From Chitinophaga pinensis (GTDB lineage: Bacteria; Bacteroidota; Bacteroidia; AKYH767-A; OLB10), in contig CALQOD010000006.1 in the NCBI GenBank assembly GCA_943332105.1, positions 1 to 56,128 on the forward strand: a stretch of 56,128 nt of DNA, read 5' to 3'. Under the pieces are notes generated by a model. It made no database searches, was not told the origin of the DNA, and saw only the letters and a list, made by a program, of their open reading frames with translations. Positions within the stretch are counted from its first letter, which is position 1, and each line of letters begins with the position of its first letter. Below, piece by piece: positions 1 through 56,128 of this stretch. The translations under genes were made by a program, and so were the position numbers.

Positions 1-1170
1 AATTTAAGAACTGTTTTTGGATGGCAAAATAATCAACGTAAGGAGTATGAAGATGATAGTTCTGCACCTGGTATGTTCATCGATTTAAAAACAATTACCG
101 GCGATGCGAAATACTACTTTCCTCAACAAAATAACTGGGATATAGTTGTTGGTATTAGTGGTGGCATGCAGCAAAATAATAACAGAGGTGAGGAGTATTT
201 AATTCCTGATTATTCTTCAACTGATGTTGGCATTTTTTCGTCTATTAAAAAAGTAAAAGATAAATGGTCTAGAAATTTCGGTTTGCGTTATGATTGGAAA
301 ACGATAAGTGTAGATAGTTTATCTGGAGTATTCGATTTATTTGAAAAATCATTTAATGCTATGAGTGGTTCAATGGGATTTACTTATGAGGCTTCTGATA
401 GATTACACTTCCGATGGAATGCTGGGAGAGGATTTCGAGTGCCCAATATTTCAGAATTATCAGCTAATGGAGTACATGAAGGAACGTTCAGATATGAAAT
501 TGGTAATCCTGATTTGAAACCTGAAACTAGTTGGCAATTCGATGCTGGTTTAGGTTATGAGAGTGAAAAGATAGGAGGGGAGATTTCACTTTTTTATAAT
601 TCATTTAATCAGTTTATCTATTATCGAAACAGCAACAATCAAACAATAGTAGTTGATGATGAAATTTATCCTGTATTTAACTATGTACAAGGTGATGCGT
701 TGTTATATGGTGGTGAATTGTCAGTTGATTATCATCTTACCAATCAAGTGCATTTTGAAAATAAAGCTTCGTATGTATGGGCTGTTAATCAAAAGACAAA
801 TTTAGCATTGCCGTTTATTCCTCCATTTCATCTGAATTCAGTTTTAAGTTATGAGTTTATCAAAAAGCAGAATCTAAAATTGAAAAGCCTTAAAATAAAA
901 GCACAGTTCGAATATTTTGCAAAGCAAAATAGGATTGATCAGTTTGAAACAATAACTGATGCTTACTGGATTTGGGGTGGTGGATTATCAACTCGATATG
1001 AATCGAAAAATTTTTGCTTTGATATATTCGTGATAGCTAATAACATAACGAACGAAGTTTATTTCAATCACCTTTCAAGATTAAAATATGTTGGGATATT
1101 AGGAATGAGTAGGAATCTCACAATTGGATGTTCAATTCCATTTGGTGTACTGAAAAATAAATCATTGTAG
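1..1170 (+). CDS. TonB-dependent outer-membrane receptor, C-terminal part (5' truncated by window edge)
   Basis: The reading frame is open from base 1, so the gene begins upstream of the window. The visible part is about 389 residues of outer-membrane beta-barrel: alternating aromatic/polar strands and the family signature GRGFRVPNISEL, followed by GNPDLKPETSWQFDAG (the 'NPxLKPE' motif of TonB-dependent receptor barrels). These receptors import siderophores, cobalamin or glycans using TonB-ExbBD energy. The plug and TonB box lie outside the window, so the substrate cannot be inferred. The barrel ends normally, with a stop 17 bases before the next start. No SusD partner follows, which argues mildly against a Sus-type glycan system. 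Confidence 0.88.
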   Translation, partial: NLRTVFGWQNNQRKEYEDDSSAPGMFIDLKTITGDAKYYFPQQNNWDIVVGISGGMQQNNNRGEEYLIPDYSSTDVGIFSSIKKVKDKWSRNFGLRYDWKTISVDSLSGVFDLFEKSFNAMSGSMGFTYEASDRLHFRWNAGRGFRVPNISELSANGVHEGTFRYEIGNPDLKPETSWQFDAGLGYESEKIGGEISLFYNSFNQFIYYRNSNNQTIVVDDEIYPVFNYVQGDALLYGGELSVDYHLTNQVHFENKASYVWAVNQKTNLALPFIPPFHLNSVLSYEFIKKQNLKLKSLKIKAQFEYFAKQNRIDQFETITDAYWIWGGGLSTRYESKNFCFDIFVIANNITNEVYFNHLSRLKYVGILGMSRNLTIGCSIPFGVLKNKSL

Positions 1171-1175
1171 TTCGC

Positions 1176-1183
1176 TATCTTCG
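1176..1183 (+). promoter_or_regulatory. Candidate -7 box of the rlmL-like gene (TATCTTCG)
   Basis: TATCTTCG is one base off the Bacteroidota -7 consensus TAnnTTTG and ends 4 bases before the ATG at 1188. Initiation would then fall at or next to the start codon. No clear -33 TTG was found. Confidence 0.35.
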
Positions 1184-1187
1184 CTTT

Positions 1188-2357
1188 ATGTTATTGAAAT
1201 CAGATTTAAGGCTAGTTGTATCTACCTATGCGGGATTAGAGGAACTATTATCAAAAGAACTAGGTCAGCTTGGCGGCCGTGATGTAGAAATACATACGCG
1301 TGCTGTTTCTTGTGTTGGTGATTTAGGGTTTGTATATAAAGTCAATTTTGGAAGTCGTCTTGCATTGCGAGTGATGATTAGTCTTACATCATTTACAATT
1401 AAAGATGGAGATGATTTGTATGAACAAGTTTTAAAGCTTGATTGGACAGAATTAATGAATGTCGATCAGACTTTTTCTGTTCGTTGTACCTTAAATTCTG
1501 ATTTGTTTGATAATAATTTATATCCTGCATTAAAAGTTAAAGATGCAATTGCTGATTGCTTCCGTAAGGAAACGGGTAAACGCCCTGACGTTAGTAAGAC
1601 GGATCCTGATTTAGAAGTAAATGTTTTTATCAATAAAAACAAATGCACCATATTAATCAATAGTAGTGGCGACTCGTTACATCGAAGAGGTTATCGTGTT
1701 GATGTAGATAAAGCGCCACTCAGTGAAGTATTAGCAGCAGGTATTATTATGTTAGCAGGATGGGAGCCGCATAAGCCATTGGTTGATTTTATGTGTGGTT
1801 CAGGAACTATTCCAATTGAAGCTGCATTGATGTCAGCTAATATTCCTCCAGGGATATTCAGAAAAAAATTCGCTTTTGAAAAATGGTTGAATTTTGATGA
1901 GGCATTGTATAAAACAATTCGCGAAAAACAATTAGAACGAATCAACGAGCAACCTGTTCGTATTTACGGAAATGAAATAAATAAATACACTTTAGAAAAA
2001 GCCAAAGAAAATATTGTAAGTGCTGGGGTAGAGGATATAGTAGAGTTATCATTAGGTGATTTCAGAGATTTCGAAAGGCCGCAAGGAAATGGAGTTATAA
2101 TTATCAACCCGCCTTATGGCGAAAAGCTACCGGTAGAAGATATTGAAGCGCTATATAAAGAGATCGGTGATAAATTCAAAAAGAGCTATGCAGGTTATAA
2201 AGCATGGATTTTTACAGGAAGTCCGGAAGGTGCCAAGGCTGTTGGATTGCGTAATAATCGTAAAATACAGCTCTTTAATGGACCAATTGATTGCCGGTTA
2301 TTGGGTTACGAGCTATTTGAAGGAAGCAAAAAAGATCTTTATCAAAACAAAGAGTAA
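1188..2357 (+). CDS. rlmL: THUMP-domain 23S rRNA guanine-N2 methyltransferase (RlmL-like)
   Basis: A 389-residue class I SAM-dependent RNA methyltransferase. The first ~50 residues resemble the ferredoxin-like start of this family (STYAGLEELLSKEL). A THUMP domain spans about 55-160. The Rossmann fold carries SAM motif I DFMCGSGT (200-207) and the N2-amino methyltransferase motif NPPYGEKL (307-314). The family methylates guanine N2 in 23S rRNA (G2445 in E. coli). E. coli RlmKL is a ~700-residue fusion with RlmK; this protein is only the RlmL half, as in many Gram-positives and Bacteroidota. Gene symbol is by family; the target base is not proven. It faces the zinc-ribbon gene convergently. Confidence 0.85.
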   Translation: MLLKSDLRLVVSTYAGLEELLSKELGQLGGRDVEIHTRAVSCVGDLGFVYKVNFGSRLALRVMISLTSFTIKDGDDLYEQVLKLDWTELMNVDQTFSVRCTLNSDLFDNNLYPALKVKDAIADCFRKETGKRPDVSKTDPDLEVNVFINKNKCTILINSSGDSLHRRGYRVDVDKAPLSEVLAAGIIMLAGWEPHKPLVDFMCGSGTIPIEAALMSANIPPGIFRKKFAFEKWLNFDEALYKTIREKQLERINEQPVRIYGNEINKYTLEKAKENIVSAGVEDIVELSLGDFRDFERPQGNGVIIINPPYGEKLPVEDIEALYKEIGDKFKKSYAGYKAWIFTGSPEGAKAVGLRNNRKIQLFNGPIDCRLLGYELFEGSKKDLYQNKE

Positions 2358-2364
2358 AAATAAA

Positions 2365-2392
2365 AGCGGCGAACTTTTTAAAGTTCGCCGCT
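2365..2392 (-). terminator. Intrinsic terminator between convergent genes
   Basis: A perfect 13-bp inverted repeat (AGCGGCGAACTTT with AAAGTTCGCCGCT) has a minimal TT centre. On the minus strand it is followed by a T-rich tract, so it mainly serves the zinc-ribbon gene. It begins 8 bases after the rlmL-like stop, so it may act for both. Confidence 0.75.
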
Positions 2393-2416
2393 CTGCTTAT
2401 TAGGCAACAAAAATTA

Positions 2417-3232
2417 TTATTCAATAACTGCACCATCAATTAAAATACGTCCGCAATGTTCGCACACGATTACTTTTTTACGCTGACGGATATCTAACTG
2501 ACGTTGAGGAGGGATTTTGTTAAAACATCCACCGCAAGCATCACGATCTACAGGAACAACAGCCAAACCATTTTTTGCATTCTTGCGAATACGGTGGTAT
2601 GCCGTTAATATTCTTGCTTCGATAACATCAGACGACTTGTTAGATTCTAAAGTCAACTCTTGTTCTTCTTTTTCTGTTTCACCAACAATTGATTCTAATT
2701 CAGATTTTTTATTTATTAAATCTAGCTTTCTTTCTTCCAGAGCATAAACAGAAGCTTCTACGATTAGGTTCTTAGAAGCTAATTCAGCGGCATGTTCCTT
2801 CATACGCTTTTCGCACAATTGGATTTCTAATTGCTGATATTCAATTTCCTTATTTAAGGAATCAAATTCACGATTGTTTTTTACACTTGCTTGTTGCGCC
2901 TGAAATTTTTTGATAGCTGCTTGAGCATCTTTCGTAGCTTGCTTACGATTTTTAATTTGTTCCTCTAAATCAGCAGCCTCATCAGTATAGTTTGTTACAC
3001 GTGTTTGTAATCCCACAATCTCATCTTCTAAATCCACTACTTCCATTGGTAATTCTCCACGAGTAATGCGAATTTTATCGATTTGACTGTCGATTAATTG
3101 TAATTGATAAAGAGCACGAAGTTTATGTTCTATACTGTTGTCTCCTTTGTCGATTGAACGAACAATCGGTTTTATTTTCTTGGGAACTTCAATAATTTCT
3201 TCTGCTGCTTTCTTAGACTTTCTAGTAGCCAT
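2417..3232 (-). CDS. Coiled-coil hairpin protein with C4 zinc ribbon
   Basis: A 271-residue protein: a basic N-terminus, a long charged antiparallel coiled coil (about 35-200, rich in E/K/Q heptads), and a C-terminal zinc ribbon with CGGC (233-236) and CEHC (257-260). This architecture is the DUF164/C4-type zinc-ribbon family seen next to NIF3-like genes in many bacteria. The molecular role is unsettled; a nucleic-acid or flagellar-export-like chaperone role has been suggested for relatives. It starts 2 bases after the NIF3-like stop, so the two are almost certainly one transcript. All four cysteines are intact. Confidence 0.85.
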   Translation of the reverse strand: MATRKSKKAAEEIIEVPKKIKPIVRSIDKGDNSIEHKLRALYQLQLIDSQIDKIRITRGELPMEVVDLEDEIVGLQTRVTNYTDEAADLEEQIKNRKQATKDAQAAIKKFQAQQASVKNNREFDSLNKEIEYQQLEIQLCEKRMKEHAAELASKNLIVEASVYALEERKLDLINKKSELESIVGETEKEEQELTLESNKSSDVIEARILTAYHRIRKNAKNGLAVVPVDRDACGGCFNKIPPQRQLDIRQRKKVIVCEHCGRILIDGAVIE

Positions 3233-3234
3233 GA

Positions 3235-4329
3235 TTAAAGGTAATTAATTGGATTGGTATTAATATCTGTTAAACGGAGGGCAAATGTAGGAAATTTTTT
3301 GCTAAGCCAATCACCTAAAAGTTCAATTGTATGCTGTTCGCTTTCATAATGTCCAATATCAGCTATAGTAATGGTTTCATTAGCATCAAAAAATTGATGG
3401 TATTTAAAGTCGCTAGTAATGAAAATATCTGCCCCAGCTCGCTTAGCATCTTCTAATAAAAAACTGCCAGAGCCACCACAAACTGCTATTTTTTTCACTC
3501 TTTTCAAGTGCGGTTGAGTATAGCGGATACACTCGGTTTTGATTTTGGTTTTCAACAACTTAAGGAATTCCAGGGCGTCCTTTTCTTCTGGCAATTCGCC
3601 TATTAATCCTGCACCTGAATCTTGCCAGCTATTAGCTAATTCGATAATTTCATAGGCAACTTCCTCATAAGGATGAGTCTCTTGTAATGCCCTAAAAACC
3701 TGGTGTTGTTTATGACTTTCCAGAACAACTTCAATTTTCGTTTCTTGGGCTTTAAAGCGAACATTCTTTTCGCCATAAACAGGGTTACTGCCATCTCCTC
3801 CCTTAAAAGAGCCTTCTCCACGCGTACTAAAACTGCATTCTGAATAGTTTCCGATATGGCCTGCTCCTGCGTTAAAAAGGGCTTCTTTTACCTTTTCTGA
3901 GTGCTCATGCGGAACGTAAGTACTTAGTTTGAGCAACTTGTTTTTCATCGGACTTAATATCCTAAAATTTATAAGACCAATTTTTTCAGCAATTTTCGCA
4001 TTTACTCCGTGGATAACATTGTCAAGGTTGGTATGAATTGCATAAATCGCAATATCATTTTTAATAGCCTTGATAATGGTTCTTTCGATGTAGTTTTTAC
4101 CATTAAGTTTTTTTAAACCACTAAAAACAATGGGGTGATGAGCAATTACCAGATTATAGCCATGGCGTATTGCCTCATCAATAGTTTCTTCGGTGCTATC
4201 CAAACAAATAATTGCACCATTAATTTCCATTGATGGATGACCACAGATTAACCCTGAATTGTCATAGCTCTCCTGGAGTGAAGAGGGAGCCTTTTCTTCC
4301 AGAAATTGAATAATATCTTTTAACTGCAT
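3235..4329 (-). CDS. NIF3-like dinuclear metal centre protein (DUF34, YqfO type)
   Basis: A 364-residue protein from ATG 4329. The longer frame to 4362 is rejected because a -7 box lies inside it. N-terminal NIF3 segment with IAHHPIVFSG (metal-binding His pair) and IHTNLDN; a middle PII-like insertion (about 130-230) as in Bacillus YqfO; then the second NIF3 half with DIGHYESEQH supplying further metal ligands. The family forms toroidal hexamers with two metals per subunit. It is often annotated as 'GTP cyclohydrolase 1 type 2 homolog', a label weakly supported for function. It is the first gene of a two-gene unit with the zinc-ribbon protein. Confidence 0.88.
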   Translation of the reverse strand: MQLKDIIQFLEEKAPSSLQESYDNSGLICGHPSMEINGAIICLDSTEETIDEAIRHGYNLVIAHHPIVFSGLKKLNGKNYIERTIIKAIKNDIAIYAIHTNLDNVIHGVNAKIAEKIGLINFRILSPMKNKLLKLSTYVPHEHSEKVKEALFNAGAGHIGNYSECSFSTRGEGSFKGGDGSNPVYGEKNVRFKAQETKIEVVLESHKQHQVFRALQETHPYEEVAYEIIELANSWQDSGAGLIGELPEEKDALEFLKLLKTKIKTECIRYTQPHLKRVKKIAVCGGSGSFLLEDAKRAGADIFITSDFKYHQFFDANETITIADIGHYESEQHTIELLGDWLSKKFPTFALRLTDINTNPINYL

Positions 4330-4349
4330 ATTTGATTTTATAAGTAAGA

Positions 4350-4357
4350 CAAATTTA
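4350..4357 (-). promoter_or_regulatory. -7 box of the NIF3-like operon (TAAATTTG)
   Basis: On the minus strand TAAATTTG matches TAnnTTTG exactly and ends 20 bases before ATG 4329. This decides the start of the NIF3-like gene. It lies about 25 bases from the divergent lpxK box. Confidence 0.55.
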
Positions 4358-4381
4358 ATCACTCTGTGTACTTAAAAGTTA

Positions 4382-4389
4382 TATTTTTG
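4382..4389 (+). promoter_or_regulatory. -7 box of lpxK (TATTTTTG), leaderless arrangement
   Basis: TATTTTTG matches TAnnTTTG and ends 5 bases before the lpxK ATG (4395), placing transcription initiation at or within a base or two of the start codon. Confidence 0.5.
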
Positions 4390-4394
4390 AAACT

Positions 4395-5450
4395 ATGCGA
4401 ATTTTATTGCTCCCTTTCTCATTTTTATATGGAATGGTTGTCCGTTTCAGAAATTTTCTATTTGATATTGGTGTTTTAAAACAGCATTCTTTTAAGTCGT
4501 TCGTCATTAATGTTGGCAATTTGTCAGCGGGAGGAACTGGTAAATCGCCTCATGTAATTTATTTAATTAATCAATTAAAATACAAATACCGATTGTCGGT
4601 TTTAAGTCGGGGCTATGGTCGTCTTACCACAGGGTTTAAGTGGGTTAAACAAGATAATAGTCCTCTGCATGTCGGTGATGAGCCACTGCAATATGCGAAT
4701 CTTTTTCCAGAATTGGATATCGCAGTTTGTGAGAGCAGGGTGATGGGTATTGAGCAAATTGAAAAAGAAAAAACAACTGAAATTATTTTGTTAGATGATG
4801 CTTTTCAGCACCGATATGTAAAACCCGATTTTAATATTCTAATCACAGAATATGCAGATTTGTTTTATAACGATCATTTGCTTCCTGTTGGTCGATTGCG
4901 AGAGCCTAAGGCTGGAGTAAAAAGAGCAGATGTAGTTATTGTGAGTAAGTCGCCCGAAAAAATTAATTTAAATGATATGCAGGAAATAAGTACTGCAATT
5001 AAAAAGTATGGAGTATCTAAAGTATTTTTTTCGTATATACGTTATAGTGAGTCGATGGAGTTTTTAACCGGAGAAAAAATGCCTTTAGCTTATTTAAGAA
5101 ATTGTAATGTTGTTTTGGTAGCTGGTATTGCTAATCCGAAACCATTTATAGAATTTGTAGCTTCAGTCTCTAAATCGGTGACGGAATTTATTTTTAAAGA
5201 CCATTATCAATTTTCATCTGGTGATATTATCAAAATCAAGAATGAATATAATCGTTTGGTTGGAATGAATTCGCCTGTTGTTATTATTACTACTCGCAAA
5301 GACTTTATGCGCTTTAATACTTCCGAGTTAAAGCACTTAATACAAAATTTACCTCTTGCTTTTATTGATATCGAGGTTTGTTTTAATGAAAATAATGAAA
5401 GTGACCTAATGGAATTACTCCAGAATGCAATTAATAAAAAGATTAAATGA
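4395..5450 (+). CDS. lpxK: Tetraacyldisaccharide 4'-kinase
   Basis: A 351-residue P-loop kinase that phosphorylates the 4' position of tetraacyl-disaccharide-1-phosphate to make lipid IVA, on the inner membrane. Seen here: a hydrophobic N-terminal membrane-association helix (1-25), Walker A GNLSAGGTGKS (41-51), LSRGYGR (about 70-76) and the Walker B-like/catalytic segment DDAFQHR (134-140). Length is normal for the family. The last four bases (ATGA) overlap the start of the next gene, so they are translationally coupled although functionally unrelated. Its presence indicates lipid A synthesis. Confidence 0.95.
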   Translation: MRILLLPFSFLYGMVVRFRNFLFDIGVLKQHSFKSFVINVGNLSAGGTGKSPHVIYLINQLKYKYRLSVLSRGYGRLTTGFKWVKQDNSPLHVGDEPLQYANLFPELDIAVCESRVMGIEQIEKEKTTEIILLDDAFQHRYVKPDFNILITEYADLFYNDHLLPVGRLREPKAGVKRADVVIVSKSPEKINLNDMQEISTAIKKYGVSKVFFSYIRYSESMEFLTGEKMPLAYLRNCNVVLVAGIANPKPFIEFVASVSKSVTEFIFKDHYQFSSGDIIKIKNEYNRLVGMNSPVVIITTRKDFMRFNTSELKHLIQNLPLAFIDIEVCFNENNESDLMELLQNAINKKIK

Positions 5451-6844
5451 GAATTCTAATTAAATCCTTTTTGTTATTGCTTGCAAGTGCATCAAATGCG
5501 CAGGTATATCAATCCTTAAATATGAATCTACAATCGAATTGGTACGATTCAACAGTTATTGCAGAGCCTGCCTATGGAATTAAATATAATGGAATCTGGG
5601 GTTATGAAGCTAACGGTCACGAATATGCGTTAGTTGGATCTACAGCAGGTGTGTATTTTATTGATATAACGAATTCGCAGAATCCAAGTAAGATTGATTT
5701 TGTAGCAGGTCGAAGGGGGGCATGTATCTGGAGAGAGATAAAAACATATAGCCATTACGCGTATTTAATCAGTGATGATCAGTCTCCCAATAGTTTTCAG
5801 ATTGTCGATTTACAGTATTTGCCTGACTCCGTTCATGTAGTGGCCGATTATACCTCGTTATTTGAAAGAGGTCATACTTTATATGTTGATGGAAATAAAT
5901 TGTATGTTGGTATTGTGCGAGGTGGACAGTTTACACAAAATGTATCAATGGCTGTTTTTAGCTTGAGCAATCCCGAAGTGCCAGCTTATCTTAGAAGTAT
6001 TAATGATGATTACCCTACTTTACTCCCAAGTAATCAGGTACACGATATGTTTGTACGTAATGATACAATTTATGCTTCATGTGGTTATGATGGACTGTTT
6101 ATTTTTAAATACGATTCAGTTATCAATCATTTTCAGTTAATCAATTCGATTACAACTTATCCTTCTCAAGGTTATAATCATAGTTCAGCTTTAGCTGATA
6201 ATGGAAGCTTGGTATTTATGGATGAAGTCCCATCAGGTTTACCTATTAAAGTGCTTGATGTAAACGACCTACAGAATTTAACAGTAACGGCTACCTTTAG
6301 TAGTAATCATATTGTAACTCCTCATAATCCATTTATTGTTGGCAACACTTGTTATATTGCTTATTATCTCGATGGTTTGCAAGTATATGATGTGTCAGAT
6401 CCATATAATCCCATTCAAACTGCCTATTTCGATACGCATAATCAAGAGTCATTAGGTGGTCCTTACCCTTCTCTTGCTTATCAGGGCGCTTGGGGAGCGT
6501 ATCCATTTTTCAGCAGTGGAATTATTGCTGTTTCAGATATGCAAAATGGATTATTCGTTTTACAGCAGGTAGCTAATGGCATAAATGATTTTACTTCGAA
6601 GAATATTTCAGTTTATCCAAATCCTGTTTTAGCAAATCAAGGTATTACTATTTCAAATGTGAAGGATAATAATCAGTCGTTAGTTGAATTATATGATTTA
6701 CTTGGCCATCTTGTTTTTTCGACGAGATTACTGGTTGTTAATAATACTTTGAACCTACGTATTCCTGAAATTGCTAGTGGACTATATGTTTTGAGGATTG
6801 ATAATGGGAGCAAGCAATTGAGCAAAAAACTAATTATCAGATAA
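5447..6844 (+). CDS. Choice-of-anchor B family secreted protein with T9SS type A sorting domain
   Basis: A 465-residue exported protein. Signal peptide at 1-18 (hydrophobic LIKSFLLLLASASNAQ, cleavage after AQ). Residues about 20-375 hold LVIVD-type beta-propeller repeats (YLISDDQSPNSFQIVDL, FVRNDTIYASCGYDGLFIF, IAYYLDGLQVYDVSDPYNP) typical of the choice-of-anchor B family. The last ~75 residues are a T9SS type A domain (ISVYPNPVLAN, then LYVLRIDNGSKQLSKKLIIR). It is probably secreted through the Por machinery and attached to the cell surface. Ligand and function are unknown. It overlaps lpxK by 4 bases. Confidence 0.88.
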   Translation: MRILIKSFLLLLASASNAQVYQSLNMNLQSNWYDSTVIAEPAYGIKYNGIWGYEANGHEYALVGSTAGVYFIDITNSQNPSKIDFVAGRRGACIWREIKTYSHYAYLISDDQSPNSFQIVDLQYLPDSVHVVADYTSLFERGHTLYVDGNKLYVGIVRGGQFTQNVSMAVFSLSNPEVPAYLRSINDDYPTLLPSNQVHDMFVRNDTIYASCGYDGLFIFKYDSVINHFQLINSITTYPSQGYNHSSALADNGSLVFMDEVPSGLPIKVLDVNDLQNLTVTATFSSNHIVTPHNPFIVGNTCYIAYYLDGLQVYDVSDPYNPIQTAYFDTHNQESLGGPYPSLAYQGAWGAYPFFSSGIIAVSDMQNGLFVLQQVANGINDFTSKNISVYPNPVLANQGITISNVKDNNQSLVELYDLLGHLVFSTRLLVVNNTLNLRIPEIASGLYVLRIDNGSKQLSKKLIIR

Positions 6845-6847
6845 AAC

Positions 6848-6874
6848 AAAAAGAGACCCATTGGGTCTCTTTTT
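6848..6874. terminator. Bidirectional intrinsic terminator
   Basis: AAAAAGAGACCC and GGGTCTCTTTTT pair over 12 bp around a 3-nt loop. T-runs lie on both strands between two convergent genes. Confidence 0.85.
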
Positions 6875-6902
6875 ATGCAAGCAGTAATTAAGGGTTTGAT
6901 TA

Positions 6903-8294
6903 TTAATTTGATTTTAAAACTCGTGTTACATTTTTGAAATCACCTTGCTGAACAGTAACCATGTAAATACCATTCATTAAGTTTTTACCAAATTGAACAG
7001 TATTTTCACCTCCATCAAATTGAAATGTTTCAATTAAACGACCACTTAAGTCTGTAATAGTAACAACAGCTGATGTATTTTGTAAGTCACTATGCAATGA
7101 AAGGTTGAATTCAGAACTTGATGGATTAGGATAGATTTGTGCGTCAACAGAAGAGCCATCTATTCTTTCTGAATAAGATAAAGTAGAATGATTTGGGCGT
7201 AATGTTGCAATTCCTATTTGGCATGTTCCTCCATAGCAATATGGAACGCCATCAATAACAGGTCGAACACGAATATTGTAGAATTTATTTTGTATAAGTG
7301 TTGGTGTTACATCAGCAAAACGACACCATCTATCGTTTGAAGTGTATGTCCATGTTATGCCTGGGTGACCAGTTTCTTCAAATTCAAACTGATATTGAGG
7401 AGAAGTTAAATAAGATAATACAAGTTCTGCATTAACACTATCAGTAGAATTGTAATTATAAACTCCACAGTATTGAGATCTAACTTCAATTTCTCGAATA
7501 GTTCTTACAACGGTTGAAGACGAAAATTTACATCCGCCACCGAGTTGTACAGTTAAGTAAACCGTTGAAGTATCTAAAATTGGCCCACCACCGCTACCGT
7601 CTAATAAGAAAGTATTTGTTTGCGTGTTAGCAGAGCCACCTGTAGGACTTCCATCAAACCATGACCAATTATAGGAAGCAAAGCCGGGATCTGCTGTTAA
7701 GTTAAAATAGGCAGGCTTACAAGCAATAAGCGGAGAAAGTGCTGTAATAGCAGGTTGATAGCCATTATCAAAAACATTGATATCTACTGATGCACTATTT
7801 GTGAAGTTGCAACCTCCTAAACTTGTTGAAGTTGTTAAAACATAAGTGCCAGATTGGCTAGCATAAATTGCCGCAGTATTTTGACCAGTATTCCAAGAAT
7901 ATGCATAATAAGGCCTTCTGAATTTTCCAACTAATTTAACTGAATCGCCAGGACAGACATTAACATCTCCTCGAACCACAATTGTCGGTTGTGGGTCAAT
8001 AACTACGGTGTAGTTTACTAAAGCACTCGAAACCTGACGAATTCCATTATAAAGCGTATTCCCTGTTACTCTAACTCGGTAGGGGCCACTAACATTAGCA
8101 ACAATTGTTGGAGTTGTTTCTCCAGTTGACCATAAATAAGTAAATGGCCCTGTCATTCCTGATGCAACAGCCGAAAGCGTCGATCCTTCACAAATAACAG
8201 TTCCTGCTGGTGAAATTGTTACACTTGCATTTTGAGAAAATGCTCCAAACGAAAGTAATGCAAAGCAGACAAGTAATAAGTTTCTAAGTTTCAT
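6903..8294 (-). CDS. Secreted Ig/PKD-like protein with T9SS type A sorting domain (paralogue 1)
   Basis: 463 residues from ATG 8294, chosen because it begins a clean signal peptide (MKLRNLLLVCFALLSFGAFS, cleaved before QNASVT). Domains: two or three SprB/PKD-like beta-sandwich repeats (ICEGSTLSA, YLWSTGETTPTI, NVCPGDSVKL, YSWNTGQNT, SGTYVLTTS); a middle region with paired cysteines; and a C-terminal type A sorting signal (AQIYPNPSSSEFNLSL, ITDLSGRLIETF, NGIYMVTVQQG). It is co-linear and highly similar along its whole length to the gene at 8495-9898, so this is a tandem duplication. Likely a cell-surface or released adhesin-like protein; the binding target is unknown. Confidence 0.85.
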   Translation of the reverse strand: MKLRNLLLVCFALLSFGAFSQNASVTISPAGTVICEGSTLSAVASGMTGPFTYLWSTGETTPTIVANVSGPYRVRVTGNTLYNGIRQVSSALVNYTVVIDPQPTIVVRGDVNVCPGDSVKLVGKFRRPYYAYSWNTGQNTAAIYASQSGTYVLTTSTSLGGCNFTNSASVDINVFDNGYQPAITALSPLIACKPAYFNLTADPGFASYNWSWFDGSPTGGSANTQTNTFLLDGSGGGPILDTSTVYLTVQLGGGCKFSSSTVVRTIREIEVRSQYCGVYNYNSTDSVNAELVLSYLTSPQYQFEFEETGHPGITWTYTSNDRWCRFADVTPTLIQNKFYNIRVRPVIDGVPYCYGGTCQIGIATLRPNHSTLSYSERIDGSSVDAQIYPNPSSSEFNLSLHSDLQNTSAVVTITDLSGRLIETFQFDGGENTVQFGKNLMNGIYMVTVQQGDFKNVTRVLKSN

Positions 8295-8345
8295 AAAAGT
8301 ATTTTTTTTAGTGTTAACGGATTTAATATGATATATATTAAACAT

Positions 8346-8353
8346 CAAAATTA
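8346..8353 (-). promoter_or_regulatory. Candidate -7 box (TAATTTTG) of paralogue 1
   Basis: TAATTTTG on the minus strand matches TAnnTTTG and lies about 50 bases before ATG 8294. It suggests paralogue 1 has its own promoter, downstream of the terminator that follows paralogue 2. Confidence 0.4.
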
Positions 8354-8444
8354 TGCTTATTTGCGTCTTTAAAGCGAAAAACAATTAATTAACATCTATT
8401 TTTATTAATAGACATTTGTTAACAACTTAGTATTATTCAAAATA

Positions 8445-8475
8445 AAAAAAGAGGCTGTTTTTTAGCCTCTTTTTT
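8445..8475 (-). terminator. Intrinsic terminator after paralogue 2
   Basis: AAAAAAGAGGCT pairs with AGCCTCTTTTTT around a T-rich loop, with A/T runs extending the stem on both sides. It lies 20 bases past the stop of the gene ending at 8495 and separates the two paralogues into distinct transcripts. Confidence 0.8.
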
Positions 8476-8494
8476 ATTTGAATAATTTATTTAA

Positions 8495-9898
8495 TTAGTT
8501 GGTTTTTAATATTCGAGTTACATTTTTAAATGCACCCTGTTCAACAGTAATCATATATAAACCATTCATTAAGTTTTTACCAAATTGAATAGTGTTTTGA
8601 CTTCCATCAAAATTAAAAGTATCAATTGTTCTTCCGCTTAAATCAGTAATAGTAACTACAGCAGGTGCGTTTTCTAAATCACTGTTTAGTACTAGATTAA
8701 ACTCAGAACTTGATGGGTTAGGGAAAATTTGAGCATCAATTACAGTTCCATCAGCACGTTCAGCAAATGATAACGTTGTATGGTTCGGACGGAGTGTAGC
8801 AATTCCAATTTGGCATACACTGCCATAACAATATCCAACTCCATCTATATAAGGACGAACACGAACATTATAGAACTTAGTAGGTTGTAAAGCCGGTGTT
8901 ACGTCAGCAAAGCGACACCATTGAGTATTTGAAATGTATGTCCAAGTAATTCCTGGATGTGCTGTTTCTTCAAACTCAAATTCATATTGAGGTGTTGTTA
9001 AATAAGGTAAAACAACTGCACATTTAATACTATCAGTGCTATTAAAGTTAAATATTCCGCAATCCTGAGATCTTAATTCAACTTGGCGGATTGAACGAAT
9101 CACCGTTCCCGAAGATGAAAATTTACAAGTTCCATTTAATTGAACTGTTAAATAAACAGTTGAAGTATCTAAAACAGTTCCGCCAGCGCTACCGTCCATT
9201 AAAATTGAAACTGCCTGATTAGCAGAAGACCCTCCTGATGTTGTTCCATCAAACCAATGCCATTCATAACTTGAAAATCCTTGGTCTGCAACTAAATCAA
9301 CGAATCCAGGTTTGCAAACTGTTAATGATGATAATGCGTTTACTGCAGGCTGATAACCATTGTCGTAAACATTGATATCTACTGTTGTAGATGCAGAGTA
9401 ATTACATCCACCTGCATTAGTAGAAGTTGTCAAAGCATAAGTACCTGACTGGGAAGCATAAGTATATGGTAAGTTAGAGCCGTTACTCCAAGAATAAGAA
9501 TAATAAGGTCTTCTTCCCTTAGCAATAAGTTTTACTGAGTCTCCAGGACATAAATTCGTGTTTCCTTTTACAGCAATCTGTGGGGTTGGAGAAACAACAA
9601 CAGTGTAAGGAACTAATGCACTTGAAACAGTTCTAACTCCGTTGTATAAAGTTTGTCCTGTTACTCTTACTCGGTAAGATCCTGAATTATTCACAATAAT
9701 TGTTGGAGTAGTTTCTCCTGTTGACCATAAATAAATAAAGGGTCCATTCATACCCGTTGTATTGGCTGACAACGTAGTTCCATCACAAACAGTAGGGCCT
9801 GCAGGCGAAATTGAAACGCTTGCATTTTGGGCATTAACATTGGTTACAAAAAGTAAAAGCAATGTGATAATGCAATTAAAAGTAATTGATTTTTTCAT
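8495..9898 (-). CDS. Secreted Ig/PKD-like protein with T9SS type A sorting domain (paralogue 2)
   Basis: 467 residues from ATG 9898, where MKKSITFNCIITLLLLFVTN opens a signal peptide ending VNAQ|NASVS. The layout matches paralogue 1: NASVSISPAGP start, YLWSTGETTPTI, NLCPGDSVKL, YSWSNGS, SGTYALTTST, DNGYQPAVNAL, QNGTCKFSS-like cysteine segments, then the sorting domain (AQIFPNPSSSEFNLVL, NGLYMITVEQG). Identity to its neighbour is high everywhere, including the sorting domain, so divergence looks recent. The start is divergent from the sensor kinase gene, about 195 bases apart. Confidence 0.85.
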   Translation of the reverse strand: MKKSITFNCIITLLLLFVTNVNAQNASVSISPAGPTVCDGTTLSANTTGMNGPFIYLWSTGETTPTIIVNNSGSYRVRVTGQTLYNGVRTVSSALVPYTVVVSPTPQIAVKGNTNLCPGDSVKLIAKGRRPYYSYSWSNGSNLPYTYASQSGTYALTTSTNAGGCNYSASTTVDINVYDNGYQPAVNALSSLTVCKPGFVDLVADQGFSSYEWHWFDGTTSGGSSANQAVSILMDGSAGGTVLDTSTVYLTVQLNGTCKFSSSGTVIRSIRQVELRSQDCGIFNFNSTDSIKCAVVLPYLTTPQYEFEFEETAHPGITWTYISNTQWCRFADVTPALQPTKFYNVRVRPYIDGVGYCYGSVCQIGIATLRPNHTTLSFAERADGTVIDAQIFPNPSSSEFNLVLNSDLENAPAVVTITDLSGRTIDTFNFDGSQNTIQFGKNLMNGLYMITVEQGAFKNVTRILKTN

Positions 9899-9961
9899 CG
9901 AAGCAATTTTTAAAATAAGATTAATTTTAAGAAATATTTTGAAAAGCGAATTTAAGGAATC

Positions 9962-9969
9962 CAAAGTTA
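9962..9969 (-). promoter_or_regulatory. Candidate -7 box (TAACTTTG) of paralogue 2
   Basis: TAACTTTG on the minus strand is an exact TAnnTTTG match about 63 bases before ATG 9898, in the divergent intergenic region shared with the sensor kinase. Confidence 0.45.
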
Positions 9970-10093
9970 ATATGCAATTTAAAAATAATTTTTTGGCTTT
10001 TATACACATTTTAAGTGTTAATAAAGGATTCTTTTGGGTGAAAAAACACCATTATGGAATGATTTGAAACTATATTTTTATATTTCCGAACAA

Positions 10094-13000
10094 ATGCCCC
10101 TTATGTATAAATTTTATTGTCTCTTTTTTCTTTTATTTTTTTGCTATTCAGTACCCTATGCACAAAGGACTAGTTTGATAAATTATAGTCAAAGTAATGG
10201 GTTGCCAGGAAACCAAATTAATGATATTATTCAAGATCGCAATGGTTTAATTTGGATTGCAACTATGTCGGGTATTGTAACCTTTGATGGAAAATCATTT
10301 TCAACAATAAATAATTGGGAAGATATTGCCAATATTCCAATCAAATCAATTTATCAGGATAATAAAGGAAATTTATGGTTTGGGTCAATAAGAAAAGGAT
10401 TGTTTAAATTTTCTGGTACTAACCTATCCGTTTTTAATACTGATAATGGTTTGCCCAATAATATTATAAATGTAGTGAAGGGAGATGGGGACAATGGTAT
10501 TTGGATAGGTTCCAATGATGGTCTTTCGCATTTTGATGGTGAAAAATTCATTAATTACTCCGTAAAAAATGGATTGCCTAGCAATATCATTTTTGATGTG
10601 ATGAAAGACATGGAAGGCAAGGTATGGTTAGCTACTGCTAATGGGGTGTCAGTCTTTTTTAATGACAAGTTTATTAATTATTCGTCAGGGGTGGCAGGCT
10701 TTAAAAGTAATATTGTTTACTGCATAGCTCAATCAAACAATGGTGAGATTTGCTTTGGTACATATGATGGCTTGTCTGTTTTAAAAGACAACTATTTTAC
10801 TAATTATAATTCAACCAATGGCTTGCCTAGTGATAGGGTTGAATCTTTATTATTTGATAAAGATAATGTGCTATGGGTAGGTACTTACGGGGGAGGGTTA
10901 GTAAAAATGAATGGGGATTCATTCGAGACTGTTTCACTAGGAGCAGGGGTTAATAGTAAAATTATTACATCTGTTTTAAATGATAAAGAAGGTAACTTCT
11001 GGATTGGTACATGGTCTGGGGTTTTTAAATATGATAATAATCGGTTTTTAACTTATAATGTAGAGGATGGCTTGGGAGGCAATAACATATTATCTGTTTA
11101 TTTTGAAAAAAACACTAATCAGATTTTTTTAGGGACTCTTGCTGGTGGATTAAATATTTTAAAAGACAATAAAGTATTAGCTACTGTTTTAAGTGGTAAT
11201 AGTGTATGGTCAATAGAAAAAGAAAATGAAAATTCGGTTTGGTTAGGCACTACAAATGGTCCTGTTTTATATGATTTACACACAAATAAATTAACTTACC
11301 CTTTAAATCAGATTCAGAATAATATCATCTATGCAATTAAAAAGGCAAGTAACGGGATTCTGTATTTAGGAACTGATAAGGGATTGTATAAATATGCTGG
11401 TCGACAATTATCCTTGATTAATTCCCGAAATGGAATGGCCAATGAAAATGTAAGATCAATTTACGAAGATGAAAACCATGTAATATGGGTCGGCACAATG
11501 AAAGGTGCTTTTCAATTAAATAATGATCATGCAATTTCATTTAATGACCTTTTCGAACTAAAAAAAACACCCGTAACAACAATAACAAGTGATGGTAACG
11601 GTTCAATCATAATTGGAGGTTATGACTTAGGTATTGTGGTTTTTAATAATACTAAATCCGCTAAACTGAAAACAAATTTGATCAATTCAAATTCAGGCTT
11701 GTCAAGTGACAAGGTCCTCTTTACTTTGTTTGATAAAAAGAATTATTTATGGATTGGGACTACTTCGGGAATTGACCGACTTGACTGGAATTCTTACCTG
11801 AAAAACCATAAGATTTCACTTAATCATTTAAATAAAAGTAACGGTTATAATGGGGTTGAAACAAATGCAGCAGCACAAGATAATATTGGTAATTTATGGC
11901 TAGGATCAGTTAATGGTGCAATCAAATTTAATTCTTCAATTGGGTTTATTAAAACTTATTTACCATCTCTTTCCTTAACAAAAGTTCAGTTATTTTTTGA
12001 AGATGTTGATTGGTTGAAAAAGAATTTTAGTGTTAACTCGCATACAGGTTTGCCAATTGATTTGGTTTTAAACTTTAATGAAAACAATTTAAATTTTGTT
12101 TGTACTGGTGTGTTTTTAACTGCACCAGAAGAGTTGCGTTACAGGTATTTTCTTGATGGTTTTGATGATCATTGGTCGCCACTTACAAAGTCTAATTTTG
12201 CTAATTACTCAAACATTGCCCCTGGCAAATATATTTTTAAAGTGCAGGCCTCCGCAAACGGTTACGATTATACGATGCCATTAACTTTTGCTTTTGAAAT
12301 TAAAGCCCCTTACTATAAAACCATTTGGGCTTATATTTTTTATATTATTTCCTCAACAGCAATCATCGTTTTTAGTTATCGATATCGAACTCGCACACTG
12401 CGTATAGCCAAGGAAATTTTAGAAGACAAGGTAGAAGATCGTACTAAAGAGCTTCAAGTTAAAAACATTGAATTAGAGAAGTTATCGCTTGTAGCATCGG
12501 AAACGGATAATTCCATAATGATTTTTGATGCCAAACAACAATTAGAATGGGTCAACACTGGTTTTGTAAAGTTAACAGGGTATACACTTTTAGAATATCA
12601 GCAAATAAAAGGTAAAACGCTTACAAGTATGTCTTCTAATAAGGATGTACCGGTATTTATTAATGATATTATTAAAGAAAAAAAATCAATTGTATATGAA
12701 TCGGAAGTGTTTAGCAAATTAGATAAGCACTTATGGATGTCCTCAACGTTAACGCCTATTTTTGATGATCTAGGCGAGTTAAAGAATATTGTAATTATTG
12801 ATACAGATATTACTTTAAGGAAAAAAATGGAGGAGCAGATAAAATCTGCTTTAGAAGAGAAGGGGTTATTGCTACGGGAAATCCACCATCGGGTTAAAAA
12901 CAACTTGCAAATAATAATTAGCTTGTTCAATTTACAGACGAGTTATGTTGATGATGATAAAGCCTATCAGGCATTAAAAGAAGGACAGGATCGTATTAAA

Positions 13001-13471
13001 AGTATGGCACTTATTCATGAGCGTTTCTATCAATCAGATGGAATTTCAAAGATTGATTTTGATGAGTATACTCGAAAACTAATTGAACATTTATATGGCT
13101 CTTTTAAAATTAGTCCTGCTAATATAATTGTAGATTTTCATGTGGATAATGTACATTTGGATATTGATACTGCAGTACCCTGCGGGCTAATAATAAATGA
13201 AATTGTTTCAAATGCTTTTAAGCATGCTTTCAGTGATAAAGAAAAAGGACATATTTACATTCAACTAAACAATACAATTGAAGGGGAATATTTTCTCGAA
13301 ATCAAAGATGATGGAGTAGGAATGCCAGCTGGATTTAATCTTGAAAATGCCAATTCATTAGGGTTTCAGTTAATACAGGCATTGTCGGATCAGTTGGATG
13401 GTAAAATGGAATTAGTAACTTTACCAAATAACGGCTTAACCTATAAATTAAATTTTAAAAAAATAAGCTAA
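10094..13471 (+). CDS. Two-component sensor: periplasmic propeller, Y_Y_Y domain, PAS, HisKA_2 histidine kinase
   Basis: About 1125 residues from ATG 10094 (10103 is an alternative); the in-frame ATG at 10034 would bury the signal peptide. Order: signal peptide ([17 protein letters not shown]); two-component-regulator propeller repeats over ~25-620 (recurrent DNGLPNNII / [10 protein letters not shown] / FWIGTWSG units); Y_Y_Y domain ([27 protein letters not shown]); one membrane helix ([20 protein letters not shown]); short coiled coil; PAS ([18 protein letters not shown]); HisKA_2 H-box [12 protein letters not shown]; HATPase with [12 protein letters not shown] and DDGVGMP. An inner-membrane kinase sensing a periplasmic ligand. 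The regulator gene starts 9 bases later. Confidence 0.92.
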
Positions 13472-13480
13472 TTGTAATTT

Positions 13481-14611
13481 ATGAGCAAAACTAGAATTCT
13501 CGTTGTTGAAGACGAAAGCATCGTTGCAAAAGATATTCAACGCACCCTCGAAAAGTTAGGGTACGAAGTACCCGCAACAGCATCTTCTGCTGCAAGTGCA
13601 TTTGAAAAACTTGAAGAGATTGAACCAGACCTTGTGTTTTTAGATGTAAAATTAAAAGGAGATCAAGACGGAGTTCATATTGCAGAACATATAAAAGATC
13701 GTTATGATATTCCAGTTATTTTCCTGACTTCATTTATTGATCAGGATACTATTGATCGTGCAAAAGTAACTGAACCTTATGGTTACCTTGTTAAGCCCTT
13801 CAACGAAGGTGATTTGAAAACAACAGTTGAAATGGCGCTATTCAAATTTTCGAAAGATCGTGAATTGCGATTGTCAGAACAGCGTCTTTCAAATGCACTA
13901 GGAAAAATTGAAAATGCTGTTTTTGTTACTGATCAAGATTTGCGTTTGAATTATATTAATGAAAAAGCGCTTTCTATTTGTGGTGGATTAAGTGGAATGG
14001 ATTCAATAGGACTTGATATATATTCTTTGATTGGAATTGAAAAAGAGGGTGGTGTATCAATAACAAAAGATGATTTGAAAAGTACAGTTATAAGAGATAA
14101 TGTTTTTTCATTATCCAACGCCTACGTGATTATTAAAAAAGATAATAGTAATATTCCTTGTAACTTCACTGCTTCTGCAGTGCGCGATGAAAAAGATAAT
14201 TTCTTAGGAGTAGCAATTGTAGTTACCGATGCTAGTGAGTCAACAGCTCCTGCAACTACTCAAGCTTCACCATCAACTGTAATGGATAATCAGGTGGTGC
14301 AAAATTCTTTCTTTGTTAAGAAAGGTTCAATGCTCGTTAAAGTATATTTAGATAATGTGCAATGGATTCAGGCAATGGATAACTATGTAATTATTCAAAC
14401 TAATACGGATCAGTTTATCATCCACTCAACAATGAAAGATGTAGAGATGAAATTGCCTTCTTCTAAATTCTTGCGAGTACATCGTTCATACATTATTCCA
14501 TTGGAAAAAATTACCGTATTAGACGAAAACTCAGTGTTAATCGGAGAAAAAACTATTCCTATTGGAAAGTCTTATAAGGAGGTGTTTATGTCAAGATTAA
14601 ATTTCTTGTAA
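13481..14611 (+). CDS. REC-PAS-LytTR response regulator
   Basis: 376 residues. Receiver domain 1-120 has acidic pocket VVEDES, phospho-acceptor Asp55 (LVFLDVKLKG), Thr83 and Lys105 (YGYLVKPF). Residues ~130-255 form a PAS-like sensor (ALGKIENAVFVTDQDLRLNY ... TASAVRDEKDNFLGV). A Ser/Thr/Ala-rich linker leads to a LytTR DNA-binding domain (~275-376; VQWIQAMDNYVII, FLRVHRSYIIP). It is almost certainly phosphorylated by the adjacent kinase (9-base gap). LytTR regulators bind direct repeats upstream of targets; the neighbouring T9SS paralogues are plausible but unproven targets. A PAS domain between receiver and LytTR is less common than plain REC-LytTR. Confidence 0.92.
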   Translation: MSKTRILVVEDESIVAKDIQRTLEKLGYEVPATASSAASAFEKLEEIEPDLVFLDVKLKGDQDGVHIAEHIKDRYDIPVIFLTSFIDQDTIDRAKVTEPYGYLVKPFNEGDLKTTVEMALFKFSKDRELRLSEQRLSNALGKIENAVFVTDQDLRLNYINEKALSICGGLSGMDSIGLDIYSLIGIEKEGGVSITKDDLKSTVIRDNVFSLSNAYVIIKKDNSNIPCNFTASAVRDEKDNFLGVAIVVTDASESTAPATTQASPSTVMDNQVVQNSFFVKKGSMLVKVYLDNVQWIQAMDNYVIIQTNTDQFIIHSTMKDVEMKLPSSKFLRVHRSYIIPLEKITVLDENSVLIGEKTIPIGKSYKEVFMSRLNFL

Positions 14612-14625
14612 CCTATAGTTAATTT

Positions 14626-14666
14626 AAAAAGAAACACCCAGAGTTTACCTCCGGGCGTTTCTTTTT
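14626..14666. terminator. Intrinsic terminator between convergent genes
   Basis: AAAAAGAAACACCC pairs with GGGCGTTTCTTTTT with a single A/C mismatch. T-runs on both strands serve the response regulator and the convergent yebC. Confidence 0.75.
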
Positions 14667-14681
14667 ACTACATATTTTAAA

Positions 14682-15398
14682 TTACTCTTCTTCGCGCATA
14701 TTGTGAAATACATTCTGCACGTCTTCATCTTCTTCAATTTTATCAATCATCTTTACCACTTCAGCACGCTGTGCATCATTAACTTCAGCATATGTTGCAG
14801 GAATTCGATCTAGCTCAGCACTAATAATTGTAATTCCTTTTTCTTCTAATGCTTTTTGCATCGGACCAAAGTCAGAAAAAGAAGTGTATACAGCAACTTC
14901 GTTTTCATCCGATTCAAATTCTTCAGCACCAAAATCAATCAGCTCTAATTCTAAATCTTCTAATGTGCGAGTACCTTTTTCAATGGTAAATATTCCTTTA
15001 CGGTTAAATATAAAATCTAACGACCCAGTTTTTCCTAATGAACCTTCTGAACGGTTAAAGTACATACGGATATTCGCTACTGTTCTTGTATTGTTATCAG
15101 TTGCTGTTTCAACTAATACAGCAACACCATGTGGCCCATATCCTTCAAAGATTACCTCGTCCATTGATTTAGCATCTTTTGCTTCAGCGCGATTAATAGC
15201 TGCCTCCACACGATCTTTAGGCATGTTCAACGCTTTTGCATTTTGCATCACCATTCTTAAACGTGGGTTTCCATCAGGACTAGAACCTCCTAATTTTACA
15301 GCAATCGCAATCTCTTTTCCGATACGAGTAAATGCTCTTGCATTTTTTGTATTGTTAGCAAATATTTTATGTTTCCTTTTTTCAAATGCGCGTCCCAT
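14682..15398 (-). CDS. YebC/PmpR family (TACO1-like) protein
   Basis: 238 residues, full length for the family. N-terminal signature MGRAFEKRKHKIFANNTKNA is a Bacteroidota variant of the usual MAGHSKWANIKHRK start; KLGGSSPDGNPRLRMVMQNA and GYGPHGVAVLVE are the diagnostic core. Members bind DNA or, as more recent work on YebC/TACO1 indicates, help ribosomes through proline-rich stretches. Here either role is by homology only. It follows ychF by 34 bases on the same strand with no terminator between, so the two are probably co-transcribed. Confidence 0.92.
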   Translation of the reverse strand: MGRAFEKRKHKIFANNTKNARAFTRIGKEIAIAVKLGGSSPDGNPRLRMVMQNAKALNMPKDRVEAAINRAEAKDAKSMDEVIFEGYGPHGVAVLVETATDNNTRTVANIRMYFNRSEGSLGKTGSLDFIFNRKGIFTIEKGTRTLEDLELELIDFGAEEFESDENEVAVYTSFSDFGPMQKALEEKGITIISAELDRIPATYAEVNDAQRAEVVKMIDKIEEDEDVQNVFHNMREEE

Positions 15399-15432
15399 GG
15401 TGAGCTTGATTTATAAGGTTAAATATAATTGT

Positions 15433-16533
15433 TTATACGTTAAATCTGAAATGCATTAAGTCGCCATCTTGCACAATGTATTCTTTTCCTTCCACAGCTA
15501 GTTTGCCAGCATCGCGGCAACCTGATTCAGATTCATACTTCAAGAAATCATCATAGTGAATTACTTCTGCTCTGATAAATCCTTTTTCGAAATCTGTATG
15601 AATAACACTTGCCGCTTGTGGGGCAGTCATGCCTTGATGTATTGTCCATGCACGAACTTCTTTTTCACCTGCAGTAAAATAGGTTTGCAGTTTTAATAAT
15701 TGATACGCAGTTTTAATCAATTTCGCAACTCCTGAGTCTGTTAATCCTAGGTCATCAAGAAATGCTTTTCTGTCTTCGAAACTTTCTAATTGAGATATGT
15801 CTGCTTCGATGGCAGCAGCAATAATTAAAATATCTGCATTTTCACCTTTGATTGCGTTCTTAACTGCATCCACATGTCCATTGCCATTTACAACTGACCC
15901 TTCATCAACGTTACACACGTATAAAACTGGCTTTGTAGTCAACAACATTAAGTCTTCAACAGTTTTCCAATCTTCTTCGGATAATGGAGCTGAACGAGCA
16001 GACAATCCTTTTTCTAAGTGAGCTTTTATAATTTGATAGATTTCAAATGTTTTCTTCGCATCTTTATCTGTGCCCACCTTAGCAGCCTTTTCAATTCGCT
16101 GCATTCTTTTCTCTATTGTTTCTAAATCTTTTAATTGTAATTCGATATCGATTGTTTCTTTATCTCTCACAGGATTTACCTGCCCATCTACGTGCACCAC
16201 ATTGGGGTCATCAAAGCAACGTAACACGTGCAAGAGGGCATCGCACTCACGAATATTTCCTAAAAACTGATTTCCTAATCCTTCACCTTTACTTGCGCCT
16301 CGTACAAGACCTGCTATATCAACAATCTCCACTGTTGTAGGAACTACACGTTGTGGTTTTACTAATCTCTCTAACTCATTAAGTCTATCGTCTGGTACTG
16401 TTATTACACCAATGTTTGGCTCTATCGTACAGAATGGAAAATTAGCAGCAACAGCTTTTGCATTCGATAAACAATTAAATAAGGTCGACTTTCCAACATT
16501 GGGTAGTCCAACAATCCCACATTTTAATCCCAT
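15433..16533 (-). CDS. ychF: Redox-regulated ATPase YchF (Obg family)
   Basis: 366 residues. P-loop GIVGLPNVGKSTLFN (6-20), switch region DIAGLVRGASKGEGLGNQFL, and a NxDE-type G4 variant (YVCNVDEG) as expected of YchF, which prefers ATP over GTP. A coiled-coil insertion at about 130-170 and a C-terminal TGS domain (REVRAWTIHQG, FIRAEVIHYDDF, YIVQDGDLMHFRF). It associates with the ribosome and affects translation accuracy and oxidative-stress response. First gene of the ychF-yebC unit. Confidence 0.96.
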   Translation of the reverse strand: MGLKCGIVGLPNVGKSTLFNCLSNAKAVAANFPFCTIEPNIGVITVPDDRLNELERLVKPQRVVPTTVEIVDIAGLVRGASKGEGLGNQFLGNIRECDALLHVLRCFDDPNVVHVDGQVNPVRDKETIDIELQLKDLETIEKRMQRIEKAAKVGTDKDAKKTFEIYQIIKAHLEKGLSARSAPLSEEDWKTVEDLMLLTTKPVLYVCNVDEGSVVNGNGHVDAVKNAIKGENADILIIAAAIEADISQLESFEDRKAFLDDLGLTDSGVAKLIKTAYQLLKLQTYFTAGEKEVRAWTIHQGMTAPQAASVIHTDFEKGFIRAEVIHYDDFLKYESESGCRDAGKLAVEGKEYIVQDGDLMHFRFNV

Positions 16534-16552
16534 GATTCAAATTTTAAGTCTG

Positions 16553-16560
16553 CAAAAATA
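16553..16560 (-). promoter_or_regulatory. -7 box of ychF (TATTTTTG)
   Basis: Minus-strand TATTTTTG matches TAnnTTTG and lies 19 bases before the ychF ATG (16533). Confidence 0.5.
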
Positions 16561-16624
16561 ATTTAAAAAACGGAATAATCAGAGGTTAATCCATCTCTAA
16601 AAACTCAGATTTTGGGTAATTAAT

Positions 16625-17509
16625 CTAATCTTCGAAGAATTTTACCTGATGCAGGCGTAAGAAATCTTTAATCACCGACACATGAATACATTGCCCCACA
16701 TGTAGAAAAGGGGAATTGCTTACTTTCTTAACGGTGCTTCCAAAAGGTATTTCCAAATCTACTAAGTCGAAGCCTAAGTGTAAATGCTTGGTAGAACTTT
16801 GCATCCCATATATAACTCCTTCGTGGTCGAAAAGCGGTCCTCCACTTTGTCCTCGTAAGCCTGGAGAACTCATTTCAATCCCTACAATTTTCCCATTGGG
16901 CGCAAGCATCCGTGTTACAATTCCATCAATTGGAAAACTAGGTGAAAATTGATGCCCTTCTTTTGTCCACTCAATTTCATCAGTCTTGTAGTTATATACA
17001 AAATTGTTAAATTCAGGAAAGGGAAATCCTAAACGACACAATTGTTTTCCTTGACGAATATCATTGTCTTCTGATTTGAAGCGTGCATATCCTTGATATA
17101 AGATTTTTGTAAATCCTTTAAAAACTAATATTGCAAGATCTTGAGTAGGGTGCAAGTGACAATCCAATGAGGTGATTTTATCAAAACAGCCTAAAAAGCT
17201 TTGCTTCATTTGCACAATTGAATTATCTCTGAAATTGAATTCAGCCTCAATATCTTTTAAGTTATTGCTATAAATTTCGTCATTCTTTAATCGAAATCGC
17301 CGTTGTGAAAAGAGCAGATATTGCTGGTTTATTTGCTCTGCCTGAAGAATTTGTTCTGCAACATGTCGGCACGTAATCGCAACGCCTAAATCATTCACAA
17401 AAAACAAAGTTGCTGATCCTGGCATCACATGATTGTTCGGGTACAATCGCATAATACTATGGATGGGCTTTGTGAACCTGCTTACATCTTCAATTGCTCT
17501 TACAAACAT
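16625..17509 (-). CDS. Trypsin-like (S1 fold) serine protease without signal peptide
   Basis: 294 residues from ATG 17509; the upstream GTG at 17542 is inside a -7 box and is rejected. Catalytic triad readable in order: His49 in AITCRHVAEQ, Asp124 in HPTQDLAILVF, Ser222 in GLRGQSGGPLFD. There is no signal peptide or lipobox, so a cytosolic location is inferred, unlike DegP/HtrA or T9SS proteases; no PDZ domain follows. It resembles the 'serine protease/trypsin-like peptidase domain' proteins seen in Bacteroidota. Substrate unknown. It is divergent from the DUF4199 gene with only 39 bases between start codons. Confidence 0.8.
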   Translation of the reverse strand: MFVRAIEDVSRFTKPIHSIMRLYPNNHVMPGSATLFFVNDLGVAITCRHVAEQILQAEQINQQYLLFSQRRFRLKNDEIYSNNLKDIEAEFNFRDNSIVQMKQSFLGCFDKITSLDCHLHPTQDLAILVFKGFTKILYQGYARFKSEDNDIRQGKQLCRLGFPFPEFNNFVYNYKTDEIEWTKEGHQFSPSFPIDGIVTRMLAPNGKIVGIEMSSPGLRGQSGGPLFDHEGVIYGMQSSTKHLHLGFDLVDLEIPFGSTVKKVSNSPFLHVGQCIHVSVIKDFLRLHQVKFFED

Positions 17510-17541
17510 TTTTCTATTTTTACATCCGAAATCAAAACACA

Positions 17542-17549
17542 CAAACTTA
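17542..17549 (-). promoter_or_regulatory. -7 box of the serine protease gene (TAAGTTTG)
   Basis: TAAGTTTG on the minus strand matches TAnnTTTG 32 bases before ATG 17509. It overlaps the first base of the divergent DUF4199 start codon, so the two transcripts' control regions overlap. Confidence 0.45.
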
Positions 17550-18055
17550 TGAAAAGAGAAGTTAGTTACGGGCTCTATTATGGAGGATTTTCAATATTAT
17601 GGTTGTTAGTAATGTATGTTACAGAATTGAATCGCTCCAGTTCCGCTAGTTATTTGAATTATGTCAACTTGCTGGTATTGGCATTTTTTATTAATCAATT
17701 TGTTAAAGAAATAAAACTAGTAAGCGAAGGTTTTATTTCATTTTCGACAATTTTTAAAGGCGGATTATTAATTGGAACAATAGGTGGAGTTATTTCCTCA
17801 ATTTTCTTTTATGTGCAGGTTAAATTTATTGATACTGGCTATGTAAGATTTGTTTTAGATCAAGCGATGATTGAAATGCAAAAGAAAGGAATGGGAGATG
17901 AGATGATTGATATGAATATGAAGATGGCTGCAAAATGGACAACCGCAGAATTCTTCTTGTTGATGGGTGTTGTGGGTTCACTGTTTATTTCCTCATTTGT
18001 TGCTGTAATTATGGCCTTTACTATGAAAAAGCCAAATCCAAACGAGATTGCGTAA
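17549..18055 (+). CDS. DUF4199-family four-helix membrane protein
   Basis: 168 residues from ATG 17549. A longer frame exists upstream, but it runs antisense through the protease gene. Four hydrophobic segments: ~8-27, ~38-52, ~66-90 and ~125-150. The segments VKEIKLVSEGFISFSTIFKG and the GxxxGG-type glycine helix (GGLLIGTIGGVISSIFFYVQ) are typical of DUF4199, a Bacteroidota inner-membrane family of unknown function. No cofactor motif is visible. A strong terminator follows. A near-consensus -7 (TATTTTTA, 17515-17522) sits 26 bases upstream. Confidence 0.75.
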   Translation: MKREVSYGLYYGGFSILWLLVMYVTELNRSSSASYLNYVNLLVLAFFINQFVKEIKLVSEGFISFSTIFKGGLLIGTIGGVISSIFFYVQVKFIDTGYVRFVLDQAMIEMQKKGMGDEMIDMNMKMAAKWTTAEFFLLMGVVGSLFISSFVAVIMAFTMKKPNPNEIA

Positions 18056-18081
18056 TTCTGAAAAATATTTATTGTAAACTG

Positions 18082-18117
18082 AAACGTCCTGTAGTATTTA
18101 CTTCAGGACGTTTTTTT
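18082..18117 (+). terminator. Intrinsic terminator after the DUF4199 gene
   Basis: AAACGTCCTG pairs with CAGGACGTTT around a 12-nt loop, followed by seven Ts. It abuts the convergent rocD stop. Confidence 0.85.
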
Positions 18118-19345
18118 ATAAACTTTCTATGGTTTCTTTTATTATCAGAATACAATCTTTCAATTGCTCTTCGTTAATCACTAGCGGAGGAGCAAATCGA
18201 ATAATATCTCCATGAGTTGGTTTTGCAAGCAATCCTTTGTCTTTTAATTTTAAGCATATATCCCATGCATCAATGCCGTCCTTCTCCTGAATAACAATTG
18301 CATTTAACAATCCTTTTCCTCTAACAGCAGTAACACGATCTGAATTTATTTCACTTAATCCTACTCTTAAAATAGCACCTAGTCGTTCTGCATTCTCGGA
18401 AAGTTTTTCATCTATAACTACCTGCATAGCCGCAATTGCAACTGCACAGGCTAGAGGATTACCTCCATAAGTACTGCCATGCTCACCTGGTTTTATCGTC
18501 AACATAATTTCGTTACTCGCTAATACAGCAGATACGGGTATTGTTCCTCCCGATAATGCCTTTCCTAAAACTAAAATATCTGGCTTCACATTTTCATGAT
18601 CACAAGCTAACATTTTTCCTGTCCTTGCTATTCCCGTTTGAACTTCATCAGCAATAAAAAGTACATTGTATTTTTTACATAGATTAGAAACTCCTTTTAA
18701 ATAACCTTCATTCGGAACAAGAACACCAGCTTCACCTTGAATAGGCTCCACCATAAATGCCGCAACATTAGGGTCGCTAATAGCTTTCTCTAATGCAACT
18801 AAATCGTTGTAAGGTATTAATTCAAACCCTGGCATAAATGGACCGTAGCCAGCATAACTCGATGGATCATTCGATGAGGATACGGCAGCTAATGTTCTTC
18901 CCCAGAAATTTCCTTCTGCAAAAATGACTTTCGCTTTATTTTTTTCAATTCCTTTTACTTCATATCCCCAACGGCGCGCTAACTTAATAGCTGTTTCCCC
19001 GCCTTCAACACCCGTGTTCATTGGAAGTAATTTGTCATAGCCTAATAATTCAGTCATGAACTTTTCATACTTGCCTAAAACATCATTATGAAATGCACGA
19101 GATGTTAATGTTAATTTTGAAGCCTGCTCCACCATAGCTGCAATAATCTTCGGATGACAATGTCCTTGGTTAACGGCAGAATAAGCAGAAAGAAAATCGT
19201 AGTAACGATTGCCATCTACGTCCCAAACAAAAACGCCTTCACCTTTTGTTAAAACAACTGGAATAGGATGGTAGTTATGCGCACCGTATTTATCTTCTAA
19301 CTGTATAGCTTCTGCACTTAAGCTCGATGAAATATTCGAATTCAT
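18116..19345 (-). CDS. rocD: Ornithine--oxo-acid transaminase
   Basis: 409 residues, class III PLP-dependent aminotransferase converting ornithine plus 2-oxoglutarate to glutamate-5-semialdehyde and glutamate. Diagnostic OAT features: start [71 protein letters not shown] and PLP Schiff-base Lys262 in [15 protein letters not shown]. These distinguish it from acetylornithine aminotransferase. No arginase or proline genes are adjacent, so it is a stand-alone arginine/proline link. Confidence 0.95.
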
Positions 19346-19362
19346 ATAGTAAATAATTGTTG

Positions 19363-19370
19363 CAAAGGTA
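19363..19370 (-). promoter_or_regulatory. -7 box of rocD (TACCTTTG)
   Basis: Minus-strand TACCTTTG, exact TAnnTTTG, ends 17 bases before the rocD ATG. Confidence 0.55.
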
Positions 19371-19400
19371 GCGTTTTATCCGGCGAAAGTAAACAGGCGT

Positions 19401-21767
19401 TTATCGGATAACGGTAATCGTTCCCAGTTTCTCATAAACTGTCCGTAAGTCATATCCCGAATAACGAAGTCGGTAAAAATATACACCCTGCGGCACATCT
19501 ACATTTTTGTATTTTCCATCCCACGTATCTTCAATCGAATGACTTTCAAATATCAATTGCGACCAACGGTTCAATAATAAAAGCTTGTAATCTTTAATAA
19601 AGGCACCTTCAGCCTTCCAAAATTCATTTAAGTCATCTTCATTAGGGGAAAATGCATTGGGTAAAAATAAAATTGGCTTTTGTATTAATTCTATTTCGTT
19701 GGAAAAGCTTTTCGCATTGTTACCTCCTTGATTTTCTTCTGCACGAATACGATAATGAAACTCGCCATTTTTAAGAGGTAAATCATCATCAATAAAATCA
19801 AAAGTAGTAGCATTGCTAAAAAATAAATCAGAATAAGGAATTCCAAATGTTTGTTCTGAACGTTCGATGTAATATCCCGCTAATTGATTATCCCAGTTGA
19901 TGTATTCACTCCATATTAAACGATTTTCATAAGGAAACTGCTCTCCTTCTAACAAAATACTACATTGTTCTTCGCATGGCGGGAACATGTTGTCGCACTC
20001 ATCTGTTACGTAAATTTTATAGCAATATGATGTTTCGTTGGTATACACTTTTTCATCTGTAAAGCTATTGAAACTATAGTTCTTTAATTGTGCAATTTCT
20101 TCCCAACTGCAAGTATCGCAATTTAGTTTTCGTTGGATATGTAAGGTTGATAAAAATAAATCAGGGTCGCTCTTCCAGGTAATTGTGATTTGATCATGTT
20201 CGGGAACAGATATACTAATTAATTCAGGTGTTTTAATAAAGGTCGTGTCGCCACTACATAATATATCAGAAGCGGGACCTTCAATTCCACAGCGGTTGGT
20301 GCCAGTGATGTAATAACAATATTGGTTTGTTATATTGTTAATTGCAGTTGAGTCGTAAAGCGTAGTGGCTTTTGGAAGATTTGTGATTTGGGTAAACGGA
20401 CCACCGTTAGTGCTTCTGTATATGGTAAAATAGTCGAACAAACGATTTATGATGGTATTATCGTTGGCGATAGTTATAGCAATGGTGTTTTCATCTGTTA
20501 CCTGAAGACATAAAATATTTTGCTGAGCAATTATTGGAGTGGGTCTGACAAGGATCGAAAATTTACCAATCGAGGTTAATGGCAACGGACAGCCGTTATC
20601 GGATAATTCATAGGTAATGAGATAGGCCGAATCTCTTCCTTGATTGCAGGATGTATTCCAGCAAAAAGTAGTACTTACGAATGATTGTCCAACGGTATCA
20701 TAACTTATAGCATATGGAGCTTGAATAGTTGTGTTTGGAAAGTTGGCAAAAATTTCTCCAGAATAATTTAAAAACAGTGAATCGTTATTGGGGTCATTGG
20801 CTGTTACATTAAAACATAAATTGTCGCCAGCATATAACTCATATTTTTTATTGACCACATTCGCTGATAAATTAGGAGGTGTGTTGCCACTGCAAGGGAT
20901 AGCCGTAATTTCAATTTCACGACGAATCTCTCCAATCTGAATACCATTTCGGTATTCTTTAACGCTCACTGCCATTGCGTACAATCCTGTTCCGTCTGTT
21001 TGTCCTTCCGCTAATCCTGTTTGTCGGTTTATGACTAACGGCATCGTGGTTCCGCAAATGCCATTTATTGAAAAAGGTGGTTGCCAAGCGCAAGAGACGT
21101 AGGGTACAGGCTGCGGAATCTGATTTCCTCCTGAAGGGCTAAATGGATTTGGGGTTGCTGATGAGGTATTGCCGCCTGCAAGAGGAGAGCTAAATGTGTA
21201 AACTAATGAATCGCCATCAATATCTACCGCAGTAAAGGGTAATTTGAAATATGACTGCGCGCATACATAGGGTAGAGGTGGCACTATAAATTCCGGACTT
21301 GAACTTTGTAATACAGGATCGGGAATCGAACAGTAAAAAGCCATACCTGCCTGACTCGGACTTTGAATATTAACTACGGTTGTATTTCTGCAACATCGTT
21401 CCCAAACTAAATAATAGCCTAGAGGTCTGTTAGGTAATTGAACTGTTCGCTTATAAGTTCCTGCTTGCATGCATACTGTTGGAGGGGCAATACATCCGGG
21501 GCCTGAATAAGAAAGCGCTTGAATTGTTCCTAAATCTAGATGAATCGTATCGTATAAGGTATTGTCGTCAGCACTAAAGATTCCGATAGTGATATTTTGA
21601 TCAAACGGAGCAGCCTGCGAATTAGAACAATCGCGGTAAAGGACTAATTCAACTTCGAAATTATTATTGCCTAAGTACTTCGTTGTTAATTCGCCACCAG
21701 CAATATGCAATGAAAAAGCAAAATTGCTTGCTAAAATCAAAAGAATTAACAGCGAAAGTTTTTTCAT
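19401..21767 (-). CDS. Large secreted protein with gliding-motility type C-terminal domain (T9SS type B sorting)
   Basis: 788 residues. Signal peptide MKKLSLLILLILASNFAFS. The N-terminal part (HIAGGELTTKYLGNNNFEV, LYRDCSNSQ) starts a beta-rich, cysteine-bearing region common to Bacteroidota surface proteins with 'gliding motility-associated C-terminal' annotation. Several fibronectin-like/Ig sandwiches follow at about 410-690. The last ~90 residues (LPNAFSPNEDDLNEFWKAEG, DTWDGKYKNVDVPQGVYFY) are the CHU_C / type B sorting domain. Type B substrates are usually secreted or held by partner proteins; no PorP/SprF partner is adjacent. Function unknown; adhesin-like by analogy. Confidence 0.88.
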   Translation of the reverse strand: MKKLSLLILLILASNFAFSLHIAGGELTTKYLGNNNFEVELVLYRDCSNSQAAPFDQNITIGIFSADDNTLYDTIHLDLGTIQALSYSGPGCIAPPTVCMQAGTYKRTVQLPNRPLGYYLVWERCCRNTTVVNIQSPSQAGMAFYCSIPDPVLQSSSPEFIVPPLPYVCAQSYFKLPFTAVDIDGDSLVYTFSSPLAGGNTSSATPNPFSPSGGNQIPQPVPYVSCAWQPPFSINGICGTTMPLVINRQTGLAEGQTDGTGLYAMAVSVKEYRNGIQIGEIRREIEITAIPCSGNTPPNLSANVVNKKYELYAGDNLCFNVTANDPNNDSLFLNYSGEIFANFPNTTIQAPYAISYDTVGQSFVSTTFCWNTSCNQGRDSAYLITYELSDNGCPLPLTSIGKFSILVRPTPIIAQQNILCLQVTDENTIAITIANDNTIINRLFDYFTIYRSTNGGPFTQITNLPKATTLYDSTAINNITNQYCYYITGTNRCGIEGPASDILCSGDTTFIKTPELISISVPEHDQITITWKSDPDLFLSTLHIQRKLNCDTCSWEEIAQLKNYSFNSFTDEKVYTNETSYCYKIYVTDECDNMFPPCEEQCSILLEGEQFPYENRLIWSEYINWDNQLAGYYIERSEQTFGIPYSDLFFSNATTFDFIDDDLPLKNGEFHYRIRAEENQGGNNAKSFSNEIELIQKPILFLPNAFSPNEDDLNEFWKAEGAFIKDYKLLLLNRWSQLIFESHSIEDTWDGKYKNVDVPQGVYFYRLRYSGYDLRTVYEKLGTITVIR

Positions 21768-21788
21768 TTATTTAGTGTCGAGGCAGCT

Positions 21789-21806
21789 CAAAGTTACCTA
21801 TTTTTA
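21789..21806. promoter_or_regulatory. Divergent, nearly abutting -7 boxes
   Basis: Minus-strand TAACTTTG (21789-21796), an exact match, serves the T9SS type B gene. Plus-strand TATTTTTA (21799-21806), one base off consensus, is placed for rlmD (ATG 21825). The two boxes are 2 bases apart, so polymerase binding in one direction should exclude the other. Confidence 0.4.
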
Positions 21807-21824
21807 TCTCCGTAAAAAAATAAT

Positions 21825-23222
21825 ATGAAGCCGGGAGATATAATAGAAAATTTAGAGGTGATTGATATTGCTGATGATGGAAAAGCAGTATGTAAAAATG
21901 AGGGAGTAGTTATCTTTATTGATAATGCTGTACCAGGTGATATTGTCAATGTGAAAATTCGTAAGAAGCATAAATCTTTTTTTGAAGGGAGTGTTGATTC
22001 AATCGTTCAACCATCAAAAGAAAGAACGAATCCTGTTTGTCATCATTTTGGAACGTGTGGTGGTTGTAAGTGGCAGCACTTTTCTTACGCTATGCAATTG
22101 CAGTTTAAACAAAAGCAAGTAGTGGATGCAATGACACGTATTGGTAAATTAGAAAATCCAAATATTCTTCCCATCATAGGTAGTGCAGAGCAAACATTTT
22201 ATCGCAATAAACTCGATTATAGTTTTGCTGATAGAAAATGGCTTACCCGCGAAGAGATGAATGTTGATGAGCCTGCATTTGAGCCAGGCTTAGGATTTCA
22301 TATTCCTGGTAAGTTCGATAAAGTATTAGATATTAGTCAATGTTATTTGCAAGCTGATCCATCTAACGATATCAGACTAAGTGTACGAAAGTATTGCGTT
22401 GAAAACGAAATGCCGTTTATCAATATTCGTAAGCGTGAGGGAATGATGAGAGGATTGATAATTCGTAATACTAACATTGGAGGATTAATGGTCATTGTCA
22501 TGGTGTTTCAGGATGAAGAAGGGAAGTTAAATGGATTGTTGGAGCATCTGAAAAATAATTTTCCGCAGATAACTTCATTGCTATATGTGATAAACAATAA
22601 AGCCAATGACACCATTCACGATCAGGAAATCCATTGCTATCATGGTATGGAATACATCGAAGAGCAAATGGAAAATTTAACTTTTCGAATCGGACCAAAA
22701 TCGTTTTTTCAAACGAATGGTAAACAAGCGCTGGTGTTGTATCAAGTTGCTCGTGAATTCGCTAATTTGAAAGGTGATGAAGTGGTGTATGATTTATATA
22801 CTGGAACAGGAACTATTGCCAACTTCGTCGCACATCAGTCGAAGAAGGTGGTAGGAATTGAATATGTAAAAGAGGCTATCGATGATGCGAATGTAAATTC
22901 AGAAATCAATAATGTCGATAATACTGTTTTCTATGCAGGTGATATGAAAGATTTATTGACGGATGATTTCATGGAACAGAATGGAAGACCAGATGTTATT
23001 ATAACTGATCCACCACGAGTAGGCATGCATCAAGATGTTGTAAAGCAATTATTGAAAGTAGCTTGTAAGAAGATCGTTTATGTAAGTTGTAATCCTGCAA
23101 CGCAAGCGCGCGATCTAGAAATGCTAAGTGAGAAATATAAAATAGTGAAATTACAGCCTGTCGATATGTTTCCTCATACGGCTCATGTTGAGAATGTGGC
23201 TTTGTTAGAATTGATTGATTAA
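21825..23222 (+). CDS. rlmD: 23S rRNA (uracil-5-)-methyltransferase RlmD
   Basis: 465 residues. N-terminal TRAM domain (~1-60), then the 4Fe-4S cysteine cluster of RlmD/RlmC proteins (CHHFGTCGGCKWQHF, with a further Cys in DISQCYLQAD). The Rossmann domain has DLYTGTGTIANFVA, DPPRVGMH and the catalytic nucleophile Cys in YVSCNPATQARDLEML. The family methylates C5 of U1939 (RlmD) in 23S rRNA; RlmD versus RlmC/TrmA is chosen from the TRAM domain plus cysteine cluster. Two small unknown genes follow at 5- and 1-base gaps and are probably in the same transcript. Confidence 0.92.
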   Translation: MKPGDIIENLEVIDIADDGKAVCKNEGVVIFIDNAVPGDIVNVKIRKKHKSFFEGSVDSIVQPSKERTNPVCHHFGTCGGCKWQHFSYAMQLQFKQKQVVDAMTRIGKLENPNILPIIGSAEQTFYRNKLDYSFADRKWLTREEMNVDEPAFEPGLGFHIPGKFDKVLDISQCYLQADPSNDIRLSVRKYCVENEMPFINIRKREGMMRGLIIRNTNIGGLMVIVMVFQDEEGKLNGLLEHLKNNFPQITSLLYVINNKANDTIHDQEIHCYHGMEYIEEQMENLTFRIGPKSFFQTNGKQALVLYQVAREFANLKGDEVVYDLYTGTGTIANFVAHQSKKVVGIEYVKEAIDDANVNSEINNVDNTVFYAGDMKDLLTDDFMEQNGRPDVIITDPPRVGMHQDVVKQLLKVACKKIVYVSCNPATQARDLEMLSEKYKIVKLQPVDMFPHTAHVENVALLELID

Positions 23223-23227
23223 TAAAT

Positions 23228-23812
23228 ATGAAAAAAATAGTTTTCTTTCTTTTGATTGTTTTTAGTTTGAATACCTTCGGACAATCGAATGCTATTCGTT
23301 GTATAGAAAACTTTAAAGGCAGCAAGGATTTTCTTTTTTCGCGTTTCGATCATTATGGAGTAGGGACAAAAAAATCGAAATACTTAAAAACTAGTAAAGG
23401 ATTAGAAGAGGTTTCGAATATTGATAATTACAAATTGCATTTTACAACTTCAGATAAAATACCTTCATTGTTTATCAAGATTGAAGTTTCTGACACTGCA
23501 GCTTTTGAAATTGACAAAGCAATCATTGTCGATAATTACCAGCTCTTACTTCAAAATACCAAGCGCGTACAACCTATAGTTGATACATTAAATGTTAATG
23601 GCTATAACTTTTACGGATATACGAAATCGGAAATTGATTCAGCCGTTTCAATTGCTTCTTATGTTTATTTTACTAAATCGAATGAAGCCGTCTATTTTAA
23701 TTTTATGAATCGCTCAGGAAAAATATTGCTTTATAAAAGTATTTCGGAGTTTTTAGAGCAGCGAGATTTACTGCTTACCAATTTTGTTGAACGAATGAAA
23801 AAATTTAATTAA
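23228..23812 (+). CDS. Secreted or periplasmic hypothetical protein
   Basis: 194 residues, family not recognised. A signal peptide (MKKIVFFLLIVFSLNTFGQ, cleavage near GQ|SNA) directs export. The mature part is mixed alpha/beta with few cysteines; no lipobox, sorting domain or enzyme motif is visible. It begins 5 bases after rlmD and ends 1 base before the next gene, so it is the middle of a three-gene transcript. Context says nothing clear about function. Confidence 0.7.
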   Translation: MKKIVFFLLIVFSLNTFGQSNAIRCIENFKGSKDFLFSRFDHYGVGTKKSKYLKTSKGLEEVSNIDNYKLHFTTSDKIPSLFIKIEVSDTAAFEIDKAIIVDNYQLLLQNTKRVQPIVDTLNVNGYNFYGYTKSEIDSAVSIASYVYFTKSNEAVYFNFMNRSGKILLYKSISEFLEQRDLLLTNFVERMKKFN

Positions 23813-23813
23813 T

Positions 23814-24260
23814 ATGACTATCTGGGGTGTTTCCATATTTCAAGATAGAGATGCAATGGATCTCTTTGAAGAAATTTTAAATGGCGGTTATTTAGTGCAT
23901 GAAATTAGAACGTCATGTTCAATTGTTATCGACGATTACGAAGATTTAACAATGTACGAGACCTGTTGCGTAGCCGTGTTAGGCGCTGAACTTGTAGCGG
24001 CATCAATGGGTAATATTTCAAAACATTTTCCAGGTCCTGAATTTTTCGAAGGGGAATATACCGATGGAGTAAAAGTGGAACATCCTGATTGGGATGAACT
24101 TTCCGACTTTTCAAATAAAGATCTTCGATTGCTTGCCATCAATGCCATTAAAACACTTTTGATAACTGAGCGTTGTGATTATTATCTTTATTGGCGCGAT
24201 GCAAAAAATTATGAAGAGTGGGTGGCAGAAATGAATGATTTACTCGAGCGACTGCATTAA
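23814..24260 (+). CDS. Small acidic protein, DUF4259-like
   Basis: 148 residues, cytosolic, acidic. The start TIWGVSIFQDRDAMDLFEEI resembles the DUF4259 opening (typically G-x-W-G-x-x-x-F-x-N-D-x-A-x-D), and the alternating acidic helices fit that family; this assignment is by eye. Function unknown; DUF4259 proteins are often scattered singletons. It is co-directional with, and 1 base from, the preceding secreted protein and ends at a terminator. Confidence 0.65.
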   Translation: MTIWGVSIFQDRDAMDLFEEILNGGYLVHEIRTSCSIVIDDYEDLTMYETCCVAVLGAELVAASMGNISKHFPGPEFFEGEYTDGVKVEHPDWDELSDFSNKDLRLLAINAIKTLLITERCDYYLYWRDAKNYEEWVAEMNDLLERLH

Positions 24261-24289
24261 AAAAGGCCATCTCATCGAGACAGCCTTTT
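24261..24289. terminator. Intrinsic terminator between convergent genes
   Basis: AAAAGGC pairs with GCCTTTT, with an inner TCTC/GAGA helix and a 3-nt loop. It is flanked by A/T runs on both strands and lies between the DUF4259-like gene and lpdA. Confidence 0.7.
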
Positions 24290-24309
24290 ACAAAAATCAT
24301 TATTGTTTC

Positions 24310-25698
24310 TTATAAGTGAATCACTTCGCCATAAGCCATCGCTACGGCTTCCATTACGGCTTCCGACATAGTTGGGTGTGGGTGTATCGACTTAATAATT
24401 TCATGACCTGTTGTCTCTAAATTTCTTGCAACAACAACTTCAGAAATCATCTCCGTCACATTCGCTCCAATGAAGTGAGCTCCTAACCACTCACCATATT
24501 TCGCATCAAAAATTACTTTTACAAATCCTTCTGATGTTCCACCAGCTTGTGCTTTCCCACTTGCTGAGAATGGAAATTTACCAACTTTAATTTCGTAACC
24601 TGCTTCCTTCGCTGCTTTTTCTGTCATACCAACAGATGCAATTTCCGGAGAGCAATAAGTACATCCAGGGATATTTCCGTAGTTAATTGGCTCTACATGC
24701 ATACCTGCGATTTTTTCTACACAACAAATGCCTTCAGCTGATGCAACGTGTGCTAACGCTGGTCCCTTAACGATATCGCCAATAGCATAAATGCCTGGTA
24801 TATTAGTTTGATAAAAATCGTTAATTAACACTTTGCCTTTATCTGTGATTACACCAACTTCTTCTAATCCGATATTTTCTAGATTTGAAACAACACCAGC
24901 AGCAGAAAGTACGATATCACAATCGATAACTTCTTCTCCTTTTCCAGTTTTAACTTTTACCTTGCAACCATTTCCTGCTGTATCAACCGATTCAACCGAT
25001 GAGCTAGTCATAACATTTATGCCCATCTTCTTGAATGATTTTTCTAATTGCTTACTAATATCGTCGTCTTCAACAGGAACAATGTTCGGCATGAACTCAA
25101 CGAGAGTTACTTTCGTTCCCATTGCGCTGTAGAAATACGCAAACTCACAGCCGATAGCACCTGATCCAACAATCACCATACTCTTAGGCATTTCAGGTAA
25201 AACCATAGCCTCGCGATAGCCAATTATTTTCTTTCCATCCTGAGGCATATTTGGTAAATTACGACTACGCGATCCTGTAGCAAGCATGATATGATTCGCT
25301 TCAATCAAAGAAACTTTACCATCAGCAGTAGTCAGTTCTATTTTTTTACCTGGCTTTAATTTTCCGTAACCGCTAATAACATCAATTTTATTTTTCTTGA
25401 ATAAAAACTGAATTCCTTTGCTCATGCCATCAGCCACTCCGCGACTTCTCTTCACCACTGCATTAAAATCTGCTTTGCCTTCTGTAACAGTAATGCCGTA
25501 ATCAGCAGCATGTTTTAAATATTCAAAAACTTGAGCGCTCTTTAATAAAGCTTTGGTTGGAATACATCCCCAGTTTAAACAAACACCGCCTAATGATTCT
25601 TTTTCAACCACGGCTACTTTCATCCCCAATTGGCTGGCGCGAATGGCAGCAACATATCCTCCAGGACCACTTCCAATAACTACTAAATCGTAATTCAT
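24310..25698 (-). CDS. lpdA: Dihydrolipoyl dehydrogenase (E3)
   Basis: 462 residues. FAD-binding GSGPGGYVAAIRA (9-21), redox-active disulfide GGVCLNWGCIPTK with Cys40 and Cys45, NAD-binding VGSGAIGCEFAYFYSAMG, and the C-terminal interface active site HPHPTMSEAVMEA. It reoxidises dihydrolipoamide for the pyruvate and 2-oxoglutarate dehydrogenase complexes and the glycine cleavage system. The E1/E2 genes are not in the window, so the enzyme is encoded alone and may serve several complexes. Standard length. Confidence 0.96.
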   Translation of the reverse strand: MNYDLVVIGSGPGGYVAAIRASQLGMKVAVVEKESLGGVCLNWGCIPTKALLKSAQVFEYLKHAADYGITVTEGKADFNAVVKRSRGVADGMSKGIQFLFKKNKIDVISGYGKLKPGKKIELTTADGKVSLIEANHIMLATGSRSRNLPNMPQDGKKIIGYREAMVLPEMPKSMVIVGSGAIGCEFAYFYSAMGTKVTLVEFMPNIVPVEDDDISKQLEKSFKKMGINVMTSSSVESVDTAGNGCKVKVKTGKGEEVIDCDIVLSAAGVVSNLENIGLEEVGVITDKGKVLINDFYQTNIPGIYAIGDIVKGPALAHVASAEGICCVEKIAGMHVEPINYGNIPGCTYCSPEIASVGMTEKAAKEAGYEIKVGKFPFSASGKAQAGGTSEGFVKVIFDAKYGEWLGAHFIGANVTEMISEVVVARNLETTGHEIIKSIHPHPTMSEAVMEAVAMAYGEVIHL

Positions 25699-25719
25699 AA
25701 TTGTATGTTTTTAATGGGG

Positions 25720-25727
25720 CAAAGGTA
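25720..25727 (-). promoter_or_regulatory. -7 box of lpdA (TACCTTTG)
   Basis: Minus-strand TACCTTTG is an exact TAnnTTTG match, 21 bases before the lpdA ATG. Confidence 0.55.
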
Positions 25728-25868
25728 ATCGAAATCTAAATAAGTTCAGTCAAGGGCTTTTCGATATTTCAGATAGGGGATATGACTAAATTTCAGTAGT
25801 ATAAAACTCGATTGGTTTCCCTTCTAATGTTCCTTCTTTGGTTACCTTTACACCCAAGATAAATTATT

Positions 25869-27581
25869 ATGTGGCAGTATCAAATTTCTTCTTCTAATCC
25901 ATCTACCCGTTACATCCAAGTTGCTTTCAAGTCGAATGTAAACTCCGATAGCACATTGGTTAAGTTACCGAAGTGGCGTCCCGGTAGGTATGAACTAGGA
26001 AATTTTGCTAAGAATATTCGTGATTTTAAAATTACCGATGAACATGGTAATCCTGTTCAATTTGAAAAAATAGATAGTCATTGTTGGATGGTGAATACAG
26101 TTGCCTGCAACGAAATGACCATCAAGTTTAATTATTACGCGAACCAGTTAGATGCAGGAGCTTGTTTTACAGATACTGATTTTTTATATGTTAATCCTAT
26201 TCATTGTATGCCGTATTTAGCGGACATGCTTCATACCGAATGTGTTTTAACAATTGATGTAGATGTGGCTTGGGAAATTGCCTGCGGATTAAAACCACTC
26301 AGCAAGAATGTACTTCATGCAGCGTCTTATCATGATTTAGTGGATAGTCCTTTTATCGCCTCTGCATCTATGCATCATGATTCATTTGATGTCGATGGAG
26401 TTAAATTTCATCTTTGGTTTCAGGGAGAAGTGAATCCCGATCTTGATCGCATCAAAAAAGATTTCATTGCTTACACGCAAAAGCAGTTTGTGGTGATGGG
26501 TACTTTCCCTGTTGCTGAATATCATTATTTGATTTTAATAACGCCGTATCGTTTTTATCACGGCGTTGAGCATACAACTTCTACAGTTCTCGCCCTTGGA
26601 CCAGGTTATTCATTAATGAAGCCTGAATTTTATAAAGAGTTGTTGGGTGTTGCATCGCACGAATTATTTCATACATGGAATGTGAAAACATTACGCCCGA
26701 AAGATTTTGTACAGTACGATTACTCGCAAGAGAATTACAGTCGACTAGGTTGGGTGTATGAAGGGTTTACTACTTACTATGGTGATTTGTTTTTAGCGCG
26801 TTCCGGATTTTTTACCATGCAGGATTGGTTTGCTGAAGTGAATGTTCGTTTACAAAAACATTTTGATAATGATGCTCGTTTTCGGTATTCCGTAGCTGAT
26901 AGTAGTTTTGATACGTGGTTAGATGGATATGTTCCAGGTGCGCCGCATCGCAAAACGAATATTTACGATGAAGGAAGTATCATTGCTATGATGCTTGATT
27001 TGTACCTTCGTCGAGCAAGTAAAAACCTGAACTCATTAGATACGTTATTTAAAAAGTTGTATGATGATTTTTCAGGACATCATCGTGGCTATCAAACGGA
27101 AGATATTTTAAATCTTGCTATTGAAATGAGTGATGCAGGAGTGAAAATAATTTTCGATGATTACATTCATGGAACTAAAAACACAGAATCATTCCTGAAT
27201 GAATTATTGCACGAAGTGGGTTGCTATGTAAGTAGGATTCCTGCAAAGAATACACAGGAGAGATGCTTTGGATTCAAGACGATTCAAGAACAAGGTAACA
27301 CTAAAGTTGGATCCATTTATCCCGGAAGTTTGGCTGAATTAGCTGGACTAGCAAAGGATGATGAAATAGCTGCTGTAAACGGGTGGAAAGTAGAAAGTAA
27401 CTTAAGTGATTTGCTGCAATTATACAACATAGTTGATTTAACCGTTTTTTCTCAAAAGAAAATGAAGTCGATTAATTTGGTAGCTTCTGATAATCGATAT
27501 TTTGATACAATAAAATTGGGTACTATTACAGATGCAAGTGAAGCGCAGAAAGCAGCGTTTAAAAGCTGGACAAACTTATAA
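25869..27581 (+). CDS. M61-family metallopeptidase with PDZ domain
   Basis: 570 residues. N-terminal beta-sandwich (~1-170), catalytic domain with zinc motif HELFHTWNVKTLRPKDF (HExxH) and downstream Glu ligand in GWVYEGFTTYYGDL, then a C-terminal PDZ-like segment (about 465-540; KVGSIYPGSLAELAGLAKDDEIAAVNGWKV). This is the glycyl-aminopeptidase-like M61 family. No signal peptide is apparent, so it is inferred to be cytosolic. The stop overlaps the next start (TAATG), so it is translationally coupled to rlmF. Confidence 0.9.
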   Translation: MWQYQISSSNPSTRYIQVAFKSNVNSDSTLVKLPKWRPGRYELGNFAKNIRDFKITDEHGNPVQFEKIDSHCWMVNTVACNEMTIKFNYYANQLDAGACFTDTDFLYVNPIHCMPYLADMLHTECVLTIDVDVAWEIACGLKPLSKNVLHAASYHDLVDSPFIASASMHHDSFDVDGVKFHLWFQGEVNPDLDRIKKDFIAYTQKQFVVMGTFPVAEYHYLILITPYRFYHGVEHTTSTVLALGPGYSLMKPEFYKELLGVASHELFHTWNVKTLRPKDFVQYDYSQENYSRLGWVYEGFTTYYGDLFLARSGFFTMQDWFAEVNVRLQKHFDNDARFRYSVADSSFDTWLDGYVPGAPHRKTNIYDEGSIIAMMLDLYLRRASKNLNSLDTLFKKLYDDFSGHHRGYQTEDILNLAIEMSDAGVKIIFDDYIHGTKNTESFLNELLHEVGCYVSRIPAKNTQERCFGFKTIQEQGNTKVGSIYPGSLAELAGLAKDDEIAAVNGWKVESNLSDLLQLYNIVDLTVFSQKKMKSINLVASDNRYFDTIKLGTITDASEAQKAAFKSWTNL

Positions 27582-28600
27582 TGAAGAAACTAGAAAAAAA
27601 GAAAGAGCACCCGAAAGAGAAAACTGTTTTGCATCCACGCAATAAGCACCGTGAACGTTACAATTTTAAAGAACTCGTAGCGAGTTGTCCCGAATTAGCA
27701 CCTTATGTGATCATCAATGATTATGACGATGAGTCCATCGATTTTTTTAATCCCGATGCTGTTATGATGCTCAATAAAGCATTGTTAAAACACTTTTATA
27801 AAATCGATAAATGGATTATGCCGGAAGGCTATTTATGTCCACCTATACCCAGTCGTGCCGATTACATTCATTATATGGCTGATTTATTAGCCGAGCGAAA
27901 TAATGGAAATGTACCTACGGGAAGTAGCATAAAAGTATTTGATGTTGGAGTAGGAGCGAATTGTATTTATCCTTTAATCGGAAATAGAGAATACGGATGG
28001 TCGTTTGTTGGTTCTGATAATAAACCTGAGGCGCTAATATCGGCAAAGGATATTCTTGAAAATAACGGCGAAATAAAAGAAAATGTGGAATTACGTTTGC
28101 AACCAAATTCTTCAAATATTTTCAAAGGGATTGTCAAAGAAAACGAGCAATTCGATTTCACGATATGTAATCCTCCTTTTTATTCGTCGTATGAAGAATC
28201 TCGATCAGGGAATATTCGTAAGTTAAGTAATTTGCATGGGAAGCCGATTAAAGAAATTGCTCGGAATTTCGGAGGGAATAATATGGAATTATGGTGCGAT
28301 GGAGGAGAAGAAAAGTTCGCTAAGCGAATCATAGAACAAAGCAAACTAATTGCGCATTCTTGTTTTTGGTTTTCTACATTGATTTCCAAACAAGCTCATC
28401 TCGAAAGTATTTATAAAGCCTTGTATAACGCACAAGCTGTTGAAGTGAAAACGATTGCTATGACGCAAGGAAATAAATCAAGCCGAATTGTAGCATGGAC
28501 CTTCCTTACTCCTGTGGAACAAACCAAATGGGCTATCACCCGATGGAATCCTAAAGTAGCGTCTCGCACAACTGTAAATCCTGAAGGGACAAGACAGTAA
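27581..28600 (+). CDS. rlmF: 23S rRNA (adenine-N6)-methyltransferase RlmF
   Basis: 339 residues. Basic N-terminus (KKLEKKKEHPKEK), then the RlmF core: FKELVASCPELAPYVI, FDVGVGANCIYPLIG (SAM motif I), and catalytic N6-adenine motif FTICNPPFYSS. The C-terminal segment SSRIVAWTFL is typical. The enzyme methylates N6 of A1618 in 23S rRNA. Its start codon overlaps the peptidase stop by one base. Convergent with ridA, 8 bases away, and no terminator was seen between them. Confidence 0.93.
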   Translation: MKKLEKKKEHPKEKTVLHPRNKHRERYNFKELVASCPELAPYVIINDYDDESIDFFNPDAVMMLNKALLKHFYKIDKWIMPEGYLCPPIPSRADYIHYMADLLAERNNGNVPTGSSIKVFDVGVGANCIYPLIGNREYGWSFVGSDNKPEALISAKDILENNGEIKENVELRLQPNSSNIFKGIVKENEQFDFTICNPPFYSSYEESRSGNIRKLSNLHGKPIKEIARNFGGNNMELWCDGGEEKFAKRIIEQSKLIAHSCFWFSTLISKQAHLESIYKALYNAQAVEVKTIAMTQGNKSSRIVAWTFLTPVEQTKWAITRWNPKVASRTTVNPEGTRQ

Positions 28601-28608
28601 ATCGTAAA

Positions 28609-28989
28609 TTATTTTGTAAAAACAACAACCGAGATCTCTACATTCACATCCTTGGGTAATCTCGAAACCTGAACCGTTTCGCGCGCAGGAAAATCGCCGC
28701 TAAAATAACTGCCATAAACTTCATTTACGGCTGCAAACTGATTCATGTCTTTTAAGAAAATGCCAGTTTTAACTATGTGTGAGTAATCGGCTCCTGCTTC
28801 CTTTAAAACAGCACCAATATTTTTCATCACTTGATGCGTTTCATTCTCGATAGATGATAAATCTAATTCGCCTGTTGCTGGAACAATCGCAATTTGTCCT
28901 GATACAAAAAGCATGTTTCCTGCCTTTACGGCTTGAGAATAGGGTCCAATAGGAGCGGGAGCGTTGGTTGTATGGATGATGGTTTTCAT
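28609..28989 (-). CDS. ridA: RidA family enamine/imine deaminase
   Basis: 126 residues from ATG 28989, exactly the usual RidA length; the alternative ATG at 29004 lies within the -7 box and is rejected. Seen: APAPIGPYSQAV, GQIAIVPATGEL, the catalytic Arg in the VSRLPKDV segment and the terminal beta-strand VEISVVVFTK. RidA trimers hydrolyse reactive 2-aminoacrylate and related imines made by PLP enzymes. Divergent from trpG/pabA. Confidence 0.93.
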   Translation of the reverse strand: MKTIIHTTNAPAPIGPYSQAVKAGNMLFVSGQIAIVPATGELDLSSIENETHQVMKNIGAVLKEAGADYSHIVKTGIFLKDMNQFAAVNEVYGSYFSGDFPARETVQVSRLPKDVNVEISVVVFTK

Positions 28990-29001
28990 AGTAGTTTTTT
29001 G

Positions 29002-29009
29002 CAAAGTTA
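29002..29009 (-). promoter_or_regulatory. -7 box of ridA (TAACTTTG)
   Basis: Exact TAnnTTTG on the minus strand, 12 bases before ATG 28989. It rules out the upstream ATG at 29004. Confidence 0.55.
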
Positions 29010-29042
29010 TATTCTTTGATGAATTCTTAGAAAGTACTTTAA

Positions 29043-29050
29043 TACATTTG
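29043..29050 (+). promoter_or_regulatory. -7 box of trpG/pabA (TACATTTG), leaderless arrangement
   Basis: Exact TAnnTTTG ending 5 bases before ATG 29056, which predicts an mRNA with little or no leader. Confidence 0.5.
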
Positions 29051-29055
29051 CAACA

Positions 29056-29631
29056 ATGTCTAGAATAGCCATCATCGATAATTACGATTCATTCACCTAT
29101 AATCTTGTTCATTATCTCGAAGAGATTACCAATGGCGAGGTATCGGTTTTTTTTAATGATCAAGTTACAATTGAGGAACTCGAAAAATTTGATGCACTGG
29201 TCATTTCTCCCGGACCAGGCATTCCTTCAGAGGCGGGAATTACCATTCAAATCATTCAGCATTTTGCAGGCAACAAACCAATACTAGGTATTTGTCTCGG
29301 ACATCAAGCAATAGCCGAAGCTTTTGGTGGCATGCTACGTCAATTAGATCAGGTGTTACATGGAGTTGTTCGTCTTTGCAAGGTTACAAATGCAGATTCG
29401 ATTTTTCAAAATATTACTTCAGACTTCGAAACAGGCCGTTATCACAGTTGGGTAGCTGATGAAAAATCATTTCCTGATTGCTTGGAAATTTTAGCAACGG
29501 ATGAAACGAATTGCATCATGGTGTTAAAGCACAAAGAGTATAACATGTACGGAATGCAATTTCATCCCGAATCAATAATGACACCTGAAGGTAAAATGAT
29601 GATGAGTAATTGGGTGGATTTGTTGGTGTAA
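29056..29631 (+). CDS. Anthranilate/aminodeoxychorismate synthase glutamine amidotransferase subunit
   Basis: 191 residues, class I glutamine amidotransferase. Start IAIIDNYDSFTYNLVHYLEE is the TrpG/PabA signature; oxyanion/nucleophile GICLGHQAIAEAFGG (Cys) and the His/Glu pair in MQFHPESIMTPEG complete the triad. It supplies ammonia to TrpE (tryptophan) or PabB (folate). No trpE, pabB or other trp gene is in the window, so TrpG and PabA cannot be told apart here; the isolated position leans slightly to PabA or a dual-use subunit. Confidence 0.9.
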   Translation: MSRIAIIDNYDSFTYNLVHYLEEITNGEVSVFFNDQVTIEELEKFDALVISPGPGIPSEAGITIQIIQHFAGNKPILGICLGHQAIAEAFGGMLRQLDQVLHGVVRLCKVTNADSIFQNITSDFETGRYHSWVADEKSFPDCLEILATDETNCIMVLKHKEYNMYGMQFHPESIMTPEGKMMMSNWVDLLV

Positions 29632-29646
29632 TCAAATTTTATATTT

Positions 29647-29678
29647 AACCAGGGTGGGGTTTAAACCCCACCCTGGTT
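29647..29678. repeat. Perfect 32-bp palindrome centred on GTTTAAAC
   Basis: Two exact 16-base arms (AACCAGGGTGGGGTTT and its complement) meet with no spacer. It lies 15 bases after trpG/pabA and could also end its transcript as a stem-loop, although no T-run follows. The sequence family recurs at 29724 and, as a half, at 29900. Confidence 0.85.
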
Positions 29679-29723
29679 GGTTGATTTAAATTTTCATATC
29701 GTTCATCAAATAGAATTATTTTT

Positions 29724-29753
29724 AACAGGGATAGGTTTAAACCTGTCCCTGTT
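29724..29753. repeat. 30-bp palindrome, second GTTTAAAC-type element
   Basis: AACAGGGATAGGTTT pairs with AAACCTGTCCCTGTT. The only non-Watson-Crick position is a T/G, so an RNA hairpin stays intact through G-U. Same design as the element at 29647. Confidence 0.8.
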
Positions 29754-29845
29754 GCGTTAATACGTCCCTGCCCACTTTTAAGCTTCGGTATCAGCGACCG
29801 GGATTTTGCACCCAAATTCATTAATACATTTTAACTTCGGAGAGA

Positions 29846-29916
29846 TAGCGAGACTTCGCTAAGAGAGGTCTGCAATTGATGGTAAAATAATTTTTCCAGC
29901 AGGGTGGGGTTTAAAC
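29846..29916 (+). repeat. Degenerate composite repeat
   Basis: A short hairpin TAGCGA-GACT-TCGCTA (29846-29861) runs into GAGAGGTC and an AATTGATGGTAAAATAA tract. These resemble the tail of the 50-nt repeats at 32581 and 32677. A lone half of the GTTTAAAC palindrome follows (CAGGGTGGGGTTTAAAC, 29900-29916). It reads as decayed copies of the same repeat families. Confidence 0.55.
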
Positions 29917-29948
29917 TTAATCTGAATGTATAAAATCAAATATTAAAA

Positions 29949-30011
29949 CAGGTGCGGGTTTGCCTGTAGTGAGTAGCGAGGTTTCGCTATACTACTACAG
30001 GCCCGCACCTG
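29949..30011 (+). repeat. 63-nt hairpin repeat, copy A
   Basis: Outer arms CAGGTGCGGG / CCCGCACCTG, middle arms CCTGTAGT / ACTACAGG, inner arms TAGCGA / TCGCTA around GGTT. This is a near-continuous hairpin with a TTTG bulge. The same element occurs at 32736-32798 with one base change and in the same orientation. Confidence 0.9.
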
Positions 30012-30118
30012 CTTAGTTTATACCTCTTGCTCCATTTCTGTCTTAAATCGCAAGAATTCGTGATTTTCGGCCGGGCTTCAGCAAACCATATCTTGTTGTT
30101 ACTTGCCACAATTAATCC

Positions 30119-30149
30119 TTGTGATAAATAAATCATTGTTGTACTTTTG
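30119..30149 (+). promoter_or_regulatory. Promoter of the LamG leader (TTG-N20-TACTTTTG)
   Basis: -33 TTG at 30119-30121 and -7 TACTTTTG at 30142-30149, 20 bases apart, matching the Bacteroidota spacing. Initiation near 30154-30156 would give a ~245-nt 5' leader containing the whole structured element. Confidence 0.65.
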
Positions 30150-30197
30150 AAAATCAAATTCGAAAACTATCGATTAGAAAAAAATAATTGAAAATAA

Positions 30198-30370
30198 TTA
30201 GCGTTTGCTAACTGCCTGTATCTGAAAAGTCGAAAATTCAATTGCAACGGGAAAGTTTAGTAAGTGCTCACGTAAAGCGTGGGTGTTACTTTACTTCGTT
30301 GCTAGGGCTTCGACTCCCTCAGATACAAGTTGGTGATTGTCCCACGCTGATTTTTTATACCAAACGCTGA
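30198..30370 (+). ncRNA. Structured, pseudoknotted 5' leader RNA (unassigned family)
   Basis: Complementary segments nest exactly. P1: 30198-30207 with 30361-30370 (AGCGTTTG/CAAACGCT plus two more pairs, one G-U). P2: TGTATCTGA 30217-30225 with TCAGATACA 30319-30327. P3: AGTCGAA 30228-30234 with TTCGACT 30309-30315. P4: GCAACG 30244-30249 with CGTTGC 30297-30302. P5: AAAGT 30252-30256 with ACTTT 30288-30292. A pseudoknot pairs AGCGTGGG (30276-30283, in the terminal loop) with CCCACGCT (30341-30348, between P2 and P1). A competing local hairpin TTAGC/GCTAA (30198-30211) would break P1, as in a switch. It lies between a promoter and ATG 30402. A cis-regulatory leader is the simplest reading; an independent small RNA is possible. 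No known riboswitch, tmRNA or ribozyme core was recognised. Confidence 0.72.
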
Positions 30371-30401
30371 GCGGGGTGAAACAGCAATAAAAAAACAAAT
30401 T

Positions 30402-32018
30402 ATGAATTACAAAAAATTCTTGGCAACATTTAAAAAAGCAAGTGTTAGCCGCAAAAAATTAAATTTAATTGCAGTGCTATTACTAGCTGCAAGCATCGCA
30501 TTCGCGCAAGTACCTTCGTATGTACCAACTAACGGACTCGTAGGCTGGTGGCCGTTTAATGGAAATGCGAATGATGAAAGTGGAAATGGTAATAATGGGA
30601 TGGTGAATGGAGCGACGTTGACGAGTGATAGGATTGGCAGTCCTAATATGGCATATCTTTTTAATGGAACAACAAATTATATTTCATTAAGTAATAGTTT
30701 TTTTAATGGTAGCAATAGCGTACCACAATTAACCTATTCTGTATGGATCAAATGTCACCAATTACCAATTAATTCTTCTGCATTTATTTCAGGCAAGGAA
30801 GGATATTGGAGATCAAAATACCTGTTCCTTGAGCCAGACGGTTCAATTCATTTTGGAAGAACACAGCCTAGTCCTCAAAATTATATTGACGTAAACTCCG
30901 GGGCCAATGCGATTCAGCTTAACAATTGGCAAAATATCATCATAACATTCTTATCTGGTGACTTAAAGATGTATATAAATGGCAATTTAGTTGGAAGTTC
31001 AACCATTCCATATTTAAATTTAGACTATTCTTATTTGTTGCAAGGAAATGCAACAAACACTAATTTTATCGGAGCGGTTAATCCAGCTTCAGGAATATCG
31101 GATTATTTCAACGGCTGCATAGACGATTTTGGTATTTGGAACCGAGCATTAACTCAACAAGAAATCACAGCACTTTACAATTCACAATCATGCAATAGTT
31201 CTTCAAATACCATCACTGCTGACGGTCCTACTACTTTTTGTGCAGGTAACTATGTTAACTTAACAAGTGATGTGTTGGGTGGTACTTACCAATGGAAGAA
31301 GAACGGAGTAAACATTACTACGAACGCAACTACTAAAACGTATAAAGCAACAGCAACAGGTTCTTATACCTGCGTAGCTAATTGTAACGGTACTGTCTTA
31401 ACGAGTAATGCCATTGCTGTAACGTCTAAAACAAATGCTTCTGCTTCGGTATCGGCAAGTGGAGCAACATCGTTCTGCGCTGGTGATAGCGTAACACTTA
31501 ATGCAACTAACCTCGGTAGCAATTACAGCGTGCAATGGTATCGTACGAATATCTCTATGGAGAATGCAACGGCTTACTCTCAAGTTGTAAAACAACCTGG
31601 CACTTATAAAGTGGTAACTAAAAATTTAACTACAGGTTGCTCTCGCATTAGCGGTAGCGCAATAACTACTTCAGTAAATTGTCGTATTGCAGGAGATGTC
31701 ACTTCCGGTTCTATCATCCAAGAAAATACCAACGTTGATAGTCGCTTTATAGATAACGAACTTTCACAAGGCGTGCATATTTTTCCAAATCCAAACAGTG
31801 GTGTATTTAGTTTCAACTACGATGGAGAAGAAACAGGTGATGCTGTATTGCAAATCATCAACAACATGGGACAATCCATTTATGAATCTCGATTATCTGT
31901 CCCAGAAGGTGGCTTCACACAAGATCTTCAATTAGGCGATAACATCACCAAAGGAATTTATATCGTGCGTCTATTAATCAACAATAGCTACCATGATAGC
32001 AAGGTGATTGTGAAATAG
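30402..32018 (+). CDS. LamG/concanavalin-like and Ig-like T9SS surface protein
   Basis: 538 residues. The N-terminus has an unusually long basic n-region (MNYKKFLATFKKASVSRKK) before the signal-peptide core (LIAVLLLAASIAFAQ). Residues ~45-265 form a LamG/concanavalin-A-like jellyroll (GLVGWWPFNGNANDESGNGN, CIDDFGIWNRALTQQEITAL). Two Ig-like repeats follow (ADGPTTFCAGNYVNLTS; ASGATSFCAGDSVTLNA). The end is a T9SS type A sorting domain (VHIFPNPNSGVFSFNY ... GIYIVRLLINN). Likely a surface-exposed carbohydrate- or matrix-binding protein. It is the only gene between the two 63-nt hairpin repeats and is preceded by the structured leader. A strong terminator follows. Confidence 0.88.
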   Translation: MNYKKFLATFKKASVSRKKLNLIAVLLLAASIAFAQVPSYVPTNGLVGWWPFNGNANDESGNGNNGMVNGATLTSDRIGSPNMAYLFNGTTNYISLSNSFFNGSNSVPQLTYSVWIKCHQLPINSSAFISGKEGYWRSKYLFLEPDGSIHFGRTQPSPQNYIDVNSGANAIQLNNWQNIIITFLSGDLKMYINGNLVGSSTIPYLNLDYSYLLQGNATNTNFIGAVNPASGISDYFNGCIDDFGIWNRALTQQEITALYNSQSCNSSSNTITADGPTTFCAGNYVNLTSDVLGGTYQWKKNGVNITTNATTKTYKATATGSYTCVANCNGTVLTSNAIAVTSKTNASASVSASGATSFCAGDSVTLNATNLGSNYSVQWYRTNISMENATAYSQVVKQPGTYKVVTKNLTTGCSRISGSAITTSVNCRIAGDVTSGSIIQENTNVDSRFIDNELSQGVHIFPNPNSGVFSFNYDGEETGDAVLQIINNMGQSIYESRLSVPEGGFTQDLQLGDNITKGIYIVRLLINNSYHDSKVIVK

Positions 32019-32040
32019 TCCATAACTCATTAATATTTGA

Positions 32041-32073
32041 AAAGCATCGGAAGACTCCGATGCTTTTTTTAGT
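32041..32073 (+). terminator. Intrinsic terminator of the LamG gene
   Basis: AAAGCATCGGA and TCCGATGCTTT form 11 bp around AGAC, followed by a T-run, 22 bases after the stop. Confidence 0.9.
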
Positions 32074-32160
32074 TATACAGGTAACCTATTTAATGATATT
32101 AAATATCTGTTGGAAATTCCATCAAATTAATGCATATCCTTAATGCTATTATTTCTGATT

Positions 32161-32213
32161 GTTCTTTCTTTTGCCTTGACACAAAACGAAAGAACCAAAG
32201 AAAAAGTCAAGGC
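32161..32213. repeat. Interleaved inverted repeats
   Basis: GTTCTTTC (32161-32168) pairs with GAAAGAAC (32188-32195), and GCCTTGAC (32173-32180) pairs with GTCAAGGC (32206-32213). The two exact 8-bp pairs cross, so together they would form a pseudoknot if transcribed. Confidence 0.7.
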
Positions 32214-32248
32214 TACACTTTATTCTTTTGTAAGCAAATTTTTTCCTA

Positions 32249-32489
32249 GATAAAATTGCTACAAATTCAGTGATCTCCTCGCTAACTCGGAATTTCTAAA
32301 TTTGTTTAACGCAATTTTATCTTCGTCAAAAACCGAATAAACTGAGGCCATTTTATTTTGATTTTTTATTAAGATAATCGTCCGCCTTAAAATTATTGCG
32401 GAATAAAGATGCAGCAGTAAGAAACGAATAGAAATAAGCGGTGTTTGCTTGTGCCGTGCGAAGCCTCGGTAAGGCCTAGATAAATTCAT
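32249..32489. repeat. Structured intergenic element resembling a dispersed Bacteroidota repeat
   Basis: GATAAAATTGC (32249-32259) and GCAATTTTATC (32311-32321) are exact inverted arms enclosing CAAATT/AATTTG (32262-32267, 32299-32304). The rest of the segment, including a minus-strand open frame over 32259-32489, looks to me like sequence that recurs in Bacteroidota intergenic regions. That impression is memory-based and unverified. Confidence 0.45.
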
Positions 32490-32580
32490 TAAAAAGTTGA
32501 GTTCGATTTATTTTACGAGGTTCATTGCATTCACGCCTAATTTATAATCCGTTGCGCGCGTATGCAGCTCCTTAAACTTC

Positions 32581-32630
32581 TCCTCTCCTTTGGAGAGGTT
32601 GGGAGAGGTCAAAAATTAATGGTGAAATAA
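32581..32630 (+). repeat. 50-nt direct repeat, copy 1 (with internal CCTCTCC/GGAGAGG hairpin)
   Basis: Begins TCCTCTCCTTTGGAGAGG and ends GGTGAAATAA; identical to 32677-32726 except for one base (G/T near the 3' end). A third GGGAGAGG segment offers an alternative pairing partner for CCTCTCC. Confidence 0.9.
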
Positions 32631-32663
32631 AGACCTCCCTAAATCCCTCCGAAGGAGGGACTT
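32631..32663 (-). repeat. Inverted, diverged unit of the same hairpin family
   Basis: Read on the minus strand, AAGTCCCTCCTTCGGAGGGA followed by TTTAGGGAGGTCT has the same plan as the flanking 50-nt repeats: arm, T-rich loop, arm, spacer, third G-rich arm, GGTC. It sits exactly between them in opposite orientation. Confidence 0.65.
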
Positions 32664-32676
32664 CTATTTATGATGA

Positions 32677-32726
32677 TCCTCTCCTTTGGAGAGGTTGGGA
32701 GAGGTCAAAAATTAATGTTGAAATAA
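32677..32726 (+). repeat. 50-nt direct repeat, copy 2
   Basis: One mismatch to the copy at 32581-32630; it ends 9 bases before hairpin repeat copy B. The same succession, a GAGAGGTC tail then a CAGG(G/T)... hairpin, occurs in decayed form at 29863-29916. Confidence 0.9.
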
Positions 32727-32735
32727 TTATTTAAA

Positions 32736-32798
32736 CAGGTGCGGGTTTGCCTGTAGTGAGTAGCGAGGTTTCGCTATACTACTACAGGCCCGCATCTG
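32736..32798 (+). repeat. 63-nt hairpin repeat, copy B
   Basis: Same 63 bases as 29949-30011 except C to T in the right outer arm (GCATCTG for GCACCTG), which remains a G-U pair in RNA. Same orientation as copy A. The pair brackets the leader RNA plus LamG gene. Confidence 0.9.
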
Positions 32799-32860
32799 TT
32801 TTTTAACCCGTCACTGGTTGTTAAAATCCTAACCTGATTTTTATTCAATTTTCGAATCAT

Positions 32861-32908
32861 CAAATTCTCCCATTAGCAAATTCTCCCATTATCACATTAG
32901 CAAATTAA
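32861..32908. repeat. Tandem octamer array
   Basis: Six consecutive 8-mers in register: CAAATTCT, CCCATTAG, CAAATTCT, CCCATTAT, CACATTAG, CAAATTAA. It sits immediately upstream of the rnpB -7 box. Confidence 0.7.
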
Positions 32909-32913
32909 TGCTG

Positions 32914-32921
32914 TATCTTTG
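32914..32921 (+). promoter_or_regulatory. -7 box of rnpB (TATCTTTG)
   Basis: Exact TAnnTTTG ending 4 bases before the inferred 5' end of RNase P RNA (32926). No clear -33 TTG. Confidence 0.6.
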
Positions 32922-32925
32922 CCTC

Positions 32926-33305
32926 AGAAAGCAAACCGCCTTGTCGCCCTTCGGGGAGGAAAGTCCGGGCAACAAAGAGTACCACACTTCCTAACGGGAA
33001 GGCAGTAGCGAAGAAATTTACTACCGACAGACAGTGCCGCAGAAAACTATACCACCTGGAGGTAAACTCTGGGTAAGGGTGAAAATGTGAGGTAAGAGCT
33101 CACAGGTTGTGATGGCGACATCCAACTGGGTAAACCTTGTGGGTTGAAAAACCAAATAGGTTGGGGATGAGAGCTGCTCGTTCGATTGAACCTTCGGGTT
33201 CTGCCCCAATGGGTAGGTTGAATCAGGTGTTACGCGAGTAACATCGCAGATAAATGACAGGGGCCCGCTTGCGGGGACAGAATCCGGCTTATAGGTTTGC
33301 TTTCT
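32926..33305 (+). ncRNA. rnpB: RNase P RNA (bacterial type A-like)
   Basis: About 380 nt. Ends defined by P1: AGAAAGCAAACC (32926-32937) pairs exactly with GGTTTGCTTTCT (33294-33305). Conserved core regions present in order: GAGGAAAGTCCGGGC near the 5' end (P4 left strand/CR I), GGTAAGAGCTCACAG mid-molecule, a GATGAGAGCTGCTCG stretch and ACAGAATCCGGCTTATAGG (CR V/P4 right strand) near the 3' end. It is the catalytic RNA of the tRNA 5'-maturation ribozyme. The protein subunit gene rnpA is not in the window. The 3' end lies 18 bases before the next start codon. Confidence 0.96.
33269..33299 (+). promoter_or_regulatory. Candidate promoter inside the 3' end of rnpB for the HD gene
   Basis: TTG at 33269-33271, 20 bases, then TAGGTTTG at 33292-33299 (exact TAnnTTTG). 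The -7 box overlaps the P1/CR V end of RNase P RNA, and ATG 33324 follows after 24 bases. Confidence 0.4.
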
Positions 33306-33323
33306 TTTATTACTTTTATCCCA

Positions 33324-35357
33324 ATGTCACTGCGCAAAATTTCTATCCAGATTAGTAATAAGCACGATTTGTATTATCGTATTGTACTCATCTCTATTTC
33401 TATTCTTGTTATTACTTATTTTCTTCCTCAACAGGTAAAGTTTAAATACAATTTTTCTACTGCCGAAATCTGGCATTACGAAGACCTTCGCGCTCCTTTC
33501 GATTTTCCAATCTATAAATCAGAGAAACAAATTGATGCCGATCGTAAACAAATTATCCAGCATTCTTCGCTCTATTTTGTAAAAGATACCGCCGCTTATC
33601 TCCACGCTATCGAAGAGTTTCATACTTTGTTCAATGATAAAAATGCATGGACAAATGGAGAACTTATTATTGCTAAAATTTATAACGACGGAGTTTTTGA
33701 ATCTACGCGAAATGCGAGTCCTGTCGATGGTCAGCAGTTATTCATAGTCATAGGTAATTCCGAAACACCATCAGAGGTTAATTCATTAGTGAATGTTAAT
33801 CAGTTAGGTGATCGCGTCTCTTATGAATTATCAAAGTCGAATTTGCAAGCTGATTTATTATTGAAGAATGCTATCGTACAGTCTATACGACCTAACATAA
33901 CTTTCGAAGCTTCGCTCACAGAAAAAAACCGACAGCAACAGTTGTCTGATATTAATCCCGTTCGTGGAATGGTGAAGAAAGGTGTGCTCATCGCTGAGCA
34001 GGGGAAGGTTGTTGGTCAACAAGAGTATGAAGCGCTTTCTTCTTTGCGTAAAGCATACATGGGAGAGGACGTCGGTAGTTCAATGCTGTCGTGGTTGTAT
34101 CTAGGATACTTGTTATTAGTATCTGTTGCAATCATCATCTTGTTAACGTTTTTGTGGTTGTTGCGAAAAGATATTTTACTTAACTCCCGCAAGATGGGGC
34201 TCTTGTTCTTGCTGATTGTAATTACTTGTGTGATTTATTCGAAAGTATTAATGTCCGATAAGGTGGATGTGCTACTTGTGCCACTTTGTATTTTGCCATT
34301 AGTCGTACGTGCCTTTTTCGATACACGTTCTGCCTTGTTTGTTCATGTGCTCACCATGTTGATCTTAGGTAGCATCGCACCATCGGGATTTGATTTTGTG
34401 TATATGCAAATTATCACGGGAATGGTGGCCGTGTTTAGTGTGTTTAATATGCGCAAGCGTGGTCAGTTATTTTTGGCTGTTGGATTAATTTTCCTAGCCT
34501 ATTGTGTTACATACATCGGAATTTCATTACTTAATGAAGGAAACATCGATAAGTTTAATTACGTGAATTTATTGTGGTTGTTGGGCAACGGATTTCTTAC
34601 ATTGTTAGCTTATCCACTTATCTTCTTTATTGAAAAAATATTCGGACTCACGAGTGATTTTTCATTGATGGAATTATCTGATTTTAACAGTGAGTTGCTT
34701 CGCGATTTATCATTAAAAGCGCCTGGTACATTTCAGCATTCCTTACAAGTGGCGAATCTTGCAGAGGCTGCTATATTTAAAATAGGAGGGAATTCTTTAC
34801 TTGTCCGTGTAGGTGCTTTATATCACGATATTGGTAAAATGGATATGCCGATGTATTTTATCGAGAACCAAACAACGCAAGTAAATCCACATGATGAGAT
34901 AGCTTTCGAAGAGAGCGCATCATTAATCATTAATCACGTCTCGCTCGGAATTAAAAAAGCGAAGAAATATAATTTGCCAGATGTCATCATCGATTTCATT
35001 CGCACGCATCACGGGACAACGGTAGTACAATATTTTTATCAGTCATTTTTAAAAAACAATCCGGATGAAAATGCCGATGAAGCTGATTTCTCTTACCCAG
35101 GACCAAAACCTTTTTCAAAAGAAACAGCTGTTTTAATGATGGCCGATTCGGTTGAAGCTGCAGCGCGTAGCCTTACAGTTCATGATGCGCAGTCGATAGA
35201 GCGATTAGTGGATGTGATTATCAATCATCAGATTAATGGCGGACAGTTTGAAAATTGCGATATTACCTATAAGGATATTACAGCTATAAAGAAGATTTTT
35301 AAGAAAATGCTCAATAGCATTTATCATGTTCGGGTGGCATATCCCGCTGTCTCTTAA
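33324..35357 (+). CDS. 7TM-HD family phosphodiesterase (PgpH-like)
   Basis: 677 residues from ATG 33324; the in-frame start at 33297 would lie inside rnpB. Order: N-terminal membrane helix (IVLISISILVITYF), extracytoplasmic 7TMR-HDED domain (~50-255), seven membrane helices (~260-460), and a cytosolic HD domain with FQHSLQVANLAEAA, YHDIGKMDMPMYF (HDIG) and RTHHGT. PgpH of Listeria hydrolyses c-di-AMP; this is the same architecture, so a role in c-di-AMP turnover is a fair inference but not shown. Metal-binding HD residues are intact. Confidence 0.9.
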   Translation: MSLRKISIQISNKHDLYYRIVLISISILVITYFLPQQVKFKYNFSTAEIWHYEDLRAPFDFPIYKSEKQIDADRKQIIQHSSLYFVKDTAAYLHAIEEFHTLFNDKNAWTNGELIIAKIYNDGVFESTRNASPVDGQQLFIVIGNSETPSEVNSLVNVNQLGDRVSYELSKSNLQADLLLKNAIVQSIRPNITFEASLTEKNRQQQLSDINPVRGMVKKGVLIAEQGKVVGQQEYEALSSLRKAYMGEDVGSSMLSWLYLGYLLLVSVAIIILLTFLWLLRKDILLNSRKMGLLFLLIVITCVIYSKVLMSDKVDVLLVPLCILPLVVRAFFDTRSALFVHVLTMLILGSIAPSGFDFVYMQIITGMVAVFSVFNMRKRGQLFLAVGLIFLAYCVTYIGISLLNEGNIDKFNYVNLLWLLGNGFLTLLAYPLIFFIEKIFGLTSDFSLMELSDFNSELLRDLSLKAPGTFQHSLQVANLAEAAIFKIGGNSLLVRVGALYHDIGKMDMPMYFIENQTTQVNPHDEIAFEESASLIINHVSLGIKKAKKYNLPDVIIDFIRTHHGTTVVQYFYQSFLKNNPDENADEADFSYPGPKPFSKETAVLMMADSVEAAARSLTVHDAQSIERLVDVIINHQINGGQFENCDITYKDITAIKKIFKKMLNSIYHVRVAYPAVS

Positions 35358-35396
35358 AGTTTTATTTTAATTTCTTAATTCGAGCGATTTCTTCAC

Positions 35397-35404
35397 TATT
35401 TTTG
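35397..35404 (+). promoter_or_regulatory. -7 box of mutL (TATTTTTG)
   Basis: Exact TAnnTTTG ending 7 bases before ATG 35412, another near-leaderless arrangement. Confidence 0.45.
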
Positions 35405-35411
35405 TTTTCTT

Positions 35412-37259
35412 ATGTCTGATATTATTCGTTTGTTACCCGATGCTGTTGCTAATCAGATTGCCGCTGGAGAAGTTATTCAGCGACCTGCTTCTGCTGTTAA
35501 AGAGTTAATGGAAAATGCTATTGATGCAGGAGCAGCCAAAATTCAATTAATACTTCGCGATGCTGGTAAGGCACTCATTCAAGTAGTGGATGATGGTAAT
35601 GGTATGACGGATACCGATGCTCGTCTTTGTTTCGAGCGCCATGCTACTTCAAAAATCCGTAAGTCGGATGATTTATATACGCTGCGCACTATGGGCTTTC
35701 GTGGAGAAGCTTTGGCTTCTATTGCGGCCGTTGCACAAGTGGAATTAAAAACGCGTTTAGTGAATACCGAAATCGGAACGAAGATTCATATCGAAGGAAG
35801 TGAAGTAAAATTGCAGGAGCAAGTAGTCACTCCCGAAGGAACATCTTTCGCGATTAAGAATTTATTTTATAATGTTCCTGCTCGCAAAAACTTTTTAAAG
35901 TCTGATCCTGTTGAGTCGCGTCATATAAACGAAGAGTTTATTCGTGTGGCTTTGGCTAATCCGGAAATTGCATTTACCATGCATCAAAATGGACATCTTG
36001 TTTATGATTTAAAGAAAGGAAATTTTAAACAGCGCATTGCTGCTATCTTTGGAAGTAATTATTCTGAACGGATGGTTCCTATTGAAGAGGAAACAACTAT
36101 TGTAAAGATTGAAGGCTTTGTAAGTAAGCCTGAATTTGCTAAAAAATCGAGAGGCGAGCAGTACTTTTTTGTTAATGGCCGTTTTATAAAAGATAATTAT
36201 TTACAGCATGCCGTTTCAGCAGCTTTCGATTCATTAATACCTAAAGATGTTTATCCATCTTATTGGTTAAATATTTCTATTGATCCCGCTTCCATTGATG
36301 TCAATATTCATCCAACAAAAACGGAAATTAAATTCTTGGATGATAAAAATGTGTATGCTATTCTTCGTGCATCTACAAAGCGCGCTTTAGGAAAATTTAG
36401 TGTTATGCCTTCCCTCGACTTCGAACAAGAGTCGTCATTTATTTTATCTGTTGATAAAATGAATTCTATCCCCGTTCAGCCAACCATAAAGGTTAATCCG
36501 AATTACAATCCGTTTAAAACAGAGTCGAATGATGGTTCAGCAATTAAATTCAGAACACAATGGAATAATGTTGAGCCTGCAAGAACCCAAGAATGGCTTA
36601 AAGCACACGAGGATTTAAAGAAGCCAGCTACCGCTTTACAACAGCAAATAGATAATCAGCCATATGAAAAATCATTAACTGATGTTCTTGAAGAGCTCGA
36701 TGATTTTCGTTTTGTTCAGGTTAGTCCTAAGCACTTTACCGCAACAAGCGAAATTGGTCTGTTGGTTATTGATATCATGGGCGCCTATGAACGTATCCAA
36801 TATGAAAGGTACTTACACGCACTGGAGAAAAAGCCTGCAGCTGCACAGCAACAATTATTTCCACCTCAGCTTCATCTATCGCCTGCAGACGCTCAAGTGG
36901 TGAAGGAACTGGAAGAAGATTTAAGAAAAATTGGATTCGATTTATCCGACTTTGGTAACAATACAATTGTGGTAAATGGAATTCCTGCAGATTTAGAAGC
37001 AGGTACTGAAGAGCATTTCTTACATCAGATATTTGAACAGTACAGGAATAATAAAGATCAGATTCGCTTAAGTTCTCACGAAAACCTGGCTCGTGCAATG
37101 GCAAAGGGTTTAATGAACCGTGTGAATAGAAAGTTTTCTGCTCGCGAACTTAAGCAAATCGCAATCGATTTACTGCACTGTGAGAATCCGAATTACAATA
37201 TAACAGGTAGGCCTATACTTAAATGGCTTCATGAAAGTGATATTCAATCTTTATTTTAA
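35412..37259 (+). CDS. mutL: DNA mismatch repair protein MutL, with altered endonuclease motif
   Basis: 615 residues. GHKL ATPase with all three motifs: ELMENAIDAGA (Glu, Asn), DDGNGM and HATSKI / GFRGEALASI; transducer domain to ~330; linker (~340-425); C-terminal dimerisation/endonuclease domain (~430-615). The endonuclease signature D-Q-H-A-x2-E-x4-E reads D-I-M-G-A-Y-E-R-I-Q-Y-E (454-465): the Asp and both Glu align, but Gln, His and Ala are replaced. A GRP motif (ITGRPILKW) remains near the end. Hence the nicking activity may be lost or metal binding changed. Followed by a rhomboid gene after 3 bases. Confidence 0.93.
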   Translation: MSDIIRLLPDAVANQIAAGEVIQRPASAVKELMENAIDAGAAKIQLILRDAGKALIQVVDDGNGMTDTDARLCFERHATSKIRKSDDLYTLRTMGFRGEALASIAAVAQVELKTRLVNTEIGTKIHIEGSEVKLQEQVVTPEGTSFAIKNLFYNVPARKNFLKSDPVESRHINEEFIRVALANPEIAFTMHQNGHLVYDLKKGNFKQRIAAIFGSNYSERMVPIEEETTIVKIEGFVSKPEFAKKSRGEQYFFVNGRFIKDNYLQHAVSAAFDSLIPKDVYPSYWLNISIDPASIDVNIHPTKTEIKFLDDKNVYAILRASTKRALGKFSVMPSLDFEQESSFILSVDKMNSIPVQPTIKVNPNYNPFKTESNDGSAIKFRTQWNNVEPARTQEWLKAHEDLKKPATALQQQIDNQPYEKSLTDVLEELDDFRFVQVSPKHFTATSEIGLLVIDIMGAYERIQYERYLHALEKKPAAAQQQLFPPQLHLSPADAQVVKELEEDLRKIGFDLSDFGNNTIVVNGIPADLEAGTEEHFLHQIFEQYRNNKDQIRLSSHENLARAMAKGLMNRVNRKFSARELKQIAIDLLHCENPNYNITGRPILKWLHESDIQSLF

Positions 37260-37262
37260 ATT

Positions 37263-38153
37263 ATGAACGAACCATACAGGCCATCCGGTTTTCAAGTATT
37301 ACCTCCCGTAGTTAAGAATTTACTCATATTAAATATTCTGATTTTTCTACTTACCTATGTTTTAGAATCAAAAATCGGGTTCGATTTAAATGAATACCTC
37401 GGTTTGCATTTTATCACAGCAAGCGGATTTTTGCCAATTCAGTTTGTTTCTTATATGTTTCTGCATGCTAACTTAACACATATCTTATTTAATATGTTTG
37501 CCCTTTGGACCTTCGGAACGGTATTAGAAAATACCTGGGGAGCAAAACGATTTATAATCTTTTATGCAGTTTGTGGTATAGGCGCTGGCGTTACACAGAC
37601 AGCTGTTGTAGGTTGGGATATACATAATGCGAAAGAGTCCGCCGATAAATTCTATGCTGATCAATCACCGGATGCGTTTTTAGTCTTTGTGAAAGATCGC
37701 GACTTAGTTGGGGAGCAAGGAGGAGTTCTGACTCGTTTATGGCATTATGTTACCGATTATCGCCCACGTCAAGATTTAATTGAATTCGTTAATTCTTGGA
37801 ATAGTAATAAATTAGAGTTGGCTTATCGCAATGAAGCAAAGGATTTTGTTGATTCATATATAGCTGCGAAAGTGAATACTACAACTGTAGGCGCCTCAGG
37901 TGCTGTATACGGATTGCTTCTAGCCTTCGGAATGTTATTTCCTAATTCAATGCTATATCTATATTTCGCAATTCCAATACGTGCAAAATATGCTGTTGCG
38001 CTATTTGGTTTGATAGAATTATTTTCTGGTGCGCAAAATGGTGGCAGTGATAATGTGGCTCACTTCGCGCATTTAGGCGGTATGATCTTCGGATATTTTT
38101 TGATTGTGGCGTGGAAGAGAAAATCGTTTGATCGATTCAATATTAATAATTAA
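37263..38153 (+). CDS. Rhomboid intramembrane serine protease
   Basis: 296 residues, six membrane helices. Catalytic Ser in GASGAVYGLLLAFG and catalytic His in HFAHLGGMIFGY; the L1-loop helix LTHILFNMFALWTFG has the His/Asn of the family. A hydrophilic insertion of about 75 residues (roughly 120-195; KESADKFYADQ ... YRPRQDL) separates the first and second membrane halves, which is larger than in GlpG. It starts 3 bases after mutL, so probably the same transcript. Substrate unknown. Confidence 0.92.
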   Translation: MNEPYRPSGFQVLPPVVKNLLILNILIFLLTYVLESKIGFDLNEYLGLHFITASGFLPIQFVSYMFLHANLTHILFNMFALWTFGTVLENTWGAKRFIIFYAVCGIGAGVTQTAVVGWDIHNAKESADKFYADQSPDAFLVFVKDRDLVGEQGGVLTRLWHYVTDYRPRQDLIEFVNSWNSNKLELAYRNEAKDFVDSYIAAKVNTTTVGASGAVYGLLLAFGMLFPNSMLYLYFAIPIRAKYAVALFGLIELFSGAQNGGSDNVAHFAHLGGMIFGYFLIVAWKRKSFDRFNINN

Positions 38154-38181
38154 GGATTGATTCGAAAACTAATTTTGAGTG

Positions 38182-39063
38182 ATGAAAAATTTAATTCAAG
38201 ACATCAAAAGTTATTTCAATAACAACATGGTATTGTACCGTTTGGTATTAATCAATGTTGTCGTTTTTATCGGAGTTAACTTCGTTGATTTATTTGGATT
38301 CTTGTTCGGGTTGAGTTTTTCATTGGATAAGTTACTTCGTTTGTTCTTCGGATTAGAAGCAGGCGTTACAAATTTTATCTGGAAGCCATGGACGATTATT
38401 ACCTACATGTTTTTACATGATGATATTTTTCATATCTTGTTTAATATGCTTTTCTTAACGTGGACAGGTAAGTTGTTTTCAGAATATTTAGGTCAGCAGA
38501 AATTAAGCGCAACTTATTTCTTAGGAGGTATTGCTGGAGGATTGTTTTATATCATCGCTTATCAAATCTTTCCCGCGTTCACAAATCATAACCAGGCAAT
38601 ATTGATAGGCGCATCAGCTGGCGTGCTAGCTGTATTTTTTGCGGTGGCTACTTTATTACCCAATTATACTACACAGTTGTTATTCATTGGTAGTATTAAA
38701 TTGAAGTTTCTGGCCATCATTATGTTTTTGCTTTATGCATTTAGTATTCCGAGTGGTAATGCGGGTGGACATATAGCACATATTGGAGGTGCACTGTTTG
38801 GGTTTGTTTCAATTAAGTTTTTACAATCCGGGACAGATATTACCAAGTGGTTCACAAAGCTTTTTTCTTTTAAGTCAAAGTCGCATAAAAACTTGAAAGT
38901 AGCTTACCGTAGTAATGAAAATGCTGATGATATTTATTTGAATAAACAACGTATGACACAGGAAAATCTTGATCGTATTCTTGATAAAATAAACCGTTCA
39001 GGTTTTGATAGTTTAACTACTGATGAAAAAGAGTTCTTATATAAGGCAAGCGGCAAAAACTAA
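38182..39063 (+). CDS. Second rhomboid protease with C-terminal cytosolic tail
   Basis: 293 residues from ATG 38182 (GTG 38179 immediately upstream is in frame but less likely). Catalytic Ser in IGASAGVLAVFFA and His in HIAHIGGALFGF; HILFNMLFLTWTGK in the L1 region. After the last helix, a ~75-residue basic and acidic tail (SFKSKSHKNLKVAY ... LTTDEKEFLYKASGKN) matches the C-terminal extension common in Bacteroidota rhomboids (DUF6576-like). The pair lies in tandem but the proteins are diverged. Confidence 0.92.
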   Translation: MKNLIQDIKSYFNNNMVLYRLVLINVVVFIGVNFVDLFGFLFGLSFSLDKLLRLFFGLEAGVTNFIWKPWTIITYMFLHDDIFHILFNMLFLTWTGKLFSEYLGQQKLSATYFLGGIAGGLFYIIAYQIFPAFTNHNQAILIGASAGVLAVFFAVATLLPNYTTQLLFIGSIKLKFLAIIMFLLYAFSIPSGNAGGHIAHIGGALFGFVSIKFLQSGTDITKWFTKLFSFKSKSHKNLKVAYRSNENADDIYLNKQRMTQENLDRILDKINRSGFDSLTTDEKEFLYKASGKN

Positions 39064-39182
39064 TTTCTCGAATTTGGAAAAATCTGTTTCAAAAATGGAG
39101 AAATTTAAGTAATTGTTTCGGCTTAATTAAGTAATTAATAAATTTATGTCACTGTATGTCAGTAGTTCTTAACCTAAAATAT

Positions 39183-39190
39183 TATATTTG
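39183..39190 (+). promoter_or_regulatory. -7 box of the cas6 gene (TATATTTG)
   Basis: Exact TAnnTTTG 62 bases before ATG 39253, giving a leader of roughly 55-60 nt. It shows the orphan cas6 has its own promoter. Confidence 0.55.
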
Positions 39191-39252
39191 CACACCTTAT
39201 TATCATGTGGAATAATAATGGTTATTATAAAATAAACTTTAAATAATTTATC

Positions 39253-39990
39253 ATGCGAGTTAAAATTTCATTTTTACGTGACCAGGCATCGGCCAACACA
39301 ATCCCTCTTCATCATCAATCTTTAATTTTTGAGTCAATCTTAGCGATGATTGAGACTGTAGGTGGGGATGTTTCTCAATTTAGTTTTTCCTCTTTAAAAG
39401 GTACTTCTAAAATTCAAAATGGCTTCATGCGTTTTTTGAGTTCTAAAGTAACATTAGTAGTATCTAGTCGCCAGGTTGATAAATTAGAACAAGTCGTTTC
39501 AAAGATTTTTGAACAACCTTATTTATCAATTGGAAAAATGAATTTAATGCCTCGTAGTCATGAGAGTATTACAGACCCTGATTTTTCTGTTAAAATGCGC
39601 TATTTATGCATCAGTCCACTTGTCTTGGTCGATCCCCGTACTGATTCAGAAAGAAGTCAGTTGACTATTGATCCTACTTCTCACGAGTTTTCAGATATAT
39701 TATATGAGCAAACATTAGATCGCATGGAGAAAACTGGCTTTACCGAAGCAGATCTTAATAACTATGCTGAATTTGATGCCCAACCAGACCAAGATTATGT
39801 TCAAAAGATTAATGAAACAGGTAAGAAGTTCGCTCGTTATTACAAGGCTAATGATGGTAGTAATATGATGGGATATTTATTGCCATTTACTTTACATGCT
39901 CACGTTGATGTTCATCGTTTTATTTGGGAATGTGGAATTGGTGCTATGACCGAACAAGGTTATGGAATGGTTGATTTGGTAAAAGAATAA
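39253..39990 (+). CDS. cas6: Orphan Cas6-family CRISPR RNA endoribonuclease homologue
   Basis: 245 residues, two ferredoxin-like (RAMP) halves. Start MRVKISFLRDQ then IPLHHQSLIFESIL (Cas6 N-terminal helix); FSFSSLKG (43-50); VTLVVSSRQVDKLEQVV strand-helix; and the diagnostic C-terminal glycine-rich loop CGIGAMTEQGYGMV (227-240). Cas6 cleaves CRISPR repeat RNA to make crRNAs. No CRISPR array, cas1, cas2 or effector gene is in the window, and both neighbours are chromosomal core genes with their own signals, so this is a stand-alone copy. Its promoter and terminator suggest it is expressed by itself. The His usually found before the F-x-F-S segment is not obvious; His20/His21 are the nearest candidates for catalysis. 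Confidence 0.82.
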   Translation: MRVKISFLRDQASANTIPLHHQSLIFESILAMIETVGGDVSQFSFSSLKGTSKIQNGFMRFLSSKVTLVVSSRQVDKLEQVVSKIFEQPYLSIGKMNLMPRSHESITDPDFSVKMRYLCISPLVLVDPRTDSERSQLTIDPTSHEFSDILYEQTLDRMEKTGFTEADLNNYAEFDAQPDQDYVQKINETGKKFARYYKANDGSNMMGYLLPFTLHAHVDVHRFIWECGIGAMTEQGYGMVDLVKE

Positions 39991-40016
39991 TTATTATCGT
40001 TAATAAAACATTTTGG

Positions 40017-40050
40017 CAAACAGGACTTATTAAGTCCTGTTTGTTATTTT
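40017..40050 (+). terminator. Intrinsic terminator of cas6
   Basis: CAAACAGGACTT pairs with AAGTCCTGTTTG over 12 bp with a 3-nt loop, followed by TTATTTTT, 26 bases after the stop. Confidence 0.88.
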
Positions 40051-40069
40051 TAGGCCTCTTCAAACTTTA

Positions 40070-42028
40070 ATGATTTTGAAAAACAATAGAAGTATTCTTT
40101 TTTTTCTTGCTGTATTGATTCTGTTTTGCGTTATTTTATTTTTTGTCCGCCAGCCTATATTGAATTATGTAATTGAAAAGGCCAAGGTGAAGTTTAAGGA
40201 GAAGTTTAATGCAACCCTCGTTATTGGTAATGCGGAGTTTAATGGTATTCGTGAAATTTGCGTTGATGATGTTGCGCTTATTCCGGAAAATGGCGATACT
40301 TTATTCCAATTGAATCACCTTAGTGCGAAGATTAGAATTTCAAAGTTGTTAATTGGTAAATTCGCTACGCGTGAATTAATTGCTAAAGGAGTGGCCGTTA
40401 CCTTAATAAAGAAGGACTCATCTGATAATTATTCTGTATTTATAAAGAGTGATAATAAAAAAGAAAGTCAACCAGCAAACGATAATTATATTGGCTTAAA
40501 TGAGCGATTTTCGGCTTTGTATGAAAAAATAAATGATTTATTTAATGAAGAGATTAAAATCGAGAATTTTTGTATTTCTTATCAGAAAAATAATATTATC
40601 GAGTCGGTTAATTTGTCTACTTTAAATTTTGATGGCGAAAAGTTTAATTCGACTTTGGTAATGCAATCTCAGGAGGGGAATTCCAAATGGCAAATAGCAG
40701 GTAACGCAAATGCATCTAAAGGTGAATATGATTTTTCAATGATTCGCAGTTCATCTAACGCAAATGCACTGCCGTTTGTAGATTTATATGATGGATTTAA
40801 AATAACATTTGATAAAGCCAATGTAAGGGTAAAGGCTGATGCTGGTGAAGATATTGTTCCTTTTTCCGTTATTTTTTCTGTAGATAATTTTCTTGTTAAC
40901 CATTGGAGAATTTCCCCCGAAAATGTAGTTGTTCCAACATTTGCTTCTCAATTAAATTTGAATTTTTCCCAGGATAGTGTTTATAGCACAAATTCTACTT
41001 TCTTTTCATTCAATAAGTTGCTTGTAAATTTGAAAACCTGCTACAGCAAAGGTGATGCTGGGTATTTTACATTGAACGCAGGATTTGACGCACCGCAAGC
41101 ACAAGTTTTATTTGATGCATTACCGAAGGGGATGTTCTCTTCATTTAATGGATTTAAAGTTAATGGGGGATTGTCATATGCCCTTCGTTTTCATCTTCCT
41201 TTCGCAAAGCCTGATCAATTAGATTTTGACTCGAAGTTAACCCCATCAAAGTTTTTAATTTCAAGTTATGGTGATGGCAATTTTACTAAGTTAAATTCTT
41301 CTTTTTCATTTGCAGGTATGGATGGTAGCCGCATTGTCCGTTCTTTTTTAGTCGGACCAGAAAATCTAAATTTTGTTTCACTAGGTAACATATCTTCCTA
41401 TTTGCAAAATTGTGTTTTGTCTTCCGAAGACCCTAGTTTCTTTAATCATAGTGGCTTTGTTGAAGAGTCTTTTAAACAATCAATTGCTACGAATTTTAAA
41501 AAAGGTCGTTTTGTTAGAGGCGGTAGTACTATATCCATGCAACTAGTAAAAAATGTTTTTTTAAGTCGTAATAAAACCATTGCACGTAAGCTCGAAGAAG
41601 CTTTAATCGTTTGGTTAATAGAACGGAACCGATTGGTGTCTAAGGAAAGGATGTTTGAAGTGTACTTAAATATTATTGAGTGGGGCCCCAATGTTTATGG
41701 TATTGGAGAAGCTTCAAATTATTATTTTGAGAAATCGCCTTCTACTCTTTCGTTGCAAGAGTCAGTGTTTTTATCAAGTATAATCCCACATCCAAAGTAC
41801 TATAAATCCGCTTTTGATTCTACCGGTTCTTTCTCAACTTCAATGAGGAATTATTATAAGGTTATTGCTAATAGATTAATAATCCGAGAGAAAATTACGG
41901 AAGCAGAAGTTGATACTGTTTTTTTTCCGTTGCACCTATCTCAGGCTTGTAAAAATTACTTGATGCCTCTAGACACATTAATAACCGATTCACTCAATAG
42001 CTTGCCTCCATTAGAGATTATTGAATAG
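40070..42028 (+). CDS. Peptidoglycan glycosyltransferase (GT51) fused to an AsmA-like domain
   Basis: 652 residues. N-terminal membrane anchor (ILFFLAVLILFCVILFFV), then an AsmA-like beta-rich periplasmic region (~35-430; LVIGNAEFNGIREICVDDVA, LNHLSAKIRIS). The GT51 domain (~435-610) has motif I with catalytic Glu453 (SSEDPSFFNHSGF), RGGSTISMQLVKN, RKLEEALIVWLIER, MFEVYLNIIEWG and LQESVFLSSIIPHPKYY. No transpeptidase domain follows, so it is a monofunctional glycan polymerase. GT51 alone is MtgA-like; the AsmA-like front, a lipid-transport-family fold, is the unusual part. It is separated from cas6 by a terminator. Confidence 0.88.
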   Translation: MILKNNRSILFFLAVLILFCVILFFVRQPILNYVIEKAKVKFKEKFNATLVIGNAEFNGIREICVDDVALIPENGDTLFQLNHLSAKIRISKLLIGKFATRELIAKGVAVTLIKKDSSDNYSVFIKSDNKKESQPANDNYIGLNERFSALYEKINDLFNEEIKIENFCISYQKNNIIESVNLSTLNFDGEKFNSTLVMQSQEGNSKWQIAGNANASKGEYDFSMIRSSSNANALPFVDLYDGFKITFDKANVRVKADAGEDIVPFSVIFSVDNFLVNHWRISPENVVVPTFASQLNLNFSQDSVYSTNSTFFSFNKLLVNLKTCYSKGDAGYFTLNAGFDAPQAQVLFDALPKGMFSSFNGFKVNGGLSYALRFHLPFAKPDQLDFDSKLTPSKFLISSYGDGNFTKLNSSFSFAGMDGSRIVRSFLVGPENLNFVSLGNISSYLQNCVLSSEDPSFFNHSGFVEESFKQSIATNFKKGRFVRGGSTISMQLVKNVFLSRNKTIARKLEEALIVWLIERNRLVSKERMFEVYLNIIEWGPNVYGIGEASNYYFEKSPSTLSLQESVFLSSIIPHPKYYKSAFDSTGSFSTSMRNYYKVIANRLIIREKITEAEVDTVFFPLHLSQACKNYLMPLDTLITDSLNSLPPLEIIE

Positions 42029-42156
42029 TCGCTCGTATTTTTTTATGATAGTATCACAATCATTCCCCCCTTTTTGTTGCTAAGATTCTCGCTTTCTGTC
42101 AGCAATAATGTTAAAAAACTAATGTTTTAGTTAGTAACTTACCCTTTTGAAATTGC

Positions 42157-42164
42157 TAAATTTG
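42157..42164 (+). promoter_or_regulatory. Candidate -7 box of the parE-parC operon (TAAATTTG)
   Basis: Exact TAnnTTTG about 60 bases before ATG 42225. The intervening 60 bases hold no other strong signal. Confidence 0.4.
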
Positions 42165-42224
42165 AAATTCTTGTCGTGCTAGTTTACGACCTTTGTAAAA
42201 ATTAATTTTAATTGTAGTGTTAAG

Positions 42225-44126
42225 ATGGCGAAAAAAAATGAATTAACAATTGACCATAACTATACGGAAGATAGTATTCAAAGTCTTGATTGGAAGCAAC
42301 ATATCCGCTTAAGACCTGGTATGTATATCGGGAAATTAGGAGATGGCGCAAGTAAAGATGATGGTATTTATGTTTTGCTTAAAGAGGTCGTTGATAATTG
42401 TATCGACGAGTATGTGATGGGCTATGGAAAGAAAATTGAAATTGAAGTTAAAGAAGGCCGTTGCAGAGTTCGTGATTATGGTCGCGGAATACCTTTAGGT
42501 AAAGTAGTAGAGTGCGTTTCTAAAATTAATACAGGTGGTAAGTATGATAGTAAAGCGTTTCAAAAGTCTGTAGGGCTTAACGGTGTAGGTACAAAGGCTG
42601 TTAATGCACTTTCTTCTTATTTTAAAGTGCAAGCCGTTCGACAAGGCAAAACAACTTGGGCGGAGTTTGAAAGAGGGGAGCTTACAAAAACGAAACACGA
42701 GTTGCCAACTGATTTATCAGACGGTACAGAAGTATTGTTCGATTGTGATGGAGAAATATTTATGGATTATCACTATCGTATGGATTATATCGAAACGATG
42801 GTGCGTAATTATACTTTTTTAAATGTAGGATTAATTATTGTTTTTAATGGACAAGAATATAGATCTGAAAATGGTTTATTGGATTTGTTAAATACGCATA
42901 TAAGTGATGAGCCTCTTTATCCTGTTATTCACATTCGCTCAAACGATATTGAGATTGCATTCACTCACACTACTGGTTACGGAGAAGATTATTACTCCTT
43001 TGTAAATGGTCAGCATACTACACAAGGAGGCACTCACCTCGCAGCTTTTCGTGAGGCATTGGTAAAAACTGCTCGTGATTTCTATGGTAAAGATTTTGAT
43101 CCTGCCGATGTTCGTACTTCTATAACAGGTGCTGTTAGTATCAGAATCCAAGAGCCCGTTTTTGAATCACAGACAAAAACAAAATTAGGCTCTCAAAATA
43201 CGTTTCCTGGCGGTCCATCCCTTCGTACATGGATTATAGATTTTGTAAGTAATCAGCTAGATAATTATTTGCATAAGCACCCTGAAACAGCAGAAGCTTG
43301 GAAGAAGAAAATTCTTCAAAGTGAAAGAGAAAGAAAAGAAATTGCTGGAATTAAAAAACTGGCTAATGAAAGAGCAAAGAAAGCTAATCTTCATAATAAA
43401 AAACTTCGCGATTGTCGCGCGCATTTAACGGATATGCGCAACCCCCAAAGGATGGATACTACCTTGTTTATTACAGAGGGGGATTCTGCATCGGGATCAA
43501 TAACCATCGCTCGAGATGTTAATACACAGGCTGTATTTAGCTTAAAAGGAAAGCCTCTTAACTGCTTCGGATTAACAAAGAAAATTGTTTACGAGAATGA
43601 AGAGTTTAATCTTTTGCAAAATGCGCTAAATATTGAAGATGGTTTAGAAACATTGCGTTATAATCGAATTGTAGTTGCAACTGATGCCGATGTTGATGGT
43701 ATGCATATTAGATTGCTTCTATTAACATTCTTCTTGCAGTTCTTTCCAGAATTAGTGAAAAACAATCATGTTTATATTTTGCAAACCCCGTTGTTCCGTG
43801 TAAGAAATAAAAAGGAAACAATTTATTGTTATAGTCATATGGAGCGTCAACTTGCAATTCAAAAGTTAGGTGCTAAGCCGGAGATAACTCGATTCAAGGG
43901 ATTGGGAGAAATTTCTCCTGATGAATTTAAAAATTTTATTGGAAAGAAAATACGCCTCGACCCAGTTACATTGAAAGGTGAATCATCATTACATAGTTTG
44001 TTAGATTATTACATGGGTAAAAATACTCCCGATCGTCAGGAGTTTATTATTAGTAATCTTCGAATTGAAGAGGAGTTAGAGCCTACTGAAGAAAAAGAAA
44101 TTGTTGAAATTGAAACGGCTGAATAA
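42225..44126 (+). CDS. parE: DNA topoisomerase IV subunit B
   Basis: 633 residues, type IIA topoisomerase ATPase subunit. ATP-binding: [40 protein letters not shown] (Gly-rich lid). Toprim: TEGDSASGS (catalytic Glu) and [10 protein letters not shown] (metal-binding DxD). The C-terminal segment [12 protein letters not shown] is present. The motif set and length, and pairing with the adjacent A subunit, indicate ParE rather than GyrB; Bacteroidota usually keep gyrA and gyrB elsewhere. It decatenates daughter chromosomes together with the downstream gene. Confidence 0.93.
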
Positions 44127-44149
44127 TAGTTTTAAAAACACAAAAAGAT

Positions 44150-46207
44150 TTGGATAATTCGAAAGATAAGAGAGATGAGCAACATGGTCAGGTTGGAGCC
44201 ATGTATCAAAATTGGTTTTTAGATTATGCTTCCTATGTAATCATGGAGCGTGCAGTACCGTATTTAGATGATGGTGTGAAACCAGTACAGCGTAGGGTGT
44301 TGCATTCAATGTGGGAATTGGAAGATGGTCGTTATAATAAGGTAGCCAATATTATAGGTCACACAATGAAGTATCATCCGCATGGTGATGTTTCTATCGG
44401 TGACGCCTTAGTGCAAATTGGTCAAAAGAACTTATTAATCGATACGCAAGGGAATTGGGGTAATATTTTTACTGGTGATAGTGCGGCTGCTTCTCGTTAT
44501 ATTGAAGCTCGCCTTAGTAAGTTTGCTTTAGAGATCTTATTCAATCCGAAAACTACAATATGGCAATCTTCTTATGACGGAAGAAATAAAGAACCCGTTG
44601 CTTTGCCTGTTAAGTTTCCATTGTTGCTTGCAATGGGAGTCGAAGGTATTGCAGTCGGATTAGCTTGTAAAATATTGCCGCATAATTTTATCGAACTAAT
44701 TGAGGCTTCCATTGAATCGCTTCGAGGCAAAAAAGTCGATCTTGTTCCGGATTTTCCAACAGGAGGTATTGCAGATTTTTCTAAATATAACGACGGCTTA
44801 AGAGGTGGGAGGATTCGAGTTCGTGCTGTTATAGAAAAGAAGGATAAAAAAACGCTTGTAATAACAGAAATACCTTTTGGAACAACCACATCAAGTTTAA
44901 TCGATTCTATTTTAGCTGCTAACGACAAAGGAAAAATAAAAGTTAAAAAGGTAGAAGATAATACTGCAGCTAATGTTGAAGTGATTATTCATCTTCATCC
45001 TGAATCTTCTGAGGATATCGAAAAAACAATCGAAGCACTATACGCATTTACCGATTGTGAAATTAGTATTTCGCCAAACTCTTGTGTAATCCTTGATGGT
45101 AAGCCGCAGTTTTTATCTGTCAATGAAATTCTGCGCCTGACAGCTCTTAATACAATGGAGTTGCTGAAACGTGAATTACAAATTCGTTTAGGTGAGCTTG
45201 AAGAACAATGGCATTTTAGTTCTTTGGAAAAGATTTTCATCGAGAAAAAAATCTATCGTAATATCGAAGATTGCGAGACATGGGAAGCAGTGATGGAAAC
45301 AATTCATAAAGGATTAAAACCTTATAAAAAATTATTCTATCGTGATATAACGGATGAAGATGTAGTTCGTCTAACAGAAATTAAAATTAAGCGTATCTCA
45401 AAGTTTGATGCATTTAAAGCTGATGATCATATCAAAGGCATAGAAGAAGAAATCAAAGCGGTTAAGTACGACCTTGATAATATTAAAAATTATACAATCA
45501 ATTTTTACAAGAACTTGCTTAAGAAGTACGGAAAGGGTAGAGAGCGTAAAACTAAAATTAGTGAGTTCGAAGCAATCGTAGCATCTAATGTTGTAATTAA
45601 TAACGCTAAACTCTATGTAAATCGTGCGGAGGGTTTTGTTGGTATCGGACTTAAGAAAGATGAGCTGGTTGCTGATTGTTCGGATATTGATGATGTTATT
45701 GCGTTTACTTCGGATGGTAAAGTAATGGTTACTAAAATATCTGATAAATCGTATGTAGGGAAAGATATTATTCATGTTGCTGTATTTAAAAAGGAGCAAG
45801 AAGAAAATACGGTTTATAATATGATTTATCAGGATGGCTCAAAGGGCGCAATCATGATGAAGCGCTTTACTATTGGAGGTGTTACACGCGATAAATTGTA
45901 TGATTTAACAAAAGGGTTGATTGGTTCTAGAGTTTTACATTTATCAGTAAGTTCTCCAATAGATGGTCCAACTGTAATAGTTAAACTTAAACCAAAACCT
46001 AAGTTGAGAAATTTAGAATCAATTATTTATTTTGGGGGCCAACTTATTAAAGGTCGTGGAGTTCAAGGAAATGTAGTTACTAAATTCCCAATTCTAAAAG
46101 TTGTTGAAGCTAACGTAGATCAAGTAACGCAGTTAAGAAAGAAGAAGCCTGATTTATTTTTGCCACCTTCAAAAGAAGATAAATCACAAATGAAATTGGA
46201 GATTTGA
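44150..46207 (+). CDS. parC: DNA topoisomerase IV subunit A, short form
   Basis: 685 residues from TTG 44150; the next ATG (44201) would delete the segment before GAMYQNWFLDYASYVI that other family members carry, so TTG is preferred. Winged-helix core: VIMERAVPYLDDGVKPVQRR, KYHPHGDVSIGDALV, catalytic Tyr in ASRYIEARLSKFA. The C-terminal pinwheel is reduced: about 200 residues after the coiled-coil tower, ending KDEKS-like without the extra blades of typical ~850-residue Bacteroidota ParC. Overlap TGATG couples it to the next gene. Confidence 0.92.
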   Translation: MDNSKDKRDEQHGQVGAMYQNWFLDYASYVIMERAVPYLDDGVKPVQRRVLHSMWELEDGRYNKVANIIGHTMKYHPHGDVSIGDALVQIGQKNLLIDTQGNWGNIFTGDSAAASRYIEARLSKFALEILFNPKTTIWQSSYDGRNKEPVALPVKFPLLLAMGVEGIAVGLACKILPHNFIELIEASIESLRGKKVDLVPDFPTGGIADFSKYNDGLRGGRIRVRAVIEKKDKKTLVITEIPFGTTTSSLIDSILAANDKGKIKVKKVEDNTAANVEVIIHLHPESSEDIEKTIEALYAFTDCEISISPNSCVILDGKPQFLSVNEILRLTALNTMELLKRELQIRLGELEEQWHFSSLEKIFIEKKIYRNIEDCETWEAVMETIHKGLKPYKKLFYRDITDEDVVRLTEIKIKRISKFDAFKADDHIKGIEEEIKAVKYDLDNIKNYTINFYKNLLKKYGKGRERKTKISEFEAIVASNVVINNAKLYVNRAEGFVGIGLKKDELVADCSDIDDVIAFTSDGKVMVTKISDKSYVGKDIIHVAVFKKEQEENTVYNMIYQDGSKGAIMMKRFTIGGVTRDKLYDLTKGLIGSRVLHLSVSSPIDGPTVIVKLKPKPKLRNLESIIYFGGQLIKGRGVQGNVVTKFPILKVVEANVDQVTQLRKKKPDLFLPPSKEDKSQMKLEI

Positions 46208-47403
46208 TGTTTTCAGTTTCAAACAATTTTTTATTTACTATAGCTCTGGATTGTATACAGGGCTATAGTTTTTTGGAGCCATTTTCGATCTATCTGAAAA
46301 AATATTTTCAAGCAAACCCAAAACTCGGTTCGCGTGACCGAAAAAATATTCGACAGCTATGCTATGCATGGTGGCGTTTAGGTAATGCAGGGAAAGAGCA
46401 TTCCAATATCGAACGCATGGCCATCGCATTATTTATTTCTTATAATCAAGTTGATGGTTTCAGTGAGCGTATATTTAAAGAAAATCAGTTACTAAACTCG
46501 ATTTCATTACATCCAAAATTGAAATGGGAATTGTTGCAGCAATCTTTTTCATTAAACTTAAATATTTTGGATGCTTTTCCCCTATGCAGCTTAGCTGAAA
46601 GTGAACTATTGTTGGATGATTTTGTTTATGACGGATTTCTACGAAGAAGTTTGTGGATACGTATCAATAAGAAATTTGAAAATGAGGTATTGGCATTTTA
46701 TGAAAATGAAAAAGTCGATTTTAAAATTCATCCTGTTTCAAAGTTATCGTTGCAATTGCCTGATGATTTTGATGTCCTGAATTCCGAGCCTTATAAGAAA
46801 GGATGGATTGAAATTCAGGATTTGTCATCTCAGTTATTAGGCGCTTCTTATGCTATACAAAAAAATGAGAAATGGCTTGACGCCTGCGCAGGATCTGGAG
46901 GTAAATCGCTTCAGCTTTTAGATATGAATATTGATATAGATTTAACAGTAACGGATATACGTGAATCTATTTTGACTAACCTTCATTTAAGATTTAAACG
47001 AAATCATATCAAGCAATATAAATCGGATGTTGTAGATTGGAGCATTGCTGATAATTCATCACTGCAAGGTGTTTTTAAAGAATACGACGCAATAATTGCA
47101 GATGTTCCTTGTTCTGGTTCTGGTACATGGGCGCGAACTCCGGAACAGAAATTATGTGTTGATAAAGAAAAAATTCAAAGCTTTTCAAATTTACAATACA
47201 ATATAACCAATAATTTAGTGGCAGCACTGAAGAAAGGTTGCACGCTATATTATTCTACCTGCTCCATTTATAAGCAAGAAAATTCAGATGTTGTAAATCG
47301 CTTACTAAATAATAATGCACTTGAGCTGGCTGAACAAAAAATGATTTCAGGCATCGGTTCATATGCCGATACAATGTACTTTGCAAAGCTGATTAAACAA
47401 TAA
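46207..47403 (+). CDS. RsmB/NOP-family rRNA m5C methyltransferase
   Basis: 398 residues from ATG 46207, which overlaps the parC stop by one base. An N-terminal NusB-like helical region (~1-150), then the SAM-binding DACAGSGGKSLQLLDM and the two m5C-methyltransferase cysteines: ADVPCSGSGTWARTPEQK (release Cys) and YYSTCSIYKQEN (nucleophile Cys). This family methylates C5 of a cytosine in 16S rRNA (RsmB C967 / RsmF C1407 types); the exact target is not determinable here. Linked to parE-parC by tight spacing, probably a three-gene transcript. Confidence 0.88.
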   Translation: MFSVSNNFLFTIALDCIQGYSFLEPFSIYLKKYFQANPKLGSRDRKNIRQLCYAWWRLGNAGKEHSNIERMAIALFISYNQVDGFSERIFKENQLLNSISLHPKLKWELLQQSFSLNLNILDAFPLCSLAESELLLDDFVYDGFLRRSLWIRINKKFENEVLAFYENEKVDFKIHPVSKLSLQLPDDFDVLNSEPYKKGWIEIQDLSSQLLGASYAIQKNEKWLDACAGSGGKSLQLLDMNIDIDLTVTDIRESILTNLHLRFKRNHIKQYKSDVVDWSIADNSSLQGVFKEYDAIIADVPCSGSGTWARTPEQKLCVDKEKIQSFSNLQYNITNNLVAALKKGCTLYYSTCSIYKQENSDVVNRLLNNNALELAEQKMISGIGSYADTMYFAKLIKQ

Positions 47404-47407
47404 TTTT

Positions 47408-48295
47408 TTATCTCAAATCAACGGTTTTACTACTGCTAAATACTCCATCTATATAAATTTCTGAAGTATAAATACCAGCATCGTATTTTTCTCCAATTGA
47501 TTCCCATTTAAAGCATAGATTTTCATTGGCATTGCGATAGTCTATTGATTTACTCAAAGTATATTGCATTTGACTGTTACTAATTGATTCAGTAAAAATT
47601 TCGCTGCCTTGCGCACGATCGCCAATTACTTTTCCATTGGGAGAAATTAATCTTAGATAAATAGTTCTACTTCCGCTTTTAGCAATTTTGTTTTCTAAAA
47701 TAGTAAAGCAAATTTCGAACTTATCAGTTCGTTTTCCTAGTAAAGTAGGGGTATATTGGTTGTTGTACTTTTTCTTCAGCGTGTTAACTTTTAAATATTC
47801 AACACGTAACACTGAAGCAGTATTAACAGTATTTTGAAGGTCTTTCGAAATCTGCTCAACTTTAGTGTTTAAATCTGAATTGTCTTTTTTTAACTTTTCG
47901 TTTTCTGCAAGTAGATTATCTATTTTTTCGAGATATTGATCACGAAGATTTTTGATTTCTTTTAATTCTTCAGATAATTTCTTGTTTAATTGATCTTTAT
48001 TATTCTCAGATTTTAGAAGTAGTGCAATTTTTTCTTCATACGATTTTAAATCTGTATTTGCTTTTGAAAGCAAACTATCCATACGCGCATTTTCACCTTT
48101 ATACTGATTTAATTCAGAGTAAGTATCGTTTAATTCTTTTTCTATATCAACTCTTGCTGTGATTAAACTATCGCGCTCGTTTTTACCTTCATTGATTAGG
48201 TTGTTTTTTGCTGAATATTGATAGATGTTAAACCCACCTGAAAGTAATAATAAGATTATTAAAATGATGTTCGATTTATTTTTGTTCTCTGACAT
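47408..48295 (-). CDS. Membrane-anchored coiled-coil protein with C-terminal beta domain
   Basis: 295 residues, no named family recognised. One N-terminal membrane helix (SNIILIILLLLSGGFNIYQY), a long coiled coil (~30-160; Lys/Glu/Asn/Leu heptads such as KKLSEELKEIKNLRDQYLEK), then a beta-rich C-terminal domain (~175-295; ISPNGKVIGDRAQGS, AGIYTSEIYIDGVF) resembling an Ig fold. The coiled coil would project the beta domain into the periplasm. Similar proteins occur next to tsaD or tamB in Bacteroidota (memory-based). It follows tsaD on the same strand after 10 bases. Confidence 0.75.
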   Translation of the reverse strand: MSENKNKSNIILIILLLLSGGFNIYQYSAKNNLINEGKNERDSLITARVDIEKELNDTYSELNQYKGENARMDSLLSKANTDLKSYEEKIALLLKSENNKDQLNKKLSEELKEIKNLRDQYLEKIDNLLAENEKLKKDNSDLNTKVEQISKDLQNTVNTASVLRVEYLKVNTLKKKYNNQYTPTLLGKRTDKFEICFTILENKIAKSGSRTIYLRLISPNGKVIGDRAQGSEIFTESISNSQMQYTLSKSIDYRNANENLCFKWESIGEKYDAGIYTSEIYIDGVFSSSKTVDLR

Positions 48296-48305
48296 TGTTT
48301 TTTTT

Positions 48306-49334
48306 TTAAAATGTATATCTGGCTACGGGACTAATTGATAAATCGCAAAACTCTTTCGCTAAGTATTTATAATAACCATACAGCGAAATCATTCCTGCAT
48401 TATCAGTGCAATATTCGAAGTTAGGAATAAAAACATTCCAATTACTATTAGCTTGTTCTGATAATAAGGCATTTCTGATGCCGCTGTTTGCAGATACTCC
48501 TCCCGATAATGCGATATTTTTTATGTTTAGATTTTCTGATGCAATTATTAATTTATTCATTAATATTTTAATGATCGTATATTGAATTGAAGCACATAAA
48601 TCATCAATATTATTGGCTATAAAATTAGAGTCCTCTTTGATTTCTTTCTGAATAAAATAGAGTACCGAAGTTTTAAATCCGCTAAAGCTAAAGTTATAGC
48701 CTGCCATGTCTGAAGATGGGAATTTAAAGCGTAAAGGGTCTCCCTTTTGTGCATGTTTATCTATGTAAGGTCCGCCAGGATATGGAAGTTTTAACATTTT
48801 AGCTGTTTTGTCGAATGCTTCGCCAGCGGCATCGTCTAATGTTTGTCCAATTATTTTCATATCAAGATAGGAGTTAACTAGAACAAGTTGTGTATGTCCA
48901 CCTGATATTGTCAAACATATAAAAGGGAATTTGGGAATTTCTTTTATTTCATTTTCGCGCTTAGCAAAGTTCCCTATGATATGTGCTTGCATATGATTCA
49001 CTTCTATAAGTGGAATTCCGAGAGCAAGGGAAAGCGCTTTGGCAAAGGAACATCCCACCAATAAAGCCCCCATTAAACCAGGCCCTCTCGTAAAGGCAAT
49101 AGCATTTATATCGTTTATTGTTATACCGGCCTCTGAAATAGCCTCATGCACAACAGGAATAATCTGCTGTTGGTGGGCTCGTGAAGCCAACTCGGGAACA
49201 ACACCTCCGTATTTAATATGTACATCCTGTGATGCTATAATATTTGAAAGAACAACACCATTCTTAGTAATGGAGGCTGATGTTTCATCGCAGGAAGATT
49301 CTATCCCTAAAATATAAACCGCTTTTGTTTCCAT
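48306..49334 (-). CDS. tsaD: tRNA N6-adenosine threonylcarbamoyltransferase
   Basis: 342 residues from ATG 49334; the longer frame to 49403 crosses the promoter region of the divergent gene. ASKHA/Kae1 fold: ILGIESSCDETSASI, iron-ligand His pair in NHMQAHIIGNFA, FTRGPGLMGALLVG, GGHTQLV, and NIALSGGVSANSGIR. It transfers the threonylcarbamoyl moiety to A37 of ANN-decoding tRNAs together with TsaB and TsaE, which are not in the window. Normal length. Divergent from the TamB-domain gene. Confidence 0.95.
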   Translation of the reverse strand: METKAVYILGIESSCDETSASITKNGVVLSNIIASQDVHIKYGGVVPELASRAHQQQIIPVVHEAISEAGITINDINAIAFTRGPGLMGALLVGCSFAKALSLALGIPLIEVNHMQAHIIGNFAKRENEIKEIPKFPFICLTISGGHTQLVLVNSYLDMKIIGQTLDDAAGEAFDKTAKMLKLPYPGGPYIDKHAQKGDPLRFKFPSSDMAGYNFSFSGFKTSVLYFIQKEIKEDSNFIANNIDDLCASIQYTIIKILMNKLIIASENLNIKNIALSGGVSANSGIRNALLSEQANSNWNVFIPNFEYCTDNAGMISLYGYYKYLAKEFCDLSISPVARYTF

Positions 49335-49343
49335 GAATTGATA

Positions 49344-49351
49344 CAAAAGTA
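49344..49351 (-). promoter_or_regulatory. -7 box of tsaD (TACTTTTG)
   Basis: Minus-strand exact TAnnTTTG, 9 bases before ATG 49334; it fixes the tsaD start. Confidence 0.55.
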
Positions 49352-49407
49352 ACATTTGTTCGTTTACTAATTTGTTAGATTTCTTTAAAGTTGACCACTT
49401 CATTTCA

Positions 49408-49415
49408 TATTTTTG
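49408..49415 (+). promoter_or_regulatory. -7 box of the TamB-domain gene (TATTTTTG)
   Basis: Exact TAnnTTTG. A TTG at 49413 in the coding frame lies inside this box, so the real start is downstream, most simply GTG 49434. Confidence 0.5.
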
Positions 49416-49433
49416 TACATACTTTTAAAACAA

Positions 49434-52400
49434 GTGAAAATTAAAAAGGCTGGAAAAATAGTTGCGTATATTTTGTTGGGCTTTACCCTGCTGTTTTTTT
49501 CATTGAAAATTGCAATCAAATCGCCTAAGGTTCAAACATGGGCGGTTAATCTTGTGGGTGGTTATCTAAGTAATCAACTTGATTGTAAGGTGTCAGTCGG
49601 TGCTGTAGATATATTGTTTTTTAAATCTATACAGTTGCAGGAGGTCTATTTTGCTGATCAGAAAAAAGACACCGTTGTTTTTGCTCCTGCAATAAATGTT
49701 GCGTTCTCCGCTTTTAGTATTCCTAAACAAAAATTAATTGTTAGTGAGATTGAGTTGATGCATGCGCGAATTGGTTTAGTGAGATATGCAAATCCAAGAA
49801 ATTATAATATCGATTTTATAATAGATTATTTTTCTTCTGCTGAAAAGAAAAAAACAAATAATAAAAAGTGGTCTTTGAAAATTGAGGATGTAACATTAAT
49901 TGATAATGTAATTACTTACCGTGATTTAAAGTATAACGACTCAACAAATTGTATTAATTGGGATGACGCTTGTTTTTCAAAAGTGAATCTTCATGTGACA
50001 GATATTGTTCCTTCTTCAAATTCAACATCGTTTAATATTCGTCAGCTTTCCTTAGTAGAGAAGAGTGGTTTTGTTTTAAACAGCTTAGCTTCTAATGTTA
50101 CAATTACAGAAGGACTTTTCGATTTTAAAAAACTGAATGTCAAAACTCCGTACAGTGATATTTCATGTAATTTAAGTATGAAGTACGACTCTATTGACGA
50201 TTTTCAGGACTTTATAAATAAAGTGAATTGTAAAGGTCTGATAGCTGATAGTAAAGTTTCATTTAAAGACTTGAAGTTTTTTTCAAGCGAATTAAAAGAT
50301 CTTGATGAAGTAGTATTGATTTCAGGAAATTTTAAAGGAACAGTAAGTAAATTCAAGACTAAAAATTTGGTATTAAAAATTAGCGACGACTTATATTTTC
50401 GTGGTAATGTTGCAATGACTGGTTTGCCTAAAATAGAGACAACATCTATTTCAATTGAGGCAAGTGATTTATGTTTAAATAAAAAAGATGTTGAGTCGCT
50501 TCCTCAATTTCCTTTCGATTCAAAGATGAATATTGTTCTCCCTAATAATATTTCATTATTAGGTAAGATGCATTTTGCTGGTAATTTTGAAGGATACTTC
50601 AACGATTTTGTAACTAGAGGAAATATTACTACCGATATTGGTTCTATATATACCGATATCAATTTTAAGGTTGGTAAGGAAGATGAAAATACTTTATATG
50701 AGGGCGATGTTAGTCTGAATAATTTTAATGTTGGTAAGTTCTGGAAGCTGGATCCGGAGGTTGGTGCAGTTACGCTTAATGTGAAAGTGAAGGGACACGG
50801 TTTAGAAGTTAAAAATGTTGTTGCTAATATTGAAGGAAGGGTAAGTAAAGTGTATCTGCATGGTTATAATTATTCAGGAATTTCATTAAATGGTCAGTTT
50901 GCAAAAAAAATATTTAATGGTGAATTTATTATAGTCGACCCTAACTTAGATATGGATTTTCAAGGCGATGTTGATTTTAGTGGTAAATTACCTGAAATGC
51001 ATTTTAATTCAAACGTACAGCTCGCTTTGCTTTCTAAGCTGAAGTTAATTGATAGAGATTTATCATCAAATGTTACAACTGATATTTCTATTAATCTGAT
51101 TGGAGATAATCTAGAAAATATACAAGGCACTATTAGTATAGAGAATTTACAATACCGGGAGAATGATAAAGTAATTAATATTAATCAGATTGATGTTGAA
51201 TCGGTAATTAATGACAAGCGAATTATAAAAATAAATTCAGATGTTTTTAATTGTTTACTCACAGGTAAGTTTAATTTAGATAAGGTTGCGGCTGCTTCAA
51301 AAGTAGTTTTCTGTAATTATATTCCTACTAATATAGCTAATCAAATAAGTAATGATTCTCCTCAAAAATTGAATTTTAAATTTGATTTAACAAGTGTACA
51401 AAGCATATTGGATGTTTTTTATCCGGCATTAAAAGTTGCTGATAATACGACTTTAAGCGGCAATTTAAATTCAGAAGACTTTCAGTTATCACTGGATGCA
51501 AAAAGTAAATTCGTGAGTTATGAAAACATCTCATTACATAATTTAATTTTAAATGGAGAAACAGCTAATGACAATTTTAAGATACAAACAAGTTTAGATT
51601 CAGTCTGTGTTGATGATGAATTACTTATTGGTGAGGTTGATTTAAGTGGCATTACACGTTATGATACGGCAAGTATTCACATGGAATTATCGGGTGAGGA
51701 TAAAAAAATAAACAATGCTGATATTAGATTTGATACTAAGTTCTTATCAACTGGCTATACTACTTTAAAAGTCATTCCTGATCATCTGGTGATGAATGGA
51801 AGTACTTGGTTTTTAAATAACGAAAACTATATACTGATTGACTCAACAGGTATTTTGTTTAATAAGTTTGACTTTAACTCAGAAGATCAGTTTTTAGGAA
51901 TATCAGGAATTTTATCTTCTGATACTAGTGCTAAATTAAAGGTAAAGTTTGATAATTTTGAAACAGGAAATCTAAATGATATTCTTGAAATTTACAATGC
52001 TCAAATTAGTGGAATTGCCAACGGCGAAGCTGAGATAGCATCTTTGTTAATGAAACCGCAGATTGATGCTGATTTATCAATTAAAAATTTATGTTGGTTT
52101 AATGATACTTTAGGTAATGCTAATATTATCACTGAGTTTGATGGCAATAATAATGTTATTGATATAAAAGGAGATTTAACCAATGGTGGAGATAAGAATT
52201 TTGTAATTGCTGGTAAGTATTATTTGAAAGAAAAAGACGATGAATTAGATTTTTCAATTAAAATAAAGAAAACGCGACTGCAGACTTTTAATCATTATGT
52301 GAAAGGGGTTTTTTCTAATTTGTCAGGTATAGCAAGTGGTGGATTAAAATTGTCTGGTACATTAAACAAGCCGTTGCTAACTGGTAGTTTTACATTTCAA

Positions 52401-53828
52401 AAAGTATCATTAACGTTAGACTATCTTAAAACAAATTATAATTTTAATTCTGATGTGGAAGTATTAAATAATAAGATTTTGTTTAATGATGTTACAATAA
52501 ATGATATAAACGGTAATAAAGCAATTTTAAATGGCGCAATAAGTCATAATTATTTCAAAGATTGGAATTTTGATTTAGATTTTAAGGCCAATAATTTCCA
52601 AGCATTAAATACTACTTCAGCAGATAATGATGTTTATTATGGGGTGGCCTATGCTTCTGGTACTACTTCAATAAAAGGCCCAATGGAAAATCTTTTATTT
52701 TCAATAGGTCTGAAATCGGAAAAGGGTACTAAAATTTATATACCATTAAATAATCCAGAAGAAGTTAGCAAAACGGGTTTTGTAACATTTGTAAATAGCA
52801 CCTCTGTTAAGGAAGATTCAATAAAACAAGATGCAGTTGATTTTAGTGGGATAAGCGTAGATATGTCGATAGAAGCAACTTCAGATGCTACTATTTATTT
52901 AGTATTTGATTCAAAGTTGGGAGATGTTATAGAAGGAACTGGCAAAGGAAATCTTCGTATGACAGTTAATCCAACAGAAGACTTAAGAATGTATGGTAAT
53001 TACGAAATTGAGAATGGTAAATATTTATTTACTATGCAAAATGTAATTAACCGTAGCTTTCAATTAGAACGCGGGGGTTATTTAAGATGGAACGGAGACC
53101 CATACGATGCTAACATTAATATAAGTGCATTGTACAAGCCGAAAGTCAGTTTGTTCGACTTGTTTCAGGATAGCACCTTCAAAAAAAACGTGCCTGTTAT
53201 TTTGAAACTTAATTTGACGGATAAATTATTTAATCCGAATATATCTTTTGATATTAATGTATTAAATGTAGATCCAACTGTAGAAACCCAAATTAAAAGG
53301 CTGATAAATACAGAAGAAGAGAAGTATCGCCAAGCAGTATCGCTAATAGTTGCTCGACGATTTACAACCCCTAGCGATTTAAGTGAAAAAGGAGGGGTTT
53401 CTTCTGGTTCAATTGTAGGCTCGAACGCATATGAATTACTTACAAATCAACTAAGTAATTGGGCTTCTCAAATAAGCGACCAATTTGATGTTAATGTAAG
53501 TTATAATCCGGGTGATCAAGTTACCAATGACCAAATAGAAGTTGGAGTTCAAACTTCTATTTTAAATAACCGTATTCTTATTGATGTAAGTGGGGGAACT
53601 GCTAATACGCCTACCAAAGGCCAAAATACAACTAATATTGTTGGTGATTTTAATGTCGAATATATGGCCAGTAAAGATGGTCGTTTTAAATTAAAGGCAT
53701 TTAACAGATCAAATAGTAACACATTGATTAATAACATTAATTCTAACTATACCCAAGGTGTTGGTATATTTTATCGTCAAGAGTTTAATTCATTTAAGGA
53801 TTTATTTAAAAGAAAAAAGGATAATTAG
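49434..53828 (+). CDS. tamB: TamB/DUF490-domain translocation and assembly module protein
   Basis: 1464 residues from GTG 49434 (18 bases past the -7 box). Signal-anchor (KIVAYILLGFTLLFFSLKIA), then an extended AsmA/TamB-like beta-taco region of repeated amphipathic strands (~40-1100), ending in the DUF490 domain (~1120-1430; INGNKAILNGAISHNYF, LRMTVNPTEDLRMYGNYEIE, QNVINRSFQLERGGYLRWNG). TamB-family proteins bridge inner and outer membrane and take part in phospholipid transfer or beta-barrel assembly. No tamA neighbour is in the window. Symbol by family. Confidence 0.9.
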   Translation: MKIKKAGKIVAYILLGFTLLFFSLKIAIKSPKVQTWAVNLVGGYLSNQLDCKVSVGAVDILFFKSIQLQEVYFADQKKDTVVFAPAINVAFSAFSIPKQKLIVSEIELMHARIGLVRYANPRNYNIDFIIDYFSSAEKKKTNNKKWSLKIEDVTLIDNVITYRDLKYNDSTNCINWDDACFSKVNLHVTDIVPSSNSTSFNIRQLSLVEKSGFVLNSLASNVTITEGLFDFKKLNVKTPYSDISCNLSMKYDSIDDFQDFINKVNCKGLIADSKVSFKDLKFFSSELKDLDEVVLISGNFKGTVSKFKTKNLVLKISDDLYFRGNVAMTGLPKIETTSISIEASDLCLNKKDVESLPQFPFDSKMNIVLPNNISLLGKMHFAGNFEGYFNDFVTRGNITTDIGSIYTDINFKVGKEDENTLYEGDVSLNNFNVGKFWKLDPEVGAVTLNVKVKGHGLEVKNVVANIEGRVSKVYLHGYNYSGISLNGQFAKKIFNGEFIIVDPNLDMDFQGDVDFSGKLPEMHFNSNVQLALLSKLKLIDRDLSSNVTTDISINLIGDNLENIQGTISIENLQYRENDKVININQIDVESVINDKRIIKINSDVFNCLLTGKFNLDKVAAASKVVFCNYIPTNIANQISNDSPQKLNFKFDLTSVQSILDVFYPALKVADNTTLSGNLNSEDFQLSLDAKSKFVSYENISLHNLILNGETANDNFKIQTSLDSVCVDDELLIGEVDLSGITRYDTASIHMELSGEDKKINNADIRFDTKFLSTGYTTLKVIPDHLVMNGSTWFLNNENYILIDSTGILFNKFDFNSEDQFLGISGILSSDTSAKLKVKFDNFETGNLNDILEIYNAQISGIANGEAEIASLLMKPQIDADLSIKNLCWFNDTLGNANIITEFDGNNNVIDIKGDLTNGGDKNFVIAGKYYLKEKDDELDFSIKIKKTRLQTFNHYVKGVFSNLSGIASGGLKLSGTLNKPLLTGSFTFQKVSLTLDYLKTNYNFNSDVEVLNNKILFNDVTINDINGNKAILNGAISHNYFKDWNFDLDFKANNFQALNTTSADNDVYYGVAYASGTTSIKGPMENLLFSIGLKSEKGTKIYIPLNNPEEVSKTGFVTFVNSTSVKEDSIKQDAVDFSGISVDMSIEATSDATIYLVFDSKLGDVIEGTGKGNLRMTVNPTEDLRMYGNYEIENGKYLFTMQNVINRSFQLERGGYLRWNGDPYDANINISALYKPKVSLFDLFQDSTFKKNVPVILKLNLTDKLFNPNISFDINVLNVDPTVETQIKRLINTEEEKYRQAVSLIVARRFTTPSDLSEKGGVSSGSIVGSNAYELLTNQLSNWASQISDQFDVNVSYNPGDQVTNDQIEVGVQTSILNNRILIDVSGGTANTPTKGQNTTNIVGDFNVEYMASKDGRFKLKAFNRSNSNTLINNINSNYTQGVGIFYRQEFNSFKDLFKRKKDN

Positions 53829-53983
53829 TTATTTCTCCTGTTTATATAAGTACTATAAGTTAAAATATTGTAAAAAAGTTATTTATTTCAATAACTTGCC
53901 CCTATATATATGTATGTTATAATAATTGTATTAGGTTATTTCACAAAAATATTTTGATATTTGCAAAATAGAATTAAATAATT

Positions 53984-54532
53984 ATGACAAATCAAACAAA
54001 TAGTGTTAAAGCACTAATTAAAGAATTAGAAAGCGGAAAGCGCCAATTAAGAGCTGAGTTTGAACGCAGCATTGGAGCATTAGAGGCAGCAATAAAAGTA
54101 TTATCTATTTCGAAATTAGATCCATCTGATTTTGTAAATGGTGGATTAGGTCGCAAACCTGGTCGCCCTATGAAAGGTGATATTAATTTAAAGATGTTCG
54201 TGCGTAAGATTAAAGGGAAAGGTAAGAGAGGCCGCCCAGTTGGTTCAAGAGCACAATTCCATGGAAATCTAACGCAAACTCTTTTCGATTTAGTTATCGC
54301 TCAAAAAAGATTTATTCATAATCGCGATATAGTTGCGTTAATGATGAAGAAATATCCTAATTTAGAACGTGCTGAATTCGCAAAGAAGGTATCTGTATTA
54401 TTAGCTTCATTGAAAAAGCAAGAGCGTTTGGTTACCTATCAAGAAGGTGGTTACCGTAAAAATATGTATTGGGGAATTCGTGAGTGGCTGAAAAGTGGTA
54501 AGCCAGTAAAAGGGAAAGGACCGAAAAAATAA
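53984..54532 (+). CDS. Basic AT-hook-like DNA-binding protein
   Basis: 182 residues, strongly basic. An N-terminal coiled coil (~5-42; ALIKELESGKRQLRAEFERS) is followed by two AT-hook-like motifs, GRKPGRPMKG (~56-65) and KGKRGRPVGS (~78-87), each with the R-x-G-R-P / R-G-R-P minor-groove core. A C-terminal segment (~95-165; FDLVIAQKRFIHNRDIVALM ... YRKNMYWGIREW) looks like a winged helix. The overall plan suggests a chromatin-like or regulatory DNA-binding protein; no family name recognised. The terminator that follows is exceptionally long and perfect. Confidence 0.7.
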   Translation: MTNQTNSVKALIKELESGKRQLRAEFERSIGALEAAIKVLSISKLDPSDFVNGGLGRKPGRPMKGDINLKMFVRKIKGKGKRGRPVGSRAQFHGNLTQTLFDLVIAQKRFIHNRDIVALMMKKYPNLERAEFAKKVSVLLASLKKQERLVTYQEGGYRKNMYWGIREWLKSGKPVKGKGPKK

Positions 54533-54540
54533 TTAATTGA

Positions 54541-54586
54541 TTTAACACAAAAAAGGGCTAAGTAATTAGCCCTTTTTTGTGTTAAA
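54541..54586. terminator. Bidirectional terminator with a perfect 20-bp stem
   Basis: TTTAACACAAAAAAGGGCTA pairs exactly with 54567-54586 around the 6-nt loop AGTAAT. A T6 run inside each strand's 3' arm serves both the AT-hook gene and the convergent dnaK. Confidence 0.9.
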
Positions 54587-54599
54587 TCAATATTGATAA

Positions 54600-56128
54600 T
54601 TATTTCTTTTCGTCCTTCACTTCTTCGAAATCCACATCTGTTACATTATCAGTTGTATTATTATCAGCTGTGTTATTAGTTGTATTTTCTGTTGCAGTAT
54701 TTCCATCCTGTGAAGCATTATACATATCTTGAGACGCTTCCTGCCATGAAGAATTTAAATTTGTCATCGCGGTTTCAATTGCAACTAGATCACGATTTTT
54801 ATGGGCTTCTTTTAATTCGGAAAGTCCTGCTTCAATGGCAGATTTTTTATCTGCTGGAATCTTATCGCCGAAATCTTTTAATTGCTTTTCGCTTTGGAAA
54901 ATTAAGGAATCAGCCTGATTAAATTTGTCTGTCTCTTCTTTTATTTTACGATCTGCGTCGGCATTTGCTTCTGCTTCTTCTTTCATGCGTTTGATTTCAT
55001 CATCATTTAATCCAGATGAAGCTTCAATTCTAATATTTTGACTCTTGCCAGTAGCTTTGTCTTTTGCTGTTACATGCAAGATTCCATTCGCGTCAATATC
55101 AAAAATAACTTCAATTTGAGGAATACCTCGTTGAGCAGGAGGAATGCTGTCTAAGTGAAAGCGGCCAATTGTTCTGTTATCTTTTGCCATAGGTCGTTCA
55201 CCCTGAAGAATGTGTATTTCTACTGATGGCTGATTGTCTGATGCTGTGGAAAATACTTCTGATTTCTTTGTAGGAATTGTTGTATTAGATTCAATAAGCT
55301 TTGTCATGACTCCACCCATTGTTTCAATTCCCAATGATAAAGGAGTAACATCAAGTAATAATACATCTTTAACTTCTCCTGTCAATACTGCCCCTTGAAT
55401 TGCCGCACCTAATGCAACTACTTCATCAGGATTTACTCCTTTAGATGGTTTTTTTCCAAAGAATTTTTCAACAATTTCTTGGATAGCAGGTATTCTTGTT
55501 GACCCCCCAACTAAAATCACTTCATCAATATCAGCAGAAGACATTTTAGCATCTGATAAAGCTTTTTTACAAGGATCTAGTGTTCTTTGAATTAAGGAAT
55601 CTGCTAATTTCTCAAATTTTGATCTTGTTAATGTTTTAACTAAGTGCTTTGGAATGCCATCAACAGGCATAATGTAAGGCAAGTTGATCTCGGTTTGAGT
55701 TGAGCTAGATAACTCAATTTTAGCTTTTTCAGCAGCTTCTTTTAAACGCTGTAAAGCCATTGGGTCTTTTCTTAAGTCAATACCTTCATCATTCTTAAAT
55801 TCATCACCTAACCAATCAATAATAACTTGGTCAAAATCATCTCCACCTAAGTGCGTATCACCATTAGTAGACTTTACTTCAAACACTCCATCACCTAACT
55901 CAAGAATTGAAATATCGAATGTTCCTCCTCCAAGGTCAAATACAGCAACTTTTGTATCGGTATGTTTTTTATCAAGTCCGTAAGCTAAAGCTGCGGCTGT
56001 TGGTTCGTTAATAATTCGTAAAACTTTTAAGCCTGAAATCTCTCCAGCTTCTTTTGTTGCTTGGCGCTGCGCATCATTAAAATATGCGGGAACAGTAATT
56101 ACAGCTTCTGATACTTCATACCCTAAAT
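54600..56128 (-). CDS. dnaK: Chaperone DnaK, C-terminal portion (5' end outside window)
   Basis: About 509 residues are visible and the frame is open to the window edge; roughly the first 130 residues are missing. Seen in order: [50 protein letters not shown] (phosphate 2), [30 protein letters not shown] (adenosine), [17 protein letters not shown] (linker region), substrate-binding [20 protein letters not shown], and a C-terminal lid ending in the acidic tail [14 protein letters not shown], which resembles the EEVD-like tail of DnaK. The Asn/Thr-rich stretch before that tail ([16 protein letters not shown]) is longer than usual. GrpE and DnaJ are not visible. Confidence 0.97.

Follow-up and report, generated by a model that had tools for sequence, protein, structure and literature searches.

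The region upstream of an exported-protein gene in Chitinophaga pinensis contains a structured leader RNA that represents a real, widespread family, so far found only in Bacteroidota. The element was located in a 56,128-nt stretch of contig CALQOD010000006.1 (hereafter the window). The family is new to Rfam and to the literature that we searched, with the reservation that two published sets of candidates, the GUCCY-hairpin and 64 flavobacterial 5' regions, were not compared with it. It retains two alternative sets of pairings among four strands, and we consider it likely to be a terminator/antiterminator leader, in which premature transcription termination is controlled by partner exchange among these strands. 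Termination, regulation and sensing are inferred here, as no transcript, termination or ligand data are available. The original prediction, made from sequence alone, was of an undescribed structured leader with a long-range pairing, possibly with two states. This headline held, given the absence of an Rfam match, the compensatory changes in homologues and the position as a 5' leader of a co-oriented gene.

The element, of roughly 160 nt, spans positions 30195–30360 of the forward strand, as matched by two covariance models searched against the whole genome of origin (R1, E = 1.1e-35; R2, E = 6.7e-23). Its effective 3' end is the run of six T at 30351–30356, a terminator-like feature directly 3' of the last of the four strands, and at least five T in six were present at this place in 93 of 100 aligned homologues. 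The region between the predicted transcript start and the end of the T run (30156–30356) was more stable than expected from its composition (z = −6.4), as was 30198–30401 (z = −4.5); none of 200 shuffled sequences was equally stable in either case.

R1, built from nine homologues, found the element in 18 of 42 genomes of the order. In the class sample it did so in 80 of 395 genomes, representing 50 of 197 genera; the best E-values were ~1e-39, and single genomes held as many as seven copies. R2 was rebuilt from 100 sequences with P2, P4, P5 and P6 as its pairs. In a sample of 395 genomes of the phylum it matched 61, including 16 that lie outside the class; the weakest of these phylum matches reached only ~1e-5 and may include errors. 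E-values of both models are rough due to a short calibration, and weak matches on the strand opposite to true members (E ~1e-3 to 1e-5) were discarded as reverse-complement shadows. An exact-pattern scan covering 84,980 species of bacteria and archaea gave 42 matching stretches, every one in a record named as Bacteroidota; the cultured Flavobacterium aciduliphilum and Chitinophaga silvatica were among them. A nucleotide-level search of plasmids gave no match to the leader. In total, 206 distinct copies were collected.

Several copies had noteworthy arrangements. A nucleotide search of the genome of origin revealed a second copy, 81% identical (C110:5013–5274). Window positions 30326–30386 and 5190–5260 of locus L009, the 3' part of the leader, are identical over ~60 nt, while the 5' part is ~75–80% identical; an identical 3' part in two copies of the same genome suggests recent gene conversion. 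A third copy in this genome (G000:C51:15469–15605, L189) is seemingly broken, as the leader sequence stops past hairpin P5 and other sequence follows. Elsewhere, two complete copies lie in tandem on the reverse strand, 120 nt apart and each with a T run (L164, 3001–3164 and 3285–3451). A 62-kb viral contig from IMG/VR (L261) carries a leader with its own promoter region (10267–10444; gene at 9745–10227), and this copy leads a small membrane-protein gene.

Three lines of positional evidence place the element as a cis-acting leader. First, the window contains a −7 box, TACTTTTG, at 30142–30149 (forward strand), in agreement with the Bacteroidota consensus TAnnTTTG, which has been mapped as the −7 box in Flavobacterium (PMC9723704). 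This motif occurred within 110 nt upstream of 143 of 204 homologues, compared to 6.8% of random windows. Second, the next downstream gene was co-oriented in 140 of 155 copies (p = 1e-26), whereas the orientation of the upstream neighbour was random (79/77). Third, the distance from the RNA end to the ATG peaked at 40–49 nt, so that the start codon usually lies ~40 nt past the conserved T run; the ATG in the window, 42 nt past the RNA match, falls within this peak. Because the element has its own promoter, a mostly co-oriented next gene and an ATG at a typical distance, we read it as a cis-acting 5' leader. This is shown as a position, without transcript data.

The presumed target in the window is the gene of a 538-aa exported LamG protein at 30402–32018 on the forward strand (Laminin_G_3, Pfam PF13385, E = 2.3e-24). 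The C110 copy, too, lies ahead of an exported-protein gene; the start of the product is LamG-like and its C-terminal domains are shared. Based on a simple heuristic, 86 of 133 downstream proteins looked exported, compared to 25 of 92 upstream proteins (p = 4e-8). Among the 147 downstream proteins analysed, 15 contained Laminin_G_3 and 8–9 were type III methyltransferases, and other families were response regulators, PKD proteins and restriction subunits. The target genes are accessory and encode exported proteins (LamG proteins among them), lipoproteins, type III methyltransferases and response regulators; they are diverse and have no metabolic pathway in common. In the upstream controls (n = 86, mostly housekeeping), Laminin_G_3 and the PF01555 DNA methylase were absent from the families with more than one matching member. 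Upstream of the leader in three close homologues (L022, 370–675; L012, 262–567; L023, 1054–1365) we observed helix-turn-helix genes that, named by eye, resemble HigA-type antitoxins.

A rival explanation is that the element is a free-standing, trans-acting sRNA that ends at its own terminator, with the neighbouring gene transcribed from a separate downstream promoter. The element's own promoter and terminator-like 3' end would fit such an sRNA, as would the few copies without a close co-oriented gene (ATG at a distance above 130 nt, or a neighbour on the opposite strand). Against it stand the co-orientation of the next gene and the clustering of ATGs past the U run described above, as well as the likeness of the downstream genes to each other, which are exported and accessory while the upstream control genes are not. 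Moreover, up to seven divergent copies per genome suit leaders better than a single sRNA. We therefore consider the sRNA unlikely.

The secondary structure was examined in 100 sequences aligned to R2 (alignment A7), in which the pairs of P2, P3, P4, P6 and the long-range helix PK_B were counted. Of all cells in this alignment, 93.9% were paired, compared to 67.0% in shuffles and 37–42% in slid controls, and two-sided (compensatory) changes were present in 34 of 37 pairs, the long-range pairing included. A7 was fitted to P2, P4, P5 and P6, and P3 was a pair in R1, which was used in the alignment that seeded R2; the counts for P2–P6 consequently lean towards the structure. In contrast, the helices PK_A, PK_B and P1' were never among the pairs used in building R1 or R2. 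A mutual-information scan without any given structure ranked P2–P6 and PK_B at the top. It also revealed pairs that had not previously been drawn, namely a seventh one in P3, another in PK_B and an extension of PK_B.

The core of the RNA consists of four helices. P2 is formed by 30217–30225 with 30319–30327 (9 bp), and all nine pairs covaried (94.8% paired in the 100 sequences). P3, at 30228–30234 with 30309–30315 (7 bp), was 93.3% paired with covariation in all six counted pairs, the seventh being the one from mutual information. P4, at 30244–30251 with 30295–30302, was 94.1% paired, and nine of ten pairs covaried. The short helix P6 pairs AGGG (30304–30307) with CCCU (30316–30319), and reads GGG/CCC in the window and GGU/ACC in most homologues. 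It was 88% paired, with three of four counted pairs covarying and one invariant; its A-U pair 30304/30319, a competitor of P2, was left out of the counts. The loop of P6 is the 3' strand of P3, so P6 crosses P3 and the core contains an H-type pseudoknot. Two unpaired core positions, A39 and A40 of the alignment, were invariant in all 100 sequences.

Conservation in the leader follows base pairs, not codons. On the forward strand of A7, G-U pairs outnumbered A-C by 521 to 73, indicating that the element acts as RNA and on that strand. This result, along with the retained promoter and co-orientation, all but excludes a DNA-level element such as a recombination site or repeat, an explanation which could otherwise be supported by the association of the element with accessory genes and its presence on one viral contig.

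Around the core lie four strands, termed a, b, c and d, each with two partners. Strand a, GCGUU, is located at 30201–30205, and with its 5' flank reads UUAGCGU (30198–30204). Strand b, AGUGCUCACG, lies at 30263–30272, strand c, AGCGUGGGU, at 30276–30284, and strand d, GUCCCACGCUGA, at 30339–30350, all on the forward strand. In the nested conformer, b and c form the hairpin P5 (30266–30272/30278–30284), whose upper helix was 98.4% paired, while a with its flank and d form the closing helix P1' (30198–30204/30344–30350). P1' was 79.9% paired with a score of 0.282 versus 0.162 for shuffled sequences, and its flanking pairs covaried. In the alternative conformer, c and d instead form PK_B, a terminator-like stem at 30276–30283/30341–30348 that was 95.1% paired over nine pairs, eight of them covarying, and a pairs with the 5' part of b (30263–30267) in PK_A, which was 94.6% paired. 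The extension of PK_B, 30286–30289 with 30332–30336, was 72.4% paired and covaried at 143–210 and 144–209. The region of strand a also forms a local hairpin, UUAGC-GUUU-GCUAA, which in 61 of 100 sequences was more stable than 90% of shuffles.

Strand c can thus pair with b or with d, and both options have been retained. At the core shared columns 130–136 of A7, both P5 and PK_B could be formed in 93–99% of sequences. Where a shared base had changed, both partners followed, giving triple changes (C-G-C to U-A-U, for example); U-A-U was found in eight sequences at column 135 and G-C-G in five at column 132. At the flanking shared columns 128, 138 and 142–146, pairing in P5 or PK_B was often absent. 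Nearest-neighbour energies, with loop costs ignored, favoured PK_B over P5 in 96 of 100 sequences. The helices PK_A and P1', which also covary, swap in step with PK_B and P5, so that the nested set b:c and a:d exchanges for c:d and a:b. The two sets are shown as pairings, and the switching between them is inferred.

Each pairing listed in the original prediction was present in the window, namely P1 (30198–30207/30362–30371), P2, P3, P4 (given there as 6 bp, 30244–30249/30297–30302) and an 8-bp long-range pairing. It had also named a lack of compensatory changes in homologues as grounds for refutation. P2, P3, P4 and the long-range pairing survived this test, and P1 as drawn failed: across 204 homologues the mean best duplex for P1 was −5.42 kcal/mol, compared to −5.45 kcal/mol for shuffles. 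This P1 uses a second ACGCTGA at 30365–30371 that homologues do not keep, and the conserved closing helix is instead P1', with a 3' strand 20 nt upstream of that of P1. The proposed switch between a local hairpin and P1 likewise failed as a conserved exchange; what is conserved is P5 plus the closing helix versus the two long-range helices. The label of apical loop for the segment that takes part in the long-range pairing also failed. This segment is mostly the 3' strand of P5, and the long-range pairing, there called a pseudoknot, hence competes with P5. P6 was absent from the original list and was found in addition.

Two criteria for a terminating riboswitch were met, a conserved structured 5' leader ahead of a co-oriented gene, and mutually exclusive helices that include a terminator-type stem with a U run. 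The latter was met as pairing only, since termination was not shown. In the mechanism that we propose, the core of P2, P3 and P4 with the crossing P6 would hold the four strands: a (5' GCGUU), b (AACGC/AGUGC-UCACG), c (GCGUGGGC) and d (CCCACGC, followed by U6). In the pass conformer, c would pair with b in hairpin P5 and a with d in the closing helix, which would block d from joining a GC-rich stem before the U run, so that transcription continues. In the stop conformer, c would reach across the core to d and form 9–13 bp directly before U6, resembling an intrinsic terminator, with a paired to b, and transcription would end ahead of the gene. A cellular signal would presumably bias the choice by binding the conserved core. 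The data show the family, both pairing sets, the position as a leader and the U run; termination by c:d, a regulated choice and the sensing of a ligand or protein are inferred.

Two features of this model call for caution. The assignment of ON and OFF could be reversed, since the signal for P1' is weaker and P1' also abuts the U run. In addition, strands c and d of the putative terminator stem lie ~55 nt apart. Such a long-range stem differs from a normal intrinsic terminator and might form too slowly to halt the polymerase.

Alternatively, the leader could be constitutive, serving to protect the mRNA 5' end or to set a fixed low read-through without any signal, with the alternative pairings as mere folding intermediates. 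The diverse accessory targets without a common pathway would agree with this, as would the greater stability of the terminator-like conformer in nearly all copies. However, two complete and exclusive pairing sets are selectively kept, the shared strand changes together with both partners, and unpaired core positions are invariant, none of which fixed attenuation would need. A constitutive leader is thus improbable in our view.

If the choice between conformers is regulated, as the terminator/antiterminator reading holds, the signal could be a protein instead of a small molecule. The lack of a common metabolic pathway among the targets would be unusual for a metabolite riboswitch. A protein-responsive attenuator, in which an RNA-binding protein or antitermination factor binds the core, is possible, and diverse targets are typical of global regulators and not of one metabolite. 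Against it, no candidate protein was found. NusG matches numbered one in 36 genomes of the order and none in 6, and no specialised second NusG of the LoaP/UpxY type was evident among these 42 genomes; a NusG paralogue is an unlikely signal, and other proteins are not excluded. Cyclic di-GMP is also unlikely, because GGDEF occurred in only one of 42 genomes of the order (G003) and that genome had no match to the leader; no c-di-GMP riboswitch was matched in Rfam either. The c-di-AMP cyclase domain was near-universal (38 of 42 genomes), and is therefore uninformative on c-di-AMP.

As the original prediction had proposed, the RNA was compared with Rfam, and no known class was matched: with Rfam 15 at the curated threshold, no family covered the RNA, either in the window or at 40 homologous loci. 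A search of the literature for the motif, which did not extend to supplementary files, found nothing relevant. The leader resembles transcription-terminating riboswitches and attenuators in its position as a 5' leader with its own promoter, a folded core and mutually exclusive helices, and also in the GC-rich stem with U run, the proximity to the start codon and the several copies per genome. It differs from them in its terminator-like stem, a pseudoknotted long-range helix that spans the core and is coupled to a second long-range helix, and in that neither a ligand nor a common target pathway is apparent.

Several described motifs of Bacteroidota invite comparison. DUF805 and DUF805b RNAs (RF03081 and RF02914; Rfam type Cis-reg) are likewise cis-regulatory leaders, but they are motifs of 35–68 nt located past the U run and constitute a separate element without overlap. 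We observed such motifs 3' of the leader at three loci (L066, 1707–1773; L041, 1691–1726, just under the gathering score; L050, 1690–1725), 24–36 nt past the leader end and between the T run and the ATG, making a tandem of two leader elements. Flavo-1 (RF01705), like the present family a Bacteroidetes motif from comparative genomics, was matched only elsewhere in one locus (L078, 1051–1126). The GUCCY-hairpin is a further Bacteroidetes motif from comparative genomics, listed without an Rfam entry in Table 1 of Weinberg et al. 2010 (PMC2864571), and the possibility remains that it represents a fragment of the present leader. In Flavobacterium psychrophilum, 64 structured 5' regions without a known family have been reported, along with the same −7 box (PMC9723704), and these could include members of the family.

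About a fifth of the Bacteroidia genomes sampled carry the leader, some with as many as seven copies, in a phylum with few understood leader RNAs. It would provide a common means of regulating accessory genes, including those for surface LamG and PKD proteins, lipoproteins, type III DNA methyltransferases, response regulators and at least one viral gene. The four-strand exchange is a way of constructing a terminator switch that lends itself to testing, and a search for ligands could be directed at the conserved core, which is well defined. In a bolder reading, which we hold to be as plausible as not, the family is a new and widespread riboswitch-like class in which the terminator stem is itself a pseudoknot and two long-range helices swap in step with two nested ones. 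If true, one signal would act on exported proteins, DNA-modification systems and response regulators gained by horizontal transfer.

Two further features of the window were recorded near the leader. Upstream of the leader, past the end of a gene at 29631, are two long near-perfect palindromes, at 29638–29690 and 29946–30014, the second of ~65 nt, both of which remain unexplained. Downstream of the LamG gene, positions 32928–33307 contain the gene for a class A RNase P RNA (Rfam E = 9.7e-74).
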